DNA of 64,000 nt from Streptomyces sp. SLBN-31. GTDB taxonomy: Bacteria > Actinomycetota > Actinomycetes > Streptomycetales > Streptomycetaceae. How positions within the stretch are numbered: position 1 is the stretch's first letter; the number at the start of each line of letters is the position of its first letter. Made by a program: the position numbers and the translations under genes. This document shows, one piece after another, positions 1-64,000 of the stretch. The stretch lies in NCBI RefSeq assembly GCF_006715395.1, contig NZ_VFNC01000001.1, forward strand, positions 1,984,001 to 2,048,000, given 5' to 3'. The notes under the pieces were generated by a model. It worked only from the letters and a program-made list of their open reading frames with translations. It had not been told where the DNA came from and ran no database searches.

Positions 1-1542
1 ACCCTGCTGAATCCGACCGACTACTTCCTGTACCTGCCCCTGCTGCCCCAGGTCGCCGCCGGCATCCTGGAGCCGCGCAGGGTCACCGTCTCCCTCTCGG
101 GCACCCTGCCGCGCGTCCGGCTGGTCCTCGGCGAGGCCGACGCGATCGACCTCGACGGGCGCACCGTGCACTACACCGGGCCGGAGGGCGACGGCGGGAC
201 TCTCGCCTACGACCGGCTGGTGCTCGCGGCCGGCAGCGTCAACAAGCTGCTGCCCATCCCCGGCGTCGCCGAGCACGCGCACGGCTTCCGCGGGCTGCCC
301 GAGGCGCTGTACCTGCGCGACCACGTGACCCGGCAGGTGGAGCTGGCCGCCGCCGCGGACGATCCGGAGACCTGCGCCGCGCGCTGCACCTTCGTGGTGG
401 TCGGCGCGGGGTACACCGGTACCGAGGTCGCCGCGCAGGGGCAGCTGTTCACCGACGCGCAGGTCCGCAAGCATCCGCTGCGGCGGGGCATGCGGCCGCG
501 CTGGCTGCTGCTCGACATCGCCGAACGGGTCCTGCCCGAACTCGACGAACACCTCTCGCGCACCGCCGACGCCGTGCTGCGCCAGCGGGGCGTCGACGTG
601 CGCATGGGCACCTCCGTGAAGGAGGCCACGCGCGAGGGGGTCCTGCTCACCGACGGGGAGTTCGTGCCCACCCGCTCGCTGGTGTGGTGCGTGGGCGTAC
701 GGCCCGATCCGCTCGCCGAGTCCATGGGGCTGCCCATGGAACGCGGCCGGCTGCTGGTCGATCCGCACCTGCAGGTGCCGGGCCGGCCCGAGCTGTTCGC
801 CGCCGGGGACGCGGCCGCCGTACCCGACCTGGAGAAGCCCGGCCAGTACACCCCGATGACGGCACAGCACGCGTGGCGGCAGGGCAAGGTCGCGGGCCGC
901 AACGTCGCCGCGTCGCTGGGCCAGGGTGAGCGGCGGGCCTACAGTCACCGGGACCTGGGGTTCGTCGTGGATCTGGGCGGGGTCAAGGCCGCCGCCAATC
1001 CGCTCGGCGTCCCGCTGTCCGGCCCGCTCGCGGGCGCGGTCACCCGGGGCTACCACCTCGCCGCGATGCCCGGCAACCGTGTCCGGGTCGCCGCCGACTG
1101 GCTCCTGGACGCCGTACTGCCGCGCCAGGCCGTCCAGTTGGGCCTCGTACGCTCCTGGTCGGTGCCCCTCGACACGGCCTCTCCGGAACTCGCCCGCGTG
1201 GCGGGCCACCCGGAGGACTCGTCCCGGAGCGGGGCCCGCTCGGGCCCGGGTGCGGCCACGGCCGAGGACGCCGCCGAGGACACCAGGGACACGACCGAAC
1301 AGGCCGCCGCAGCCGTGGAGAACCAGCCGGGCGAGCCTGCCAAAAACCAGCCGGGCGGCGAGCCCGCCAGGAATCAGCCGGGCGGAGAGCCCGCCAGAAG
1401 CCGGCCCGGCGGTGAGCCCGCGAAGAATCAGCCCGGCCCGCCGGCCGGTGGCGAAACGGGTGGGAAGGCGCGTGATGGTGAGGGCGCGCAGACTCCCGGA
1501 CCCGTCCGCCGTCCCGACACCCCCGCCGAAGGAGACGCATGA
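1..1542 (+). CDS. NDH-2-like FAD/NAD(P)-dependent oxidoreductase, 5' end outside the window
   Basis: Pyridine-nucleotide:disulfide oxidoreductase fold of the type II NADH dehydrogenase group, which passes electrons from NADH to quinone at the inner membrane face. The reading frame is open from base 1, so the N-terminal FAD-binding GxGxxG is outside the window. Visible are the NAD-binding glycine motif VVVGAGYTGTEVA (about nt 390-430) and the second FAD motif ELFAAGDAAAVPD (about nt 790-830). After about nt 1200 the protein becomes a roughly 110-residue low-complexity tail with degenerate copies of NQPGGEPA, which is unusual for this family. The stop overlaps the next ATG (ATGA), so it is probably cotranscribed with the transketolase. 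The family call is firm; the electron acceptor is inferred. Confidence 0.85.
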   Translation, partial: TLLNPTDYFLYLPLLPQVAAGILEPRRVTVSLSGTLPRVRLVLGEADAIDLDGRTVHYTGPEGDGGTLAYDRLVLAAGSVNKLLPIPGVAEHAHGFRGLPEALYLRDHVTRQVELAAAADDPETCAARCTFVVVGAGYTGTEVAAQGQLFTDAQVRKHPLRRGMRPRWLLLDIAERVLPELDEHLSRTADAVLRQRGVDVRMGTSVKEATREGVLLTDGEFVPTRSLVWCVGVRPDPLAESMGLPMERGRLLVDPHLQVPGRPELFAAGDAAAVPDLEKPGQYTPMTAQHAWRQGKVAGRNVAASLGQGERRAYSHRDLGFVVDLGGVKAAANPLGVPLSGPLAGAVTRGYHLAAMPGNRVRVAADWLLDAVLPRQAVQLGLVRSWSVPLDTASPELARVAGHPEDSSRSGARSGPGAATAEDAAEDTRDTTEQAAAAVENQPGEPAKNQPGGEPARNQPGGEPARSRPGGEPAKNQPGPPAGGETGGKARDGEGAQTPGPVRRPDTPAEGDA

Positions 1543-3386
1543 ACACCACCGAACTCACCGAGCTTGCACAGCAGTTGAGGGTCGACAGCGTGCGGGCCGC
1601 GGCTGCCGCCGGGTCCGGGCACCCGACGTCCTCGATGTCCGCCGCGGATCTGGTGGCCGTACTGATCGCCCGCCACTTCCGCTACGACTTCGACCGCCCC
1701 GCCCACCCCGGCAACGACCGCTTCGTGCTGTCCAAGGGACACGCCTCGCCGCTGCTGTACTCCGCCTACAAGGCGGTCGGCGCCGTCGACGACGAGGAAC
1801 TGCTGAGCTTCCGCAAGCTCGGCAGCCGGCTCGAGGGGCATCCGACCCCGCGCAGGCTGCCGTGGGTCGAGACGGCCACCGGCTCGCTCGGCCAGGGCCT
1901 CCCCGTCGGCGTCGGCATCGCGCTGTCGGGCAAGCGGCTGGAGCGCAGCGGCTACCGCGTGTGGGTGCTGTGCGGGGACAGCGAGCTGGCCGAGGGGTCC
2001 GTCTGGGAGGCCGCCGAACACGCGGCGTACGAGCATCTCGACAACCTCACCGCGATCGTCGACGTGAACCGGCTGGGCCAGCGCGGACCCACCCGGCACG
2101 GGCACGACCTCGACGCCTACGCCCGCCGCTTCCAGGCGTTCGGCTGGCACACCATCGAGGTCGACGGGCACGACGTGGACGCGATCGACCGCGCCTACGG
2201 CGAGGCGGCCTCGACCGTCGGCCAGCCCACCGCGATCCTCGCCCGCACCCTCAAGGGCAAGGGCGTCGAGGCCGTCCAGGACCGCGAGGGCCTGCACGGC
2301 AAGCCGCTGCCCGACGCCGACGAGGCCATCGCCGAACTCGGCGGCCCCCGCGACATCCGAGTCCAGGTGCACGAACCGCCCGCCGCCCGCATGCTGCACG
2401 CCGTACGCGCCGGCCACTACGAACCGCCCCGCTGGGGCAAGGGCGAGGAGGTCGCCACCCGCAACGCCTTCGGTGAGGCGCTGGCCGCGCTCGGCAGCGG
2501 CCGCGGTGACGTCGTGGCCCTCGACGGCGAGGTCGGCGACTCCACGCGCACGGAGGCCTTCGCCAAGGAACACGCCGAGCGCTACTTCGAGTGCTACATC
2601 GCCGAGCAGGAGATGGTCGCCGCCGCCGTAGGCCTCGCCGCCCGCGGCTGGGTGCCGTACGCCTGTACGTTCGCCGCGTTCCTGACCCGCGCGTACGACT
2701 TCGTGCGCATGGCGTCCATCAGCGGGGCCGGCATCAACCTCGTCGGCTCGCACGCGGGCGTCGCCATCGGCCAGGACGGGCCCTCCCAGATGGGTCTCGA
2801 GGACCTGGCGATGATGCGGGCCGTGCACGGCTCGACCGTGCTGTACCCCTGCGACGCCAACCAGACCGCCCAGCTCGTCGCCGCGATGGCGGGCTGCGAG
2901 GGCGTCCGGTACCTGCGTACCTCCCGCGGCGAGAGCCCGGTGATCTACGGCCCCGACGAGGAGTTCCCGATCGGCGGCAGCAAGGTGCTGCGCTCCTCCG
3001 CCGACGACCGGCTGACCCTGGTCGCGGCCGGCGTCACCGTGCACGAGGCGCTGGCCGCCGCGGACGCGCTGGAGCGGGACGGAATCCGGGCCCGGGTCGT
3101 CGACCTGTACTCGGTCAAGCCCGTCGACCGGCTCACGCTGCGCCGGGCCGCGGAGGAGACCGGCTGCCTGGTCACCGTGGAGGACCACCACGAGGAGGGA
3201 GGCCTCGGTGACGCCGTCCTGGACGCGTTCCTCGACGGCCGGCCCGTGCCCCGGCTGGTGCGGCTCGCCGTGCGCGGCATGCCCGGCTCCGCCTCGCCGG
3301 ACGAGCAGCTGCACGCGGCCGGCATCGACGCCGAGTCGATCGCGGCTGCCGGGAAGCTGCTGGTGGAGGAGGCGGTCGTGTCGTGA
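1539..3386 (+). CDS. tkt: Transketolase, short (animal-like) form
   Basis: Thiamine-diphosphate transketolase transferring two-carbon ketol units in the non-oxidative pentose phosphate pathway; cytosolic. At 615 aa it is shorter than the usual bacterial enzyme (about 660-700 aa). The N-terminus GSGHPTSSMSAADLVAVL, the TPP/metal loop GDSELAEGSVWEA (about residue 146) and the catalytic-Glu region CYIAEQEMVAAAVGLA (about residue 350) resemble metazoan transketolases more than TktA. All three domains (TPP, pyrimidine-binding, C-terminal) are present, so it looks complete. It overlaps the upstream oxidoreductase by ATGA and the downstream ligD-type gene by GTGA, indicating translational coupling. 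It may be a secondary transketolase beside a housekeeping copy elsewhere (inference). Confidence 0.93.
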   Translation: MNTTELTELAQQLRVDSVRAAAAAGSGHPTSSMSAADLVAVLIARHFRYDFDRPAHPGNDRFVLSKGHASPLLYSAYKAVGAVDDEELLSFRKLGSRLEGHPTPRRLPWVETATGSLGQGLPVGVGIALSGKRLERSGYRVWVLCGDSELAEGSVWEAAEHAAYEHLDNLTAIVDVNRLGQRGPTRHGHDLDAYARRFQAFGWHTIEVDGHDVDAIDRAYGEAASTVGQPTAILARTLKGKGVEAVQDREGLHGKPLPDADEAIAELGGPRDIRVQVHEPPAARMLHAVRAGHYEPPRWGKGEEVATRNAFGEALAALGSGRGDVVALDGEVGDSTRTEAFAKEHAERYFECYIAEQEMVAAAVGLAARGWVPYACTFAAFLTRAYDFVRMASISGAGINLVGSHAGVAIGQDGPSQMGLEDLAMMRAVHGSTVLYPCDANQTAQLVAAMAGCEGVRYLRTSRGESPVIYGPDEEFPIGGSKVLRSSADDRLTLVAAGVTVHEALAAADALERDGIRARVVDLYSVKPVDRLTLRRAAEETGCLVTVEDHHEEGGLGDAVLDAFLDGRPVPRLVRLAVRGMPGSASPDEQLHAAGIDAESIAAAGKLLVEEAVVS

Positions 3387-4315
3387 GCCGGGACGACGGC
3401 GGACGGACCGTGCGGGCCGGGCGACGGACGGTGCAGATCCACCGGGCGGACAAGGTGCTCTTCCCGGGAGGCGGCGACGCGAAGGAGTACACCAAGGGCG
3501 ATCTCGTCGACTACTACCGGTCGGCCGCCCCGTTCATGCTGGCCCACCTGCGTGGCCGTCCGCTGATGCTGGAACGGCACCCGGACGGCATCGACGGCCC
3601 GCGCTTCATGCAGAAGAACACCCCCGAGAACTACCCGGACTGGATCACCCGCGTCGAGCTGGCCAAGGAGGGCGGCACCGTCTGCCACACCGTGTGCGAC
3701 GACGTGGCCACCCTCGTCTACCTGGCCGACCAGGCGGCCGTCACCCTGCACCGCTGGCTGTCCCGGGTGGACCGGGTGGACCGGCCCGACCGGATGGTGT
3801 TCGACCTGGATCCGGCGGGTGACGACTTCGCGGCGGTGCGCGAGGCGGCCCGGTGGCTGGGCGAGCTCCTCGACGAGCTGAAGCTGCCCTCCGCCCTGAT
3901 GACCACCGGCTCGCGCGGCCTGCACGTCGTGGTGCCCCTGGACGGCCGGCACGACTTCGACGAGGTACGGGAGTTCGCCCGGGACGTCGCCGAAGCCCTC
4001 GCCGGGGCCCATCCCGACCGGCTCACCACCGCCGCCCGCAAGAAGGACCGCGGGGACCGGCTCTACCTCGACGTGGGCCGCAACGCCTACGCGCAGACCG
4101 CGGTCGCACCCCTCACCGTCCGCGCCCTGCCCGGGGCGCCGGTGGCCACCCCCGTGGACTGGGCCCAGCTGGACGACCCGGCCGTGCACGCGCGCCGCTG
4201 GACGATCGCCGACGCGGTCGAGCAGGTCCGGGGCGACCCGTGGGCCGGCCTCATGAGCAGGAAACGCGCTCTCGGACCCGCCCGTCGCAGGCTGGACGCC
4301 TTGCGCGGCTCGTGA
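3383..4315 (+). CDS. ligD: LigD-type polymerase-domain protein (NHEJ primase-polymerase)
   Basis: Stand-alone 310-aa eukaryotic-primase-like polymerase domain of the LigD family, which fills gaps during Ku-dependent non-homologous end joining. The metal-binding DxD lies in MVFDLDPAGDDF (about residue 140), followed by the conserved TTGSRGLHVVVPL segment and the lysine/arginine-rich TTAARKKDRGDRLYLD region (about residues 212-227). No ligase or phosphoesterase domain is fused, as is common in Streptomyces where the activities are split. The GTG start overlaps the transketolase stop (GTGA). No ku gene is in the window, so the partner must lie elsewhere. Family assignment is firm; in vivo repair role is inferred. 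Confidence 0.88.
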   Translation: MSRDDGGRTVRAGRRTVQIHRADKVLFPGGGDAKEYTKGDLVDYYRSAAPFMLAHLRGRPLMLERHPDGIDGPRFMQKNTPENYPDWITRVELAKEGGTVCHTVCDDVATLVYLADQAAVTLHRWLSRVDRVDRPDRMVFDLDPAGDDFAAVREAARWLGELLDELKLPSALMTTGSRGLHVVVPLDGRHDFDEVREFARDVAEALAGAHPDRLTTAARKKDRGDRLYLDVGRNAYAQTAVAPLTVRALPGAPVATPVDWAQLDDPAVHARRWTIADAVEQVRGDPWAGLMSRKRALGPARRRLDALRGS

Positions 4316-4361
4316 AGGTTTGGCGGCTGATATTGCGGCCACCCGCAAACAAGAGGTGGCC

Positions 4362-4718
4362 ATGTCTGACACAAAAGACTCACAAGAATCCCAGAATTCA
4401 CAGAAGTCACAGAATTCGGACAAAGGGAACGGCATGACGAGCAGGCGGTCGAACCCGATGGAGGTGCTGCGCAACGCGCGCACCCAGCTCGCGGAGCTGA
4501 CGGGCATGGCCCCCGAGAGCGTCTCGTCGTTCGAGCAGACGGACGACGGCTGGTGTCTCGAGGTCGAGGTCCTTGAACTGGCGCGAGTGCCGGACACGAT
4601 GAGCCTGATGGCGAGCTATCAGGTCGACCTCGACAGCGACGGTCAACTGACCGGATACCGACGCGTCCGGCGATACGAACGCGGGCGGGCCGACGCACAC
4701 AGGCCTGGCGGCCGTTAG
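4362..4718 (+). CDS. gvpO: Gas vesicle protein GvpO
   Basis: First gene of the gas-vesicle cluster, 118 aa. The C-terminal GvpO domain is recognisable ([20 protein letters not shown], then [20 protein letters not shown] and [20 protein letters not shown]). The N-terminal 25 residues are a Ser/Gln/Asn/Lys run built on an S-Q-x repeat. The ATG at 4362 was chosen over an upstream TTG at 4320 because AGAGGTGG stands 3 to 10 bases before it. GvpO is a small accessory protein that in haloarchaea affects gas-vesicle gene expression; its actinobacterial role is not settled. It sits 46 bases after the LigD-type gene and 52 bases before gvpA. Confidence 0.9.
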
Positions 4719-4770
4719 GCCGCGCACCCGCTCACACTTCCGAAACCACAGACAAGGAGGCGCGGTCGGC

Positions 4771-5205
4771 ATGACCGTTGTCCCGGCACAGCAGACCGGC
4801 GGTGGGGGCGGTTCCAGCGGCCTCTACGACGTTCTGGAACTCGTCCTCGACAGGGGTCTGGTCATCGATGCGTTCGTACGGGTCTCCCTGGTCGGCATCG
4901 AGATCCTGAAGATCGACGTGCGTGTCGTCGTGGCCAGCGTCGACACCTACCTGCGCTTCGCCGAGGCGTGCAACCGGCTGGACCTCGAGTCCGGCCCGCA
5001 CAAGAACCCCGGCCTGCCCGACCTGGTCGGTGAGATGACCGAGTCCGGCGCGCGCGGCAAGTCCAAGGGTGCGCTCTCCGGAGCCGCCGAGACCATATCC
5101 GGCGCCTTCAAGCAGGCGCGTGACGAGGGGCGTGAGACGGAGACCGAGTCCCGGCCCCGCGCCCGCAAGTCCACCGCCTCGCGCAGGAAGGAGGAGCAGG
5201 AGTGA
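4771..5205 (+). CDS. gvpA: Gas vesicle structural protein GvpA with long basic C-terminal extension
   Basis: GvpA forms the ribbed protein shell of gas vesicles. The hallmark core occupies about residues 15-68: [18 protein letters not shown], then [20 protein letters not shown]. The protein is 144 aa against roughly 70-80 for classical GvpA; the surplus is a Gly-rich N-terminus and an Arg/Lys/Ser-rich tail of about 70 residues. AAGGAGG (about 4754) precedes the ATG. Its stop overlaps the gvpF GTG by four bases. GvpJ and GvpS in the same cluster are shorter paralogues with the same fold. Whether a shell protein with such a tail polymerises into normal vesicles is open. Confidence 0.92.
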
Positions 5206-5972
5206 GCACGTACGTCTACGGCATCACCGCGAGTTCGCACCCCGCGCTGTCGGAAGACCTGGTGGGCGTCGGCGACCCGCCCCGCCAGGTGCGGGTCCTG
5301 CAGGCCGGCGAGCTGGCGGCCGTCGTGAGCGACGCGCCCGAGGGGCTGCGGCCCAAGCGCAAGGACCTGCTCGCCCATCAGGCGGTACTCGCCGAGGCCG
5401 GCGCCGCGGGCGTGGTGCTGCCCATGCGCTTCGGTAGCGTCGCACCGGACGACGACACCGTCACCGGTGTCCTCACCGAGCGCGCCGACCACTACAAGGA
5501 GCGGCTGGGCGCCCTGGAGGGCAAGGTCGAGTACAACGTCAAGGCCTCCCACCAGGAAGAGGCCGTGCTGCACCGCGTGATGTCCGAGAACCCGGAGATC
5601 CGCGCCATGACCGAGGCCAACCGGCAGGCGGGCGGCGGTAGTTACGACGACCGGCTCAGGCTCGGCGAGATGGTGGTGGCCGCGGTCAAGGCCCGCGAGG
5701 CCGAGGACGCGACCGAGGTCCAGCAGGCCCTCGAACCCCTCGCCGCGGACGTGGCCGCCGGCCCCGAGTCCAGCGGCTGGCTGCTCAACGTCTCCTTCCT
5801 GGTGGACCGCGACTCCGCCGACGAGTTCCTGGCCGCGGTGGACCAGGTCCGCAACAGCCATCCCCACATCGAGCTGCGCGTCAACGGGCCACTGCCCCCG
5901 TACAGCTTCGTGGAACCGGGCCCCGCCGAGCACGCGAGCTCCGCGGCAGGTCCGGGCATCGCCCAGGAGTGA
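5202..5972 (+). CDS. gvpF: Gas vesicle protein GvpF
   Basis: GvpL/GvpF-family protein of 256 aa, an essential minor component or assembly factor thought to bind GvpA. Family features are the N-terminal [14 protein letters not shown], the [17 protein letters not shown] segment (about residue 70), [19 protein letters not shown] and the C-terminal [20 protein letters not shown] with [16 protein letters not shown] start at 5202 with AGGAAGGAGG just upstream, overlapping the gvpA stop. It is a paralogue of gvpL at 8461, which shares the same domain order. Confidence 0.92.
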
Positions 5973-5977
5973 GACCC

Positions 5978-6241
5978 GTGGGACTGATCAAGGAGCTGGT
6001 CCTGCTGCCCTTCGCCCCGGTGCGCGGAAGCGGCTGGGTGATCGGGCAGGTCGTGCAGGAGGCGGAGCGGATCTACTACGACCCCTCCACGATCAGGGCC
6101 GAACTCGCCCGGCTCGAAGAGCAGTTGGAGGCCGGCGAGATCGACGAGGAGGAATTCGACCGACAGGAGGACGAACTCCTGGACCGGCTTGAGACCGGCC
6201 TCCGCAGAAGCGGGGCCACAGGCAACGGGACGGCACGATGA
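5978..6241 (+). CDS. gvpG: Gas vesicle protein GvpG
   Basis: Small accessory protein of 87 aa with the GvpG signature: an N-terminal hydrophobic segment GLIKELVLLPFAPVRG followed by a charged helical region (IRAELARLEEQLEAGEIDEE and EEFDRQEDELLDRLETG). The GTG at 5978 is preferred because AGGAG (5965-5969) stands eight bases before it and homologues begin MGL; a GTG at 5969 overlapping the gvpF stop is the alternative. The stop overlaps the gvpY ATG (ATGA). The helical part may form a coiled coil (inference). Confidence 0.88.
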   Translation: MGLIKELVLLPFAPVRGSGWVIGQVVQEAERIYYDPSTIRAELARLEEQLEAGEIDEEEFDRQEDELLDRLETGLRRSGATGNGTAR

Positions 6242-6966
6242 ACCGAGTGGGACTGGGCCTCGCGGTAGGGGCCGGATACGTCCTCGGACGTACCAAAAAA
6301 ATGAAAATGGCGTTCGCGCTCGGCGGGCTCGTGGCCGGCAAGCGGATGCATCTGAGTCCGCGCGCGCTGGCGGACCTGATGTCCCAGCAACTGCAGAACA
6401 ACCCGCAGTTCAAGGAGATCGGCGACCAGCTGCGCGAGGACCTGCGAGGAGTGGGCAAGGCGGCCTCCGGCGCGATGGTGGAACGGCAGATCGACGCCCT
6501 CGCCGACCGCCTGCACGGCCGTACCGCCCAGGTCCGCGACCAGCTGTCGGGCGTGGCCGGCAAGGCGACCGGCGGCCTCGACTCCGACGAGGAGGACGAG
6601 GACGCCGGGCGGGAGGACACTGAGGAGGAGGAACCCCGCGAGGAGTACGACGACGAGGAACCGGAGGCGGAGGAAGAGGAATCCTCGGACGCCGAGGACT
6701 CCGAGGACGCTGAGGACTCCGAGGACTCCGAGGACTCCGAGGACTCCGACGAGGACCGGGAGCCGGTGAGGCGGACCGCCAAGAAGGCGGCCAAGAAGGC
6801 ACCGGCCAAGAAGTCGGCCGCGAAGAAGGCCCCGGCCAAGAAGACGGCGGGCAAGCGGACCGCGAGCAAGCAGGCCCCGGCGAAGAAGGCCGCCAAGAAG
6901 ACGGCCGCGGCCGGGAGCGCCGCTCGCGGAGCCCGCTCCCGCCGGCCGAAGGGAGGCGGTGAGTGA
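6238..6966 (+). CDS. gvpY: Gas vesicle cluster protein GvpY, acidic stretch plus histone-like basic tail
   Basis: Actinobacterial gas-vesicle cluster protein of 242 aa in the position of gvpY. Residues 1-40 contain a weak hydrophobic segment (LGLAVGAGYVLGRTKK, MAFALGGLVAG). Residues 40-115 are a conserved helical domain (LSPRALADLMSQQL, ADRLHGRTAQVRDQLSGVAG). Residues 118-178 are strongly acidic, with tandem EDS units, and residues 180-240 are Lys/Ala/Pro-rich with AKKAPAKK repeats like histone H1 or actinobacterial HU tails. The molecule is thus strongly polarised in charge. No enzymatic motif is seen. ATG start overlaps the gvpG stop. Function is not established. Confidence 0.8.
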   Translation: MNRVGLGLAVGAGYVLGRTKKMKMAFALGGLVAGKRMHLSPRALADLMSQQLQNNPQFKEIGDQLREDLRGVGKAASGAMVERQIDALADRLHGRTAQVRDQLSGVAGKATGGLDSDEEDEDAGREDTEEEEPREEYDDEEPEAEEEESSDAEDSEDAEDSEDSEDSEDSDEDREPVRRTAKKAAKKAPAKKSAAKKAPAKKTAGKRTASKQAPAKKAAKKTAAAGSAARGARSRRPKGGGE

Positions 6967-8117
6967 TGACCGATGCAGTCGGATCGGCCACTTCGGCCGC
7001 ACGCGGAGCGACCGACAAGGCGTCACCGCTGACCGACCTGGCCCACAGCGAGGCCGCCGACCGGCTCAAGGCCGAGGCGCAGGAATACCTCGCCGCGCAG
7101 GCCACCCGCCTGCTGACGGGCGTCGGCCACAAGCTGGGCCAGACCACCGGCAAACTCAACGACATAGCCGAGGGCAACAGCCCCGGGTTCGCCAAGCTCG
7201 CCCTGGACGGCGGCCGCAAGCTCGCCGAGGGCAAGGGGCCGCTGCGCTCCGCCCTGGAACTCGGCGCCTCACGCGCGAAGGACAACGTTGTGAATGCCTT
7301 CAAGAACCTCGGTGGGGGCAAGGGCAAGCGCAAGAAGGGGGCGGGCAAGAAGCCGACGGTCATCATCGAGTCCGTCGACGTGGGCGTGGACCGGCGCACC
7401 GCCTACGACCAGTGGACCCAGTACCAGGACTTCAGCACCTTCGCCAAGGGCGTCAAGAGCGCGAGCCGCTCCGACGACACCCAGAGCGACTGGCAGATGA
7501 AGGTCTTCTGGTCCAACCGGAGCTGGAAGGCGAAGACCACCGAGCAGATACCGGACGACCGGATCGCCTGGTCCTCGGAGGGCGCAAAGGGCACCACCAG
7601 GGGCGTCGTCTCCTTCCACCGGCTCGACGACAACCTCACCCGGGTTCTGCTCGTCATCGAGTACTACCCCACGGGTCTGTTCGAGAAGACCGGCAACATC
7701 TGGCGCGCCCAGGGCCGCCGTGCCCGGCTCGACCTCAAGAACTTCGTCCGCTTCATCACCCTCAAGGGCGAGGCCGAGGACAGCTGGCGCGGCGAGATCC
7801 GCGACGGCGAGGTCGTCCGCAGCCACGAGGACGCGGTGGCCGAGGAGGAGGAGTCGCAGGAGAACCCGGAGGAGGGCTCCGAGGAAGGCGAGGAGGCCTA
7901 CGAGGGCGAAGAAGAGGGCGACGAGGAGCCCGAGGGCGAGTACGACGAGGAAGAGGAAGGCGAGGAGGACGACGAGGCTCGCGGCGAAGAGGAGCCCGAG
8001 GAGGAAGAGGAAGTCGAGGAGGGCGAGGAGCCCGAGGGCGAGTACGAGGAAGAGGCCGAGGAAGAGGCCGAAGAAGAGCCCGAGTACGAGTACGCCGATG
8101 GTCGGGGCCGTCGATGA
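6966..8117 (+). CDS. gvpZ: Gas vesicle cluster protein GvpZ, SRPBCC domain with acidic tail
   Basis: 383 aa. Residues about 130-275 form an SRPBCC (START-like, cyclase/dehydrase) domain: VIIESVDVGVDRRTAYDQWT, MKVFWSNRSWKAKTTEQIPD, RIAWSSEGAKGTTRGVVSFH and LLVIEYYPTGLFEKTGN. Such domains usually bind a hydrophobic ligand. The last 110 residues are almost entirely Glu/Asp/Gly. The N-terminal 130 residues are helical and end in the basic run KGKRKKGAGKK. The ATG at 6966 shares one base with the gvpY stop (TGATG); a GTG at 6963 is equally possible. The acidic tail may pair with the basic tail of GvpY, its neighbour (inference). Confidence 0.82.
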   Translation: MTDAVGSATSAARGATDKASPLTDLAHSEAADRLKAEAQEYLAAQATRLLTGVGHKLGQTTGKLNDIAEGNSPGFAKLALDGGRKLAEGKGPLRSALELGASRAKDNVVNAFKNLGGGKGKRKKGAGKKPTVIIESVDVGVDRRTAYDQWTQYQDFSTFAKGVKSASRSDDTQSDWQMKVFWSNRSWKAKTTEQIPDDRIAWSSEGAKGTTRGVVSFHRLDDNLTRVLLVIEYYPTGLFEKTGNIWRAQGRRARLDLKNFVRFITLKGEAEDSWRGEIRDGEVVRSHEDAVAEEEESQENPEEGSEEGEEAYEGEEEGDEEPEGEYDEEEEGEEDDEARGEEEPEEEEEVEEGEEPEGEYEEEAEEEAEEEPEYEYADGRGRR

Positions 8118-8464
8118 CCATGGCCAGCCGGATGCCCGAACCCTACGGCCAGGGTTCGGGCGCCAACCTTGCCGACATCCTGGAACGCGTGCTCGACAAG
8201 GGCATCGTGATCGCCGGTGACATCCGCATCAACCTTCTCGACATAGAGCTCCTCACCATCAAGCTGCGGCTGATCGTCGCCTCGGTGGACAAGGCGAAGG
8301 AGATGGGCATCGACTGGTGGGAGGACGACCCGGCGCTGTCGTCCCGCGCCCGCCGCAACGAACTGTCCCGCGAGAACGCCGAGCTGCGCGAGCGGCTGGC
8401 CCGGCTGGAGCCGTTGGAGGCCGCCATCGCGGAGCGGGAGCGTGAGGAGGAGGAGAGGGCATGA
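8114..8464 (+). CDS. gvpJ: Gas vesicle protein GvpJ (GvpA paralogue)
   Basis: 116-aa GvpA-family minor protein. The core NLADILERVLDKGIVIAGDI with RINLLDIELLTIKLRLIVAS (about residues 18-57) aligns with GvpA, but the IDWWEDDP segment and a helical C-terminus (LSRENAELRERLARLEPLE, likely coiled coil) mark it as GvpJ. In other organisms GvpJ is thought to help nucleate vesicles. The ATG at 8114 overlaps the gvpZ stop; there is no strong ribosome binding site, so translation is probably coupled. ATG 8120 is the alternative start. Confidence 0.88.
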   Translation: MTMASRMPEPYGQGSGANLADILERVLDKGIVIAGDIRINLLDIELLTIKLRLIVASVDKAKEMGIDWWEDDPALSSRARRNELSRENAELRERLARLEPLEAAIAEREREEEERA

Positions 8465-9231
8465 GCGGACTTCGCTACGTCTACGCCGTCTGCCGCCCCT
8501 TCGGCACGCCACTGCAGGCACAGTTGAAGGGGGTGGCCGGGGATCCGCCCAGAATGCTGTCCCATCACGGCCTGATCGCCGTGGTCAGCCACGTACCGGA
8601 GCGGGACTTCGCGGAGGAGCCGCTCCGCCGCCGTCTGGAGGACCTGGACTGGCTGACCGAGACCGCGCGGGCCCACCAGAGCGTGATCGACGCGCTCACC
8701 GTCGTCACCACCCCGCTGCCTCTGCGGATGGCCACCGTCTTCCGCGACGACAGCGGGGTGCGCGTGATGCTGGAAGAGCGCGAGGAGGAGTTCCGGCGCA
8801 TCCTCGACCGGCTGCAGGGCCGGGTGGAGTGGGGCGTCAAGGTGTACGCCGAGACCGAGCCGCAGCAGAGCGAGGCCGCCCCCGCGGCCAAGCCCGCGTC
8901 CGGGCGGGACTATCTGCGCCAGCGCCGGATGCGCGTGCACGCGAACGAGGACATGTGGCAGCGCACGGAGGAGTTCGCGAACCGGCTCCACAGCACGCTC
9001 TCCGCCTTTGCCGAGGACTCGCGGATGCACGCCCCGCAGAATCCCGCGCTGTCCGGGGTTTCGGGCCGTAACGTACTGAACGCCGCCTATCTCGTGCCCC
9101 GGCAGGATTCCGAGGAATTCGTGGAACTGGTGGACCGGACGAAGGACGAAACCCACGCGGACAGCGCCGGAATACGGGTGGAACTCACCGGACCGTGGGC
9201 CGCCTATTCCTTTGCGGGGGAAGAAGCATGA
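8461..9231 (+). CDS. gvpL: Gas vesicle protein GvpL (GvpF paralogue)
   Basis: Second GvpL/GvpF-family protein, 256 aa, with the order seen in gvpF: RYVYAVCRPFGTPL at the N-terminus, TPLPLRMATVFRDDSGVR (about residue 83), LQGRVEWGVKVYAETE and C-terminal LNAAYLVPRQDSEEFVELVD with RVELTGPWAAYSFAGEEA. It overlaps gvpJ and gvpS by ATGA at both ends. Similar size but low identity to gvpF suggests an old duplication, with the two probably contacting different GvpA-type partners (inference). Confidence 0.9.
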   Translation: MSGLRYVYAVCRPFGTPLQAQLKGVAGDPPRMLSHHGLIAVVSHVPERDFAEEPLRRRLEDLDWLTETARAHQSVIDALTVVTTPLPLRMATVFRDDSGVRVMLEEREEEFRRILDRLQGRVEWGVKVYAETEPQQSEAAPAAKPASGRDYLRQRRMRVHANEDMWQRTEEFANRLHSTLSAFAEDSRMHAPQNPALSGVSGRNVLNAAYLVPRQDSEEFVELVDRTKDETHADSAGIRVELTGPWAAYSFAGEEA

Positions 9232-9416
9232 CGGTAGTGGAACGCCGGGAGATCGCCCTCGTGGACCTGCTCGACCGGCTGCTGGCCGGCGGCGTCGTCA
9301 TCAAGGGCGACATCACCCTGCGCATCGCGGACGTCGACCTGGTCCGCATCGACCTCAACGCCCTGATCAGCTCGGTGAACGAACAAGTTCCCTCGCCCTG
9401 GGGAGAGTTGCTATGA
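9228..9416 (+). CDS. gvpS: Gas vesicle protein GvpS (short GvpA-family protein)
   Basis: 62-aa minimal GvpA-family protein: residues 9-50 contain ALVDLLDRLLAGGVVIKGDI followed by LRIADVDLVRIDLNALISSV. It lacks any extension. The ATG at 9228 lies in the gvpL stop overlap; an upstream ATG at 9195 inside gvpL would add eleven residues with no family similarity, so it was rejected. The stop overlaps the gvpK ATG. Together with gvpA and gvpJ it gives the cluster three GvpA-fold proteins. Confidence 0.87.
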   Translation: MTVVERREIALVDLLDRLLAGGVVIKGDITLRIADVDLVRIDLNALISSVNEQVPSPWGELL

Positions 9417-9697
9417 CAGCCCGGAGCAACCGGCTGGACCTGGAACCCGACACGGTCGAACGCGACCTCGTCAAACTCGTCCTGACCGTGGTGGAGTTGC
9501 TGCGCCAGCTCATGGAACGCCAGGCGCTGCGCCGCTTCGACACGGGCGACCTCAGCGAGGAACAGGAGGAGCGGATCGGGCTCACGCTCATGCTCCTTGA
9601 CGACCGCATGACCGAACTGCGCGACCGCTACGGACTGCGGCCCGAGGACCTGAACCTGGACCTCGGGCCGCTGGGACCGCTGCTGCCGCGCGAATGA
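9413..9697 (+). CDS. gvpK: Gas vesicle protein GvpK
   Basis: 94-aa GvpK, a conserved accessory protein needed for vesicle formation in several systems. Family features are LDLEPDTVERDLVKLVLTVV, LRQLMERQALRRFDTGDLSE and LMLLDDRMTELRDRYGL. It closes the cluster; the ATG overlaps the gvpS stop. Downstream of the stop the DNA is T-rich but shows no clear hairpin before the convergent small gene ending at 9733. The cluster lacks gvpN and gvpC, as is usual in Streptomyces. Confidence 0.9.
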   Translation: MTARSNRLDLEPDTVERDLVKLVLTVVELLRQLMERQALRRFDTGDLSEEQEERIGLTLMLLDDRMTELRDRYGLRPEDLNLDLGPLGPLLPRE

Positions 9698-9732
9698 GTT
9701 CTTTCTTTTTCGCGCGATTCAGTTTTTCCGGC

Positions 9733-9903
9733 TTACCACCTGTACCAGCGGCCCCTGCCACCGGCCGCTGTGGTGCCGCGTACCAGGAAGCCCAGCAGCC
9801 ACACCACGAGAACCGCCAGAGCGATCCACCAGAGTGCCTTCAGTGCGAATCCCGCGCCGAAAAGAATCAGCGCCAGGAGCAATACGAGAAGGACGGCAAT
9901 CAT
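9733..9903 (-). CDS. Small hydrophobic membrane protein (56 aa)
   Basis: Short gene on the minus strand, recognised by direct translation: it starts MIAVLLVLLLALILFGAG, continues through a second hydrophobic stretch WWIALAVLVVWLLGFLVRG, and ends in the basic tail GGRGRWYRW with a TAA stop. AGGAGGT precedes the ATG by six bases (about 9910-9916 on the plus strand). Two transmembrane helices with a short cytosolic tail are predicted. Similar tiny hydrophobic proteins are common in Streptomyces and of unknown function. It lies 42 bases after a methyltransferase gene on the same strand, with the small palindrome CCGGGTATCCCGG (9923-9935) between them. Confidence 0.8.
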   Translation of the reverse strand: MIAVLLVLLLALILFGAGFALKALWWIALAVLVVWLLGFLVRGTTAAGGRGRWYRW

Positions 9904-9945
9904 AATGTGAACCTCCTGTTGTCCGGGTATCCCGGAAAAGGAGAT

Positions 9946-10767
9946 TCAGGCATCCTTCCGGCACAGGATCTCCCCATGGAGTACGGCGAACCAGCCGTCC
10001 TCCCGTGCTCCCCACTCCCGCCAGGCGTCCGAGACGGCCCTCAGCTGTTCCCGCGTGGCGTGCCCGCCCTCGGTGGCGCGCTCGGCGTAGGCCGACTCCA
10101 GCGTCCGGTCCGCCCACAGCCCGCTCCACCACTGCCGCTCCTGCGGTGTGGAGTAGGTCCACGTGCCGGAGGTGGCGGTGATGTCGGTGAACCCCGCCCG
10201 CAGCGCCCAGGACTTCAGCCGGCGCCCGGCGTCCGGCTCCCCGCCGTTCGCACGCGCCACCCGCCGGTACAGCTCCAGCCAGTCGTCCATCCCCGCAGAG
10301 GCCGGATACCAGGTCATGGCTGCGTAGTCCGAGTCGCGGACGGCGATGAACCCGCCGGGTTTCGTCACCCGCCTCATCTCGCGCAGCGCCCGCACTGGGT
10401 CGCCGACGTGCTGGAGCACCTGATGGGCGTGGACCACGCAGAAGGTGTCGTCCGGGTAGTCCAGGGCGTGCACGTCCGCGACCGCGAAGTCGATGTTGGT
10501 CAGGCCGCGTTCGGACGCCGTCGCCCTGGCCTGGTCCAGGATGCCGGGCGCGTGGTCGACGCCCGTGACATGGCCGTTTGGGACGAGGGCCGCCAGGTCC
10601 GCGGTGATGGTGCCGGGGCCGCAGCCGATGTCCAGGATCCTCATGTGGGGCTTCAGCGAGCCGAGGAGATAGGCCGCGGAGTTGGCGGCGGTCCGCCAGG
10701 TGTGCGAGCGCAGCACCGACTCGTGGTGCCCGTGTGTGTAGACGGCGGTCTCCTGCGGCTTCGACAT
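9946..10767 (-). CDS. Class I SAM-dependent methyltransferase
   Basis: 273-aa small-molecule methyltransferase. Motif I is ILDIGCGPGTITADLA (about residue 54), the acidic motif II is VTGVDHAPGILDQA, and motifs III/IV lie in FAVADVHALDYPDDTF and VTKPGGFIAVRD. This order is that of the UbiE/Methyltransf_11 group. The ATG at 10767 was chosen because AGGGGAGTT lies just upstream; an in-frame GTG-type extension to 10821 has no such signal. The substrate is unknown. A small membrane protein follows on the same strand. Confidence 0.87.
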   Translation of the reverse strand: MSKPQETAVYTHGHHESVLRSHTWRTAANSAAYLLGSLKPHMRILDIGCGPGTITADLAALVPNGHVTGVDHAPGILDQARATASERGLTNIDFAVADVHALDYPDDTFCVVHAHQVLQHVGDPVRALREMRRVTKPGGFIAVRDSDYAAMTWYPASAGMDDWLELYRRVARANGGEPDAGRRLKSWALRAGFTDITATSGTWTYSTPQERQWWSGLWADRTLESAYAERATEGGHATREQLRAVSDAWREWGAREDGWFAVLHGEILCRKDA

Positions 10768-10904
10768 GGCTGAACTCCCCTGTTCGACGCTTCGTCGGTG
10801 CGCTTCACCGTACGCCCGCATGTCGAATGATGAGACCCACGTTTTGCCATATGGACTGACGGGCCGTCAATTCCCGGCTCATGGGGCGATAGACCCTCAG
10901 CCTC

Positions 10905-11003
10905 CGCACCCGCGAACACGTCGCTCGGGAAGTGCACGCCCGTGTGCACCCGGACAGCGCCACGGCCAGCGCCACCGGAGCCACCGCAGTCCGGCGGGTA
11001 CCC
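10905..11003 (-). pseudogene. Decayed PAP2-superfamily phosphatase C-terminal fragment
   Basis: Reading the minus strand, one frame gives VRVHTGVHFPSDVFAGAEAE, the C-terminal catalytic motif of PAP2 phosphatases (SR-x12-H with the GxHxPSDV signature). A second frame immediately before it gives RRTAVAPVALAVALSG, a plausible preceding membrane helix. Joining them needs one frameshift at about 10957. There is no intact reading frame around it. This is therefore best read as a gene remnant. It occupies the otherwise empty 291 bases between the methyltransferase and the histidine phosphatase. Confidence 0.6.
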
Positions 11004-11058
11004 TGAAGTGCCCGTTTCCTGCCCGGCGGGCGGCGACCGAGACACGAAGGCTCCCTGA

Positions 11059-11712
11059 ATGCGTCTGCTCCTCATACGCCACGGCCAGACCCCGTCCAAC
11101 GTCGAGGCGCTGCTGGACACCGCCGTACCGGGAGCGGTCCTGACCGCACTCGGCGAGCGGCAGGCGGCGGCCCTGCCCGAGGCCCTGGCCGACGAGGACA
11201 TCGAGGCCCTGTACGTCTCCACCCTGGTGCGCACCCAGCTCACCGCCGCCCCGCTGGCCGCCGCCCGAGGGCTCGAGCCGCTGGTGCGCGACGGCATCCG
11301 CGAGGTGTCGGCCGGTGACCTGGAGATGCTGCCCGGCGACTCCGAGCACGGGCTGCTGTACATGAAGACGGTCTTCGCGTGGGCGGCGGGGGAGACGGAG
11401 CTGAGGATGCCCGGCGGCGAGAGCGGCACGGAGGCGCTGGCGCGGTACGACGCCGTCGTCGCGGAGGCCGCCGCGAGCGGGGCCGGCACGGTCGCCATGG
11501 TCAGCCACGGCGCCGCCATCCGCATGTGGACCGCGGCTCGCGCGGACAACGTGGACGTGTCCTTCGCCGCCGACCATCCGCTGCGGAACACCGGCGTGGT
11601 CATCCTGGAGGGCTCGCCGCAGGACGGGTGGAAGGCGCTGTCGTGGGCGGGGGCGCTGGTGGCCCCCGCCGGAGAAGGCGGACCGGCCGGCCGCCCCGTC
11701 GACACCGAGTGA
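11059..11712 (+). CDS. Histidine phosphatase (phosphoglycerate-mutase-like) family protein
   Basis: 217-aa branch of the histidine phosphatase superfamily. The catalytic RHG is in MRLLLIRHGQTPSNVEALL at the extreme N-terminus; the acid is in the DGIREVSAGDLEML region; the second histidine is in VAMVSHGAAIRMW (about residue 150). Substrates of these proteins range from sugar phosphates to phosphoproteins, so none is assigned. The gene is monocistronic or leads into the ABC-F gene 64 bases downstream. Confidence 0.88.
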   Translation: MRLLLIRHGQTPSNVEALLDTAVPGAVLTALGERQAAALPEALADEDIEALYVSTLVRTQLTAAPLAAARGLEPLVRDGIREVSAGDLEMLPGDSEHGLLYMKTVFAWAAGETELRMPGGESGTEALARYDAVVAEAAASGAGTVAMVSHGAAIRMWTAARADNVDVSFAADHPLRNTGVVILEGSPQDGWKALSWAGALVAPAGEGGPAGRPVDTE

Positions 11713-11776
11713 CGGACCTGCCACCGACCGATAAGGGTTTGCCGTCCCCGCGCCGCGGCCCGGAGAATGCCGCCTC

Positions 11777-13396
11777 ATGGGACATCTGGAAGCCGCGCAC
11801 CTCGAGTACTACCTCCCCGACGGGAGGGCGCTGCTCGGCGATGTGTCCTTCCGGGTCGGCGAAGGCGCCGTGGTGGCCCTCGTCGGACCCAACGGGGCCG
11901 GCAAGACGACCCTGCTGCGGCTGATCTCCGGCGAGCTGAAACCGCACGGCGGGACCGTCACCGTGAGCGGCGGCCTGGGCGTGATGCGGCAGTTCGTGGG
12001 ATCCGTACGGGACGACACGACCGTGCGCGACCTGCTCGTGTCGGTGGCGCCGCCCCGGATCCGCGAGGCCGCGCAGGCCGTCGACCGGGCCGAGCACGCC
12101 ATCATGACCGTCGACGACGAGGCCGCGCAGCTGAAGTACGCGCAGGCCCTCGCCGACTGGGCCGAGGCACGCGGCTACGAGGCGGAGACCCTGTGGGACA
12201 TGTGCACCATGGCCGCACTCGGGGTGCCGTACGACAAGGCGCAGTGGCGGCAGGTGCGCACCCTGTCCGGCGGTGAGCAGAAGCGGCTCGTGCTGGAGGC
12301 GCTGCTGCGCGGCACCGACGAGGTGCTGCTGCTCGACGAGCCCGACAACTACCTCGACGTGCCGGGCAAGCGCTGGCTGGAAGAGCGGCTGAAGGAGACC
12401 CGCAAGACCGTCCTCTTCGTCTCCCACGACCGTGAACTCCTCGCGCGGGCGGCGGAGAAGATCGTGTCCGTGGAGCCGGGCCCGGCCGGCGCCGACGCCT
12501 GGGTGCACGGCGGCGGCTTCGACACCTACCACGACGCCCGGCGCGAACGCTTCGCCCGCTTCGAGGAGTTGCGCCGCCGCTGGGACGAGAAGCACGCCCA
12601 GCTCAAGAAGCTGGTGCTGAACCTCCGGCAGGCGGCCAGCATCAGCCATGAACTCGCCTCGCGCTACCAGGCCGCACAGACCAGGCTGCGCAAGTTCGAG
12701 GAGGCGGGCCCGCCGCCCGAGCCGCCGCGCGAGCAGGACATCAGCATGCGGCTCAAGGGCGGCCGTACCGGCGTCAGGGCCGTCACCTGCGAGGGCCTGG
12801 AGCTCACCGGCCTGATGAAGCCGTTCGACCTGGAGGTCTTCTACGGCGAACGCGTCGCCGTCCTCGGCTCCAACGGCTCCGGCAAGTCCCACTTCCTGCG
12901 GCTGCTGGCCGGCGAGGACGTGGCGCACACGGGAAGGTGGAAGCTGGGGGCGAGGGTGGTGCCCGGGCACTTCGCCCAGACCCACGCCCACCCCGAGCTG
13001 ATGGGCCGCACCCTGCTCGACATCCTGTGGCAGGAACACTCACAGGACCGGGGCGCGGCCATGTCCCGGCTGCGCCGCTACGAGCTCACCAACCAGGCCG
13101 AGCAGGGCTTCGACCGGCTCTCCGGCGGCCAGCAGGCCCGCTTCCAGATCCTCCTGCTGGAACTGCAGGGCGTCACGGCCCTGCTGCTCGACGAGCCGAC
13201 CGACAACCTCGACCTGGAGTCCGCCGAGGCGCTCCAGGAGGGCCTGGAGGCCTTCGACGGGACGGTGCTCGCCGTCACCCACGACCGGTGGTTCGCCCGT
13301 TCGTTCGACCGGTACCTGGTCTTCGGCAGTGACGGCCGGGTGCGGGAGACCCCGGAGCCGGTGTGGGACGAGCGGCGCGTGGAGCGGGTCCGGTAG
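11777..13396 (+). CDS. ABC-F family ATP-binding protein
   Basis: 539 aa, two ABC ATPase domains and no membrane segments, the arrangement of ABC-F translation factors that act at the ribosomal E site. Domain 1: Walker A GPNGAGKTT (about residue 37), signature LSGGEQKR, Walker B LLLDEPDNYLD. A charged helical linker (about residues 250-320: RRRWDEKHAQLKKLVLNLRQ) joins domain 2: Walker A GSNGSGKSHF, signature LSGGQQARF, Walker B LLLDEPTDNLD. ATG start at 11777. Whether it is a housekeeping EttA-like factor or an antibiotic-resistance ABC-F cannot be told from sequence alone; no antibiotic cluster is near. Confidence 0.92.
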   Translation: MGHLEAAHLEYYLPDGRALLGDVSFRVGEGAVVALVGPNGAGKTTLLRLISGELKPHGGTVTVSGGLGVMRQFVGSVRDDTTVRDLLVSVAPPRIREAAQAVDRAEHAIMTVDDEAAQLKYAQALADWAEARGYEAETLWDMCTMAALGVPYDKAQWRQVRTLSGGEQKRLVLEALLRGTDEVLLLDEPDNYLDVPGKRWLEERLKETRKTVLFVSHDRELLARAAEKIVSVEPGPAGADAWVHGGGFDTYHDARRERFARFEELRRRWDEKHAQLKKLVLNLRQAASISHELASRYQAAQTRLRKFEEAGPPPEPPREQDISMRLKGGRTGVRAVTCEGLELTGLMKPFDLEVFYGERVAVLGSNGSGKSHFLRLLAGEDVAHTGRWKLGARVVPGHFAQTHAHPELMGRTLLDILWQEHSQDRGAAMSRLRRYELTNQAEQGFDRLSGGQQARFQILLLELQGVTALLLDEPTDNLDLESAEALQEGLEAFDGTVLAVTHDRWFARSFDRYLVFGSDGRVRETPEPVWDERRVERVR

Positions 13397-13409
13397 GCGG
13401 ACGCCGCGC

Positions 13410-14516
13410 TCACGTCCAGCGCAGCAGGGCTCCCAGGCCGCCCACCGGGACCTCCCGGTCCGTCGCCGCCGACACCGACAGGGCCGGGGCTCCGGTGGCC
13501 ACCGCCGACCGGATCAGCGCATCGTCCGCGCGGGCCGCCCAGGAGTGCTGTTCGCCGAGGATCTTCAGGTCCGTGCGGCGCACCGCCAGCTGGTCCGGGT
13601 CCTCGCCGATCCACACCTCGCGGTGGGCGTCGGGCCCGTCCGGGCGGATCAGCAGCTCGTCGATGCGGTGCTCGCGGGCCGCCTCGACCAAGGCCGGGAC
13701 CCCCTCCACCGCGCCGGCGTGACCCTCGCCGTCCGGCTCGCGCGCCGACAGGAAGCGTTCCAGCTCCCGCTCGGCCCGCCGGCGCACGTGCTCGTCACGG
13801 GTGTTCTCGACGTCCTCGTCCAGCAGCCTGCTGCCCGTGCCGTGCGGCGCCTCGACGGCCAGCGCCTGCAGCTGCTGCGGCAGCCGCTCGTGCACGGACC
13901 GCCGCTCCCGGTCGTCGCCCACGAGAATCAGCAGGTCGGCGCGGGTCTCCTCCTGACAGGCGGCCAGCGCCCGGGCGATCTCGGCCGCGTTGTGCTCCCA
14001 GGTGTTCTCCACCTTCAGCTGGAAGTGCCGCTCCGACCAGTCGACCGTGCTCGTGCGGTGCACCGGCCACTGGCGGCCGGTGACCGAGCCGGCGTCCTCC
14101 CGCCCCATCGCGCTGCGCAGCTCCAGGTCCGCGCCCTTGCGGTCCACGTACGCAACCAGGCACACGGGGTCCTCCCCGGCCAGCTCCAGCAGGGGTGCCG
14201 TGTGCGGCAGCGGCGCCCAGTGGGCGCTGTCCCGCATCGGCGGCCGGGCCAGCGGCGGGTCGAGCACCACCTCGCCGGCCCGGGCGAACAGGGCGCGGCC
14301 GTGGGGTTCGGAGGAGTGCTGCAGCTCGTCCAGGGCCGTCCGGACGGCCCGGCACGTCTCCTGGTCCGCACCCTGCCGATCCAGGTCCCGGGCCAGCGCC
14401 ACGGCCGTCAGATGCCGTTCGTGAGGTGTGTCCTCCGTGTGCCGGGAGGTGTCGACGTACACGGAGGCCCAGGGCCCCGGATGTTCGTAGAGTGGGTGGA
14501 GAAACGCGAGATCCAT
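13410..14516 (-). CDS. Rv2629-like protein (baeRF / Vms1-type release factor family)
   Basis: 368-aa protein of the bacterial/archaeal eRF1-like (baeRF2) group related to mycobacterial Rv2629. Landmarks are the N-terminal GPWASVYVDTSRHTEDTPHE, the central VCLVAYVDRKGADLELRSAM, and the segment NTWEHNAAEIARALAACQEE before LLILVGDDRERRSVHERLP. Vms1/baeRF proteins are linked to peptidyl-tRNA hydrolysis during ribosome rescue, and Rv2629 is induced in dormancy; the activity here is inferred. GGGAGGGA precedes the ATG. It is convergent with the ABC-F gene (13 bases apart) and divergent from the DUF6158 gene. Confidence 0.8.
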   Translation of the reverse strand: MDLAFLHPLYEHPGPWASVYVDTSRHTEDTPHERHLTAVALARDLDRQGADQETCRAVRTALDELQHSSEPHGRALFARAGEVVLDPPLARPPMRDSAHWAPLPHTAPLLELAGEDPVCLVAYVDRKGADLELRSAMGREDAGSVTGRQWPVHRTSTVDWSERHFQLKVENTWEHNAAEIARALAACQEETRADLLILVGDDRERRSVHERLPQQLQALAVEAPHGTGSRLLDEDVENTRDEHVRRRAERELERFLSAREPDGEGHAGAVEGVPALVEAAREHRIDELLIRPDGPDAHREVWIGEDPDQLAVRRTDLKILGEQHSWAARADDALIRSAVATGAPALSVSAATDREVPVGGLGALLRWT

Positions 14517-14539
14517 GGCTCCCTCCCGGATGCCGCTTG

Positions 14540-14563
14540 GGGTTGTTGCCGCCGGGCGGGTAC
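14540..14563 (+). promoter_or_regulatory. SigB-type promoter candidate for the DUF6158 gene
   Basis: GGGT (14540-14543), a 14-base spacer and GGGTAC (14558-14563) match the Streptomyces SigB consensus GNNT-N14/16-GGGTAY. A transcript starting a few bases downstream would begin about 14570, which favours the ATG at 14603 over the one at 14573. Confidence 0.45.
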
Positions 14564-14602
14564 CCGGACCGCATGGACGAACACGACGAGCGGGACACCA
14601 CC

Positions 14603-14851
14603 ATGACCGGAGTCGACGTCGGCAGGCTGGACGACCAGCAGCTCATGAAGGAGCTGGAGACGATCCACCGCACACGCCACGACACGCTGCTGTACGGCTC
14701 CAGCGACGCGCTGCGGGCCCACAACGACCGCATGGCCGAGCTGGAGGGCGAGTACCTGCGCCGCAATCCGCAGCGCATGGTGGCCGCGGGCCGCACCCGG
14801 GAAGGCGCCCGGGAACGCCGGAGCGGGGAGTCGATGACTCCCCGCTCCTGA
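14603..14851 (+). CDS. DUF6158-type conserved small protein
   Basis: 82-aa charged helical protein conserved in Streptomyces: MTGVDVGRLDDQQLMKELE, HRTRHDTLLYGSSDALRAHN, MAELEGEYLRRNP and a GRTREGARER tail. No function is known. The ATG at 14603 is preferred from homologue starts (MTGVD) and from the upstream promoter match; ATG 14573 would add ten residues. The last codons lie inside a perfect 13-bp-arm hairpin, so the end of the gene doubles as a transcription stop. The promoter type suggests a general-stress role (inference). Confidence 0.75.
   Translation: MTGVDVGRLDDQQLMKELETIHRTRHDTLLYGSSDALRAHNDRMAELEGEYLRRNPQRMVAAGRTREGARERRSGESMTPRS
14820..14848 (+). terminator. Hairpin terminator embedded in the 3' end of the DUF6158 gene
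   Basis: Arms GGAGCGGGGAGTC (14820-14832) and GACTCCCCGCTCC (14836-14848) are perfectly complementary across a GAT loop, directly before the TGA at 14849-14851. There is no U-tract, as is common for Streptomyces terminators. Confidence 0.6.
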
Positions 14852-14894
14852 CGGCACCGCTCACCGGGGCACCGGCGGCCGGTCCGGGAGGCCG

Positions 14895-15437
14895 TCAGCC
14901 GGCGCCCTCGGAGAACACGTGCAGGAAGGCGTCGCAGAACGCCTTCAGGTCGTCCGGCTTGCGGCTGGTGACCAGCTTGTTGGTGCCGTGGTCACAGATC
15001 TTCACCTGCTCGTCGACCCAGGTGCCGCCCGCGTTGCGGATGTCCGTCCGCAGGCTCGGCCAGGACGTCAGCACCCGCCCCCGTACGACGTCCGCCTCGA
15101 CCAGCGTCCAGGGCGCGTGGCAGATCGCGGCGACCGGGCGGCCCTGGTCGAAGAAGTCCCGCACGAACGACACGGCCTTGTCGTCCATGCGTAGGAAGTC
15201 CGGGTTGGCCACCCCGCCCGGCAGGACGAGAGCCCCGAAGGAGTTCGCCGAGGTCTCCCCGACGACCTCGTCCACGGGGAACGTGTCCGCCTTGTCGAGG
15301 TGGTTGAACGCCTGGATCTCACCGGATTTCGTCGACACCAGCACGGGCTCGTGGCCGGCGTCCTTCGCCGCCTGCCACGGGTCGGTCAGCTCGATCTGCT
15401 CGACACCCTCCGGTGCGGTCAGGAATGCGATACGCAT
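14895..15437 (-). CDS. DJ-1/PfpI family protein (type 1 glutamine amidotransferase fold)
   Basis: 180-aa PfpI-like protein. The nucleophile-elbow cysteine is in VAAICHAPWTLVEA (about residue 105) and the acidic partner is E17 or nearby in the N-terminal VEQIELTDPW. The SFGALVLPGGVANPDFLR segment is typical of the YhbO/PfpI stress group, whose members have deglycase, chaperone or hydratase activities. It is the last of four minus-strand genes (DUF2795, CBS, membrane protein, PfpI) and starts six bases after the membrane-protein stop, suggesting an operon. Confidence 0.87.
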   Translation of the reverse strand: MRIAFLTAPEGVEQIELTDPWQAAKDAGHEPVLVSTKSGEIQAFNHLDKADTFPVDEVVGETSANSFGALVLPGGVANPDFLRMDDKAVSFVRDFFDQGRPVAAICHAPWTLVEADVVRGRVLTSWPSLRTDIRNAGGTWVDEQVKICDHGTNKLVTSRKPDDLKAFCDAFLHVFSEGAG

Positions 15438-15443
15438 GATGTC

Positions 15444-16100
15444 TCAACGTCCTTTCGGCGCACGCCACTCGGCCTCGTCACCGGTGGCACGCTTCTTGTT
15501 CCGACGGCCCGCGCGCACACAGCGCACAAGCTCCTCGCCGTACGGCAGCAGCACGCACGTACCGATCGCGGCGGCGATCCCGGCGAGGTAGCCACGGGAC
15601 AGAGGTCGCCGCCGCGGCACCAGCCGCCAGGCGTCCGGGTCGCCGCCGCCACCGCGCAGCAGCTTCCTGACCTGGTCGGCGTGCAGGCACGTCAGGGCGG
15701 CCAGCGCCGCGAACGGCAGGGACTCCAGGAAGCTGTGGATGTGCTGCTCGACGGGCTTGACCTCGCGGTCGCTCTCCACCGCCGTCCGCACGTCCCACAG
15801 CGCGGTCGCCTCGTGCACCGCGGCGCCGCCCAACTGCACCGCCAGCAGCAGAGGGTTCACCTCATAGCGCAGGGTCAGCGCGATGGGGAGGCCGACCTCC
15901 GCCATCATCAGCGAGTGGATCAGCGACTCCTTGGTGCCCGCCGTGTCCTCGATCCGGGTGCGCCGGTGCATCGCCCAGTCGGCGAGGCCCGGCACGAACC
16001 AGCTCGGCAGCAGGCCGTACAGCAGGTAACGGGTCGTCACGTCCCCGACGTCGACCTTGACGCCGGTGGCACTGATCTCCGCCGCCTGGCCCCGGCTCAC
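15444..16100 (-). CDS. Conserved integral membrane protein of unknown function
   Basis: 218 aa. The GTG at 16100 overlaps the CBS-gene stop by four bases (GTGA), so translation is coupled. Hydrophobic stretches occur near LLYGLLPSWFVPGLADWAM, in VGLPIALTLRYEVNPLLLAV, in SFLESLPFAALAALTCLHA and in GYLAGIAAAIGTCVLLPYGE, suggesting about four membrane helices. The HRRTRIED, GTKESLIHS and VEQHIHSFLES motifs bring several histidines and acids together, which recalls membrane-bound metal sites, but no family could be named. The C-terminus is basic. Confidence 0.7.
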   Translation of the reverse strand: MSRGQAAEISATGVKVDVGDVTTRYLLYGLLPSWFVPGLADWAMHRRTRIEDTAGTKESLIHSLMMAEVGLPIALTLRYEVNPLLLAVQLGGAAVHEATALWDVRTAVESDREVKPVEQHIHSFLESLPFAALAALTCLHADQVRKLLRGGGGDPDAWRLVPRRRPLSRGYLAGIAAAIGTCVLLPYGEELVRCVRAGRRNKKRATGDEAEWRAPKGR

Positions 16101-16528
16101 GCGGTGACACCGCCCGTCGGCTCGGCCCGGCCGATCTCGGCCAGCGCCGAGTCCGGGTCCTCGGCCACCGCGAGGTCCGCGAGGCTCACCACACCGACCG
16201 GCAGCCCGTCCTCGACGACCGGCAGACGGCGAACGGCGTGCGTGCGCATCAGCGCGACGGCCGTCCCGACGGGATCGTCCGGACCGATCACCACCGGATC
16301 CGGCGTACACACGGACCGCGCGCTCACGGTGAGCGGGTCGATCCCCTCGGCGACCGCGCGCACCGTGATGTCGCGGTCGGTGAGCACACCGACGATCCGC
16401 TGTCCGTCGGCCACCAGCACATCGCCGATGTCCTGCGTGCGCATCAGCTGCGCCGCCTCGACAAGTGACGCGTCGGGGCGGACGGCGACCACGCCCGGCG
16501 TCATGACCTCCCTCACGAAATCAGCCAT
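16097..16528 (-). CDS. CBS-domain-pair protein
   Basis: 143-aa stand-alone pair of CBS domains (about residues 8-60 and 75-128), which bind adenosyl ligands and sense energy state. The first carries VREVMTPGVVAVRPDASLVE and GDVLVADGQRIVGVLTDRDI; the second carries HAVRRLPVVEDGLPVGVVSL. The ATG at 16528 has GAGGAAGGG upstream; a longer open frame to 16834 is not supported. It is coupled to the membrane-protein gene. A SigB-like promoter lies at 16601-16625. Confidence 0.87.
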   Translation of the reverse strand: MADFVREVMTPGVVAVRPDASLVEAAQLMRTQDIGDVLVADGQRIVGVLTDRDITVRAVAEGIDPLTVSARSVCTPDPVVIGPDDPVGTAVALMRTHAVRRLPVVEDGLPVGVVSLADLAVAEDPDSALAEIGRAEPTGGVTA

Positions 16529-16600
16529 CACAGTCGGCCCTTCCTCCGTTCCCCGGCCGGTGGGAGCAACGCGGCCGTCGTCGGCATGACGCCGCCCGCA

Positions 16601-16625
16601 GTACCCCTGGGGCCGGGGGCTATGC
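16601..16625 (-). promoter_or_regulatory. SigB-type promoter candidate for the CBS-domain gene
   Basis: On the minus strand GCAT, a 15-base spacer and GGGTAC match GNNT-N14/16-GGGTAY (plus-strand positions 16622-16625 and 16601-16606). It lies about 75 bases before the ATG at 16528. Confidence 0.45.
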
Positions 16626-16688
16626 GTACGTGGGGCAGAGGGCCCGGCCGGCCGGGCGGGCACGGGCCCTTTGCACCGCCGACTCGGG

Positions 16689-17081
16689 CTATCCCTGCCG
16701 CTCCCGGCCGGACTCCACCAGAGCCTCGGCCAGTTGCTGGACCGTGGTGTACTTCGCCGTACGCGGCAGCCGCTCCACCGGTTCCACCAGGGCGTCCGGG
16801 GCATACGACCGGCGCATGGCGCGCGCCAGGTCACGGGGGCCCGCGGGGAACGCGTGACGGCTCAGGTGCCGGGCCAGTTCCGTGCGGACCGAGGCCAGGG
16901 ACGCGGCGGAACCTCCCGGGGCGATCGGGCCGCCGGCGATCTCGGGGTCGTCGTCGGCGGTGGGCTCGGGGTCGTGCCACTCCTCGGTCCGGGTGGGGTG
17001 CCCGGAGCGGAGCAGACCCCGCAGTTCGTGCTTCATCTCCTCGTCGCGATGGACGCTCAGCCGATCGCTGCCTCGCTGCAT
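16689..17081 (-). CDS. DUF2795 domain protein
   Basis: 130 aa. The C-terminal half (about residues 65-120) is a DUF2795 domain (ELARHLSRHAFPAGPRDLAR, YAPDALVEPVERLP, YTTVQQLAEALVES); the N-terminus is polar and acidic (PEPTADDDPEIAG). The family is widespread in actinobacteria with no assigned function. GGAGGGAG stands seven bases before the ATG at 17081. A SigB-like promoter match precedes it, and the CBS/membrane/PfpI genes follow on the same strand. Confidence 0.8.
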   Translation of the reverse strand: MQRGSDRLSVHRDEEMKHELRGLLRSGHPTRTEEWHDPEPTADDDPEIAGGPIAPGGSAASLASVRTELARHLSRHAFPAGPRDLARAMRRSYAPDALVEPVERLPRTAKYTTVQQLAEALVESGRERQG

Positions 17082-17115
17082 GAGACTCCCTCCAGATCTT
17101 CGGGGTGGGCACCGC

Positions 17116-17140
17116 GTACCCGATGAGCGGAGGCCGACAC
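17116..17140 (-). promoter_or_regulatory. SigB-type promoter candidate for the DUF2795 gene
   Basis: On the minus strand GTGT, a 15-base spacer and GGGTAC match GNNT-N14/16-GGGTAY (plus-strand 17137-17140 and 17116-17121), about 35 bases upstream of the ATG at 17081. Confidence 0.5.
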
Positions 17141-17211
17141 GAGGGTTTGCGCAACGAGAGCAGGGAGACCCGGCAGATGCCCCCCACTCCCATCTCCGGG
17201 AGGGAACGGCC

Positions 17212-17373
17212 ATGGCACTGATCGCCGTGTTCATCCCGCTCCTCATGCTCGGCGTGGTGCTCGCACTGGGCCGCTACGAGGAGCTGCTGCTGCAAACGAA
17301 GAAGACCGACCGGAACGAGAAGTCCCGCATTGCCGGGCCCACCACCTCACCCAGGACGCACGGCTCGCCCTGA
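17212..17373 (+). CDS. Small membrane protein (53 aa)
   Basis: Begins MALIAVFIPLLMLGVVLALG, a single N-terminal transmembrane helix, followed by a charged tail (RYEELLLQTKKTDRNEK). GGGAGGG lies seven bases before the ATG at 17212. Its small size and position opposite the DUF2795 gene argue for a genuine short gene rather than chance. Function is unknown; small one-helix proteins of this kind are frequent near Streptomyces stress genes. Confidence 0.65.
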   Translation: MALIAVFIPLLMLGVVLALGRYEELLLQTKKTDRNEKSRIAGPTTSPRTHGSP

Positions 17374-17400
17374 CGGTCCACCGCACGCCGGCGGGCGCCC

Positions 17401-18042
17401 CTACCGGTGGCCGTCGGCCCGTCGCAGAACGCCCCGGGGCGGCCGGAGCGAGGGTATGAGAGCCGGTACGCGGGCGCGGTAGGCCGCGTAGGACGCGCCG
17501 AACCGGTCCGCCATCATGCCGTCCTCGATCCGGACCCGGCGCAGCAGCCAGGGCACGGTGACGGCGAGGACCAGCACCCAGACCCCGAAGCCGCAGGCCG
17601 CCATGGCGCCGGTGACCAGCCCGAGAATCCCGGTGTAGATGGGGTGGCGGGCCATCCGGTACGGGCCGTCGGTGCGCAGTTCATGGTGCTCCCGGACCAT
17701 CGGGATGCTCGCCCACATGGTGCCCAGGACCCACCGCGCCCACAAAAGCCAGCCGGTGGAGGCCACGGCCAGCACCGCACCCAGGAGCGCGAGTTCGGGC
17801 TGCCAGAACTCGAGCCGGTGCCGCCAGGACCCCGGTGTCTGCCGGACCAGCAGTCCCAGCAGCCAGGCGCCGGCGATCAGCGCGAGCCGGCGCGGCAGCG
17901 TCCGGCGGAGATCGCGGGCCGCCTCCCGCGCTCCGGAGCCTCTCTTCACACCGAAGTAGACCGCGCCGACGAGCCACGCCGCGACGAACACGGCGACACA
18001 GACGGCGACGACCACGGCGAGTACGGAGCGAAGCGAGTCCAT
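17401..18042 (-). CDS. Isoprenylcysteine carboxyl methyltransferase-like membrane protein
   Basis: 213-aa ICMT/PEMT-fold protein: several membrane helices followed by the SAM-binding signature HHELRTDGPYRMARHPIYTG (about residues 118-137), and downstream RVRIEDGMMADRFGASYAAY with the conserved E and YxxY. Bacterial relatives methylate isoprenoid or lipid carboxylates, or have unknown substrates. N-terminal helix MDSLRSVLAVVVAVCVAVFV. ATG start at 18042. Confidence 0.82.
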   Translation of the reverse strand: MDSLRSVLAVVVAVCVAVFVAAWLVGAVYFGVKRGSGAREAARDLRRTLPRRLALIAGAWLLGLLVRQTPGSWRHRLEFWQPELALLGAVLAVASTGWLLWARWVLGTMWASIPMVREHHELRTDGPYRMARHPIYTGILGLVTGAMAACGFGVWVLVLAVTVPWLLRRVRIEDGMMADRFGASYAAYRARVPALIPSLRPPRGVLRRADGHR

Positions 18043-18081
18043 GCCTCAAGACTGCTTCTCGGGGCCCACGGAGCACCACCA

Positions 18082-18139
18082 CCCACGGGCTGAACCGCAG
18101 CCCACCCGTGGGTAGAGCACCCGCCCCACCCACGGGTGG
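18082..18139. promoter_or_regulatory. Triple CCCACGGG/CCCGTGGG palindrome cluster
   Basis: CCCACGGG at 18082-18089, its inverse CCCGTGGG at 18105-18112, and CCCACGGG again at 18129-18136 inside the palindrome CCACCCACGGGTGG (18126-18139). Spacings are 23 and 24 bases, centre to centre, about two helical turns. The cluster lies in the 164 bases between the ICMT start and the poxB stop, so an operator for the ICMT-like gene is the simplest reading; overlapping hairpin formation is also possible. Confidence 0.45.
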
Positions 18140-18206
18140 AGTTCCCGCGGTCAGCGCCCCGTGGTCGGGGCCCCCGGCAGCCCCAGGAGCCCCGGCAGCC
18201 CGGCGG

Positions 18207-20000
18207 CTACTTCTTGTCGTGCCCCGGCAGGAACTCCTGCACCTTCGCCTTCAGCCCCTGCTTGATCATGGAGCCGCGGTCCGCGTCGCCCTTGAGGATG
18301 GACGCGGCCGTGGCCTCCATCTGCTCCCAGGTGGCGTGCGGCGGGATCGGCGGGACCGCGGGGTCGGTGAGGAACTCGATCACCGCGGGGCCGTCCGCCT
18401 CGAGCCCCGCGCGCCAGCCCGCCTCGACGTCCTCGGGCTTCTCCACCCGCACACCGGTCAGCCCGAGGGAGCGGGCGAACGCGGCGTACTGCACGTCCGG
18501 GATCTCCTGCGAGGGCAGGAACGACGGCGCGCCCTCCATGGCCCGCATCTCCCAGGTGACCTGGTTGAGATCGCGATTGTTGAACACGGCGACGATCAAC
18601 CGCGGGTCCTCCCACGCATGGCGGTACTTGGCCGCCGTGATCATCTCCGCCAGGCCGTTCATCTGCATCGCACCGTCCCCGACCAGCGCGATCGCCGGCC
18701 GGTCCGGATGCGCGAACTTCGCGCCGATCGCGTAAGGCACTCCGGGGCCCATCGTCGCCAGCGTGCCGGAGAGCGAGGAGCGCATGCCGGGCCGCATCGT
18801 CAGATGCCGGGCGTACCAGTTGGCCGCGGAACCCGAGTCGGAGGTGACGATGGCGTTCTCGGGCAGCAGAGCGTCCAGAGCGTGGGTGACGTACTCCGGG
18901 TTGATCGGGTCGGCGGACTGCTGAGCCCGCCGTTCCATCACCTCGCGCCAGCGCGACACGTTGTCGCACACCGTGTCGTACCACTCGGGCCCGCGGGCCG
19001 GGTCGATCATCGGGATGAGCCGTTCCAGCGTCGCCTTCGCGTCGCCGACCAGATTCACCTCGTACGGGTAACGCATCCCCACCATGTGCGGGTCGATGTC
19101 GATCTGCACCCCGCGCGCCTTGCCGAACTCCGGCATGAACTGCGTGTAGGGGAAGGACGATCCGATGGTCAGCAGGGTGTCGCAGTCCCGCATCAGCTCG
19201 TACGACGGACGCGTGCCCAGCAGGCCGATCGAGCCGGTGACGTAGGGGAGTTCGTCACTCAGGACGTCCTTGCCAAGCAGCGCCTTGGCGACGCCGGCCT
19301 TCAGCACTTCGGCGATCCGCTCGACCTCGGCACGTGCTCCGGCGGCGCCCTGGCCCACCAGGATCGCCACCTTGTCACCGGAGTTGAGGATCTCCGCGGC
19401 GCGCTGCAGCGAGTCCTCCGAGGGAACGGCCGTCCAGGAACTGCGGCCGAGGCTGGAGGGGACCATCTTGAACTCGTGCGTGGGCGGCGAGTAGTCCAGC
19501 TCCTGCACGTCACCGGGGACGATGATCGCGGTGGGGGAGCGGCGGGCGTACGCGGTGCGGATGGCGCGGTCGATGACGTTCGGCAACTGCTCGGGGACCG
19601 TCACCGTCTCGATGAAGTCCGAGGCGACGTCCTTGAACAGCGTGTGCAGGTCGACCTCCTGCTGGTACGAGCCGCCCATCGCCGTGCGATGGGTCTGGCC
19701 GACGATCGCCAGCACCGGCACATGGTCGAGCTTCGCGTCGTAGAGGCCGTTGAGCAGGTGGATCGCTCCCGGTCCGGACGTCGCCACGCACACTCCCAGA
19801 CGGCCGCTGAACTTCGCGTAGCCGACCGCCTCGAACGCGGACATCTCCTCGTGCCGGGACTGCACGAACCGCGGCTGGTTCTCCGCCCTGCCCCAGGCGG
19901 CGAGCAGCCCGTTGATGCCGTCGCCCGGATAGCCGAAGACGTGGTCCACCCCCCACTCGCGCAGGCGCTGCAGAATGTGGTCGGAGACCTTGGTGCTCAT
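18207..20000 (-). CDS. poxB: Pyruvate oxidase / thiamine-pyrophosphate-requiring enzyme (PoxB type)
   Basis: 597-aa member of the PoxB/acetolactate-synthase superfamily. N-terminal PYR domain VFGYPGDGINGLLAAW with the catalytic Glu in SRHEEMSAFEAVGYAK (about residue 50); central FAD/NAD-like domain; C-terminal TPP domain with ALVGDGAMQMNGLAEM and the metal ligand FNNRDLNQ (about residues 470-500). Most similar in layout to pyruvate:quinone oxidoreductase, giving acetate, CO2 and reduced quinone at the membrane. No membrane-binding C-terminal helix is obvious. The start at 20000 is divergent from the sigma factor gene. Exact substrate is inferred. Confidence 0.85.
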   Translation of the reverse strand: MSTKVSDHILQRLREWGVDHVFGYPGDGINGLLAAWGRAENQPRFVQSRHEEMSAFEAVGYAKFSGRLGVCVATSGPGAIHLLNGLYDAKLDHVPVLAIVGQTHRTAMGGSYQQEVDLHTLFKDVASDFIETVTVPEQLPNVIDRAIRTAYARRSPTAIIVPGDVQELDYSPPTHEFKMVPSSLGRSSWTAVPSEDSLQRAAEILNSGDKVAILVGQGAAGARAEVERIAEVLKAGVAKALLGKDVLSDELPYVTGSIGLLGTRPSYELMRDCDTLLTIGSSFPYTQFMPEFGKARGVQIDIDPHMVGMRYPYEVNLVGDAKATLERLIPMIDPARGPEWYDTVCDNVSRWREVMERRAQQSADPINPEYVTHALDALLPENAIVTSDSGSAANWYARHLTMRPGMRSSLSGTLATMGPGVPYAIGAKFAHPDRPAIALVGDGAMQMNGLAEMITAAKYRHAWEDPRLIVAVFNNRDLNQVTWEMRAMEGAPSFLPSQEIPDVQYAAFARSLGLTGVRVEKPEDVEAGWRAGLEADGPAVIEFLTDPAVPPIPPHATWEQMEATAASILKGDADRGSMIKQGLKAKVQEFLPGHDKK

Positions 20001-20255
20001 GTGCGGACCTCCCGGGCCGTCGGCTGAACGGGCAGCAGTCGTCTGCGGGCCGAGTCACCCGGGGGGCGTGCGGAAAACATCCGTGTGTTTGCCGGGCCCG
20101 GCCCGGGGCAGGCGCAGCATCAGTGCTTCGGACAGGAGGCACGTCCGTGGGAGCGGCCCTTCGCGCCGCCCCGGCCGCGCCTGTCCCGACCGCGTGGCCC
20201 TCCTCCCACGGTGACCGTCCATCCCCAAGCACCATTTAGGGAGTTGCGACGCACC
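20001..20255. other. Divergent intergenic region poxB / sigma factor
   Basis: 255 bases with no gene. On the minus strand GTTT, 14 bases and GGGTGA (20055-20078) is a partial SigB-type match in front of poxB. On the plus strand GTTT (20087-20090), 14 bases and GGGGCA is a weaker one in front of the sigma gene. AGGGAG (about 20238-20243) is the likely ribosome binding site of the sigma gene. Confidence 0.35.
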
Positions 20256-21050
20256 ATGCCCACCCGAGTGAGCGCGAAGCACCACCCGCACGACGACGCC
20301 CCCGACACCGCCGAAGCCTTCCGCAAGCTCGCGACGCTGCCCCCGGGCGAGCGGCGCGACGCGGTGCGCGACGAGGTCGTCGAGGCCTGGCTGCCCATGG
20401 CCGAACGGCTCGCCGGGCGGTTCCGCAACCGCGGCGAGAGCTACGAGGACCTGCGCCAGGTCGCGGCCCTCGGCCTGGTCAAGGCGGTCGACCGGTACGA
20501 CCCCGAACGCGGCAACGCCTTCGAGAGCTACGCCGTGCCCACCATCACCGGTGAGATCAAGCGGCACTTCCGCGACCACATGTGGACCCTGCACGTACCG
20601 CGCCGGGTCCAGGACCTGCGCAACCGCGTCCGGTTCGCCACGCAGGACCTCACCCAGACCGTCTCCGGCCGCAGGCCCACGGTCGCCGAGATCGCCGAGC
20701 ACGCCGACATGAGCGAGGAGGACGTGCTGGTCGGCCTGGAGGCCCTGGAGAGCTTCACCGCGCTCTCCCTCGACGCCGAACTGCCCGGCAGCGAGGACGG
20801 CTACTCCCTCAGTGACTCCCTCGGCTCGCCCGACCCCGCCCTCGACAGGCTCGTGGACCGCGAGGCCGTCGCGCCCCGGCTGGCGGCGCTGCCCGAACGG
20901 GAGCGGGCCATCCTGTACATGCGGTTCTTCGGCGACATGACCCAGAGCCGGATCGCCGAGCAGCTGGGCATCTCGCAGATGCACGTGTCCCGGCTGATCA
21001 GCCGCTGCTGCAGCCGCGTACGCGAACAGGTGCTGAACGGCACGGCGTAA
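20256..21050 (+). CDS. RNA polymerase sigma factor, SigB/SigF/SigG family
   Basis: 264-aa group 3 sigma factor. Region 2: RNRGESYEDLRQVAALGLVK, then RYDPERGNAFESYAVPTI and GEIKRHFRDHMWTLHVPRRV. Region 3: GRRPTVAEIAEHADMSEEDV. Region 4 helix-turn-helix: RERAILYMRFFGDMTQSRIA then EQLGISQMHVSRLISRCCSR. This is the general-stress/sporulation type, controlled in Streptomyces by anti-sigma RsbW-like kinases; none is adjacent. ATG 20256 was chosen over a TTG at 20244. A strong terminator follows. The nearby SigB-type promoter matches make it a candidate regulator of this block (inference). Confidence 0.9.
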   Translation: MPTRVSAKHHPHDDAPDTAEAFRKLATLPPGERRDAVRDEVVEAWLPMAERLAGRFRNRGESYEDLRQVAALGLVKAVDRYDPERGNAFESYAVPTITGEIKRHFRDHMWTLHVPRRVQDLRNRVRFATQDLTQTVSGRRPTVAEIAEHADMSEEDVLVGLEALESFTALSLDAELPGSEDGYSLSDSLGSPDPALDRLVDREAVAPRLAALPERERAILYMRFFGDMTQSRIAEQLGISQMHVSRLISRCCSRVREQVLNGTA

Positions 21051-21076
21051 CCCCGCGACGCGCTTCCGCGCCACCG

Positions 21077-21112
21077 GGCCGCCCGGAGGACACCCCCTCC
21101 GGGCGGCCTTTT
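21077..21112 (+). terminator. Rho-independent terminator of the sigma factor gene
   Basis: Arms GGCCGCCCGGAG (21077-21088) and CTCCGGGCGGCC (21097-21108) are perfectly complementary, with an 8-base loop and TTTT at 21109-21112. Confidence 0.8.
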
Positions 21113-21281
21113 CGGCGTACGGCGCGGCCTTCGCGTCGCGAAAGTCGTGTCACCCGCTCGGCCCAGTGTGTGACGCGAATGGTGCTCGGCCGCGCGCGGG
21201 GCGGCGGTGGGAGGGCTGTGATGGGGGCGAGGCACGCCCTGCGTGACCCGTCCGCAGACGCCACTCGAAGGAGCCCACCCC

Positions 21282-22184
21282 ATGCGCCGCACCGCCCGAG
21301 TCCTGTCCGCCGCGGCCCTGGCCGGTGCCGCGGTCGGCCTCCCCGCGACGGCCGCCTTCGCGGACCCGGCCTCGGAGGTCAGCCCCGGCACCGCGTCGCC
21401 CGGCGGCACCGTCACCGTCTCGGTCTCCTGCGAATCCACCGGCGGCGAGGCGCCCCCCACCATCGAGGCCACCTCGCAGGCCTTCGACGAGGGCACCGTC
21501 CAGCTGCAACGCGTCGTCGGCAACGACGAGCGGGCCGCCGGGGTCACCTACCGCGGCACCGCCCGCATCGCCTCCGCGACCGAACTGGAGGACGGCGGCC
21601 CGGCCGCGGTGGGTCCGGATACGGCGATCCCGGATGCGGCCGCGCCGGAGAACACCTTGGTTCCTGATGCGGCGGCCCCGGATGCGGTGGGTCCGGATGC
21701 GGTGGGCCCGGATTCGGTCACTCCGGACGCGGCGGACCCGGATGCCGTCGGCCCGGACAAGGTGCCCACGGATGCTGCGGCCCCGGACGACGCACCCCCT
21801 GATGCGGCGGCCCCGGACGTGGTGGGCTCCGACTCGAGGCCCCCGGGCTCGGTCGGTCCCGGCTCGGTGTCCCCGGGTGGGGTGACCGCGGACTCGGCCT
21901 GGACCGTCAACGGCACCTGCCCGGCCGCGCCCGGCGGTCACGGGGCCGCGTGGAGTGCCACGTTCAAGGTCGATCTCGGCGCCCACGCCAGCCGGAAGTG
22001 CGGTGAGCAACAGCGCACCGACGGCTGCGGTACGGCGCCGGTCCAGCGGGGCGTCCGGGCCGGCGAGGGCGGCACGTTCACCGACTCCGTACCCGCGCTG
22101 GTCGCGGGCGGCGTCCTGATCGCGGGCGCGCTGGGCGCCGCCGCCCACCGGCTGCGCCACCGTGACTCCACGGGCGGCCGCTGA
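21282..22184 (+). CDS. Secreted or membrane-anchored Asp/Pro/Ala-repeat protein
   Basis: 300 aa. A signal peptide (MRRTARVLSAAALAGAAVGL, cleavage probably after AAFA) leads to a small domain with one Cys (SVSCESTGGEAPPTIEATSQ) and then about 85 residues of repeats on the pattern D-A-x-x-P-D-x-V-G-P. After WTVNGTCPAAPGG and a Cys-containing segment comes a C-terminal helix ALVAGGVLIAGALGAAAHRL with a basic tail, consistent with a membrane anchor. There is no LPxTG. AAGGAG precedes ATG 21282. The repeats look like a wall-spanning stalk; function unknown. Confidence 0.75.
   Translation: MRRTARVLSAAALAGAAVGLPATAAFADPASEVSPGTASPGGTVTVSVSCESTGGEAPPTIEATSQAFDEGTVQLQRVVGNDERAAGVTYRGTARIASATELEDGGPAAVGPDTAIPDAAAPENTLVPDAAAPDAVGPDAVGPDSVTPDAADPDAVGPDKVPTDAAAPDDAPPDAAAPDVVGSDSRPPGSVGPGSVSPGGVTADSAWTVNGTCPAAPGGHGAAWSATFKVDLGAHASRKCGEQQRTDGCGTAPVQRGVRAGEGGTFTDSVPALVAGGVLIAGALGAAAHRLRHRDSTGGR
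21610..21870 (+). repeat. Imperfect 15-bp coding repeats
   Basis: Runs of a CCGGATGCGGTGGGT-like 15-base unit (for example two nearly identical copies at about 21680-21710) encode the PDAVG/PDAAA pentapeptides of the secreted repeat protein. Copies differ mainly at third positions and in the fourth and fifth codons. Confidence 0.7.
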
Positions 22185-22337
22185 CCGGAAGATCGCCGGG
22201 TGTGACCCGTACAACCCGGGGGACCCCCATGAGGCGACGGCTCACGGGGTACTCAGAGCCCAGGGACCCGGCCCGCACCGTACGGACGGGGGAGCGGCGG
22301 GGGCCCGGCGCAGCAAGGTGCCACAACGGAGGTAGGG

Positions 22338-23585
22338 ATGCCGCGGACGGACCCGGAAGGCCACGGCCCCGTCCGTTTCGGGCCGCCGCTCCCCGAGGAC
22401 GGCCTGCCCGTACTGCCCGAACTGACGGCCGTCCTGGCCGCGGCGGCCGCCCGTGCCGACGCGGAACCGGTCGGCGGCGGGCCCGCCCTGCGGCAGGCCG
22501 CCTGCGACTACTGGGAACGGCGCGGTCTCGCCACCGGACCCGAGCGGGTCGCCGCCGGCCCCGGCGCCCCCGCGCTGCTGCTCGCCCTGACCGCCGCGCT
22601 CGGCGGTGACGTCCTGGTGCCCCGGCCGTGCGCGGCCTGGTGGGCGCCGTACGCGCGCCTGTTGGGAAGACCCGTCTTCCACGTCGCGACACCGGCCGAG
22701 TGCGGCGGCGTCCCGGACCCGTACGCCCTCCTGGAGACCGTGCGGCGGGTGCGCGCCGAGGGCGGTGACCCGCGCCTGCTCGTACTGTCCGTCGCCGACG
22801 ACCCCACCGCCACCGTGGCCCCGCCCGAGGCCATGCACGCGTGCGTGGAGGCCGCCGCGGGCGAGGGCCTGCACCTGGTCAGCGACGAGACCTGGCGCGA
22901 CACCCTGCACGCCCCGCACGACACCGTGCAGGTCAGCCCCGCAGAGATGCTTCCCGACCGGGTCACCGTCGTCACCGACCTGGCCGGCGCGCTGCTGCCG
23001 CCGGGCTGGCCGGCCGCGGTGGCCCGTTTCCCGGCGGGGGAGACCGGAAACGGTCTCCACGCGCGCGTGCTGGACATCCTCACCGCCCTCGGGGCCCGGA
23101 TCGCGGGCCCCGTCGCCGCTCCCGCCGCCTACGCGCTCGGCGAGCCCCTTCCGGTCACCGCGCGCGTGGCCACCGCCGTACGCCTGCACGCGCGCGTGGC
23201 CGAGGCCCTGCACGGTGTGCTCGTGCGCGCCAGCGCCTTCTCCCGGCCCCCGCAGGCCGGCCGCCACGTCTACGCCGACCTGGCCCCGCTGCGCTCGGCC
23301 CTCACCGCCCACGGGGTCGGCGACGCCCAGGAACTGGAGGACTTCCTCGCCGTCCGGCTCGGTATGCCCGCGCCCGGCGGCCACCGCTTCGGGGACGAAC
23401 TGGGCGCGCTGCGCGTCCGGTTGTCCACCGGCCCGCTGCTGGGCCGTACGGACGACGAGCGCGCGGAATGTCTCACGGCCCCCGCGCCGTTGGAACTGCC
23501 ACACGTGCAACGCGCGTTGAGTCATGTGAAGTCGGTCTTCGACGATCTCCGCGACGACGCTCAGCGATGGGAGCCTCCTCGATGA
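22338..23585 (+). CDS. Aminotransferase-fold protein lacking the PLP lysine
   Basis: 415 aa with the fold-type I (class I/II aminotransferase) layout: ACDYWERRGLATGPERVAAG in the N-terminal half, VSDETW (182-186 area) as the PLP-binding Asp motif, and a C-terminal ALRVRLSTGPLLG with the substrate-binding Arg. The expected Schiff-base motif SxSKxxxxxGxR is replaced by VTDLAGALLPPGWPAA (about 212-227), with no lysine. The only lysine in the whole protein is near the C-terminus (SHVKSV). It therefore cannot act as a normal PLP transaminase; a binding or regulatory role is inferred. It overlaps the next gene by ATGA. Confidence 0.75.
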   Translation: MPRTDPEGHGPVRFGPPLPEDGLPVLPELTAVLAAAAARADAEPVGGGPALRQAACDYWERRGLATGPERVAAGPGAPALLLALTAALGGDVLVPRPCAAWWAPYARLLGRPVFHVATPAECGGVPDPYALLETVRRVRAEGGDPRLLVLSVADDPTATVAPPEAMHACVEAAAGEGLHLVSDETWRDTLHAPHDTVQVSPAEMLPDRVTVVTDLAGALLPPGWPAAVARFPAGETGNGLHARVLDILTALGARIAGPVAAPAAYALGEPLPVTARVATAVRLHARVAEALHGVLVRASAFSRPPQAGRHVYADLAPLRSALTAHGVGDAQELEDFLAVRLGMPAPGGHRFGDELGALRVRLSTGPLLGRTDDERAECLTAPAPLELPHVQRALSHVKSVFDDLRDDAQRWEPPR

Positions 23586-24628
23586 CGCAGCAGTCCGAGT
23601 CGACCACCACCCGGGAAGCGGACGATCCGGCACCGGCGCCGGGGTTCGCGCCCCCCTTCCCGCCGCTCGCCGAGCCCCGCCCGCTGGGCGAACGCCGGGT
23701 GTGGCCGCGAACCTTCCACAACCGCCTGACCGCCCCTCTGCCCGGCCTGAAGGCCATGGCCCGCTTCGCCCGCGAAGGCTCCGTGCGCCCCGGCCGCGAG
23801 GGCCTCGCCGACATCCCCAGGCTCCCCTTCGCCCCCGCCCCCCTGCCCCGCGTCGACGCCGGCACACTGGCCGTCTCCTGGGCGGGCCACGCCAGTTGGG
23901 TGGTGCAGATCGGCGGACTGACCGTCCTCACCGACCCCGTCTGGTCCCGCCGCATCCTCGGCACCCCGGCACGCATCACGCCGGTCGGCATCCCCTGGGA
24001 GACCCTGCCGCGTGTCGACGCGGTCGTCATCAGCCACAACCACTACGACCATCTCGACGCCCCCACCCTGCGCCGACTGCCGCGCGACACCCCGGTGTTC
24101 GTGCCCGCCGGCCTCGGCCGCTGGTTCTACCGCCGGCGCTTCACCGAGGTCACGGAGCTGGACTGGTGGGAGGCGGCCGAACTCGGCGGGGTCCGCTTCG
24201 ACTTCGTCCCGGCACACCACTGGTCCAAGCGCACCCTCATCGACACCTGCCACTCACTGTGGGGCGGCTGGGTCCTGACCGCCCCCGACGGGCAGCGCGT
24301 CCACTTCGCGGGCGACACCGGCTACGGCCACTGGTTCTCCCGCATCGGCGAGCGCTACCCCGGCATCGACCTCGCCCTGCTGCCCATCGGCGCCTACGAC
24401 CCCCGCTGGTGGCTCAGCGACGTCCACTGCAACCCGGAGGAGGCGGTCAGAGCGGCCCAGGACCTCGGGGCACGGCGCATGGCGCCGATGCACTGGGGCA
24501 CGTTCGTGCTGTCGGCGGAGCCGGTCCTGGAACCGCTCACCCGCGTGCGCGCGGCCTGGGAGAAGGCGGGACTGGACCGCGCCGACCTGTGGGACCTGCC
24601 GGTCGGGGCGTCCCGGGTGCTGGAGTAG
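23582..24628 (+). CDS. MBL-fold metallo-hydrolase, NAPE-PLD/UlaG-like
   Basis: 348-aa metallo-beta-lactamase-fold hydrolase. Motif SHNHYDHLD (about residue 150) supplies the dinuclear metal site; further ligands are in FVPAHHWSKR, HFAGDTGYGHW and MAPMHWGTF. The N-terminal WPRTFHNRLTAPLPG and VSWAGHASWVVQIGG segments match the NAPE-PLD-like/UlaG group that act on phosphodiesters or lactones. ATG 23582 overlaps the aminotransferase-like stop. The two proteins are thus translated together and may be functional partners (inference). The 3' end borders a minisatellite. Confidence 0.85.
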   Translation: MTQQSESTTTREADDPAPAPGFAPPFPPLAEPRPLGERRVWPRTFHNRLTAPLPGLKAMARFAREGSVRPGREGLADIPRLPFAPAPLPRVDAGTLAVSWAGHASWVVQIGGLTVLTDPVWSRRILGTPARITPVGIPWETLPRVDAVVISHNHYDHLDAPTLRRLPRDTPVFVPAGLGRWFYRRRFTEVTELDWWEAAELGGVRFDFVPAHHWSKRTLIDTCHSLWGGWVLTAPDGQRVHFAGDTGYGHWFSRIGERYPGIDLALLPIGAYDPRWWLSDVHCNPEEAVRAAQDLGARRMAPMHWGTFVLSAEPVLEPLTRVRAAWEKAGLDRADLWDLPVGASRVLE

Positions 24629-24637
24629 CCACCCAAG

Positions 24638-24930
24638 CCGCCAGCCCGCCCAGGCCGTCAGCTGCGCAGGCCGTCAGCTGCGCAGGTCGTCAGCCGCCCA
24701 AGCGGCCAGCCACGCAAGCCGCCCAAGCCGTCAGCCGCGCAGGCCGTCAGCCACCCAAGCCGCCAGCTGCCCGGCCGTCAGCCGCGTAAGTCGTCAGCAG
24801 CGTAAGCCGATCAAGCCGTCAGCCGCCCAAGCCGCCAGCCACGCAAGCCGATCAAGCCGCCAGCCGGCCAGGCCGCCAGCCGCCCAAGCCGCCAGCCGCC
24901 CAAGCCGCCAGCCGCCCATACCGCCTAAGC
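24638..24930. repeat. 16-bp GC-rich minisatellite between convergent genes
   Basis: Some 17-20 imperfect copies of CCGYCAGCCGCSCAAG occupy the whole gap between the MBL gene and the DedA gene. Several 9-base half-units (such as CCGATCAAG) interrupt the array. The last three full copies are almost identical (about 24873-24920), suggesting recent expansion. The array ends inside the final codons of the DedA gene. There is no separate terminator. Confidence 0.9.
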
Positions 24931-25554
24931 CGTCGTCGTCCGGCGGATGCGGCGCCAGATGCCGGGGGTCGCACCGACGAGCACGGTCAGTGCGACCGCC
25001 GCGACCACACCCTCCCAGGGCTCCTCGAACAGCGACCCGCCCAGAATCCCGATCACCTGGTAGGTGGCCGCCCACGCGAGGCACGCCGGCAGGTTGCCCC
25101 GCGAGAAGCGCCGCAGCGGCCACTTCGCCATCAGACAGGCCAGCATCACCGGGATCCGGCCGGCCGGCACCAGTCGCGACAGCACCAGCACCGAGATGTT
25201 GTGCTCGGCCAGCTTGCGCTGCGCCTGCGCCAGCCGCTCCTCCGGCGCCCGCGACCTGATCGCCTCCAGCCAGCGGGATCCGTTCTTCGACTTCATCCCG
25301 CGCCGCCCGAGCCAATACAGGGCCGCGTCCCCGAGGAACGCGGCCAGCGACGCCGTCACGAACACCATCGCCAGCGCGAACGGCGCCGTCTGGTGGAACG
25401 CCACCACCGCGGCCGAACTCACCAGCGCGCCCGTCGGGATCACCGGCACCAGCGCCCCGAACAGCACGAGCAGGAACAGGGACGGATAACCGAGCGCCTG
25501 CTGGGTCGACTCGGGCGGCACGGTCGAGGTCACGGTGGCGGCGAGCCACATCAC
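24925..25554 (-). CDS. DedA family membrane protein
   Basis: 209 aa, DedA/VTT (SNARE-associated) domain, membrane lipid flippase family. Features: GYPSLFLLVLFGALVPVIPT near the N-terminus, the re-entrant FLGDAALYWLGRRGM, the conserved LVLSRLVPAGRIPVMLACLM with the critical Arg (about residues 123-142), and C-terminal helix GVVAAVALTVLVGATPGIW. The GTG at 25554 overlaps the upstream MBL stop by four bases, so the two are translated together. Confidence 0.88.
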   Translation of the reverse strand: MMWLAATVTSTVPPESTQQALGYPSLFLLVLFGALVPVIPTGALVSSAAVVAFHQTAPFALAMVFVTASLAAFLGDAALYWLGRRGMKSKNGSRWLEAIRSRAPEERLAQAQRKLAEHNISVLVLSRLVPAGRIPVMLACLMAKWPLRRFSRGNLPACLAWAATYQVIGILGGSLFEEPWEGVVAAVALTVLVGATPGIWRRIRRTTTA

Positions 25555-26324
25555 CGGGCGGCCTCCAGTCGCACGCTCTCCCCGTGCCCGAGCCGGTGCA
25601 CCGCCACCTGCGGCGCGTGGTCGGCCGCCAGGCGCACGAACTCGTCGCCGGGCGCATGGAACTCATGGGGGCGCACGGCGTCCATCCCGATCGGCCAGTA
25701 CGTGCCGTAGTGCACCGGAACGGCGCTGCGGGGCGCAAGCCGGGCCAGCGCCTGCGCGGCCCGCCCCGCGTCCAGATGGCCGTCGCCGAGATACGGCCCC
25801 CAGCCGCCCACCGGCAGCAGGGCCACGTCGACCGGCCCCACCTCCCGCGCCATCGCGTCGAACAGGCCGGTGTCCCCGGCGAAGTAGGTCCGCGCCTGCC
25901 CCTCGACGACGTACCCGAGGGCGGGGGAGCGGTGCGGTCCGACCGGCAGCCGGCGCCCGTCGTGGAGGGCGGGCACGACCCGTACGGCGAGGTCCCCGAA
26001 GGTCAGCCGGTCACCGGGCGCCACCTCGGTCAGCCGGAGGTGCGTGAGCCGGCGCAGCCCCGGTACCGCCCGGGGTGCGCCCCGGGGCACCAGCAGGCGC
26101 GTGCCCTCGGCGAGCCGCTCCAGCGAGGGCACGTGCAGATGGTCGGCGTGCAGGTGGGAGACGAGCGCCACGTCCGCGCGCCAGGCGCCGGGCGGTGGCA
26201 GCGCGCCTCTGCGGCGCCGGAGATGGGCGAGGCGGCGGGCGAACAAGGGGTCGGTGAGCACCCGTACGTCCGAGTCCTCGACCGTACAGGTCGCGTGACC
26301 CCACCAGGTGATCTCCACCGGCAC
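25551..26324 (-). CDS. MBL-fold metallo-hydrolase, UlaG-like
   Basis: 257 aa. Starts MPVEITWWGHATCTVEDSDV; metal motif SHLHADHLH (about residue 56); further ligands in RVVPALHDGRR, TYFAGDTGLFDAM and VPVHYGTYWP. Same superfamily as the hydrolase at 23582 but only distantly similar. Coupled to DedA (GTGA), which suggests the pair acts on or at membrane lipids; this is inference. Gene starts divergently from the small protein at 26408. Confidence 0.85.
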   Translation of the reverse strand: MPVEITWWGHATCTVEDSDVRVLTDPLFARRLAHLRRRRGALPPPGAWRADVALVSHLHADHLHVPSLERLAEGTRLLVPRGAPRAVPGLRRLTHLRLTEVAPGDRLTFGDLAVRVVPALHDGRRLPVGPHRSPALGYVVEGQARTYFAGDTGLFDAMAREVGPVDVALLPVGGWGPYLGDGHLDAGRAAQALARLAPRSAVPVHYGTYWPIGMDAVRPHEFHAPGDEFVRLAADHAPQVAVHRLGHGESVRLEAAR

Positions 26325-26407
26325 CTCTTTGCCTCCTTCGCGCGACTCCCCGAAGCCTACGGGCTGGAGTAGGGTCGGCGGCGAAACCCGGAGGTGAGGG
26401 GGACGCC

Positions 26408-26815
26408 ATGGGACCGATGCGCGTGCGCGTCACGGCGATCGCGAGTCTGACGCCGCTCGAGGAGCTGGACGCCGATCCCTTCCTGGTGGACTCCCGCAGT
26501 CAGCACGCGATGTGCGCGCGCTGGGCGGCCGAGCGCGGCTACATCGTCAGCCGCGAACTCCTGATACGGGGGCTGCGGGCCGACCACTGCGTGCTGTGGG
26601 ACGGCGTCCGCCCCGGACTCGACCTGTTCGTCGCGCCGAGCCGGCGGGTGCTGGAGAGCGCGCTGTCTTCCGTGGAGGAGTTCACCGCGGAGTGCGCGCG
26701 ACGCGGCGTGCGGGTGGAGACGGTGGGCTTCGAGGAGCCCTGCTACGACGCCCAGATGAAGGCACGCGTGCACCGCAGGCTGTCGATGCCGACGGCCGGC
26801 TACGACGGGCGCTGA
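26408..26815 (+). CDS. Conserved 135-aa protein, faintly resolvase-N-terminus-like
   Basis: Not confidently assigned. The segment DSRSQHAMCARWAAERGYIV resembles the opening of serine-recombinase catalytic domains (S-x-x-Q-x-x-x-C-x-x-x-A-x-x-x-G-Y-x-V), and DLFVAPSRRVLESALSS follows where the D-helix would be, but the recombinase catalytic arginines are not clear and no DNA-binding domain follows. ATG 26408 (alternative 26417), with GGAGGTGAGGGGGAC a few bases upstream as a good ribosome binding site. Stand-alone resolvase-like proteins occur in Streptomyces without known role. Confidence 0.65.
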   Translation: MGPMRVRVTAIASLTPLEELDADPFLVDSRSQHAMCARWAAERGYIVSRELLIRGLRADHCVLWDGVRPGLDLFVAPSRRVLESALSSVEEFTAECARRGVRVETVGFEEPCYDAQMKARVHRRLSMPTAGYDGR

Positions 26816-26912
26816 AGCCGCCCCCACGGAACGCCCCGGCCCCGCCGGACCTCGTGTGACAGGCTTGGTCCAGGCCCGCATCGACGACGGGCGGGACGTG
26901 AGGTGTGCGGGA

Positions 26913-28967
26913 GTGCGTGGCGGGCGTTGGCGAGGGATCGCCAGTCAGATGGGCCGGAGTGTCACGGTGTGGGCCGTCTCGACGGTCACCATGCTCGTGC
27001 TCGCCGGGATCCTGCCGGACTTCCGCCTGCAGTCCCCGGACGGCGAGAGCGCCACCCATATCGCCGTGACCGCCGCGGTCGGCGCCGGCGCCTTCGGTGT
27101 GCTGTCGGCCCTGGTCTGGCCGCTGCTGGTGCGGCTGCTGCTGCTCGTGCCCGCGCTCGTGCTGGGGCTGCTCGTCTTCGTCCTCAACGGCTCCCTGCTG
27201 CTGGTCGCCCTGCGGCTCAACCCCGCCAGCAGCGCCGAGGCGGCCCCCGAGACCGCCGTGGTGGTGGCCGCCGTGATGTCCGCCGTCGCCTCCGCCACCG
27301 GCGGTGCCCTCGCCGTCCGCGACGACGACGCCTACCGGCGGCGGCTCTACCGGCTCGCCGACCGCCGCCGCAGACGCCTGCCGCCCGGCCCGGCCTCCCC
27401 CGGAACCGTCTTCGTACAGCTCGACGGCGTCGGCCACGACGTCCTGGTGGACGCGGTCGACAGGGGCATCATGCCCACCGTCGCGCGGTGGCTGGGGTCC
27501 TCGCACCGGCTCACCCCCTGGCGCACCGACTGGTCCAGCCAGACCGGCGCCAGCCAGCTCGGCATCCTGCACGGCACCAACCACGACGTCCCCGCTTTCC
27601 GCTGGTACGACAAGGACAGCGGCGAGGTCATGGTCTGCAACCGCCCGACCAGCGCCGCGGAACTCCAGCGCCGCGCCGTGGAGTTCACCGGCGACGGCGG
27701 GCTGCTGACCCTCGACGGGGCCAGCCGCGGCAACCTCTTCGGCGGCGGCGCCGACGAGCAGGCCCTGGTGCTGTCCATCGCCACCCGCAGGCGCGGCCGG
27801 GAGAACCGCTCCCGGGCCGGCTACTTCGCCTACTTCTCCGACCCCGCCAACGCCGTGCGCACCGCCCTGTCCTTCGTCGCCGAGGTCGGCCGCGAGATCG
27901 GCCAGTCCACCCGGGCCCGCATCCGCAAGCAGCGCCCGCGGGTGTCGCGCGGCGGCCTCTACCCGCTCGTCCGCGCCTTCGCGACCGTCGTCGAACGGGA
28001 CGTCGTGGTCGCCGCGGTGATGGGCGACATGCTCGCCGGCCGCACCGCCGTCTACGCCGACCTGGTCGCCTACGACGAGGTCGCCCACCACTCGGGCCCG
28101 ACGAGCCGCGACGCCGGCAAGGTCCTCGAACGCCTCGACCGCGCGCTCGCGCTCATCGCGCACGTCGCCGAGCACGCCCCGCGGCCGTACCGGATCGTCG
28201 TGCTCTCGGACCACGGGCAGAGCCCCGGCGAGACCTTCCGCTCCCGGTACGGCCTCAGTCTCGGCGACCTGGTGCGGGCCGGCTGCGGGCTGCCCGTGCC
28301 GCGCCGGGCGCGGCGCACCCACAGCGGCGCCGAGGCCCGGGCCGCCGTGCGCGCGGCACTGCGCAGGCCCGTGGAGGGCGGCGAGCGGTACCACCCCTCG
28401 GGCCGCCGTGCCGAGCCGCTGGTGCTGGCCTCCGGCAACCTCGGCCTGGTCTCCTTCCCGGACGTGCCGCACCGGATGAGCAAGGAGGAGATCGACGCCC
28501 GGCACCCGGCCCTGCTGACGACCCTCGCCAACCATCCCGGCATCGGCTTCCTCCTCGTCCGCAGCGAGCGGCACGGCGGGGTCGTGCTCGGCGCGTACGG
28601 CGCCGAGATCCCGTTGGACGAACTCGACGACAAGACGGGCCCGTTGGCGGCCTTCGGGCCGGGCGCGGCCGACACGGTGCGGCGCACGCACTCCTTCCCG
28701 CACACCGCCGACATCATGGTCAACTCCTTCCACGACCCGGCCGACGGGGAGGTGTTGGCCTTCGAGGAGCAGATCGGCTCGCACGGCGGACTCGGCGGCG
28801 CGCAGGGCAGGCCCTTCCTGCTGTCGCCGGTCGCCCTCACGGCACCGGTCGACGACGGGTGCGAACTCGTCGGCGCCGAGCGGGTGCACCGCGTCCTGCG
28901 GCGCTGGCTGCGGGAGGCCGACGGCCCCCAGGTGCCGCTGCTCGAGGAAGGGGAGCAGGCGGCCTAG
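26913..28967 (+). CDS. Phage-holin-IV-like membrane domain fused to an alkaline-phosphatase-superfamily domain
   Basis: 684 aa. Residues about 12-125 carry four hydrophobic helices (VWAVSTVTMLVLAGILPDF, LLLVPALVLGLLVFVLNGSL) of the mycobacterial holin superfamily IV type. Residues 165-600 form an alkaline-phosphatase/phosphodiesterase fold: FVQLDGVGHDVLVDAV with the metal Asp, the nucleophile region TDWSSQTGASQLGILHGTNH, VAYDEVAHHSG and VVLSDHGQSPGETF. GTG 26913 has GAGGTG seven bases upstream; ATG 26949 and GTG 26856 are alternatives. The phosphatase domain is probably cytosolic or, less likely, outside; substrate unknown. Confidence 0.78.
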   Translation: MRGGRWRGIASQMGRSVTVWAVSTVTMLVLAGILPDFRLQSPDGESATHIAVTAAVGAGAFGVLSALVWPLLVRLLLLVPALVLGLLVFVLNGSLLLVALRLNPASSAEAAPETAVVVAAVMSAVASATGGALAVRDDDAYRRRLYRLADRRRRRLPPGPASPGTVFVQLDGVGHDVLVDAVDRGIMPTVARWLGSSHRLTPWRTDWSSQTGASQLGILHGTNHDVPAFRWYDKDSGEVMVCNRPTSAAELQRRAVEFTGDGGLLTLDGASRGNLFGGGADEQALVLSIATRRRGRENRSRAGYFAYFSDPANAVRTALSFVAEVGREIGQSTRARIRKQRPRVSRGGLYPLVRAFATVVERDVVVAAVMGDMLAGRTAVYADLVAYDEVAHHSGPTSRDAGKVLERLDRALALIAHVAEHAPRPYRIVVLSDHGQSPGETFRSRYGLSLGDLVRAGCGLPVPRRARRTHSGAEARAAVRAALRRPVEGGERYHPSGRRAEPLVLASGNLGLVSFPDVPHRMSKEEIDARHPALLTTLANHPGIGFLLVRSERHGGVVLGAYGAEIPLDELDDKTGPLAAFGPGAADTVRRTHSFPHTADIMVNSFHDPADGEVLAFEEQIGSHGGLGGAQGRPFLLSPVALTAPVDDGCELVGAERVHRVLRRWLREADGPQVPLLEEGEQAA

Positions 28968-29048
28968 GCGCCCGAAAATGGGCTGCGCCGGTTCCGGCAC
29001 CGGCACACACTGTTCGAGTCGTCGTGCACCCGAACGCGAAGGAACCCC

Positions 29049-30110
29049 TTGCAGGCCGCTGTCACCGTCACTCCCGCCCGTATCCCCGAACTGCTGCTGG
29101 GCCTGGCCACCGTCCGGCCCGTGTTCCTCTGGGGCGCGCCCGGCATCGGGAAGTCCTCGCTGGTGCGGGAGTTCGCCGAGTCGCTGGGCCTGGAGTGCGT
29201 GAGCCTGCTCGGCACCCAGCTGGCGCCGGAGGACCTGATCGGCGTGCCGCAGATCCGGGACGGGCGGTCGGTGTTCTGCCCGCCGGAGGCGATCGCCCGC
29301 GACGAGCCGTACTGCCTGTTCCTGGACGAGCTCAACGCGGCCTCCCCGGACGTGCAGAAGGCGTTCTACTCCCTCATCCTCGACCGCCGGATCGGCGACT
29401 ACGAACTGCCCAAGGGCTCCATCGTCATCGGCGCCGGCAACCGCGCCACGGACAACGCCCTCGCCCGCCCGATCGCCTCCGCCCTGGTCAACCGCCTCAC
29501 CCACGTCCACCTGGAGGCTTCCGCGAAGGACTGGCTGGCCTGGGCCGCGGGCCACGGCATCCACCCCTGGATCCTCGACCACCTCACCGACCGGCCCGAC
29601 CACCTGTGGTCCAAGCCGCCGAAGACCGAGGAGCCGTTCTCCACGCCCCGCTCCTGGCACATGCTCTCCGACGCGCTGCACTCGTTCGGCCGCGACCTCG
29701 ACGAGGACACCCTCAAGGTTCTCGCGCACGGCACCCTGACGCCCGCGCACGCCACCGCCTTCTGCGGCTACGTCAAGATCGTGCGCAGCCGGTTCGGCAT
29801 CGAGGCGATCATCAAGGGCGACGCCCCCTGGCCGAACCGCGTCGAGGAACGCGACCTGCTCTACTACCTCGCCGAGTCCTTCCGCGGCCGCCTGGTCAAG
29901 GAACTCCCGGTCAGCAAGGAGCACATGTCGGCGAACGGCCGGCAGACCGCGTACCGCGCCAAGTCGCTTCTGGTGCAGCTCGCGGAGATCTCCGTCGAGG
30001 TCGCCCAGACCGTCATCGCCTCCGACGAGGACGGCAACCCCGTACTGCCGTCGTGGTTCCTCATCGAGGCGGCCCGGGACATGCCGCGGCTGGTGGAGGC
30101 GCGGCGGTGA
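29049..30110 (+). CDS. MoxR-type AAA+ ATPase
   Basis: 353 aa. Walker A WGAPGIGKSSLVREF (about residue 30), Walker B CLFLDELNAASPDVQKAFYS (about residue 82), sensor 1 GAGNRATDNALARPI and arginine-finger region ASALVNRLTHV. TTG start with AAGGAA five bases upstream. MoxR ATPases remodel or activate partner proteins, usually VWA-domain proteins encoded next door; here the partner gene overlaps by GTGA. Not GvpN, despite kinship, because it lacks GvpN context. Confidence 0.88.
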   Translation: MQAAVTVTPARIPELLLGLATVRPVFLWGAPGIGKSSLVREFAESLGLECVSLLGTQLAPEDLIGVPQIRDGRSVFCPPEAIARDEPYCLFLDELNAASPDVQKAFYSLILDRRIGDYELPKGSIVIGAGNRATDNALARPIASALVNRLTHVHLEASAKDWLAWAAGHGIHPWILDHLTDRPDHLWSKPPKTEEPFSTPRSWHMLSDALHSFGRDLDEDTLKVLAHGTLTPAHATAFCGYVKIVRSRFGIEAIIKGDAPWPNRVEERDLLYYLAESFRGRLVKELPVSKEHMSANGRQTAYRAKSLLVQLAEISVEVAQTVIASDEDGNPVLPSWFLIEAARDMPRLVEARR

Positions 30111-31909
30111 GCCGCACCAAGGGCAAGGGGCAGAAGAAGAAACGGGACGTCGCGGCCGAGGCGTTCGCCGAGGGGATGCGCCTGCTGAAGGCCAACCCGG
30201 CCCTCGCCGCCGTCGAGTTCGACGTGTGCCGGCACGAGGAGTGCCGACTCGCCCCGCGCGACGGGCTCGTGGTAGTCGACTCCGACGCGGACCTGCATGT
30301 CCACCCCAACCGCCTCGCCGAACCCGCCACCTGGGCCTGGGCGCTCGCGCACGCCGTCCTCCACCTCGGCTTCGGGCACGTCCCGGCGGCGAAGGGCGAG
30401 CGTGTCCAGCCGGACCGTTTCGACCTCGCCGCGCGCTGCGTCGTCGTCAACCGCTTCCTGCTGAACTTCACCGTCGGCGAGACCCCCGAAGCGCTCCCCG
30501 CCTCCTATCCCGACGGCGACGAGGAGCGGCTCGCGGCACGCTGGCGCCGCGACGGCATCCCGCCCGCCTACGAGCGCTGCGGCACGGCCGGCGACGAGCC
30601 CGACCAACTGCTCCTGAGATGGAACGGCTGGTACGGCGGCCCGCCTGACCACCAGCTGGCTTTCGCCGCCGCCCTGACCCGGACCGTGTCGGCGGCGATG
30701 GACATGGCGGGCGGCCGCCGCGACTCCCTCGACGGCGAGGTGGCCCCGCGGCGTCCCTGGCAGAAGGCGCTGAGCTGGTTCGTCTCCTCCTACCCGCTGC
30801 TCGGCGGTATCGCGGCCGGCATCACCCTGGTCGCCGACGCCGAACTCGCCCGCGCCCACGGCATCTCCGTGGCCGCCGTGAACCCGGAGGCCGGCGAGAT
30901 CTACGTCAACCCGCTGCGTCAACTCGAGGACGAGGAGTGGCGGTTCGTCCTCGCCCACGAGATGCTGCACGCCGCCCTGCGCCACGGCGACCGCTGCGGC
31001 ACCCGCGACCCCTACCTCTTCAACATCGCCTGCGACTACGTCATCAACGGCTGGCTGATCGAGATGCAGGTCGGCACCATGCCCGAGGGCCTGCTCCACG
31101 ACCCCGCGCTCGCCGGCCTGTCCGCCGAGGAGGTCTACGACCGCATCGCCGGCGACCTGCGCCGCATGCGGCGCCTGGCCACCCTGCGCGGCAAGGGCGT
31201 CGGCGACGTGCTCGGCGCCCCGCTCGGCCCGCCCGGCACCCACGTCGACCTCGACGAGTTCTACCGCCGGGGCCTCGGCCAGGGCCTGGACCTCCACCAG
31301 CGGCAGGAACGCGGCTACCTGCCGGGCGGCCTGGTCGAGGAGATCCGGGCGCTCAGCCAGCCGCCCCTGCCCTGGGACGCGCGACTCGCCCGCTGGTTCG
31401 ACGAGTTCGTGCCCAGCCCGCAGCCCGTCCGGACGTACGCGCGTCCCTCCCGCCGCCAGTCCTCCACCCCGGACATCCCGCGCGCGGGCCACTACTTCCC
31501 GCCCGAGGAGATCGCCCGCTGCACCTTCGGCGTCGTCCTCGACACCTCCGGCTCCATGAACCACACGCTGCTGGGCAAGGCACTGGGCGCGATCGCCTCC
31601 TACGCCGAGGCCCGCGACGTGCCCGCCGCCCGCGTCGTCTTCTGCGACGCCGCCCCGCAGGACGCGGGCTATCTGCCGGTGACCGAGATCGCGGGCCGGG
31701 TCCGTGTGCACGGCCGCGGCGGTACGGTCCTGCAGCCCGGGATCGACCTGCTGCACCGGGCGGACGACTTCCCGCCGGGCGCGCCCGTCCTCGTGATCAC
31801 CGACGGCTGGTGCGACGTGCTGCGGGTCCGCCGCGAGCACGCCTACCTGATTCCGCAGGGGGCACGGCTGCCGTTCACCCCCCGCGGGCCGGTCTTCCGG
31901 GTGCGCTGA
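30107..31909 (+). CDS. Putative metallopeptidase (DUF2201-like) fused to a VWA domain, with internal duplication
   Basis: 600 aa. Residues 279-296 contain an HExxH zinc site (VLAHEMLHAALRHGD) in a DUF2201-type putative metallopeptidase. Residues about 63-131 repeat the same block with a dead site HAVLH (82-86): compare NRLAEPATWAWALAHAVLH with RQLEDEEWRFVLAHEMLH, and LLNFTVGETPEAL with LIEMQVGTMPEGL. From about residue 470 a VWA domain carries the MIDAS DTSGSM. GTG 30107 overlaps the MoxR stop, so the two are co-produced in a MoxR-VWA pair. Whether it cleaves proteins is unproven. Confidence 0.85.
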   Translation: MSRTKGKGQKKKRDVAAEAFAEGMRLLKANPALAAVEFDVCRHEECRLAPRDGLVVVDSDADLHVHPNRLAEPATWAWALAHAVLHLGFGHVPAAKGERVQPDRFDLAARCVVVNRFLLNFTVGETPEALPASYPDGDEERLAARWRRDGIPPAYERCGTAGDEPDQLLLRWNGWYGGPPDHQLAFAAALTRTVSAAMDMAGGRRDSLDGEVAPRRPWQKALSWFVSSYPLLGGIAAGITLVADAELARAHGISVAAVNPEAGEIYVNPLRQLEDEEWRFVLAHEMLHAALRHGDRCGTRDPYLFNIACDYVINGWLIEMQVGTMPEGLLHDPALAGLSAEEVYDRIAGDLRRMRRLATLRGKGVGDVLGAPLGPPGTHVDLDEFYRRGLGQGLDLHQRQERGYLPGGLVEEIRALSQPPLPWDARLARWFDEFVPSPQPVRTYARPSRRQSSTPDIPRAGHYFPPEEIARCTFGVVLDTSGSMNHTLLGKALGAIASYAEARDVPAARVVFCDAAPQDAGYLPVTEIAGRVRVHGRGGTVLQPGIDLLHRADDFPPGAPVLVITDGWCDVLRVRREHAYLIPQGARLPFTPRGPVFRVR

Positions 31910-31966
31910 GCCGGAATGTGATCGGATGGGAGCGCAAGCAACAGCAGGAATTCGGAAGGACTCACC

Positions 31967-32395
31967 GTGGCAACCACGCGCTCCGCACACACCGTATGGG
32001 AAGGCAACCTGCTCGAGGGCAGCGGTGTCGTGAACTTCGACTCCTCCGGGGCCATCGAGGCGCAGCCGGTGACGTGGGCCTCGCGCTCCCAGGACGCGAA
32101 CGGCAAGACCAGCCCCGAGGAGCTGATCGCCGCCGCGCACTCCAGCTGCTTCTCCATGGCGCTGTCGCACGCCCTGAACGGCGCCGGCACCCCGCCCACC
32201 AAGCTCGTCACATCGGCGGACGTCAATTTCCAGCCGGGTGAGGGCATCACCGGCATCCACCTCACCGTCGAGGGCACGGTCCCCGGCATCGACGACGACG
32301 CCTTCGTCGCCGCGGCCGAGGACGCCAAGAAGAACTGCCCGGTCAGCCAGGCCCTGACCGGCACGACGATCACCCTGTCGGCCAAGCTCGCCTGA
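31967..32395 (+). CDS. OsmC/Ohr family peroxiredoxin
   Basis: 142-aa thiol-dependent hydroperoxide reductase of the OsmC type. The two catalytic cysteines are in AAAHSSCFSMALSHAL (about residue 58) and KKNCPVSQAL (about residue 124), and the conserved SPEELIAAAHSSC motif is intact. GTG start with GGAAGGA upstream. Detoxifies organic hydroperoxides in the cytosol; monocistronic with a strong terminator downstream. Confidence 0.92.
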   Translation: MATTRSAHTVWEGNLLEGSGVVNFDSSGAIEAQPVTWASRSQDANGKTSPEELIAAAHSSCFSMALSHALNGAGTPPTKLVTSADVNFQPGEGITGIHLTVEGTVPGIDDDAFVAAAEDAKKNCPVSQALTGTTITLSAKLA

Positions 32396-32426
32396 AGCGG
32401 CCGAGCCCGCCCGACCACGGGCCACA

Positions 32427-32466
32427 GGTGCCGCGCCCCGTCCCCGGAGCGCGGCACCGCCGTTTT
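32427..32466 (+). terminator. Rho-independent terminator of the osmC-type gene
   Basis: Arms GGTGCCGCGC (32427-32436) and GCGCGGCACC (32449-32458) are perfectly complementary around a 12-base loop, followed by GCCGTTTT. Confidence 0.8.
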
Positions 32467-32515
32467 ACGGGGTACCCGAGAGCCGTTCTCCGGGGGTACC
32501 CGGGACCTACGCGGC

Positions 32516-32536
32516 ATTGACAACAGCGCACTCAAG
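32516..32536 (+). promoter_or_regulatory. HAIR-like HspR operator overlapping a -35 box before dnaK
   Basis: ATTGACA, seven bases, then ACTCAAG. The right half is a perfect HAIR half-site (consensus CTTGAGT-N7-ACTCAAG); the left keeps only TTGA. TTGACA at 32517-32522 can also serve as a -35 box, with a weak -10 about 32540. Two GGGTACCC palindromes (about 32470-32477 and 32494-32501) stand just upstream. Confidence 0.55.
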
Positions 32537-32580
32537 TTTTGTGCTGGAGTCTGAGAAGTGCCTGGCGGAAGGGGACGGAG

Positions 32581-34451
<1,871 letters not shown>

Positions 34452-34455
<4 letters not shown>

Positions 34456-34934
34456 CGCCCACAGGGAGGCAGGGTCGCGCACACAGCCGTCAGGACGGTC
34501 GCGTACGGCGTGCCGAGGTCGGTCAGTGCGGTGCGCAGCCGTTCCAGGCCGGCGCGGTGCTCGGTGAGCAGGCCTGTGTCGCCGGTACGGGCCGTGAACT
34601 CCAGGACGGCGGGCAGGAAGTCGGGCGGTTCCCCGTCGGTCATCTCCAGTCCGGCGGCGCGGTAGACGTCCCCGAAGCGGGCGGGCGTCATCCCGCGCCG
34701 CCGTGTGTCCGCGTCCTGCCACCGGCTCAGACGGAGGCTGTACCGGTTGCCGGAGTCGAAGACCCGGACGTAGTGCGCGGCCAGTTCCCGGGCCGGCGTG
34801 ACCGCCGCGTGGTCGGTGAACTCCCGCAGCTGGGGCGCGGCTTCGCGCAGCAGTGGCAGCCGGGCGCGGAAGTCGTCGCCCGGGTAGGTCAGGCAGAGCG
34901 CTGCCGCCTGATGCAGGACGGCGTCAGAGGGCAT
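34452..34934 (-). CDS. narJ: Orphan NarJ-type nitrate reductase assembly chaperone
   Basis: 160 aa, somewhat short for NarJ (about 170-240). The diagnostic segment [20 protein letters not shown] then DADTRRRGM matches the NarJ core (YVxTFD ... HGDTRxRG), with [20 protein letters not shown] after it. NarJ inserts the molybdenum cofactor into NarG. No narG, narH or narI lies in the window, so it is displaced from its usual operon or serves a remote one. The canonical ETFD is RVFD here. Confidence 0.78.
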
Positions 34935-35072
34935 CGGACCCCCTTGCCGGTATCCGCGTGTCGGCCACGTCCCTCGCTCCCTTGCTCGCCCCGTCCTTCG
35001 ACGCTAGGGGCGAGCGAGGGAACGCACCCGCCCAGACGCCCGTACGGGTGTACGGGCCGCGGGCCCCGGGTC

Positions 35073-35885
35073 TCAGGCCTCGGGCTTGCGGGCCACCCCC
35101 GCGTACACCGGTACGACGCCCTCGGCCTGCGCCTCCACGTCCACCGGCTCCGGCCGCCAGCCGTGGACGGGGATCACACCGGGGCCGAGCAGCTCCAGAC
35201 CCTCGAAGAAGCGGTAGAACTCGGGCAGCGTGCGTGGATAAAACGGCGTGCCGCTCTTACGGAACAACCCCGCGGCCTTCGCCACCCCCTCGGGACTGAG
35301 GTCCTGGGTGACCTGGGAGAGGATCAGGAAGCTGCCCGGGGCGAGCGCCTCGACGTACCGCTTGAGCAGACCGTGGACGTCGTCCTCCTCGTCGCCCAGG
35401 TAGTGGGTGAGCGCGATCAGGGACAGCGAGACGGGACGGGAGAGGTCCAGGGACTCGGCGGCCAGCCGCAGGATGGTGTCCGGGTCGCGGACGTCGGCGT
35501 GCACGTACTGGGTGCTGCCCTCGGCGGAGCCGCGCAGCAGGGCCTCCGCGTGCCGCAGCACGATCGGATCCTTGTCCGCGTACACCACCCTCGACTCCGG
35601 CGCCGCCTCCTGAGCCACCTGGTGCAGGTTGGGCTCGGTGGGGATGCCGGTGCCGATGTCGAGGAACTGGCGTATCCCGGCCCCGGCGGCGGCCCGCACG
35701 GCCCGGTGCATGAAACGGCGGTTGGCGCGCGCCCCGCGCACCGCGGTGCCGTCCGAGGCCAGGATGTCGCGGGCCAGTGCCTCGTCCACCGGGTAGTTGT
35801 CCTTGCCGCCCAGCCACCAGTCGTACACACGGGCGGGGTGCGGGCGGCTGGTGTCGATCTGCGGTAAGGCGTCGGATCCGGTCAT
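35073..35885 (-). CDS. SAM-dependent methyltransferase (DUF574 / S-adenosyl methyltransferase family)
   Basis: 270-aa member of the actinobacterial S-adenosyl methyltransferase (DUF574) group: [20 protein letters not shown] near the N-terminus, SAM motif [20 protein letters not shown] (about residue 72), acid motif [17 protein letters not shown] and [14 protein letters not shown]. These proteins have hundreds of Streptomyces copies and no assigned substrate. ATG 35885 has GAGGAG upstream. It follows an XRE regulator on the same strand by 68 bases, a common pairing with such regulators. Confidence 0.87.
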
Positions 35886-35953
35886 GCGGTGTCGTCTCCT
35901 CGGGGTGGGAAGGGTGCCGTGCGTGCCGCGGAAGAGGGAACCCGGCGGCGGAC

Positions 35954-36817
35954 TCAGAAGGTCTCGCGGTACTCCCGCAGGAGCTTCCTCGTGCGCTGCG
36001 CCGAGGCGGCACGCGCCGTCATGTGGTCCAGGACCTCGAGGTGCGCGGAGACCTCTCCCCGCGAGTCGAGGTAGAGGGCGCCCGTCAGGTACTCGGTGAA
36101 GACCATGTCGGGCAGTTCGGGCTCGGCGAAGCGGAACAGCGTGAAGGGCGCGTACGTCCCCGGGTGCGGGCCGTCCTCGAACTCGGCGACCTGAAGCGTG
36201 ATCCGGTCCCGCTCGGCGAACTCCAGGAGCTTGTCCAGCTGCTCGCGCATGACCTCGCCGCGGATGCTCACCGGACGCTTCAGCACCGTCTCGTCCATCA
36301 CCACCCACAGGTGCGGCGGGTCCGGGCGGTCCAGGAGCTTCTGCCGGGCCATGCGCAGCGACACGTGCCGGTCGATGGTCTCCGGGCCGGTCTGGCCGAC
36401 CGTGCCGGCCTCCATGACGGCGCGCGCGTACTCCTCGGTCTGCAGCAGCCCGGGTACGAAGTGCGGCTCGTAGGAGCGGATGATCCGGGCGGCGCCCTCC
36501 AGGCTGACGTACAGGCTGAACCAGTCCGGCAGCACGTCGTGGAAGCGCTGCCACCAGCCCGGCTGGTTCGCCTCCTCGGCCAGCGCGACGAAGGCGGCCG
36601 CCTCCTCGTCCGGTACGCCGTACGTGGTCAGCAGCACCTGGACGTACGGGATCTTCAGCGCGACCTCGGCCATCTCGATCCGCCGCACGGTCGCCGGCGC
36701 CACGCGCAGCACGCGCGCGGCCTCCTCACGCTTGAAGCCCGCCGCCTCCCGCAGCTCCTGCAACCGTTTTCCCAGCACCACCTGGCCCACAGTGGGCGCG
36801 GGCCGCCGCTCACTCAC
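35954..36817 (-). CDS. XRE-type regulator with DUF5753 domain
   Basis: 287 aa. N-terminal helix-turn-helix about residues 15-70 (KRLQELREAAGFKREEAARV, LRVAPATVRRIEMAEVALKI), then a DUF5753 domain (SLEGAARIIRSYEPHFVPGL, LQTEEYARAVME, LWVVMDETVLKRPV and ITLQVAEFEDGPHPG). In Streptomyces this type usually pairs with a DUF397 small protein; none was found here, and the neighbour is a DUF574 methyltransferase. GTG start with GGGGAGG upstream. Confidence 0.88.
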   Translation of the reverse strand: MSERRPAPTVGQVVLGKRLQELREAAGFKREEAARVLRVAPATVRRIEMAEVALKIPYVQVLLTTYGVPDEEAAAFVALAEEANQPGWWQRFHDVLPDWFSLYVSLEGAARIIRSYEPHFVPGLLQTEEYARAVMEAGTVGQTGPETIDRHVSLRMARQKLLDRPDPPHLWVVMDETVLKRPVSIRGEVMREQLDKLLEFAERDRITLQVAEFEDGPHPGTYAPFTLFRFAEPELPDMVFTEYLTGALYLDSRGEVSAHLEVLDHMTARAASAQRTRKLLREYRETF

Positions 36818-36942
36818 GCCACGCCTCCCCTACGCGCCGAAGTCCGCGCGAAGCAGTGTGTCATGTTCCGGTGTCAGTCTCACGGGGTCCGCGGTGAGGC
36901 GCTTGCCACGTGTGCCGAACGGGCGCCCGGTGGCGGCGCCCG

Positions 36943-37773
36943 TCAGGAGATCAGCGACCGGAGGTACTTGGCCGTCGCCGGGTCGGCCGGCAACAGCGTC
37001 TCGATGGCCAGCTCGGCCACGGTGACGTCCATGGGCGTGTTGAACGTCGAGATGGAGGAGATGAAGGACAGCGTCCGGCCCTCGTGCTCGATCCGCATCG
37101 GCAGGGCGAAGTACGGTACGGGCTCGGCCGGTTCGCCGCCGTGGGCGCTCTCCGGGACCGGGTAGGCCGCGACCTCCTCGTACAGCCGGCGCAGCGGTGC
37201 CGAGCGGTGCAGGGCGATCTGCCGCTCCATCTGGGCCAGCAGATGGCCGCGCCACTCGGGCAGGTTGAGGATGCGCGGCGCCAGGCCCTGGGGGTGCAGG
37301 GTGAGCCGCATGGCGTTGAGCGGGGGCTTCAGCAGGGACTCCGGGAGCCCGTCCAGCAGCGTCATGATGCCGCGGTTGGCCGCGACCACGTCGTACGTCG
37401 CGTCGACGACCAGCGCCGGATAGGGCTCGTAGCCCTGGATGAGCCGTTCGATGCCCTCGCGCAGGGCGCCCATCGCCGGATCGTCCAGGGGGGTCTCCGG
37501 GTAGCGCGGGGCGTAACCGGCAGCGAGCAGCAGGGCGTTGCGCTCCCGGACGGGCACGTCCAGGTGCTCGGCCAGCTTCAGCACCATCTCTTCGCTCGGC
37601 CGGGAGCGGCCCGTCTCGACGAAACTGATGTGCCGGGCCGAGGACTCGGCGCGCAGGGCAAGCTCCAGCTGGCTCACCCGGCGCCGCTCCCGCCAGGCCC
37701 GCAGCAGCGGGCCGACGCCCTGGTCGGCGGGAGCGGTCACGGAGGCGATGGTTCCGGTCACGGCAGCGGTCAT
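36943..37773 (-). CDS. XRE-type regulator with MmyB-like ligand-binding domain
   Basis: 276 aa. N-terminal HTH about residues 25-80 (LLRAWRERRRVSQLELALRA, SARHISFVETGRSRPSEEMV) followed by a MmyB-type PAS-like domain (PALVVDATYDVVAANRGIMT, LRLTLHPQGLAPRILNLPEW). Such regulators sense fatty acids or small ligands and often repress an adjacent divergent gene; the divergent neighbour is the pterin dehydratase at 37909. ATG 37773. Confidence 0.87.
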   Translation of the reverse strand: MTAAVTGTIASVTAPADQGVGPLLRAWRERRRVSQLELALRAESSARHISFVETGRSRPSEEMVLKLAEHLDVPVRERNALLLAAGYAPRYPETPLDDPAMGALREGIERLIQGYEPYPALVVDATYDVVAANRGIMTLLDGLPESLLKPPLNAMRLTLHPQGLAPRILNLPEWRGHLLAQMERQIALHRSAPLRRLYEEVAAYPVPESAHGGEPAEPVPYFALPMRIEHEGRTLSFISSISTFNTPMDVTVAELAIETLLPADPATAKYLRSLIS

Positions 37774-37908
37774 GTGTACGACCGTAGTCGAGGAACGCCC
37801 CCCGCGAGGTGTCCTCGTCTCACCCCCGGGCACCCTCTGACCAGGACCGCAGTCGCAGGGCTGTGGCAGGCTGAAGAGGCAACCGCAGCCGAGGTGAGGA
37901 GCGAGGCC

Positions 37909-38214
37909 ATGCCCGTGGAACCGCTGTCCCAGAAGGAGATCGAGGACCGGCTCGCCGAGCTGTCGGGCTGGTCGGCCGAGAACGACCGGCTCACCCGCTC
38001 CTACCGGCTCACCTCGCACTTCGCGGCCACGGCGATGGTCGTGCACATCGCCCGGGTCCAGGAGGAGCTCGACCACCACTCCGACCTCACCCTCGGCTAC
38101 AACACCGTCTCCCTCTCGGTGAACACCCACAGCGTCGGCGGCCGGATCACCGAGCTCGACTTCGGCCTCGCGAGCAGGGTCGAGGAGCTCGCACCGGGAC
38201 ACGGGGCACACTGA
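37909..38214 (+). CDS. 4a-hydroxytetrahydrobiopterin dehydratase
   Basis: 101-aa pterin-4a-carbinolamine dehydratase: the family motif is EELDHHSDLTLGYNTVSLSV (residues about 52-71, with the catalytic histidines), preceded by LTRSYRLTSHFAATAMVVHI. It recycles the pterin cofactor of aromatic amino acid hydroxylases; no hydroxylase gene is in the window. GAGGTGAGGAG stands before the ATG. Divergent from the MmyB-type regulator. Confidence 0.88.
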   Translation: MPVEPLSQKEIEDRLAELSGWSAENDRLTRSYRLTSHFAATAMVVHIARVQEELDHHSDLTLGYNTVSLSVNTHSVGGRITELDFGLASRVEELAPGHGAH

Positions 38215-38219
38215 CGCGC

Positions 38220-38963
38220 GTGCTCGACTACGACAAGGAAGCCGACGCCTACGACGAGACACGCGGCGGCGAGGCCAGGGCCGCGGCCGCCGCGACCGCC
38301 GTACTGGGCCTGGTCCCGCCCACCGCCGAACGCCTCCTCGACGTCGGCTGCGGCACCGGCATCGTCACCCGCCGCCTCGCGGCCGGGCGGCCCGCGGCCC
38401 GGGTGACGGGCGTCGACCTGACGCTCGGCATGGCCCGGATGGCCGCCGGCCGGCTGCCCGGCGCGATCGCCCTGGCCGACAGCCGCGCGCTGCCGTTCCC
38501 CGACGCCACGTTCGACGCCGTCAGCAGTGTGTGGCTGCTGCACCTGCTGGACGGGCCGCAGGACGTCCGCGCCGTCGTCGCCGAGTGCGGCCGGGTCCTC
38601 AGACCCGGCGGGGTGTACGTCACCACCGTCGACAAGGCCGCCGCGCACAACGTCGGCAGCGACATCGACGCCGTGCTGGCCGAGCGGCCGCGCAGCGTGC
38701 CCCGGGACCCCGCCGACCTCGTCACCCGGTACGCCGCGGCCCAGGGCCTGCTCCCCGCCGGCCGGGCCCGGTTCCAGGGGCACGGGCAGGGGCGCAGTCC
38801 CCGTCGTACCGTCGCCGACCTGCGGCGCGGCTGGTTCGTCACCCTGCCGCCGGGCGAACCGCTCGCCGAGCGGTTCGCCGACCGCCTGGCCCGGCTGCCC
38901 GACCAGGACCGGCCCCGCCCCGATCCGGTCTTCCACCTGCGCAGCTTCAGGAAGGCCGGCTGA
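38220..38963 (+). CDS. Class I SAM-dependent methyltransferase
   Basis: 247 aa. Motif I LLDVGCGTGIVTRRLAAG (about residue 40), motif II VTGVDLTLGMARMAAG, motif III LADSRALPFPDATFDAVSSV and post-motif VLRPGGVYVTTVDKA, in the UbiE/Methyltransf_11 order. GTG start six bases after the pterin dehydratase stop, so likely cotranscribed. The 3' end overlaps the convergent gene below by 17 bases. Substrate unknown. Confidence 0.85.
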   Translation: MLDYDKEADAYDETRGGEARAAAAATAVLGLVPPTAERLLDVGCGTGIVTRRLAAGRPAARVTGVDLTLGMARMAAGRLPGAIALADSRALPFPDATFDAVSSVWLLHLLDGPQDVRAVVAECGRVLRPGGVYVTTVDKAAAHNVGSDIDAVLAERPRSVPRDPADLVTRYAAAQGLLPAGRARFQGHGQGRSPRRTVADLRRGWFVTLPPGEPLAERFADRLARLPDQDRPRPDPVFHLRSFRKAG

Positions 38964-39408
38964 AGTCCATCGTCCAGTTGGTCAGCCAGCTCTCCCCGCC
39001 GTCGACGGAGAACGCCTGCTCCCAGCGGGCGGCGGCGGGGGAGACGCCCGACCAGACGAACCGCACGCGCACGTCCTCGCCGTCGTACGTGTCCTCGCCG
39101 AGGAACTCGCCCCGGTCGCCGTCGAAGCCGCCGTTGACCGGTGGGAACAGGGTGCCGGTGCGGCTCGAGGACCAGTTCAGCGACCACTGCTCACGCTCCG
39201 GGTCGAACAGCCGCAGGGTCAGTCCCTTCGCGCCCAGGTACGGCATGTCGATCTCGTCGAGGTTCGCGGCGCCGTCGAACAGCGGAAGGCACCGGCTGGT
39301 GGACTCGAACTCCACCCAGCCGCTGTCCGGGTCGAGGAAGTCGGTGCGGCGGCGATGGGCGACCTCCCACTCTCCGTGCAGGAAGTCGAAGTCGTGCGGA
39401 CCGCTCAT
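38947..39408 (-). CDS. DUF1579-like conserved protein
   Basis: 153 aa. HDFDFLHGEWEVAHRRRTDF, LPLFDGAANLDEIDMPYLG, GLTLRLFDPEREQWSLNWSS and VRFVWSGVSPAAARWEQAFS follow the DUF1579/lipocalin-like beta-barrel pattern (a W-x-V-x-H start and a repeated strand-loop layout). No enzyme motif. It overlaps the upstream gene by ATGA (39405-39408), so the two are coupled. A binding role is possible but not shown. Confidence 0.7.
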   Translation of the reverse strand: MSGPHDFDFLHGEWEVAHRRRTDFLDPDSGWVEFESTSRCLPLFDGAANLDEIDMPYLGAKGLTLRLFDPEREQWSLNWSSSRTGTLFPPVNGGFDGDRGEFLGEDTYDGEDVRVRFVWSGVSPAAARWEQAFSVDGGESWLTNWTMDFSRPS

Positions 39409-39884
39409 GTGCGTTCTCCCGTGGTTCCTTCGGGCAGGGTGTCGGACAAGTAGGCCGTGAGGTCCGGGACTTGGGGCGTGAGCATGTGCCGCACCCAGGC
39501 GTCCCGCTCGTGCTGGATCGGCGGCAGCTCGAAGACGCAGCCGATCCAGGGGAGTTCGGGCCTGACGAAGTGGGTGGGGTCGCGGTCGGGGCAGCCGAGG
39601 ACCGGCTGGCCGGCGGCCGCGTTCGCGTAGTGCAGGACGTTGTCCCACACCCAGCTGTAGGCGTTGACGTAGGCGCCGTCGTCGTTTCCCCGGTGAACGA
39701 CGACGAAGGTCACCGGCGGCGTCCCGTCCGGCTCCGGCAGCAGCTCGGGCAGGACCTCGTACGCCGCCTTCTCCACGTCGGGCGCGATGCCCGCCGGGTC
39801 GGCGGTGACGTGGTAGCGCTTGACGTGCCGGCCGGCCACCTCGATCGGCGGCGGCACGGTCAGCAGTTTCTCCGTGAAGGGCAT
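39405..39884 (-). CDS. Conserved protein of unknown function (159 aa)
   Basis: Not recognised as an enzyme. Features: FTEKLLTVPPPIEVAGRHVK, RYHVTADPAG, TFVVVHRGNDDGAYVNAYSW and VWDNVLHYANAAAG, then PQVPDLTAYLSD. It is coupled to the DUF1579-like gene and transcribed divergently from the WYL regulator, which probably controls it through the palindrome at 39903-39929. No signal peptide or membrane helix. Confidence 0.7.
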   Translation of the reverse strand: MPFTEKLLTVPPPIEVAGRHVKRYHVTADPAGIAPDVEKAAYEVLPELLPEPDGTPPVTFVVVHRGNDDGAYVNAYSWVWDNVLHYANAAAGQPVLGCPDRDPTHFVRPELPWIGCVFELPPIQHERDAWVRHMLTPQVPDLTAYLSDTLPEGTTGERT

Positions 39885-39902
39885 GAGGTGACGCTAGGGC
39901 CG

Positions 39903-39929
39903 CTTCACTGACACCTTGTGTCAGTGAAG
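39903..39929. promoter_or_regulatory. Perfect 12-bp-arm palindromic operator over the WYL regulator start codon
   Basis: CTTCACTGACAC (39903-39914), spacer CTT, GTGTCAGTGAAG (39918-39929). The second arm includes the GTG start of the regulator. The site sits in the 33-base gap between divergent genes, so one dimer could block both. Autoregulation is inferred. Confidence 0.8.
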
Positions 39930-40874
39930 TCCAGCCGTCTCGTCTCGATCCTCCTGCTGCTGCAGACCCGGGGCCGGATGACCGCTGCCCAGCTCGCCGA
40001 GGAGCTGGAGGTCTCGGTCCGCACGGTCTACCGGGACGTGGAGGCGCTGAGCGCGGCAGGCGTCCCGCTCTACGGCGACGCGGGCCACGCCGGCGGCTAC
40101 CGCCTGCTCCACGGCTACCGCACCCGCCTGACCGGGCTCACCGCCGACGAGGCCGAGGCCCTGTTCCTCGCCGGAGCCCCCGGCCCGGCCGCCGAGCTGG
40201 GTCTCGGCTCCGTCCTGGCCGCCGCCCAGCTGAAGGTGCGCGCCGCCCTGCCGGCGGAACTGCGCGAGCACGCGGACCGGGTCGGCGGCCGCTTCCACCT
40301 CGACGCCCCCGGCTGGTACGCGGACGCGGAGGAGACGCCGTACCTCACGGCGGTCGCCGACGCGGTGTGGCACAGCCGCGTGCTGCACGTGCTGTACCGC
40401 CGCTGGGCCGAACCGACCGACGTGGAGCGGCTGTTGGAGCCGTACGGGCTGGTCCTCAAGGCGGGGCGGTGGTACGTCGTCGCGGGCCCCGGACCGCGCA
40501 CCTTCCGCGTCGACCAGATCCTCCGACTCGCCGAAACAGGCGAGGAGTTCACCCGGCCGTCCGGCTTCGACCTGGCCGCCTACTGGGCGGCCTACCAGCG
40601 CGACTTCCCCGACCGGCTGTACCGGGGCGAGGCGCTCGTACGGCTGGCACCGGGAGTGCGGCTGCCCAGAGCGGTCGACGTGCGCACCGACGACGACGGC
40701 TGGACGGTCGCCCGGGTGCCCATCGAGTCGGTCGCACACGCGCATGGCGAGTTCCTGCGCCTGGGCACGGACATCGAGGTGCTGGAACCCTCCGACCTGC
40801 GGCTGAGCATCGCCCGTACGGTCGCCGAACTGGCCGGAATGTACGGCAACCCGGCCTCGGACCGTGACGACTGA
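39918..40874 (+). CDS. DeoR-HTH / WYL-domain transcriptional regulator
   Basis: 318 aa. N-terminal winged HTH (RLVSILLLLQTRGRMTAAQL, VSVRTVYRDVEALSAAGVPL, about residues 5-55), a middle domain, and a WYL domain around LHVLYRRWAEPTDVERLLEP and YGLVLKAGRWYVVAGPG (about residues 160-200), with the C-terminal WCX part GEFLRLGTDIEVLEP. These regulators sense nucleic acid or small ligands. GTG 39918; GTG 39924 is the alternative. It is divergent from the two-gene unit at 38947-39884. Confidence 0.9.
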   Translation: MSVKSSRLVSILLLLQTRGRMTAAQLAEELEVSVRTVYRDVEALSAAGVPLYGDAGHAGGYRLLHGYRTRLTGLTADEAEALFLAGAPGPAAELGLGSVLAAAQLKVRAALPAELREHADRVGGRFHLDAPGWYADAEETPYLTAVADAVWHSRVLHVLYRRWAEPTDVERLLEPYGLVLKAGRWYVVAGPGPRTFRVDQILRLAETGEEFTRPSGFDLAAYWAAYQRDFPDRLYRGEALVRLAPGVRLPRAVDVRTDDDGWTVARVPIESVAHAHGEFLRLGTDIEVLEPSDLRLSIARTVAELAGMYGNPASDRDD

Positions 40875-40913
40875 GGGGGCGGAACCCGTCCGTCCTCTCT
40901 GGAGGTTCGTCCC

Positions 40914-42794
40914 GTGCAGCACCCGCACCCGCACAGGCACCGCAGACGCCGTGTCCTCCTCCCGGCGGTGACGGCGACCGCGGCCCTGGCCGCCGCCGGC
41001 CTCACCGCCCTGTCGCCGACCCCCGCCGAGGCCGCCACCGCACGGCAGGTGGAGAAGCTCGACCGCGGCCTGGTCAGCGTGCACACCGACAGCGGCAACC
41101 TGGTCGGCTGGCGCTGGCTCGGCACCGACCCGAACGACGTCTCCTTCAACGTCTACCGGGCCGGTACGAAGGTCAACTCCGCGCCGATCACCGGCTCCAC
41201 GAACTTCTTCCACTCGGGCGCCCCCGCCCAGGCCGACTACACCGTCCGCGCGATCGTGGGCGGCGTCGAGCAGGCCGACTCAGAGCACGCCGTGCAGCTG
41301 CGCACCGGCTACAAGGACGTGCCCATCAGTCCGCCCGCCGGCGGTACCACCCCCGACGGCGTCGCCTACACCTACGAGGCGAACGACGCCTCCGTGGGCG
41401 ACCTGGACGGCGACGGCCAGTTGGACTTCGTCCTGAAGTGGCAGCCCACGAACGCGAAGGACAACTCCCAGTCCGGCTACACCGGCGACACCTACCTCGA
41501 CGGCGTCAAGCTCGACGGCACCCGGCTGTGGCGCATCGACCTGGGCCGCAACATCCGCTCCGGCGCGCACTACACACAGTTCCAGGTGTACGACTACGAC
41601 GGCGACGGCAGGGCCGAGGTCGCGACGAAGACCGCGGACGGCACCGTCGACGGCACCGGCACGGTGATCGGCAGCTCCTCGGCCGACCACCGCAACTCCA
41701 GCGGGTACGTGCTGTCCGGCCCCGAGTACCTGACCATGTTCAACGGGCGGACCGGCAAGGCGATGCAGAGCGTCGACTACGTCCCCGAGCGCGGCACGGT
41801 GTCCTCGTGGGGCGACTCCTACGGCAACCGCGTCGACCGCTTCCTCGCCGGCACGGCCTACCTCGACGGCTCCCGCCCCTCCCTGATCATGGCCCGCGGC
41901 TACTACACCCGTACGGTGATCGCCGCCTGGGACTGGCGGAACGGCTCCTTCTCCCGCCGCTGGACCTTCGACACCAACTCCTCGGCCAACTCCGGCAAGG
42001 GGTACGACTCCCAGGGCAACCACCAGTTGTCGGTGGCCGACGTGGACGGGGACGGCAAGGACGAGATCGTGTACGGCTCGATGGCGGTGGACGACAACGG
42101 CAGCGGGCTGTGGACCACGAAGAACGGTCACGGCGACGCCCTGCACGTGGGCGACCTCGACCCCTCCCGCCCGGGCCTGGAGGAGTTCAAGGTCGACGAG
42201 GACGCCTCCAAGCCGTCCTCCTGGATGGCGGACGCGAAGACCGGCCAGGTCATCTGGTCCACCCCCGCCAACGGCGACAACGGCCGGGGCGTCTCGGGCG
42301 ACATCTGGGCGGGCAGCGCGGGCGCCGAGTCCTGGTCGTCGGCGGAGAGCGGCGTCCGCAACCCCAAGGGCACGGTGGTGTCCAGCCGCAAGCCGTCCAG
42401 CACCAACTTCCTGTCCTGGTGGGACGGCGACCCGGTCCGTGAACTCCTCGACGGCACCCACATCGACAAGTACGGCACCTCGTCCGACACCCGCCTGCTG
42501 ACCGGCGCCTCGGTCCACTCGAACAACGGCACCAAGGCGACGCCGTCCCTGTCCGGCGACATCCTGGGCGACTGGCGCGAGGAGGTCGTCTGGCCGACGA
42601 CCGACAACACGGCACTGCGCATCTACTCGACGCCGTACGAGACGACGACGAGGATCACCACCCTGCTCCACGACACCCAGTACCGCACGGCCCTGGCCTG
42701 GCAAAATACGGCCTACAACCAGCCCCCGCACCCGAGCTTCTTCATCGGCGACGGCATGGCGACACCCCCACGCCCGACCGTGTACACGCCGTAG
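40914..42794 (+). CDS. Rhamnogalacturonan lyase (PL11)
   Basis: 626 aa, secreted. Signal peptide MQHPHPHRHRRRRVLLPAVT then ALSPTPAEAA. The mature protein is a PL11 eight-bladed propeller with Ca-binding D-x-D-G-D loops (VGDLDGDGQLDFVLKW, VYDYDGDGRAEVATKTADG, VADVDGDGKDEIVYGSM) and catalytic-core segments RGYYTRTVIAAWDWRNGSF and NHQLSVADVDG. It cleaves pectic rhamnogalacturonan I. Starts the polysaccharide island. GTG start with GGAGG upstream; a strong bidirectional hairpin follows. Confidence 0.93.
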   Translation: MQHPHPHRHRRRRVLLPAVTATAALAAAGLTALSPTPAEAATARQVEKLDRGLVSVHTDSGNLVGWRWLGTDPNDVSFNVYRAGTKVNSAPITGSTNFFHSGAPAQADYTVRAIVGGVEQADSEHAVQLRTGYKDVPISPPAGGTTPDGVAYTYEANDASVGDLDGDGQLDFVLKWQPTNAKDNSQSGYTGDTYLDGVKLDGTRLWRIDLGRNIRSGAHYTQFQVYDYDGDGRAEVATKTADGTVDGTGTVIGSSSADHRNSSGYVLSGPEYLTMFNGRTGKAMQSVDYVPERGTVSSWGDSYGNRVDRFLAGTAYLDGSRPSLIMARGYYTRTVIAAWDWRNGSFSRRWTFDTNSSANSGKGYDSQGNHQLSVADVDGDGKDEIVYGSMAVDDNGSGLWTTKNGHGDALHVGDLDPSRPGLEEFKVDEDASKPSSWMADAKTGQVIWSTPANGDNGRGVSGDIWAGSAGAESWSSAESGVRNPKGTVVSSRKPSSTNFLSWWDGDPVRELLDGTHIDKYGTSSDTRLLTGASVHSNNGTKATPSLSGDILGDWREEVVWPTTDNTALRIYSTPYETTTRITTLLHDTQYRTALAWQNTAYNQPPHPSFFIGDGMATPPRPTVYTP

Positions 42795-42804
42795 GAAACG
42801 ACGA

Positions 42805-42830
42805 GGGCGCGTGCCACCCGGCACGCGCCC
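42805..42830. terminator. Bidirectional hairpin between convergent PL11 and GH74 genes
   Basis: Arms GGGCGCGTGCC (42805-42815) and GGCACGCGCCC (42820-42830) with an ACCC loop, perfectly complementary. No U-tract. Confidence 0.75.
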
Positions 42831-42839
42831 CCGAACGGG

Positions 42840-45503
42840 TCAGGCGACCGTACAGCTCTGGTCGCCCAGCTTGAACGACGCCGGTTTCGTGTTCGAGCCC
42901 GACCAGGTCCCCGTGAACCCGAAGCTCACGGACGAGCCCGCGGCCACGTTCCCGTTCCAGCTCACGTTCTTCGCGGTCACCGCCGCGCCGGACTGCGTGT
43001 AGTCGGCGTTCCAGAGCCGGCCGACCTTCTGGCCGTCGGCGAAGGACCAGCCCAGGGACCAGCCGGTCCAGGCGGTCGATCCGGTGTTGGCGAGCCGCAC
43101 GTCCGCCTGGAAGCCGTCCGCCCACTGGTTGGTGATCTTGTACGTGACCGTGCAGGCGCCGGTGGGCGTCGGCGTCGGGTCCGTGCCACCGCCGCCGTCC
43201 CCGCCGCCGGTGTCGGAGGTGTCGCCGTAGACGACACCCCGGCCGTTGGTCGAGACGTACACCCGGCCGTAGACCCGCGGGTCACCGGTGATCGCCGCGC
43301 CCGTCCAGCCCCACTGGTGGGCGTCGTCGTTGATGCGGGTCCAGGTCGCGCCCTTGTCGGTGGAGCGGAAGATGCCGCGCACGCCGCCGATCTTCGCGCT
43401 GGTGTAGAGGGTCTGGTACGAGGCTCCCGTCGCGGCCTTGCCGAAGCCGATCGTGTCGGCCTGCTCGACGTTCGACAGCTTGGTGAAGCTCGCCCCGCCG
43501 TCGGTGGAGTGCCACAGGCCGTACGCGCCGTCGGAGGCGCCGCCCGCGAGCCAGACGTCGCCCTTGGTGCCGGGCAGCGCCTTGAACCGCACGCTGTCGC
43601 CGCTGGGCAGGCCGCTCGCCGACGAGGCGGTGAAGGTCGCGCCGCCGTCGGAACTGACGTAGAACCTGCCGGACTTGAAGCCGTAGAAGGTCTTGGGATC
43701 CACGCGATCGGACTCGACGACCGCCCCGGACGGGATCCCGCTCGACGGCTGCCACGAGGAGCCGAAGCCCGTCGTGTACTGCACACCGGTGCCCGCGGGA
43801 CTCCACACGAACCGGCTGCCGTCCGCCGCCGCGGCCACCGTCCCGCCGCCGCTGACGCCCGAAGGGTCCGTCCCGGCGAACCAGTTGGCGCCGTTGTCCG
43901 CCGAGAACGCGATGTGCGGGCCGGAGTCCAGATCGCCCACCCGCACCACCGTGTCGGGGTTCTTCTCGGCGAAGTCGAGGCTGGTCGTCGTCGTGAAGGT
44001 CGGCGAGGTGAACATCATCGAGGGGACCTTGGCCAGGTCCGTGTGCCGGAAGCCGCCGATGTCGCCCAGGGCGCTGAGCAGCGGCGCACCGCTGGGCGGG
44101 GACGCCAGGTCGTTCACGGCGGTCTCCTCAAGGCCCTGCACCATGGGCTTCACGGTGAACCGGCCGCCGCTGTCCCACTGGGTGAGGTTCTCGGTGCCGT
44201 ACAGGGTCGCGCCCGTCCCGTACATCATCCGGTCCGAGTCGAACGGGTCGATCTCCAGCGACTCCGTCATCCAGCCCAGTTTCGGGCTCTGTTCGGGCGG
44301 CGACGGATTCGCGCCGAAGGTCAGCCACGGGGAGGACGAGACGTCGATCGTGAAGCGGTCGGCACGGTTGGGATACGACGTGTAGTCCCACGCCTTCGTC
44401 CAGGTGCCCCCGCTGTCCGTCGACCGGAAGATCTGCGTGTCCGGCCACCAGGAGCTGTACGCCGTCGCCATCACCGTGCCGGGGTGCTGACGGTCGACGG
44501 TCAGGCCGCTGAAGCCGTAGTACGTGTCGGCCTCGGCGACCGGGCTGATGTTCGTCCACGTGCCGCTCGCCGTGGCGTAGCGCCACACCTGCCCCTTGCC
44601 TCCGTCGTACGGGCCGCCCTTGTCGCTGTAGGCGAGGTACAGGTAGCCGTTCTTCGCGTCGAGGACCCCCTTGTGGGCCAGATAGCCCGTCGGCTGACCC
44701 GCGAGCCGGGTCCAGGTCGCGCCCGCGTCCGTCGAGCGGTACACCGCGTTGTCCTTGTCGGCGACCCCGACGTAGATCGTCTTCGTGGCGCTCCCCGAGG
44801 TGCCGGTGGACTCGTCGAAGGTGACCCAGACGATGCCCTGGTTGTCGCTCGCGTACCCCGTCGTGTCGCTCGGGTCCTGCTGGTAGTTGCCGGCGTTGGG
44901 GAAGCTCGTCACCTGCGACCAGCTCACCCCGGAGTCCGTCGACCGCCACAGGCCCTTGCCGCTGGGCGCGCCGAGGTACAGCACACTGTCCTTGTTGGGG
45001 TCGATCGCCAGCCGCTCGCCCATGCCACGGCCGGGCATGTTGCCGCCCAGCTTGAAGGGCAGGTCGGCCTTCTGCCAGCTCGCGCCCCGGTCGGCGGACC
45101 TCAGCACGGCGCCGTTCGTCGGGTCCCAGCTGTTGGTGTACGTCCCTACGGCCGCGTACACCTTGTCCGGGTTCACGGAGTCGGAGGCGAGGCTGACCAC
45201 GCCGGTGTGTCCCCACTCGGTCCAGCCGACCGAGTCCAGCAACGGCGTCCAGGTCTTCGTCGACTGCTGCCAGCGGTAGGCGCCGCCGATGTCCGTGCGC
45301 GCGTAGGCGAGGTTCTTCTCGGTGCGGTTGAAGACGATTCCCGGAACGAACCCGCCGCCGTCGATACGGGCGTTCTTCCAGGTGTAGGAGTCGGCGGCGA
45401 GGGCGGCCCCGGCGGTGTGGCCGGCGGCGAGTGCGGGGGGCGTGCCGGCGAGCAGACCGGCGGCCAGCGCGAGGACGGCCGTGAGGATGCGGGTTCTTCG
45501 CAC
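42840..45503 (-). CDS. GH74 xyloglucanase with C-terminal CBM2
   Basis: 887 aa, secreted. Signal peptide MRRTRILTAVLALAAGLLAG. GH74 twin seven-bladed propellers: first catalytic Asp in ARTDIGGAYRW (about residue 70), second in SALGDIGGFRH (about residue 480), with many VYRSTDAGATWTRL-type BNR blades. A Gly/Asp/Thr-Pro linker (GGGDGGGGTDPTPTPTG) leads to a CBM2 (about residues 785-887: CTVTYKITNQWADGFQADVR, SWNGNVAAGSSVSFGFTGTW). It degrades xyloglucan. A LacI-type palindrome lies 34 bases upstream of the start. Confidence 0.93.
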   Translation of the reverse strand: MRRTRILTAVLALAAGLLAGTPPALAAGHTAGAALAADSYTWKNARIDGGGFVPGIVFNRTEKNLAYARTDIGGAYRWQQSTKTWTPLLDSVGWTEWGHTGVVSLASDSVNPDKVYAAVGTYTNSWDPTNGAVLRSADRGASWQKADLPFKLGGNMPGRGMGERLAIDPNKDSVLYLGAPSGKGLWRSTDSGVSWSQVTSFPNAGNYQQDPSDTTGYASDNQGIVWVTFDESTGTSGSATKTIYVGVADKDNAVYRSTDAGATWTRLAGQPTGYLAHKGVLDAKNGYLYLAYSDKGGPYDGGKGQVWRYATASGTWTNISPVAEADTYYGFSGLTVDRQHPGTVMATAYSSWWPDTQIFRSTDSGGTWTKAWDYTSYPNRADRFTIDVSSSPWLTFGANPSPPEQSPKLGWMTESLEIDPFDSDRMMYGTGATLYGTENLTQWDSGGRFTVKPMVQGLEETAVNDLASPPSGAPLLSALGDIGGFRHTDLAKVPSMMFTSPTFTTTTSLDFAEKNPDTVVRVGDLDSGPHIAFSADNGANWFAGTDPSGVSGGGTVAAAADGSRFVWSPAGTGVQYTTGFGSSWQPSSGIPSGAVVESDRVDPKTFYGFKSGRFYVSSDGGATFTASSASGLPSGDSVRFKALPGTKGDVWLAGGASDGAYGLWHSTDGGASFTKLSNVEQADTIGFGKAATGASYQTLYTSAKIGGVRGIFRSTDKGATWTRINDDAHQWGWTGAAITGDPRVYGRVYVSTNGRGVVYGDTSDTGGGDGGGGTDPTPTPTGACTVTYKITNQWADGFQADVRLANTGSTAWTGWSLGWSFADGQKVGRLWNADYTQSGAAVTAKNVSWNGNVAAGSSVSFGFTGTWSGSNTKPASFKLGDQSCTVA

Positions 45504-45536
45504 GGGAGATCCTTTCCGGTGGGGGTTTCGGAAGGG

Positions 45537-45552
45537 TGGTAAGCGCTTTCCA
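45537..45552. promoter_or_regulatory. LacI/CebR-like palindrome upstream of the GH74 gene
   Basis: TGGTAAGCGCTTTCCA: an AAGCGCTT centre flanked by TGGT and TCCA, with one mismatched pair. Same architecture as the CebR box TGGGAGCGCTCCCA but with A/T instead of G/C around the centre, so a related LacI-family repressor is likely. Confidence 0.6.
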
Positions 45553-45683
45553 AGTCATGCGAGAGTCGCCGGGCAGCCCCCAGTGCGGGTGGGGGCTGCC
45601 CGGCGGGACGGCCCCGTCGTCAGGTGACGGGGCCACGCACGCGAAGCCTTCAGGCGGTGCCGCGAGAGGGGCGGTGCCCACAC

Positions 45684-45735
45684 GCCCCTGAAAGGGGCGC
45701 GGGGAACTGCGCGACCAGCCACGACGGACCCGCAG
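45684..45735 (+). repeat. GC-rich dispersed repeat, copy 1
   Basis: CCCCTGAAAGGGG hairpin then CGCGGGGAACTGCGCG and ACCAGCCACGACGGACCCGC. The 15-mer GCGCGACCAGCCACG recurs inverted at 52226-52252. This occupies most of the gap between the GH48 and GH74 genes. The type resembles short repeats widespread in Streptomyces intergenic DNA. Confidence 0.65.
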
Positions 45736-45773
45736 CCGAACACTGCACCCCCAGCGGCAGCGCCCGGCGGGGG

Positions 45774-48692
45774 CTATTCGAGAAGCTCCGCGTACGAACC
45801 CATGGCCATGGCGATGTCCGCCTGGGCCCAGAACCGGTGGTACGTGAACGACGGCGCGGCGCCGCCCTTGAGGTACGCCTCGATCTTCGACCAGGCCGGG
45901 TCGTTCTTGTAGAAGGACCTGAGCGAGATGAACGTCGACGAGGAGTTGACCGCGTCACCGTTCGGCATCTTGCCGCTGAAGCCGCTCGGGACGTACACGC
46001 CGTCGTCGAAGCGGTTGTAGTCGGCCCGGGTCTCCGGGACCGCGACGCCCAGGCTGTCCTGGTAGTTGCTCCACATGCCGTCGAGGAGCGCCTTCGCCGT
46101 CGACTTGGCGTTGGCGTCACCGGACTTGGCGCCGTAGTACGTCAGGGTCTTGGCGTACGCGGCCGCCACGCCGACGTCGTTGGTGTAGTCGGCGACGGTG
46201 ACGTGCAGCCCGCTGTTGGAGCCGGGGCTGGAGGCGTTCCAGGTGTCGGGCTGGCCCGACCACTGCAGCGTCGACGGGATCTGGTAGGTGCCGTCCGGGT
46301 TGATCGTGGTCTTGGACAGCGCCCACTTGACCCACTTGTCGAGGACCGCCTTGGCCTGCGCGTTGCCCGTCTGCTGGTAGTACTCGGCCACGCGTTCCAT
46401 CGACCAGGCCTGGAAGCCGAACCACTGGTTGGACGGCGGGTCGTGGTAGACGGGCTGCTGGTCGTAGTACATGCCGTAGAAGGTCGACGTACCGGACGGC
46501 GGAGTCGCGTACCGGCCGGCCCAGCTGTTGGTCGCGCCGCCCGCGATGGCGCCCTCGGACGACTGCAGCCACTGGTAGAACTCCAGCTGCCGCTGCAGCG
46601 ACTTGGTCCAGTCCGAGGTGCCGGTGGCCGACTTGGGCTTCAGGTCGGCGTACGAGCTCAGCGCGTACGCGGCGAGCGGGTTCTGGTAGCCGCCGTGCAC
46701 ATGGCTCGACCCGATCCGCCAGGCCCAGCCGCCGCTGGTGTCGTTCGAGCCGCCCCAGGCGTAGTACCAGGACAGCAGGTAGTGCGAGGCGTCCTTGCCG
46801 GTGCCGGCCGCACAGGTCGACGGTCCGACGCAGTTGCCGATCTTCTTGAAGTACTTGTCGTACATGGCGTAGCGCAGGTAGTCGCCCATCTTCGCGGCCT
46901 TGCCCACGGTCGCGGAGACGTCGCTGCCCTTGCCCTGCTGCTTGGCCCACACGTCCGCCCAGTACGCGGCCTGCACCGCACGCGCGTCGGCGTCCGGGGC
47001 ATCGGTGTACTTCCACTGCTTGGCGTAGGACGAGTCGCCGGTGAACAGGTCGAGGTAGCCGTTGCTGCCGCCGTACTTGAAGGCGTCGCAGGTCGGCTGC
47101 GGCACCGTCTCCCACACCGACTCCTGCGCGCCGCGCTGGAAGGTGTTGATGTACGACGGTCCCTTCGCCGTCGGACCGCCCTCACAGGTGCCGCCGGGCG
47201 TGTTGCCGTAGCCGTAGACGTTGTCGACGTCCTGGAGCCAGTGCATGCCGTAGACGTCGTCCGTGCCGTACGTGCTCTTCAGCTCGCCCGCGATCGGGTC
47301 CGAACCCACGGACACGGAGGTGTCCAGCTTCGCCGGGTACTCGTTGGGGGTGTCCAGCTCGGGAGCGTAGGTGGCCGGCTTCGAGGCGTTGTAGAAGGAG
47401 TTGGTGGGCTGGTCGGCGTGGGTGGGGATCATGTACTTCTCCATGAGCGCCCACGCGCTGTTGAACTTGGACCAGTCACCGCTGACCTTGCCGTACATCG
47501 CCTGCAGCCACAGCAGATAGCTGTAGGCCTCCGACGTGGTCTCGTGACCCTGGTCCGGCGCCTCGACGATCAGCGTCTCCACCGAGTGGTAGGGAACGCC
47601 GTCGGGCGAGAAGTAGCCGTTCGCCGGGTTGGTGATCTTCCCGTACAGGTCCAGGAAGCGGGCGTCGTACGCCTTCGAGGCCGCCAGCTCCGTCACGGTG
47701 ACCGTCGCCTTGGTGAAGCCCGTGGCCGTCGACTCGAAGGACGCCGCGCCGGTACCGGAGGAGTCGGCGGTGACGGTCACGTTCTGCGCGGTGTTCCAGT
47801 TCGAGGGGGTGAAGGTGAGGCTCGCCCCGCCCGACACCGACAGACCGGAGTTGCCGCTCGCGCGGGCCGTCGTCACCGTCACGTTCGACGATGGCTGCGA
47901 CGACAGCTTCACCGCGTACGTCCCCGACTTGCCCTGCTGGACGCCCAGTTGGGTGGGTGAGGCGACCACGGCAGGACCGGAGGCGACGGTGATGCCGACC
48001 GGGGTCGACGCGGCGGAGGCGCCCAGGCTGTCGTACGCCTTCGCCACCAGGGAGTGGCTGCCCACCGCGAGTGCGGAGGCGGACAGGGTGTACGGCGCAC
48101 TGGTGTCCGTGCCCAGCAGGGTCGTGTCGTCGTAGAACTCGACCTTGCTGATCGTCGCGTTGTCGGCCGCGGCCGCGGTGGCCGCGAGCGGGACGGCGGT
48201 GCCCTGCGTGTAGACCGCGCCGGCCGTGGGGCTGGTCAGCACGGTGACCGGCGGCTGGTGCGCGCCGGCGCAGGTGGTGCCGTTGATCGCGAAGTTCGTG
48301 GGAGCGGTGTTGGCGCCGCTGTAGGTGAACTGCGCGCCGGTGGTGACGGCGGAGTTCGCGGCGATCTTCGCGTTGTAGCCCGCGTCCCGTACGGTGATCG
48401 CCGAACCGGACTGCGACCACGTGCCGTTCCAGCCGTTGCTGAGCTTCTGGTTGCCCGAGTAGCTGTAGGTCAGCGTCCAGCCGTCGATGGTGTCCGTGCC
48501 GCGGTTGGTGAGGGTCAGATCCGCGGTGAATCCGGAACCCCAGTCGTTCGTCTTGTAGTCGACACTGCACTGAAGTGCCGCCGCGTGGGCGACAGTCGTG
48601 CCGGTGCCGAGCATGGTGAGCGGAAGGGCGAGGGCCGCCATGGCAGCGGTCCACAGCCGCCGCGTCCCGCGGCGTCTGCGTCTTGGATGCAT
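45774..48692 (-). CDS. GH48 cellulase (reducing-end exoglucanase) with N-terminal CBM2
   Basis: 972 aa, secreted. Signal peptide about 1-37 (ending TTVAHA). CBM2 about 40-143 ([36 protein letters not shown]). Ig-like domain about 147-235 ([20 protein letters not shown]) and a second beta-sandwich 238-335. GH48 catalytic domain from about 340: the acid Glu is in [20 protein letters not shown], with [18 protein letters not shown] and [20 protein letters not shown]. It threads cellulose chains from the reducing end. Divergent from GH5-GH6 with a CebR box between. Confidence 0.95.
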
Positions 48693-48754
48693 GGTGCTGG
48701 TTCCTCCTTGCGGCTCGAGCGAAGGTGGGGGAGGAGCAACAAGCCTTGAACCAG

Positions 48755-48768
48755 TGGGAGCGCTCCCA
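48755..48768. promoter_or_regulatory. Perfect CebR operator before GH48
   Basis: TGGGAGCGCTCCCA, a 14-base perfect palindrome identical to the CebR box of Streptomyces cellulose/cello-oligosaccharide genes, 63 bases upstream of the GH48 start. Cellobiose or cellotriose releases CebR. Confidence 0.92.
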
Positions 48769-48908
48769 TAGTGGGGATGGGGGTGGGGGCGGTCAAGATG
48801 CTTGAAGAGTCGAAATGATTCGACTGCTTTCCGACCGGGGGAAAGTCAGGAAACTCCGTGACCCCCCTGTCCATCGCTGTCACTTGGCGCTAGCTTCGTT
48901 GGCACCAG

Positions 48909-48922
48909 TGGGAGCGGTTCCA
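48909..48922. promoter_or_regulatory. Degenerate CebR box before GH5
   Basis: TGGGAGCGGTTCCA, three positions off the consensus in the right half, 49 bases upstream of the GH5 start. Together with the perfect site it gives two CebR boxes, 154 bases apart, in the 278-base divergent region. Confidence 0.75.
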
Positions 48923-48970
48923 TCAGTCGACGCGTCCGTCACGATGCGCCTGAGCTGCAAGGAGTCGCTC

Positions 48971-50446
48971 ATGCGACACCCCCCGCGTTCAGTACTTTTA
49001 GCCGTCACCGGAGCGGTCGCCCTTGTCGGGGCCATGACCGTTCCGGTCGTGACGGCGCAGGGAGCCACGCCCGCCTGCTCGGTGGAGTACTCGGTCACCG
49101 GCCAGTGGGACAGCGGCTTCCAGGGTGCTGTGAAGATCACCAACAACACCGCCGCCATGAGCGGTTGGAGCCTGACCTTCGACTTCGCCGACGGCCAGAA
49201 GATCACCCAGGGCTGGAACGCCAAGTGGTCCCAGTCCGGCACGACGGTGACCGCCACCAACGAGAGCTACAACGGCTCGCCGGCCATCGGCACGAGCGTC
49301 AGCGCCGGGTTCCTCGCCTCCCGGCCGGCAGCGGGGGGCGACGCCGTACCGACGTCGTTCAAGCTCAACGGCACCCCGTGCAACGTCGATCCGGAACCGT
49401 CACCCACCCCGACGGACCCGCCGGCGACGGGCACGGCGCCCGCGCTGCACGTCGCGGGCAACAAGCTCGTCGACGCCTCGGGCGCCACCCGCCGACTGCT
49501 CGGCGTGAACCGCTCCGGCGGCGAGTTCATGTGCGTCCAGGGCCGCGGCATCTGGGACGGTCCGGTCGACGACGCGGCGATCAAGGCGATCGCCGACTGG
49601 AAGGCCAACGCGGTCCGCATCCCGCTCAACGAGGAGTGCTGGCTGGGACTCTCCGACGTCAACTCCGAGTACGGCGGCACCCATTACGTCAACGCCGTCA
49701 AGGACCTGGTGGCGCGCGTCGAGGCGCACGGCATGACGCCGATCGTCGAACTGCACTGGACGTACGGCCAGTACACCGGCAACTCCGCCGGCTGCTCCGA
49801 CGTCCACGCCACCTGCCAGAAGCCGATGCCGGACGCGCAGTACACGCCGTCCTTCTGGACCTCGGTGGCGAACACCTTCAAGGGCGACAAGGCCGTCGCC
49901 TTCGACCTGTTCAACGAGCCCTACCCGGACCGCGCGGCCTCCACGACCACCCAGGCGTGGCAGTGCTGGCGGGACGGCGGCACCTGCCCCGGCATCGGGT
50001 ACCAGGTCGCCGGCATGCAGGACCTCGTCGACGCCGTGCGCGCCACCGGCGCCGAGAACGTCGTGCTCGCGGGCGGCCTGGCGTACTCGAACGACCTCAG
50101 CCAGTGGCTGACGTACAAGCCCGGTGATCCGACGGGCAACCTCGTCGCCGCGTACCACGGGTACAACTTCAACACCTGCGCGAGCGAGAGCTGCTGGAAC
50201 TCCACCCTCGCCCCCGTCGCGGCCCAAGTGCCGCTGGTGGCCGGGGAGATCGGCGAGAACACCTGCTCGCACGGGTTCATCGACCAGGCCATGAAGTGGT
50301 TCGACGCCCACGACCTGTCCTACCTGGGCTGGACCTGGAACACCTGGGACTGCTCCTCCGGTCCCTCGCTCATCTCCAACTACGACGGAACCCCCACGTC
50401 GTACGGCATCGGGCTGCGCGACCACCTGCGTGCCGTCAACCCGTAA
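48971..50446 (+). CDS. GH5 endoglucanase with N-terminal CBM2
   Basis: 491 aa, secreted. Signal peptide MRHPPRSVLLAVTGAVALVG with cleavage near AQGA. CBM2 about 35-137 (CSVEYSVTGQWDSGFQGAVK, NAKWSQSGTTVTATNESYNG), Pro/Thr linker, GH5 catalytic domain from about 155: acid/base Glu in AFDLFNEPYPDRA (about residue 315), nucleophile Glu in VAGEIGENTCSHG (about residue 423), plus HWTYGQY. The longer frame to 48815 lacks a start signal; ATG 48971 has AAGGAG nearby. Cleaves internal beta-1,4 bonds. It heads an operon with GH6. Confidence 0.93.
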   Translation: MRHPPRSVLLAVTGAVALVGAMTVPVVTAQGATPACSVEYSVTGQWDSGFQGAVKITNNTAAMSGWSLTFDFADGQKITQGWNAKWSQSGTTVTATNESYNGSPAIGTSVSAGFLASRPAAGGDAVPTSFKLNGTPCNVDPEPSPTPTDPPATGTAPALHVAGNKLVDASGATRRLLGVNRSGGEFMCVQGRGIWDGPVDDAAIKAIADWKANAVRIPLNEECWLGLSDVNSEYGGTHYVNAVKDLVARVEAHGMTPIVELHWTYGQYTGNSAGCSDVHATCQKPMPDAQYTPSFWTSVANTFKGDKAVAFDLFNEPYPDRAASTTTQAWQCWRDGGTCPGIGYQVAGMQDLVDAVRATGAENVVLAGGLAYSNDLSQWLTYKPGDPTGNLVAAYHGYNFNTCASESCWNSTLAPVAAQVPLVAGEIGENTCSHGFIDQAMKWFDAHDLSYLGWTWNTWDCSSGPSLISNYDGTPTSYGIGLRDHLRAVNP

Positions 50447-50476
50447 CCCCCGTATCGGAGAGGGAAACCCGCACTC

Positions 50477-52207
50477 ATGAGTCGTACCAGAACAGCGATA
50501 CTCGCCGCCCTGGCGCTGGTCGCCGGGACCGCCGGGACCGCGACGGCCGTCGTCCCCGGGGACCTCGGAATCCAATCCGTCCCCTGCACCGTCGACTACA
50601 AGGTGCAGAACCAGTGGGACACCGGCTTCACCGCCGCCGTGACGGTCACCAACAACAGCGCGGCCAAGAGCAGTTGGTCGCTGAAGTGGTCGTACGCCGG
50701 CAACCAGAAGATCTCCAGCTTCTGGAACGCCAAGGTCAGCCAGAGCGGTGCCGCCGTCACCGCCGCCAACGAGACCTACAACGGCACGCTGGCCACCGGC
50801 GGTTCGGTCAGCTTCGGCTTTAACGGCTCGTACAGCGGCACCAACGCGCTGCCGACGACCTTCACCCTCGACGGCGTGACCTGCAACGTCGACGACGGAA
50901 GCGGCGGCGGGACGGGTGGCGGCACCGGCGGCGGCACGGGCGGTGGTGGCACCGACAGCCGCGTCGACAACCCCTACGCCGGCGCCAAGGTGTACGTGAA
51001 CCCCGAGTGGTCCACGAAGGCGGCAGCCGAACCGGGCGGCAGCCGCGTCTCCAACCAGCCCACCGGTGTCTGGCTCGACCGCATCGGCGCGATCAACGGC
51101 GTGAACGGCGGCATGGGCCTGCGCGACCACCTCGACGCGGCCCTGCAGCAGAAGGGCAGCGGCGAGGAGGTCGTCCAGCTGGTCGTCTACGACCTCCCCG
51201 GACGTGACTGCTCGGCCCTCGCCTCCAACGGCGAACTCGGCCCGACCGAGATCGACAAGTACAAGACGCAGTTCATCGACCCGATCGCGGCGATCCTCGC
51301 CGACAGCAAGTACAGCTCGCTGCGGATCGTCACCACCATTGAGATCGACTCGCTGCCCAACCTGGTCACCAACACCGGCAGCCGCGCCACCGCGACCCCG
51401 AACTGCGACACCATGCTCGCCAACGGCAACTACGTGAAGGGCGTCGGCTACGCGCTGGCCAAGCTCGGCGCGATCCCCAACGTCTACAACTACCTCGACG
51501 CCGGCCACCACGGCTGGCTCGGCTGGGACGACAACTTCGCTCCGTCCGCCAACATCATGAAGCAGGCCGCGACCAGCGAGGGCGCGACCGTCGACGACGT
51601 GCAGGGCTTCATCACCAACACGGCCAACTACAGCGCCCTGAAGGAGGACAACTTCACCGTCAACGACACGGTGAACGGCACCTCCGTGCGCCAGTCGAAG
51701 TGGGTGGACTGGAACCGGTACGTCGACGAGCTGTCGTTCGCCCAGGCGTTCCGCAACGAACTCGTCTCCGTGGGCTTCAACTCCGACATCGGCATGCTGA
51801 TCGACACCTCACGCAACGGCTGGGGCGGCACCGCGCGTCCCACCGGCCCCGGCGCGAAGACCAGCGTGGACACCTACGTCGACGGCGGCCGCTACGACCG
51901 CCGGATCCACGTCGGCAACTGGTGCAACCAGTCCGGTGCCGGTCTCGGCGAGCGCCCGCAGGCCAACCCGGCGAGCGGGATCGACGCCTACGTGTGGATG
52001 AAGCCTCCGGGTGAGTCGGACGGCTCCAGCACCGCGATCGCCAACGACGAGGGCAAGGGCTTCGACCGGATGTGCGACCCGACGTACACGGGCAACGCCC
52101 GCAACGGCAACAACATGTCGGGGGCGCTGGCGAACGCTCCGCTGTCCGGGCACTGGTTCTCGGCGCAGTTCCAGCAGCTGATGCAGAACGCGTACCCGCC
52201 GTTGTAG
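50477..52207 (+). CDS. GH6 cellulase with N-terminal CBM2
   Basis: 576 aa, secreted. Signal peptide MSRTRTAILAALALVAGTAG. CBM2 about 33-135 (CTVDYKVQNQWDTGFTAAVT), then the linker SGGGTGGGTGGGTGGGGTD (about residues 140-158), GH6 domain from about 163: VVYDLPGRDCSALASNGEL, VYNYLDAGHHGWLGWDDNF, RNGWGGTARPTGPG, and IDAYVWMKPPGESDG near the end. Non-reducing-end cellobiohydrolase or endoglucanase. GGAGAGGGA precedes the ATG. It starts 30 bases after the GH5 stop, so the pair is cotranscribed; GH48 and GH6 attack opposite chain ends. Confidence 0.95.
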   Translation: MSRTRTAILAALALVAGTAGTATAVVPGDLGIQSVPCTVDYKVQNQWDTGFTAAVTVTNNSAAKSSWSLKWSYAGNQKISSFWNAKVSQSGAAVTAANETYNGTLATGGSVSFGFNGSYSGTNALPTTFTLDGVTCNVDDGSGGGTGGGTGGGTGGGGTDSRVDNPYAGAKVYVNPEWSTKAAAEPGGSRVSNQPTGVWLDRIGAINGVNGGMGLRDHLDAALQQKGSGEEVVQLVVYDLPGRDCSALASNGELGPTEIDKYKTQFIDPIAAILADSKYSSLRIVTTIEIDSLPNLVTNTGSRATATPNCDTMLANGNYVKGVGYALAKLGAIPNVYNYLDAGHHGWLGWDDNFAPSANIMKQAATSEGATVDDVQGFITNTANYSALKEDNFTVNDTVNGTSVRQSKWVDWNRYVDELSFAQAFRNELVSVGFNSDIGMLIDTSRNGWGGTARPTGPGAKTSVDTYVDGGRYDRRIHVGNWCNQSGAGLGERPQANPASGIDAYVWMKPPGESDGSSTAIANDEGKGFDRMCDPTYTGNARNGNNMSGALANAPLSGHWFSAQFQQLMQNAYPPL

Positions 52208-52225
52208 GTCGCGGATTCGTCCCGG

Positions 52226-52252
52226 CTGCGGGCTGGACGTGGCTGGTCGCGC
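52226..52252 (-). repeat. GC-rich dispersed repeat, copy 2 (inverted)
   Basis: Read on the minus strand this segment matches the core of the repeat at 45684-45735, including GCGCGACCAGCCACG and the CGCAG end. Between it and the hairpin at 52284 there is an insertion of about 30 bases relative to copy 1. The two copies bracket the GH48-GH5-GH6 block in inverted orientation. Confidence 0.6.
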
Positions 52253-52283
52253 CCACGCGGCGGTAGCCGCACATCGGACACAG

Positions 52284-52308
52284 CCCCGCGCCCCTTTGGG
52301 GCGCGGGG
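52284..52308. terminator. Hairpin terminator between GH6 and the convergent dioxygenase
   Basis: Arms CCCCGCGCCCC (52284-52294) and GGGGCGCGGGG (52298-52308) around a TTT loop, directly adjoining the dioxygenase stop codon. Confidence 0.75.
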
Positions 52309-53079
52309 TCACCCCTTGTCGGCCAGGCCGCGGCGGATCGCGAACTCAACCGCCGAATAATCGCCGTCCGGCCGGTCCAGTTCGTACGGGACCGCCGGCA
52401 TCAGCGGGGGCTGGGCCATGAAGCGGGGGCGGGTGCCGTGGTGGGGCTGGGCGGCGTGGACCAGGAAGGGGTGGCAGAGGTAGACGTCGCCGGGGCCGCC
52501 GGTGGCGTACGCCAGAGGACGGTCGGCGGAGGCCTCGACCAGCTTCGGTGCGATCTCGAGGCCCGAGACGCCCGTCTCGCCGTACGGCTCCAGCAGCGGT
52601 GGTACGTCCAAATGGGAGCCGACCCGGACACGGGTCGGGGCGTCCGCCTCGGTCACCTCGCTGAACAGGAACAGCATCAGCAGGGCACGGTCCCTGGAGC
52701 GGAGGTTCGTGAAGAACCAGCTCTCCCCCTCCGGGAGGTAGCTGCCCTCGATGTGCCAGCCCGTGTCGTCCGGTTCCCGCTCGTGCGGGAAGCGCAGCGG
52801 GAAGGTGCCCAGCGAGTAGCGCGGCATCCACCGGCCCTCGCCCACCAGCAGGTCGAACGCCTCGTGCAGAACGGGGGAGTTGGCGGCCGCGGCGAACGGC
52901 CCCTGGGCCATGTCGCCCACCCGCACCACCGGGTCCTTCCAGGTGGCCGGGTCCTCGGGGTCGTACCCCGTCTCCCGCCACAGCAGCCGCGCGCAGTCCT
53001 CGGCGACCCGGGACGGGAACGCCCCCTCGATCTTCACGAAACCGTCCGCGAGGAAGCGCTCCACAAGCCTGTCGTCCAT
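52309..53079 (-). CDS. Phytanoyl-CoA dioxygenase (PhyH) family protein
   Basis: 256-aa Fe(II)/2-oxoglutarate dioxygenase. Iron-facial triad: DDTGWHIEGSYLP (first His and acid, with Glu where Asp is typical) and CHPFLVHAAQPHHG (distal His), with the 2-oxoglutarate Arg in HGTRPRFMAQ. N-terminal FLADGFVKIEGAF is the usual PhyH opening. ATG 53079 chosen over an upstream frame extension to 53205. Substrate unknown; these enzymes hydroxylate small molecules, often in secondary metabolism. Confidence 0.85.
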   Translation of the reverse strand: MDDRLVERFLADGFVKIEGAFPSRVAEDCARLLWRETGYDPEDPATWKDPVVRVGDMAQGPFAAAANSPVLHEAFDLLVGEGRWMPRYSLGTFPLRFPHEREPDDTGWHIEGSYLPEGESWFFTNLRSRDRALLMLFLFSEVTEADAPTRVRVGSHLDVPPLLEPYGETGVSGLEIAPKLVEASADRPLAYATGGPGDVYLCHPFLVHAAQPHHGTRPRFMAQPPLMPAVPYELDRPDGDYSAVEFAIRRGLADKG

Positions 53080-53203
53080 CGGGCCATCCTGCGAGACGCG
53101 GCGCCCGGCCCGCATCCGGTTTTTGCCGCCCCGGCAACAGAAGTGGCCCTCGCCCGGTGCGTCGGAGCACGCTGGCGGCGTCCCGGACGAGAGGCTGACG
53201 ACC

Positions 53204-54118
53204 ATGGCGCACGAGCACCACCACGGACACGGTCACCACCAAGAGGGTCACCGGCACGAGCACGGCCACGACACCGACATCGACTGGGCCGAGATGGCCC
53301 CGCACCTGGAGGCGCAGGCCGAGCTGTTCACGCCGCTGTACGAGCGCGCCCTGAACTGGCTCGGCAGGGAGGTGACCGAGCCGGGGCTGATCGTCGACGC
53401 GGGCAGCGGTCCCGGCGTCGTCACCTGTCTGTTCGCCGAGACCTTTCCCGGCGCCCGGGTCGTGGCCGTCGACGGCTCCGCACCGCTGCTGGAACGCGCC
53501 CGGCAGCGCGCCGAGCGACTGGGGTACGCCGACCGTTTCGACACGCTGGCCGGTGAACTTCCGCAGGTGCTGGAGGAGTTGGACTATCCGGCCGACCTGC
53601 TGTGGGCCGGCCGCAGCCTGCACCACCTCGGTGACCAGCGGACCGCCCTCGGCGCCTTCGCGCAGCGGCTGGCGCCCGGCGGGACACTGGCGATCATGGA
53701 GGGCGGGCTGCCGGCCCGGTTCCTGCCGCGCGACCTCGGCTTCGGCCGCCCCGGACTGCAGGCGCGCCTGGACGCGCTGGAAGCCGAGTGGTTCGCCCGG
53801 ATGCGGGCCGACCTGCCCGGCTCCGTCGACGAGGTCGAGGACTGGTCGGCGCTGCTGAGCGGCGCGGGACTGACCCACGCCCGCACGCGCAGCTTCCTCC
53901 TCGACCTGCCCGCGCCCGCCTCCGACCGGGCCCGCGCCTACGTCGCCGACTCCCTCGGCCGGTTCCGGGACGCCTACGGGGACCGGCTCGACGCCGACGA
54001 CCGCGCCACCCTCGACCGTCTCCTGGACCCCGACGACAAGGCGGGCGTGCACCACCGTCCGGACGTGTTCGTCCTGGCGGCACACACGGTGCACACGGCG
54101 GTGCGCACCGGAGCTTGA
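53204..54118 (+). CDS. SAM-dependent methyltransferase with His-rich N-terminus
   Basis: 304 aa. The first 22 residues are nearly half histidine (for example HEHHHGHGHHQEGHRHEHGH), a sequence able to bind Ni, Zn or Cu. Then a class I methyltransferase: motif I LIVDAGSGPGVVTCLFAETF (about residue 62), motif II VVAVDGSAPLLERARQRAE, LLWAGRSLHHLGDQ and LAPGGTLAIMEGG. GAGG about eight bases before ATG 53204. It is divergent from the PhyH gene; the pair may modify one metabolite, but this is inference. Confidence 0.85.
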   Translation: MAHEHHHGHGHHQEGHRHEHGHDTDIDWAEMAPHLEAQAELFTPLYERALNWLGREVTEPGLIVDAGSGPGVVTCLFAETFPGARVVAVDGSAPLLERARQRAERLGYADRFDTLAGELPQVLEELDYPADLLWAGRSLHHLGDQRTALGAFAQRLAPGGTLAIMEGGLPARFLPRDLGFGRPGLQARLDALEAEWFARMRADLPGSVDEVEDWSALLSGAGLTHARTRSFLLDLPAPASDRARAYVADSLGRFRDAYGDRLDADDRATLDRLLDPDDKAGVHHRPDVFVLAAHTVHTAVRTGA

Positions 54119-54241
54119 CGGTGCACCCGGTCCCCGTTCGCCGCCTACCGTGACGCCTGCGGAGACCGCCGACGCCCTTGACTTCGAGAGCGCTTCAATT
54201 GATTGACTCCCTGTCATCGGACCGGAACACAGGGGGCAACC

Positions 54242-54952
54242 ATGTCCATCAGTACCGACTCTCCCGTCGCGCTCGTCACCGGCGGTGGCAGTGGCATCGG
54301 GGCCGCCGTCGCCCGCAGGCTGCTCGGAGGCGGGCACCGGGTCGCCGTCACCGGGCGCGGGGAGGCGCGGCTGCGGGGCCTGGCCAAGGAACTCGGTGAG
54401 CCGGAGGGGCTGTTGACGATCGTCGGCGACATGACCGAGTACGCCGAGGTCCAGGGCGCCGTCACGGCCACGCTGAAGGAGTTCGGGCGGCTGGACACGG
54501 TGGTCGCCAACGCCGGTTCCGCCACGCACGACACCGTCGCGGAGGGCGACCCCGACGGCTGGAGGGACATGGTGCTGACCAACGTCCTCGGCCCCGCGCT
54601 CCTCGTCCGTGCCTCGATCGACGCCCTGAGGGCGACCCGGGGCCGGATCGTGCTGGTCGGCAGCGTCGCCGGGTTCGTCAACACCCCGGGCAACCTCTAC
54701 GGGGCGACGAAGTGGGCGGTGACCGGTCTCGCCGAGAACACCCGCCGCCAGGTCACCGAGTGGGGCGTCGGCGTGACCCTGATCGCGCCGGGCCGGGTGG
54801 AGACGCCGTTCTGGGACGGTCTCGGCAGCCTGCCGCCGGGCCATCTGCTCACGGCCGACCAGATCGCCGACTCGGTCGTGTGGGCCGTGGGCCGGCCCGA
54901 GGGGGTCGACGTCAACACCATCGTCGTACGACCGATCGGACAGCCCAACTGA
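54242..54952 (+). CDS. SDR family oxidoreductase
   Basis: 236-aa classical short-chain dehydrogenase. Cofactor motif ALVTGGGSGIGAAVARRLLG (about residues 9-28), NAG in VVANAGSATHDTV, catalytic Ser in VLVGSVAGF and Tyr-x-x-x-Lys in NLYGATKWAVTGLA (about residue 155). The preceding residues favour NADP(H). AGGGGG precedes ATG 54242. Broad substrate range; no assignment. Convergent with the chitosanase. Confidence 0.9.
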   Translation: MSISTDSPVALVTGGGSGIGAAVARRLLGGGHRVAVTGRGEARLRGLAKELGEPEGLLTIVGDMTEYAEVQGAVTATLKEFGRLDTVVANAGSATHDTVAEGDPDGWRDMVLTNVLGPALLVRASIDALRATRGRIVLVGSVAGFVNTPGNLYGATKWAVTGLAENTRRQVTEWGVGVTLIAPGRVETPFWDGLGSLPPGHLLTADQIADSVVWAVGRPEGVDVNTIVVRPIGQPN

Positions 54953-54988
54953 CCCCGCGCGAAAGCCGGTCGGGCTGTCCGGCCGGCG

Positions 54989-55684
54989 TCAGTTGTTCTG
55001 CAGGAACTGCTTGGCCAGCCTGTCCCCCAGCGTGACGGCCGCGCTGTGGCTCTCGATGGGGGAGACCTGGGAGTTCTTGAACAGGATGTAGGTCACGCCG
55101 GAGTCGGTGCCGCCGGTCTCGGGGTCGGGGTCGATCCCGAGGGCGTTGGCGGTGGCGTACGAGGCCTCACCGATGATCTTGGTGGGGCCGGTGTCGCCGA
55201 CGACGGCGTACTCGACCTTGTTGTTGTAGATCACGGCGACCACGCCACCGCCCTTGATGCCGGCGGCGGAGTAGTTCCAGATGCTGCTGGAGCTGGGCAC
55301 GACGACGTACGGCAGTGAGTCCGCGCGCAGGGGCCGGCCGTCGGACTGGTGGAAGGCCGTGTCGTCCTGGTACCAGGGGTCGGTGCTCTCGCTGCACTTC
55401 GACGTGCGCTGTCCGTCGCAGTCGATGTCCATGTCGGCCTTCCAGAACACGGCGCCGTTCTTGCCGCACACCGGGACCGTGGCCGACGTCTCGTCGTCGG
55501 TCCTGTACTTGCCGTTCGATATCTGCGAGCAGGACGTCACCTTGGCGAGCAGGTCGGCCGCGCTGACCGAGCCCTCCTGGGCGGTGGTCGGACGGGCGGT
55601 GCCGGAGGCGTTCGCGGGGAGGACTCCGGCGGCGAGCAGGGCGGCCCCGGAGGCCGCGGCGAGGGTCAGTGTTCGTAGACGCAC
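54989..55684 (-). CDS. GH75 chitosanase, secreted
   Basis: 231 aa. Signal peptide MRLRTLTLAAASGAALLAAG, cleavage near ANASG. Mature domain is GH75: WKADMDIDCDGQRTSKCSES with the catalytic acids, DPWYQDDTAFHQSDGRPLRA, SLPYVVVPSSSSIWNY, and VVAVIYNNKVEYAVVGDTGP. It hydrolyses chitosan. GTG 55684 was chosen because it starts the signal peptide; the open frame continues upstream to 56563 by chance. A CsnR-like box lies 20 bases upstream. Confidence 0.88.
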   Translation of the reverse strand: MRLRTLTLAAASGAALLAAGVLPANASGTARPTTAQEGSVSAADLLAKVTSCSQISNGKYRTDDETSATVPVCGKNGAVFWKADMDIDCDGQRTSKCSESTDPWYQDDTAFHQSDGRPLRADSLPYVVVPSSSSIWNYSAAGIKGGGVVAVIYNNKVEYAVVGDTGPTKIIGEASYATANALGIDPDPETGGTDSGVTYILFKNSQVSPIESHSAAVTLGDRLAKQFLQNN

Positions 55685-55703
55685 TGTGGGGGACCCTTCT
55701 GTT

Positions 55704-55716
55704 AGGAAAGTTTCCT
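55704..55716. promoter_or_regulatory. CsnR-like operator before the chitosanase gene
   Basis: AGGAAAGTTTCCT, a 13-base perfect palindrome within TTAGGAAAGTTTCCTTA. From memory this is the operator type found upstream of Streptomyces chitosanase genes and bound by the ROK-family repressor CsnR. No csnR gene is in the window. Confidence 0.7.
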
Positions 55717-55876
55717 TACTCGGGTGCCGTACAAGGTGGCGTGCTTTACGTGCTCTCGTCAACCCCCTTGGTCCGGACTTCTGTCCGCCGCCCTTATTGC
55801 GGCGCTTTGGGCCCGGGACAAGACTGGACGTAATGAGCATTCCGGAGATTCGCCCTACTTCTGGGAGGCGACGCTC

Positions 55877-56491
55877 ATGTTCGTGCGCACTGTGTACGCC
55901 ACCGGTGATCCCGCGAAGGTGGACACCGCCATCAGGGCCCTGAACGCACAGGGCCGGGACCTGCTGCAGGAACGCCCCGGGTATCGCGGGGCGGGCATCT
56001 TCGTCGACCGGGAGCTCGGCAAACTGCTGGCCGTCAGCTGGTGGGAGACCGAGGAGGCCAGGCGCAACAGCGACGAGGTCATGCGGGAGCGGCGTCCGTC
56101 GCTGATGGAGCCGTTCGCCGCGACGATCGCGGTCGACAACTACGAGGTGGCGGTCTTCCATCCGGCCGGCAGGCCGGTGGCCGGCGGCGGACTGCGCATC
56201 ACCCGCCTGGAGTTCGACCCCGACGACGCGGATCTGCTGGCCGACACCTTCCGCGTCTCGGTGGCCCCGCGTCTGGAGACGCTGCCGGGCTTCACCGGGG
56301 CGTCCCTGCACATCGACCGGTCGCGTGGCCGGGGTCTGGTCGGTGCCCTGTTCGCCGACCGCGACTCGCTGGCGGCCTCCCGCTCGGCGCAGGCCTCGGT
56401 CCGGCAGGAAGGTGCGGCCAAGGCGCATGTCACCGTGGTCGCACTGGAGGAGTTCGAGATCGTCCACGCGGAGGTGTGGGGCAGCAACTGA
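55877..56491 (+). CDS. Tandem ABM-domain (antibiotic monooxygenase-like) protein
   Basis: 204 aa made of two dimeric alpha/beta-barrel domains. Domain 1, residues 1-95: TVYATGDPAKVDTAIRALNA, RPGYRGAGIFVDRELGKLLA and VSWWETEEARRNSDEVMRER. Domain 2, residues 105-200: RLEFDPDDADLLADTFRVSV and LPGFTGASLHIDRSRGRGLV. Single-domain ABM proteins include monooxygenases and heme-degrading enzymes; a fused pair gives a pseudo-dimer. GGGAGGCG precedes ATG 55877. Function unassigned. Confidence 0.75.
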   Translation: MFVRTVYATGDPAKVDTAIRALNAQGRDLLQERPGYRGAGIFVDRELGKLLAVSWWETEEARRNSDEVMRERRPSLMEPFAATIAVDNYEVAVFHPAGRPVAGGGLRITRLEFDPDDADLLADTFRVSVAPRLETLPGFTGASLHIDRSRGRGLVGALFADRDSLAASRSAQASVRQEGAAKAHVTVVALEEFEIVHAEVWGSN

Positions 56492-56562
56492 CCCTCTTCG
56501 CGCCCTGGTTGGCGACAGACCGCTCCCGCACCCTGGCCGGGCCACGGAGCGGCCCCCGCACA

Positions 56563-56591
56563 CGAAGGCCCCCGCCGCGCGGGGGCCTTCG
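56563..56591. terminator. Bidirectional hairpin terminator
   Basis: Arms CGAAGGCCCCCGC (56563-56575) and GCGGGGGCCTTCG (56579-56591) around CGC, perfectly complementary, between the convergent ABM and aldo/keto reductase genes. Confidence 0.8.
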
Positions 56592-56610
56592 CACAGGGCG
56601 TGACGGGTTC

Positions 56611-57447
56611 TCAGGCCATGTTGAAGGTGGACGGGTCCGGACCCAGGCGCCGGTCCTCGTTCAGCGCGCTGATCGCGGCCAGGTCCTCGGTGTCCAGGCT
56701 GAAGTCGAACACCTCGATGTTCTCCTTGATCCGGGACGGCGTCACGGACTTGGGGATCACCACGTTGCCCAGCTGAAGGTGCCAGCGCAGGACGACCTGC
56801 GCCGGGGTGCGGCCGTGCTTCTGGGCGATGGCGACGATCGCCGGGACCTCCAGCAGGCCCTTGCCCGAACCGAGCGGCGACCAGGCCTCGGTGGCGATGC
56901 CCTGCTCCTTGTGGAACTCGCGCGCCGCGAGCTGCTGCAGGTGCGGGTGCAGCTCGATCTGGTCGACCGCCGGGATGACGGACGTCTCGTCGATGAGCCG
57001 GCGAAGGTGCTCCGGCTCGAAGTTGGACACGCCGATGGCGCGGACACGGCCGTCGGCGTGCAGCTTCTCGAACGCCTTGTAGGTGTCGACGTACTTGTCG
57101 CGGGCCGGGGTCGGCCAGTGGATGAGGTAGAGGTCGACGTACTCCAGGCCGAGCTTGCGCAGCGAGACGTCGAACGCGCGCAGCGTCGAGTCGTATCCGT
57201 GCTCGCTGTTCCAGAGCTTGGTGGTGACGAAGATGTCCTCGCGCGGGACGCCGGAGGACGCGATCGCCTTGCCGGTGCCCTCTTCGTTGCCGTAGATCGC
57301 CGCTGTGTCGATGCTGCGGTACCCGGCCTCCAACGCGGTGGCGACCGCCCGCTCCGCCTCGTCGTCCGGCACCTGCCAGACGCCGAAGCCCAGCTGGGGC
57401 ATCTCGACGCCGTTGTTGAGGGTGATCGGGGGGACCTTGCTGCTCAC
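56611..57447 (-). CDS. Aldo/keto reductase
   Basis: 278 aa NADPH-dependent (beta/alpha)8 reductase. Tetrad: Asp and Tyr in YRSIDTAAIYGNEEGTG (about residues 43-59), Lys in VTTKLWNSEHG, His in YLIHWPTPARD (about residue 109). NADPH signature IPKSVTPSRIKEN at about residue 235. Similar to 2,5-diketo-gluconate reductase/AKR5. GTG start. Substrate not predictable. Convergent with the ABM gene. Confidence 0.92.
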   Translation of the reverse strand: MSSKVPPITLNNGVEMPQLGFGVWQVPDDEAERAVATALEAGYRSIDTAAIYGNEEGTGKAIASSGVPREDIFVTTKLWNSEHGYDSTLRAFDVSLRKLGLEYVDLYLIHWPTPARDKYVDTYKAFEKLHADGRVRAIGVSNFEPEHLRRLIDETSVIPAVDQIELHPHLQQLAAREFHKEQGIATEAWSPLGSGKGLLEVPAIVAIAQKHGRTPAQVVLRWHLQLGNVVIPKSVTPSRIKENIEVFDFSLDTEDLAAISALNEDRRLGPDPSTFNMA

Positions 57448-57567
57448 GAGCTCTTGATCCTTACGGTTGTCTGTCAGGTGATACTCCTATCGTCAACGAT
57501 CACGTGCCGTGATGCATTCCTGACCGGAAAATCCACCGGGACCGACTCGTGCCCCGAACCGCGGGCT

Positions 57568-59400
57568 CTAGGCCCGGTACAGTGCCTCGACCTCGTTGGC
57601 GTAGGCGTTCTCGATCGCCTTGCGCTTCAGCTTCAGCGACGGCGTCAGCAGGCCGTGTTCCTCGGTGAACGGCTGGGCCAGTATGCGGAACGTGCGGATC
57701 GACTCGGCCTGCGAGACAAGGGTGTTGGCGGCGACCACCGCGCGTCGCACCTCGGTCTCCAGGTCGGCGTCGCGCACCAGCTCCGCCGGGGACAGCCGCG
57801 GCTTTCCGCGCATGGTCAGCCAGTGCTCGACGGCCTCGTGGTCAAGGGTGACCAGGGCGGCGATGTACGGGCGGTCGTTGCCGACGACGATGCACTGGTT
57901 GACGAGCGGATGGTCCCGGACCCGCTCCTCCAGCACGCCCGGGGAGACGCTCTTGCCGCCGGAGGTGACGAGGATCTCCTTCTTGCGGCCGGTGATGGTG
58001 AGGTAGCCGTCCTCGTCCAGGGAGCCCAGGTCGCCGGTGGCGAGCCAGCCGTCGTGCAGGGTCTCGTCGGTGGCCTTCTGGTTGTTGAGGTAGCCCTGGA
58101 AGATGTTCGGGCCGTGCAGCCAGATCTCGCTGTCGTCCGCGATGTGCACGGTGACGCCCGGGATGGGCCGGCCGACCGTGCCGTAACGGGTGCGCTCGGG
58201 CGGGTTGGCGGTCGCGGCCGCCGTCGACTCGGTCAGCCCGTAGCCCTCGTAGATCTGCACGCCCGCGCCCGCGAAGAACAGGCCGAGCCGGCGGTCCATC
58301 CCGGAGCCGCCGGACATGGCGTTGCGGATCCGGCCGCCCATCGCCGCGCGCACCTTGGAGTAGACGAGCTTGTCGAACAGCTGGTGCTGCATGCGCAGTC
58401 CGGCCGAGGGGCCCGGTCCGATGCCCCAGGCCTTCGCCTCGACGGCGTCCGCGTACTTCACGGCGATCTCGACGGCCTTCTCGAACGGCCCGGCCTTGCC
58501 CTCCTTCTCGGCCTTGCGGCGGGAGGCGTTGAAGACCTTCTCGAAGATGTACGGCACCGCGAGGATGAACGTCGGCTTGAACGCCTGCAGGTCCGGCAGC
58601 AGGGCGGCGGCGTGCAGTTGCGGCTGGTGGCCGAAGCGGACCCCGCGGCGGATCGCGGCGACCTCCACCATGCGCCCGAAGACGTGCGCGAGCGGCAGGA
58701 ACAGCAGCGTCGCCGCCTCGTCGCCCTTCTTGGAGTGGAAGACCGACTCCCAGCGGTCGGCGACCGTGTCCGCCTCCCACATGAAGCTGCTGTGCGTGAT
58801 CACGCAGCCCTTGGGGCGGCCCGTGGTGCCCGAGGTGTAGATGATCGTCGCCGTCGACGACGGGGTGACGGCCTGCCGGTGGCGGTGGACCACGTCGTCG
58901 TCGAGGGGCGCGCCCGCGTCGTACAGCTCCTGCACGGCGCCGAGGTCGAGCTGCCACAGCTGGTGCAGCTGCGGCAGCCGGTCGATGACGCTGGCGATCG
59001 TCATGGCGTGGTCCTCGTGCTCCACGATCGCCGCCGAGCACTCGGAGTCGTACAGCATCCAGAAGCACTGCTCGGCCGAGGACGTCGGATAGATCGGCAC
59101 CACCTGGGCGCCGATCGTCCACAGCGCGAAGTCGAACAGGGTCCACTCGTAGCGGGTGCGTGACATGATCGCGACGCGGTCGCCGAACCGGATGCCCCGG
59201 GCGAGGAGCCCCTTGGCGAGGGCCAGTACCTCGTCCCGGAACTCGGCCGCCGTCACGTCGCGCCATCGGCCCTGGTCGTCCTTGCGGCCGAGGGAGATGT
59301 GCAGCGGGTCCTCCAGGGCGCGCTCGAAGACGACGTCGGCCAGACCGCCCACTGTCGGCGGCAGCGTCAACGGCGGGCTGGTGAACTCGCGCAAACCCAC
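57568..59400 (-). CDS. Long-chain fatty-acid-CoA ligase (AMP-binding, FadD15-like)
   Basis: 610 aa adenylate-forming enzyme. P-loop TIIYTSGTTGRPKGCVITHS (about residue 180), YEGYGLTESTAAATA (about residue 380), GWLATGDLGSLDEDGYLTIT with the adenylate Asp, and GRKKEILVTSGGKSVSP before the hinge; C-terminal LKLKRKAIENAYANEVEALY. GTG 59400 preferred (RBS GGAGCGGGGA); the frame continues to 59499 without a start signal. Activates long-chain acids to acyl-CoA for lipid metabolism. Confidence 0.9.
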   Translation of the reverse strand: MGLREFTSPPLTLPPTVGGLADVVFERALEDPLHISLGRKDDQGRWRDVTAAEFRDEVLALAKGLLARGIRFGDRVAIMSRTRYEWTLFDFALWTIGAQVVPIYPTSSAEQCFWMLYDSECSAAIVEHEDHAMTIASVIDRLPQLHQLWQLDLGAVQELYDAGAPLDDDVVHRHRQAVTPSSTATIIYTSGTTGRPKGCVITHSSFMWEADTVADRWESVFHSKKGDEAATLLFLPLAHVFGRMVEVAAIRRGVRFGHQPQLHAAALLPDLQAFKPTFILAVPYIFEKVFNASRRKAEKEGKAGPFEKAVEIAVKYADAVEAKAWGIGPGPSAGLRMQHQLFDKLVYSKVRAAMGGRIRNAMSGGSGMDRRLGLFFAGAGVQIYEGYGLTESTAAATANPPERTRYGTVGRPIPGVTVHIADDSEIWLHGPNIFQGYLNNQKATDETLHDGWLATGDLGSLDEDGYLTITGRKKEILVTSGGKSVSPGVLEERVRDHPLVNQCIVVGNDRPYIAALVTLDHEAVEHWLTMRGKPRLSPAELVRDADLETEVRRAVVAANTLVSQAESIRTFRILAQPFTEEHGLLTPSLKLKRKAIENAYANEVEALYRA

Positions 59401-59626
59401 TCCCCGCTCCCTGTTCGAGACTTCGCAAGCGCCGTGAAAGCTACCCCACGCGGGGACGGGGCGGGAGGGGGGCCGAATCCGAACAACCCTCACGTACACC
59501 GCGCCCGACGGGCGGCAAATGCGCTCACATCAGGAAGGGTCGGACAGAAAACTGACGGTTGAGTAAGTTTCGGTCCCGTAATCTCCACGGAATCTGTACG
59601 AGCCGACTACCGCCCTTGACCGCAGG

Positions 59627-61135
59627 TCAACGGCCTTGTCCGCGGTACGCGCCCGTCTTCTGTGTCAGCGTCTCACGGTCGGATTTCGTCACTGCGGCCC
59701 CAGTCGCCCGTGGCGTCCTGACCAGGGCGACCACCAGCGCGCCGGCGACCGTGGCGGTCGCTCCGGCGGCCCCGGCGGCCGTGTTCAGGCCCGCGGCGAA
59801 CGCCGTGCGCAGCGCGTGCTCGGAGAAGGCGCCGCGCAGCGCCCCGGCCCCGCCGCCCGCCAGCGCGTGGGCCGGGCCGTGCGGCAGCGTGTCCTGCATC
59901 CGCGAGGTCAGCACGGTTCCGTAGACGGCGATGCCGAGCGCCAGGCCGAGCTGGCGGAAGGTGTTGACCGCTCCGCCCGCCATCCCGTGCCGGTCCTGCG
60001 GTACGGCGGCCAGCGCGGCGCCCGCGAGTCCCGGCGCCACCAGCCCCGTGCCGACACCGACCAGCACCAGTCCCGGCACCAGCGCGGACGCCGTCGAACC
60101 CGCGCCCAGCGTGGTCATGCAGAACTGCCCCGTCCCGATCAGCAGCAGTCCGCCCCCGATGGTGATCCGGGCCGGCGCTCCGTGCAGCAGCCGGCCGCCG
60201 GCCGCGGCCACCACGAACGACGACAGTGACAGCCACAGGAAGACCAGGCCGCCGCGCACCGAACTCATGCCGAGCATCGACTGCAGCCAGATCGAGTCGT
60301 AGGCCATCAGGCCGAACGCCGCCGCGTTGAAGGCGAGCGCGCCCACCATCACCCCCGAGAAGGCGGGCTCGGCGAACAGCCGCAGGTCCAGCAGCGGGTC
60401 GGCGCCGCGCCGCTCGACGACGACGAAGCAGACCAGCGCCGTGACGGCCGCCGCGAAGGTCAGCAGGGTGCCCGTCTCGCCCCAGCCGTGCTGTCCGGCC
60501 CGCACCGCGCCGTAGGTCAGCGCGCCCGCGAACGCGGCGAACGTCACCGTGCCCGCCCAGTCCACGCGACGCTCGCGCGAACCGTGCGACTCGGGTACGA
60601 CCCGCAGGGTCAGCCACACCGCGGCCACGCTCACCGGCAGGTTGACGTAGAAGATCCACCGCCAGCCGGGTCCGTCGGTCAGCAGCCCGCCGACCACCGG
60701 TCCCACCGCGGCCGCGGCGCCGCTGACCGCGCCCCACACCCCGAGCGCGGCCGAGCGCTGCCTGCCCCGGTACACCGAGCTGAGCATGGGCAGCGTGGTC
60801 GAGAACATCGCCGCCGCGCCGAGGCCCTGCAGCCCGCGCGCCGCGACCAGCGTCCCCGGCCCGCCCGCCATGCCGCACAGCAGCGACGCCGTCGCGAACA
60901 CCACGACTCCCGCGACGTGCACGCGCCGCCGTCCCAGGATGTCGGCCGCTGCGCCCACGCCGAGCAGCAGCGCGGCCAGCGCCAGCGCGTAACCGTCCAT
61001 CACCCACTGCAGGTCGCTCAGCGAGGCGTGGAGCGAGCCCGCCATGTCCGGCAGCGCGACCACCGCGATGGTCACGTCCAGCAACAGCATGAACGTGCCC
61101 AGGCAGACGGCCGTCAGTGGCCCCCAAGTACGCAT
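59627..61135 (-). CDS. MFS drug-export transporter, DHA2 (EmrB/QacA) family
   Basis: 502 aa with about 14 membrane helices. Motif A-like ADILGRRRVHVAGVVVFA, motif C AVSGAAAAVGPVVGGLLTDG (about residues 135-155), and N-terminal FMLLLDVTIAVVALPDMAGS (motif D1). Exports drugs or toxic metabolites in exchange for protons. It is divergent from the Lrp-type regulator, its likely controller. TTGACC-GCA-GGTCAA (59616-59630) forms a small palindrome over its stop. Confidence 0.9.
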   Translation of the reverse strand: MRTWGPLTAVCLGTFMLLLDVTIAVVALPDMAGSLHASLSDLQWVMDGYALALAALLLGVGAAADILGRRRVHVAGVVVFATASLLCGMAGGPGTLVAARGLQGLGAAAMFSTTLPMLSSVYRGRQRSAALGVWGAVSGAAAAVGPVVGGLLTDGPGWRWIFYVNLPVSVAAVWLTLRVVPESHGSRERRVDWAGTVTFAAFAGALTYGAVRAGQHGWGETGTLLTFAAAVTALVCFVVVERRGADPLLDLRLFAEPAFSGVMVGALAFNAAAFGLMAYDSIWLQSMLGMSSVRGGLVFLWLSLSSFVVAAAGGRLLHGAPARITIGGGLLLIGTGQFCMTTLGAGSTASALVPGLVLVGVGTGLVAPGLAGAALAAVPQDRHGMAGGAVNTFRQLGLALGIAVYGTVLTSRMQDTLPHGPAHALAGGGAGALRGAFSEHALRTAFAAGLNTAAGAAGATATVAGALVVALVRTPRATGAAVTKSDRETLTQKTGAYRGQGR

Positions 61136-61166
61136 GTCCTCAACTCCTCGTGTGATGGCTGCGTCT

Positions 61167-61186
61167 CCGTCCGTACGATGGGACGG
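61167..61186. promoter_or_regulatory. Inverted repeat between divergent MFS and Lrp-type genes
   Basis: CCGTCC (61167-61172), 8 bases, GGACGG (61181-61186) in the 111-base divergent region. A possible operator of the Lrp-type regulator; short and GC-rich, so chance is not excluded. Confidence 0.35.
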
Positions 61187-61246
61187 TCCGGCCGATCGCG
61201 GCGGCCACGAGGGCCCGGGCGCCGGAATCCGACATCAGGGGGCCGT

Positions 61247-62242
61247 ATGGAGACGAATACCCACGCGATGCTGCCGCCCGGTCTCGACAACCTCGACGTG
61301 CGCCTGCTGACGGCACTGGAGATCGACGGCCGGGCGCCGTTCAGCAGGATCGCCTCGGTGCTCGGCGTCTCCGACCAGACCGTCGCCCGCCGTTACCGCC
61401 GGCTGTGCGCCGAGGACGGGCTGCGGGTCGTGGTGCTGCGGGACGCCCAGCGGCTGGGCCGGGACCAGTGGATGCTGCGGGTGCGCTGCGCGCCGGACAG
61501 CGCCCTGGCCATCGGGGAGGCGCTCGCGAAGCGCCCCGACACGTCCTGGGTCGGACTCGCCTCGGGCGGCACCGAGGTCCTGTGCCTGACCCGCCCGCGC
61601 AGTTCGAGCGACCACGACGACCTGCTGCTCGGCAAGCTCCCGCGCACTCCCAGCGTGGTGGAGATCCGCGCCCACCAGCTGCTGCACCGGTTCTACGGCG
61701 GCGCGCAGGGCTGGATCAGCAAGCTCGGCGCGCTCACCACCGAGGAGGCCGAAGCCCTGCGCCCGCCCACCGGGCCGGCCCCGGGCCCCGCGCGTCTCAC
61801 CGCCGAGGACGAGCCCCTGCTGGACGCCCTGGAGCGCGACGGCCGCGCCGGCTACCCCGAACTGCGGCGCGCCACCGGCCTGTCCGAGTCCGCGGTCAAG
61901 CGCCGCCTCGCCGCGCTACGCGCCTCGGGCGCGGTGTACGTCGACTCCGAGTGCGACCCTGCCGTGATCGGCCACCCGGTCGCCGCCATGCTGTGGATCA
62001 CCGCGGCCCCGGCCGCCCTGCACTCCGTCGGCGAGGCCCTGGCCGGTCACCGCCCGATCGCCCACGCCTCCGCGACGGCCGGCCCCTGCAACATCGTCGC
62101 AACCGCGCTGGCGGAGAACACCGCCGCCCTCTACGCCTACCTCAGCGGCCCCCTCGGCCACCTGGAGGGCGTCCAGCACGTGGAGACGACCGTGTTCCTC
62201 CGCCGCATCAAACAGCTCACATATCCGCCACCAGCACGCTGA
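61247..62242 (+). CDS. Lrp/AsnC-type regulator with two modules
   Basis: 331 aa, twice the usual Lrp/AsnC length (about 150-170). Module 1: HTH in LDVRLLTALEIDGRAPFSRI then SVLGVSDQTVARRYRRL, with an RAM-like domain to about residue 175. Module 2: HTH in LLDALERDGRAGYPELRRAT then GLSESAVKRRLAALRA (about residues 190-235), and a second RAM domain ending IKQLTYPPPAR. This tandem layout is common in actinobacteria and may let one chain form a pseudo-dimer. Divergent from the MFS exporter, which it probably regulates. Confidence 0.88.
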   Translation: METNTHAMLPPGLDNLDVRLLTALEIDGRAPFSRIASVLGVSDQTVARRYRRLCAEDGLRVVVLRDAQRLGRDQWMLRVRCAPDSALAIGEALAKRPDTSWVGLASGGTEVLCLTRPRSSSDHDDLLLGKLPRTPSVVEIRAHQLLHRFYGGAQGWISKLGALTTEEAEALRPPTGPAPGPARLTAEDEPLLDALERDGRAGYPELRRATGLSESAVKRRLAALRASGAVYVDSECDPAVIGHPVAAMLWITAAPAALHSVGEALAGHRPIAHASATAGPCNIVATALAENTAALYAYLSGPLGHLEGVQHVETTVFLRRIKQLTYPPPAR

Positions 62243-62284
62243 CCGAGCCCTCACCGGGGCTCAGCGGCGGTGCAGTCGGTCGCT

Positions 62285-62850
62285 GGGCGCGGCGTGAAGG
62301 GGGGCTTGCGTGTCCGCTCCCGGCGCGCTGACCGGTGTCCGCGCGGGCCCCAGCGGGGGCGGAGGTCGGTCCACCGGCGCCGGGTGCGTATGAAGGGGGC
62401 CGGTAATTCGTTCGCGGCGGGCTGACTGGTGTCGGCGCGGGGGCCGAGTGGCGTCGGTTGGGCGCCCGGCGCGGCGTGAAGGGGGCTTGCGTGTCCGCTC
62501 CCGGCTAGCTGACCGGTGTCCGCACGGGCTCCAGCGGGGGGGATTCGGTCCAACGGTGCCGGGTGCCCAGGAAGGGGGCCGGCAATTCGTTCGCGGCGGG
62601 CTGACTGGTGTCGGCGCGGGGGCCGAGTGGCGTCGGTTGGGCGCCTGGCGCGGCGTGAAGGGGGCTTGCGTGTCCGCTCCCGGCTAGCTGACCGGTGTCC
62701 GCACGGACCTCAGCGGGGGCGGAGGTCGGTCCACCGGCGCCGGGTGCGTTGGAGACCGGTAATTCGTTCCCGGCGTGCTTACCGGGGTCCGCTCGGGGCC
62801 GAGTGGCGTCGGTTGGGCGCCTGGCGCGGCGTGAAGGGGGCTTGCCTGTC
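62285..62850. repeat. Tandem repeats of about 178-182 bp between convergent genes
   Basis: The anchor GCGGCGTGAAG recurs at 62289, 62471, 62649 and 62826. Each unit carries TTGCGTGTCCGCTCCCGG, a CTGACCGGTGTCCGC stretch, a GGAGGTCGGTCCACCGGC-type stretch, GGTAATTCGTTCGCGGCGGG and GAGTGGCGTCGGTTGGGCGC. Copies 2 and 3 are nearly identical, the fourth is cut short. Each reads open on the minus strand but codon usage is not gene-like. No other content is seen in 62243-62925. Confidence 0.9.
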
Positions 62851-62925
62851 GGCTGCCCGCTCGCGGGGCGCTGGCGGGTGCGGTCTCGCTCGCCGGGTGC
62901 CGCGCGCGGCACGGCGGGGGCCGAC

Positions 62926-63071
62926 TGTGCACTCCCGGCGCGGCTCACCGTTCCGCTCCCTGCCCGCCGACCGGCGCTCGCCCCCGCGGGGGCCTGCCTG
63001 TGCACTCCCGGCGCGGCTCACCGTTCCGCTCCTTGCCTGCCGGCCGGCGTTCGCCCCGCGGGGGCCCAGCG
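62926..63071. repeat. Two 73-bp direct repeats overlapping the LysR 3' end
   Basis: Two copies (62926-62998 and 62999-63071) begin TGTGCACTCCCGGCGCGGCT and continue CACCGTTCCGCTCC. Copy 2 contains the stop codon and last 17 codons of the LysR-type gene, so copy 1 is a duplication of the gene end. A further similar piece lies at about 62257-62285. Confidence 0.8.
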
Positions 63072-63938
63072 GCGGTGCAGGCGGTCGCCGGCTGCCAGGA
63101 TCGCTGCCGCCAGTGCGTCGGCCGCGCTCTGGGCGGAGGACCGGCGTCGGCCGTGGACGAGTACGAAGTCGACCTTGCCCAGCTCCGGCAGCCCCGCCCG
63201 CTCAGGTATCCGGGTGAGGCCCGGCGGGACGAGTCCCCGGGAGTGGGCCATCACGCCGAGCCCCGCCCGGGCCGCCGCGATCAGTCCGTTGAGGCTGGCG
63301 CTGGTGCAGGCGATGCGCCAGGGCCGGCCCACGCGCTCCAGCGACTCCAGGGCCACGGCCCGGGTGATGCCCGGCGGCGGGAAGACGATCAGCGGGACCG
63401 GCCGGTCCGGGTCCAGGCGCAGCCGTTCCGCGCCGATCCAGACGAGCTCGTCGTGCCAGACCAGTTCCCCGCGCGGGTCCTCGGGCCGCCGCTTCGCCAG
63501 CACCAGGTCCAGCTTCCCGGCCTGCAGCTGTTCGTGCAGGGTGCCCGACAGCTCCACGGTCAGCTCCAGGTCCACGTCGGGATGGTCGTGGCGGAAGCCC
63601 TCCAGGATCTCCGGCAGCCGGGTCAGCACGAAGTCCTCCGAGGCGCCGAAGCGGAGCCGGCCGCGCAGCCGCGTGCCCGCGAAGAAGGCCGTCGCCTGTT
63701 CGTGCACCTCCAGGATGCGGCGCGCGAAGCCCAGCATCGCCTCACCGTCCTCCGTCAGCTCCACGGAGTGCGTGTCCCGGGAGAACAGCCGGCGGCCGGT
63801 GGCTTCCTCGAGGCGGCGCACGTGCTGACTGACCGTGGACTGCCGCAGCCCGAGCCGCCGAGCGGCCTGAGTGAAGCTCAGGGTCTGCGAGACCGCCAGA
63901 AAAGTACGCAGGTGGGAGGGCTCGTACATGAGTTCCAC
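63018..63938 (-). CDS. LysR-family transcriptional regulator
   Basis: 306 aa. N-terminal HTH, residues about 6-65 (SHLRTFLAVSQTLSFTQAAR, LGLRQSTVSQHVRRLEEATG), then a type 2 periplasmic-binding-like effector domain (GRLRFGASEDFVLTRLPEIL, ELTVELSGTLHEQLQAGKLD, ARAGLGVMAHSRGLVPPGL). GTG 63938; ATG 63929 is the alternative. The C-terminal 17 residues lie in the 73-bp repeat. The target promoter would be at or past the window edge (63939-64000, no gene seen there). Confidence 0.9.
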   Translation of the reverse strand: MELMYEPSHLRTFLAVSQTLSFTQAARRLGLRQSTVSQHVRRLEEATGRRLFSRDTHSVELTEDGEAMLGFARRILEVHEQATAFFAGTRLRGRLRFGASEDFVLTRLPEILEGFRHDHPDVDLELTVELSGTLHEQLQAGKLDLVLAKRRPEDPRGELVWHDELVWIGAERLRLDPDRPVPLIVFPPPGITRAVALESLERVGRPWRIACTSASLNGLIAAARAGLGVMAHSRGLVPPGLTRIPERAGLPELGKVDFVLVHGRRRSSAQSAADALAAAILAAGDRLHRRWAPAGRTPAGRQGAER

Positions 63939-64000
63939 GGTAGCCGGTCATCGCGAACGGCGATGACAGTCAGAGCGGTATGACGGATTCCCGATCGCTC

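Follow-up and report, generated by a model that had tools for sequence, protein, structure and literature searches.

A MoxR-type ATPase and a partner protein with a silent and an apparently active zincin-like copy in Streptomyces and other bacteria

What does a MoxR-type ATPase do with a partner that seems to carry the same metallopeptidase domain twice? MoxR-VWA machines occur widely, clients have been identified for few of them, and this question is raised by two forward-strand genes in the window, by which we mean the whole 64,000-nucleotide stretch of Streptomyces sp. SLBN-31 DNA that was analysed. The first gene (29049..30110, +) encodes a MoxR-type AAA+ ATPase of 353 aa with a TTG start as listed (AAA_5, E 6.4e-12). 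Its nucleotide-site motifs are intact: Walker A (GxPGIGKS), Walker B (LFLDEL) and sensor-1 (GAGNR) are kept in at least 80 of 81 sequences. The second gene (30107..31909, +), with a GTG start at 30107, encodes a 600-aa partner protein, P0001, in which a pseudo-zincin, a zincin, a linker and a VWA domain follow one another. Bases 30107-30110 read GTGA, where the start of P0001 overlaps the TGA of the ATPase ORF; this coupling had been pointed out in the first-pass annotation of the locus, and a MoxR gene indeed stands upstream of the partner gene in all 80 loci compared, which come from several phyla. What the window carries is a single copy of an old cassette of two genes, one for a MoxR AAA+ ATPase and one for its partner; a physical complex of the two products is predicted from gene adjacency and overlap. 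A search of NCBIfam profiles gave no match for P0001, and the PADLOC models gave nothing for it, their best E value being 0.008, for the ATPase.

An internal duplication in P0001 had been proposed, and it is borne out by several comparisons. BLASTP of residues 1-220 against 221-600 gave 29% identity over 111 aa (E 5e-8). The Smith-Waterman score of copy 1 against copy 2 was 97, whereas shuffled sequences averaged 30.4 (sd 5.0) and reached 54 at most; none of 2000 shuffles scored as high, and four control pieces from the MoxR protein and the rest of P0001 scored 25-35. Profiles of the two copies, built from 55 orthologues, were aligned by hhalign with a probability of 95 and an E value of 3.4e-8. 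On the BLASTP, hhalign and shuffle results, we rejected a chance resemblance of the halves. The pairing of residues 63-131 with 265-333 proposed at the outset stands, with limits that were somewhat narrow, since the BLASTP alignment runs from 26-130 to approximately 224-329; the core described as W-A-L-A-H was loosely put, as the letters truly common to both copies are W-x3-L-A-H (WAWALAHAVLH in copy 1, WRFVLAHEMLH in copy 2). A comparison of the two halves by predicted fold points the same way: secondary elements run in the same order in both copies, and zincins are the top structural matches of copy 1 taken alone. Across phyla, copy 1 and copy 2 form two separate clades in a tree that lacks four of eight intended single-copy loci (L074, L075, L077 and L079) and from which L103 was omitted as a duplicate of L046. 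Between the copies lies a segment (30554..30754, +; about residues 150-216) in which residues 182-201 are predicted to form a helix.

Copy 1 (30149..30553, +; about residues 15-149) contains the motif HAVLHLGFGH (30350..30379, +; residues 82-91), that is, H82-A83-V-L-H86-L-G-F-G-H91, followed by C111. HAVLH here and HEMLH in copy 2 had been read correctly, and the prediction of one dead and one live copy per chain fits the wider family: the catalytic Glu is found in copy 1 of none of the 368 best-scoring full-length relatives, so that HExxH is absent there, and in copy 2 of all of them. What did not hold is the further claim that copy 1 has lost its zinc site. In HExxH motifs the Glu serves as catalytic base and not as a zinc ligand; the His residues are retained, and we rejected a loss of the metal site. 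H82, H86 and H91 (HxxxHxxxxH) are each present in 368 of the 368 proteins, a strictness that is partly a selection effect, as the set consists of the best 120 of 3999 and the best 120 of 4801 sequences over threshold plus 128 from the loci, and exceptions do occur among 32 further proteins examined apart from it. The three-His set is kept neither in a Deinococcus-type branch nor in the protein P0257. The position matching Asp310 of copy 2 holds Cys in 227, Asp in 131, Asn in 9 and Glu in 1 of the 368, in an ungapped count anchored on F117, the automatic alignment being gapped near residue 111. A Pfam search with copy 1 of P0001 alone gave no match, and a PDB search with the copy-1 profile returned weak rows only, including YbeY (E 0.3). 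Among 52 relatives, 21 have a copy 1 that is recognised as DUF2201_N at E <= 0.01, the best match reaching 1.4e-9. Modelled by itself, copy 1 has a confident predicted fold with zincins as its best structural matches; the nearest solved fold is selecase MJ1213 (PDB 4qhf, 4qhi), which we take to be a minigluzincin and which, unlike P0001 with its two copies, is a single small domain of approximately 110 residues. Judged by sequence, copy 1 is a DUF2201_N homologue without the catalytic base, and it is probably catalytically silent but metal-binding.

Copy 2 (30755..31150, +; about residues 217-348) contains H284-E285-M-L-H288-A-A-L-R-H293 and D310. P0001 matches DUF2201_N (PF13203) with 91.9 bits against a cut-off of 23.2 (E 6.8e-26, best stretch 219-451). 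Each residue of the HExxHxxxxH motif and the downstream Asp occurs in all 368 best-scoring relatives; these residues are lost in 10 Deinococcus-type proteins. Copy 2 evolves slowly and, from its conserved residues, is apparently active. Its nearest PDB sequence is selecase (E 1.1e-5, over approximately 39 profile positions only), and no characterised DUF2201_N member is among the literature matches listed. Next comes the linker RTYARPSRRQSSTPDIPR (31430..31483, +; residues 442-459), in which several positions are nearly invariant across phyla and model confidence is low. In the VWA domain (31523..31906, +; about residues 473-600), the MIDAS is intact, as had been stated: D479, T540 and D566 are present in all 368 proteins and S481 and S483 in 367 each. 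The best 50 of 246 Foldseek matches to the full model are, judged by title, nearly all VWA or I-domain entries or entries in which such domains are included, and no match among these 50 reaches E <= 0.001.

How does this architecture compare with known systems? DUF2201_N/DUF2201 proteins (PF13203/PF09967) have that of copy 2 plus VWA, with HExxHxxxxH ... NxAxD; P0001 differs from them in its extra N-terminal silent peptidase copy and in the score of its VWA domain, which matches DUF2201 at E 3.2e-4, below the curated cut-off. Active and inactive peptidase halves act together in M16 metallopeptidases (insulysin, MPP alpha/beta), which have another fold and motif than P0001 and are not known to involve MoxR or VWA. 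According to the accessible text of PMC13036017, NorQ/NorD resemble the window pair in joining a MoxR AAA+ protein to a VWA partner that has an N-terminal domain and a MIDAS of the form DxSxS-T-D; that text mentions no peptidase domain in NorD, unlike P0001, and the pore-inserted finger of NorQ/NorD was not found in the window pair. Group 2.2 jumbo phages have a MoxR and metallopeptidase-vWA pair, for which the accessible part of the source proposes virion assembly with structural-protein processing (PMC7824862) and which resembles the window pair in combining an ATPase with a peptidase-VWA partner. Genes 24/25 of N4-like phages, AAA and vWFA in the available excerpts, are likened to the window pair by description only (PMC4193335, PMC2784036). 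MoxR-vWA ternary conflict systems are described, in the available part of PMC7159879, as combining MoxR and vWA with a third component that is also conserved; we rejected membership in them, as 31 loci showed no constant third component and the bpMoxR profile scored 23.6 bits on the window ATPase, below its cut-off of 27.

The full-length partner is present in 69 of 197 genomes of the host's order, is split over two contigs in one more and survives only as remnants in 10. Nineteen of the 80 loci compared are named as other phyla, which rules out an actinobacteria-only trait, and three are named just "bacterium"; the cassette also occurs on plasmids. Copy 2 plus VWA is matched in 257 phage records, only one of which covers at least 80% of the query; this one is an unverified 15-kb faecal clone. 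Among the matches listed, the phage match starts at or near copy 2 in 19 of 20, and in the one phage inspected, a gene for a 364-aa metallopeptidase-domain protein directly follows an AAA gene.

The gene neighbourhood is where a possible role first comes into sight. Outside actinobacteria, RNA-repair genes (counted as Pnkp, Hen1, RtcB, RtcA or Ro60) stand beside the pair in 6 of 39 genomes, where chance would give 0.3, in a count that omits G670 (its partner gene is interrupted by a stop and lies in pieces), merges pieces of one gene and uses gene counts entered by hand, with no base rate for Hen1, RtcA and RlaP. A held-out set gave 3 of 17 (P 3e-4) or 2 of 16 (P 0.007). One pair lies inside the operon Ro60-RtcB-RtcA-RlaP-Hen1-[pair]-Pnkp, with Hen1 and Pnkp on either side as at locus L226, where the genes form one tight run; at L213 restriction-type genes (DUF2357/PDDEXK_7 and AAA_5) separate the pair from RtcB. 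Bacterial RNA-repair operons of the kinds Pnkp-Hen1 and RtcR-rtcBA with Ro60 are known (PMC4411300, PMC11090510, accessible text), and six non-actinobacterial loci hold the MoxR-partner pair among such genes. No MoxR, VWA or peptidase partner is named in the accessible text of these two papers, and that of PMC4411300 has no match for MoxR, AAA, von Willebrand or peptidase. Neither the P0001-type duplication nor the link of the pair with RNA repair was found in a literature search that left subscription papers mostly outside, and both are absent from the available parts of PMC7824862, PMC7159879, PMC5735904, PMC11090510 and PMC4411300. This neighbourhood is the first concrete lead to the role of the MoxR-partner pair and can be tested with existing RNA-cleavage assays. 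Elsewhere the surroundings vary. No RNA-repair genes were found beside the pair at Streptomyces loci, many of which show other neighbours than the window, and we rejected a single ancestral place in this genus. Across 31 loci compared, no gene keeps a constant place beside the pair; what does recur is ABC-transporter genes, whose distance from the pair varies, RtcB at three loci, and some genes common to three related actinobacteria. The window pair adjoins an OsmC-like gene and an Hsp70 gene; among the 80 loci compared, OsmC is a neighbour in 30 and Hsp70 in 20, and neither was found at the non-actinobacterial loci. Many contigs end close to the cassette. The first-pass annotation did not foresee the RNA-repair neighbourhood.

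Tentatively, we read the pair as a MoxR-driven chaperone/peptidase that serves an RNA-damage response and whose first zincin is silent and binds metal. The MoxR ring would act on its partner through the VWA domain, whose MIDAS may hold an acidic residue of the target; ATP hydrolysis would twist or pull, by analogy with NorQ/NorD as reported in the accessible text of PMC13036017, and copy 2 would cut the target so presented to it. Copy 1 would not cut and may position the substrate or stabilise copy 2. In an RNA-damage response, proteins on broken RNA, or repair enzymes or regulators, would be remodelled or trimmed, and this would let Hen1, Pnkp, RtcB and Ro60 act. For Streptomyces, an RNA role is an extrapolation, because the pair stands apart from RNA-repair genes there. 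A more specific proposal, which we consider unlikely, is that the pair serves bacterial RNA repair as a protease arm, ATP-driven and so far unrecognised: MoxR and VWA would pull or hold proteins on broken RNA, repair enzymes or regulators, copy 2 would cut, and copy 1, a former protease active site turned metal-held reader, would choose what is presented. The Deinococcus-type machine would then have dropped cutting and would still grip and remodel. A homologous domain pair in one chain, served by one motor and differing in the catalytic residue, makes the purpose of a pseudo-enzyme directly testable, and a natural branch in which both copies are dead adds to this.

Does the pair need to cut at all, or to be tied to RNA? 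It could be a general protein or metal-assembly chaperone, a possibility that we regard as somewhat doubtful: MoxR and VWA would act on a client enzyme as NorQD does and open it, metal or target would be held by both zincin copies, and RNA-repair neighbours would go back to gene islands or to stress regulation in common. Where the function of a MoxR-VWA pair is known, clients are remodelled or metal is inserted (PMC13036017, accessible text), the doubly dead Deinococcus-type branch retains VWA, and also MoxR where looked at, copy 1 retains its metal residues without the base, and 33 of the 39 genomes have no RNA-repair neighbour. However, the copy-2 Glu in all 368 best-scoring relatives is hard to explain without catalysis, and the L226 pair between Hen1 and Pnkp also counts against such a general chaperone.

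Two further proposals are improbable. Copy 1 might be a regulatory metal or redox sensor, whose HC/HA..H....H and Asp/Cys site would bind or release metal or be oxidised, switching copy 2 or the docking of MoxR. A Cys in place of the Glu (position 83) in 162 of the 368 relatives, Cys at 83 or 111 in 350 and the OsmC-like and Hsp70 neighbours are consistent with this, but position 111 is group-bound (Asp in 20 of 27 rows of one list, Cys in all 101 other rows), which may be inheritance and not function, and these neighbours were not found at the non-actinobacterial loci. The other is a conflict module against phage, mobile elements or their ribotoxins, with the phage homologues as captured versions. 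It would suit the patchy presence of the pair, its occurrence on plasmids, its relatives in phage records and the restriction-type genes at L213, and RNA repair itself answers ribotoxins (PMC4411300, accessible text); on the other hand, matches to PADLOC models reach E 0.008 at best, the 31 loci compared show no constant third component and copy 2 evolves slowly. That the halves are alike by chance, or copy 1 is not peptidase-like, is extremely improbable and refuted in substance: Pfam fails to recognise the window's copy 1 by itself, but the shuffles, the hhalign result, the DUF2201_N matches of its relatives and the zincins heading the structural list all stand against it.

One relative without copy 1, P0260 (422 aa), resembles a pre-duplication ancestor at first sight, but it falls within the copy-2 clade. 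Its reading begins inside the middle segment; because of this start and its position in the tree, truncation or secondary loss is the likelier origin. The same genome as the window's pair holds a single-copy paralogue (G000:C2:1284615), and the ATPase upstream of it matches this MoxR at 35% over residues 15-154.

The partner protein (P0001, 600 residues) is encoded at 30107-31909 of the window on the forward strand, in an open reading frame with a GTG start. This start overlaps the TGA stop of the MoxR-type ATPase gene (29049-30110, forward strand) as GTGA, the coupling that the first-pass annotation had proposed. Pfam assigned DUF2201_N to P0001 (E = 6.8e-26) in two stretches, the best at 219-451, and placed a DUF2201 VWA domain at 476-566, under the cut-off. 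The best protein matches, 95-97% identical, are from named Streptomyces, and a second, single-copy DUF2201 gene lies elsewhere in the same genome (9.47 Mb). OsmC-like and Hsp70 (DnaK-like) genes lie directly 3' of the pair (31967-34455), and at 26856-28967 a single protein combines a Phage_holin_4_2-type membrane part with a type I phosphodiesterase domain. The window also contains a degenerate tandem repeat (24627-24932; unit of ~16 bases, 18.6 copies, 71% matches). The individual parts and the pairing of MoxR with such a partner are already known.

In zincins, the glutamate of HExxH acts as the base and the histidines are metal ligands. Copy 1, the N-terminal zincin-like domain, was initially described as having lost its zinc site. 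However, H82, H86, and H91 are kept throughout in all three protein sets that we counted (55 orthologues, 128 distinct proteins, and the 368 best-scoring distinct full-length proteins), and only the glutamate is absent: it never occurs at position 83 in any of the sets. Among the 368 proteins, this position is Ala (186), Cys (162), Gly (7), Ser (6), Leu (5), Thr (1), or Val (1). Because the three histidines are invariably present and the glutamate never is, the description should read, as judged from sequence, that copy 1 lost the catalytic glutamate and kept the metal residues. In copy 2, H284, E285, H288, H293, and D310 are each found in 368 of the 368 best-scoring full-length proteins; either H293 or D310 (H91 or C111 in copy 1) may complete the metal site. 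Position 111 of copy 1, which matches Asp310 of copy 2, is Cys in 227 of the 368, Asp in 131, Asn in nine, and Glu in one (ungapped count anchored on F117); outside the Streptomyces order, this stretch is mostly WNxACD, as in copy 2 (128-protein set). Across 31 proteins, copy 1 varies 2.6 times as much as copy 2 (mean tree distance 2.23 vs 0.84); despite this greater variation, its zero-entropy columns are W76, H82, H86, H91, and G124.

A 76-tip tree placed all 31 copy-1 sequences in a single clade (support 83) and all 31 copy-2 sequences in a second one, together with P0260 (support 94). The best-fitting history is a single duplication followed by joint inheritance of both copies; copy-1 and copy-2 distances are correlated (r = 0.70). 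The duplication, the asymmetry of the copies, and their conservation are near certain. An ancient dead/live duplication with metal residues kept was not found described in the literature searched.

A scan of genome contigs yielded 503 confirmed relatives, 80 of which were kept as loci. At every one of the 80, a same-strand MoxR relative lies upstream of the partner gene (in two pieces at one locus, L124); the spacing is at most 60 bases or overlapping in 76, and 51 show an in-frame 4-base overlap. Beyond actinobacteria, titles and genera of these loci indicate Acidobacteria, Firmicutes, Cyanobacteria, Melainabacteria, Proteobacteria, Planctomycetota, Armatimonadetes, and Spirochaetota. The pair is also plasmid-borne in Streptomyces, Nostoc, Sphaerospermopsis, and Miltoncostaea, and it also occurs in one unverified phage clone. 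The pair is by no means universal: a phylum-wide sample of 396 genomes gave 11 matches (seven of the 11 full-length), against 14/198, 10/194, 1/196, and 11/196 in four samples elsewhere, many with weak single-copy matches only.

In the order to which the window belongs, matches occur in 81 of 197 genomes. Of these, 69 are full-length (an internal TAG interrupts one of them), 10 are remnants, one is divided between two contigs, and one is a weak match (G407). All 10 remnant loci retain the phosphodiesterase-like neighbour seen in the window and six retain its OsmC gene, while tblastn found no MoxR at eight and an N-terminal fragment at two; thus, the pair was lost as a unit at this place in these genomes. 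Among the 80 loci, the phosphodiesterase gene is near the pair in 31, OsmC in 30, and Hsp70 in 20; neighbours differ at the others, many of which are Streptomyces.

A 761-aa protein encoded on a plasmid of Deinococcus sp. QL22 (L183:2777-5062) has a MoxR neighbour that is 35% identical and a TerD-family gene nearby. A search with this protein listed 32 proteins, its own record included. Ten of them (P0243-P0252, including the QL22 record) have a copy 2 without HExxH (e.g., AELALHLLLGH) and no His motif in copy 1; the DTSxS of the VWA domain is kept. Ten (P0253-P0256, P0258, P0259, P0261-P0263, and P0265) have a copy 1 with three histidines and no glutamate, and in P0257 Arg replaces H82. P0260 lacks copy 1, P0264 has a mere piece of it, and it is not recognisable in P0266-P0274, where P0269 (IHVLNH) and P0271 (IHLLNH) also lack the HExxH glutamate. 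Catalytic residues have thus been lost repeatedly, with the remainder of the protein preserved. The doubly dead Deinococcus-type branch argues that gripping and remodelling are possible without cutting.

Outside actinobacteria, an RNA-repair neighbourhood of the pair is well supported. A recount of 31 neighbourhoods found ABC-transporter genes at varying places, some neighbour genes common to three related actinobacteria, and RtcB at three loci from different groups (Ammoniphilus, Oceanirhabdus, and Nitrosospira). The extended Nitrosospira locus (L226:2230-15328, from contig G589:C54) is a run of ten same-strand genes separated by no more than ~160 bases: Ro60 (TROVE plus Ro60 vWA), a 122-aa ORF (3878-4243) with no Pfam match, RtcB, RtcA, RlaP, RlaP, Hen1, MoxR, the partner, and Pnkp; a divergent RtcR regulator precedes the run. 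According to PMC4411300, Pnkp and Hen1 genes belong to one operon; here the MoxR-partner pair lies between them. In Oceanirhabdus, Ro60, RtcB, and a WCX-domain gene come after the partner. A held-out sample comprised 17 new genomes with a full-length pair. In two related members of this sample (G641 and G764), Hen1 and Pnkp genes are divergent beside MoxR, and in a third, G798, RtcB lies ~7 kb from the pair, separated by McrBC-like, restriction-type DUF2357-PDDEXK_7 and AAA_5 genes (L213:5071-9655, from contig G798:C39). Counting as links genes within ~9 kb, and given base rates of 31/39 genomes for RtcB, 22/39 for Pnkp, and 12/39 for TROVE, links were seen in six of 39 genomes vs 0.30 expected by chance (P = 5e-7). 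The 17 held-out genomes gave three vs 0.14 expected (P = 3e-4), or 2/16 with G641 and G764 counted once (P = 0.007). The link is absent from the other 58 of the 80 loci, mostly Streptomyces, and the Pnkp, RtcB, and TROVE genes of the window's own genome are far from the pair. The literature searched yielded no description of a link between the MoxR-partner pair and RNA repair.

By analogy with NorQD and a jumbo-phage pair, MoxR may act on the partner protein. According to PMC13036017, a VWA finger inserts into the MoxR ring of NorQD, and the NorD linker is twisted and stretched as ATP is hydrolysed; PMC7824862 proposes that the phage MoxR and metallopeptidase-vWA proteins aid virion assembly with processing. 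The partner's MIDAS would grip a target and copy 2 would cut it, while copy 1 may be a silent, metal-held half that positions the substrate or shapes copy 2. The RNA-repair neighbours suggest RNA damage as the setting: proteins bound to broken RNA, or else repair enzymes and regulators, may then need remodelling or trimming. In the linker between the peptidase and VWA domains (residues 442-459; window 31430-31483), R449, Q451, and I457 are each present in all 368 best-scoring full-length proteins, and residues 448-454 have low model confidence; as a guess, this linker might serve for docking or resemble a substrate. The single-copy paralogue also shows a related RPxRR stretch. N4-like phage genes 24 and 25 encode an AAA-type ATPase and a vWFA protein, their role given as unknown in PMC4193335 and PMC2784036. 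In Erwinia phage Frozen (L188:2870-5020), an AAA gene is directly followed by a gene for a 364-aa metallopeptidase-domain protein.
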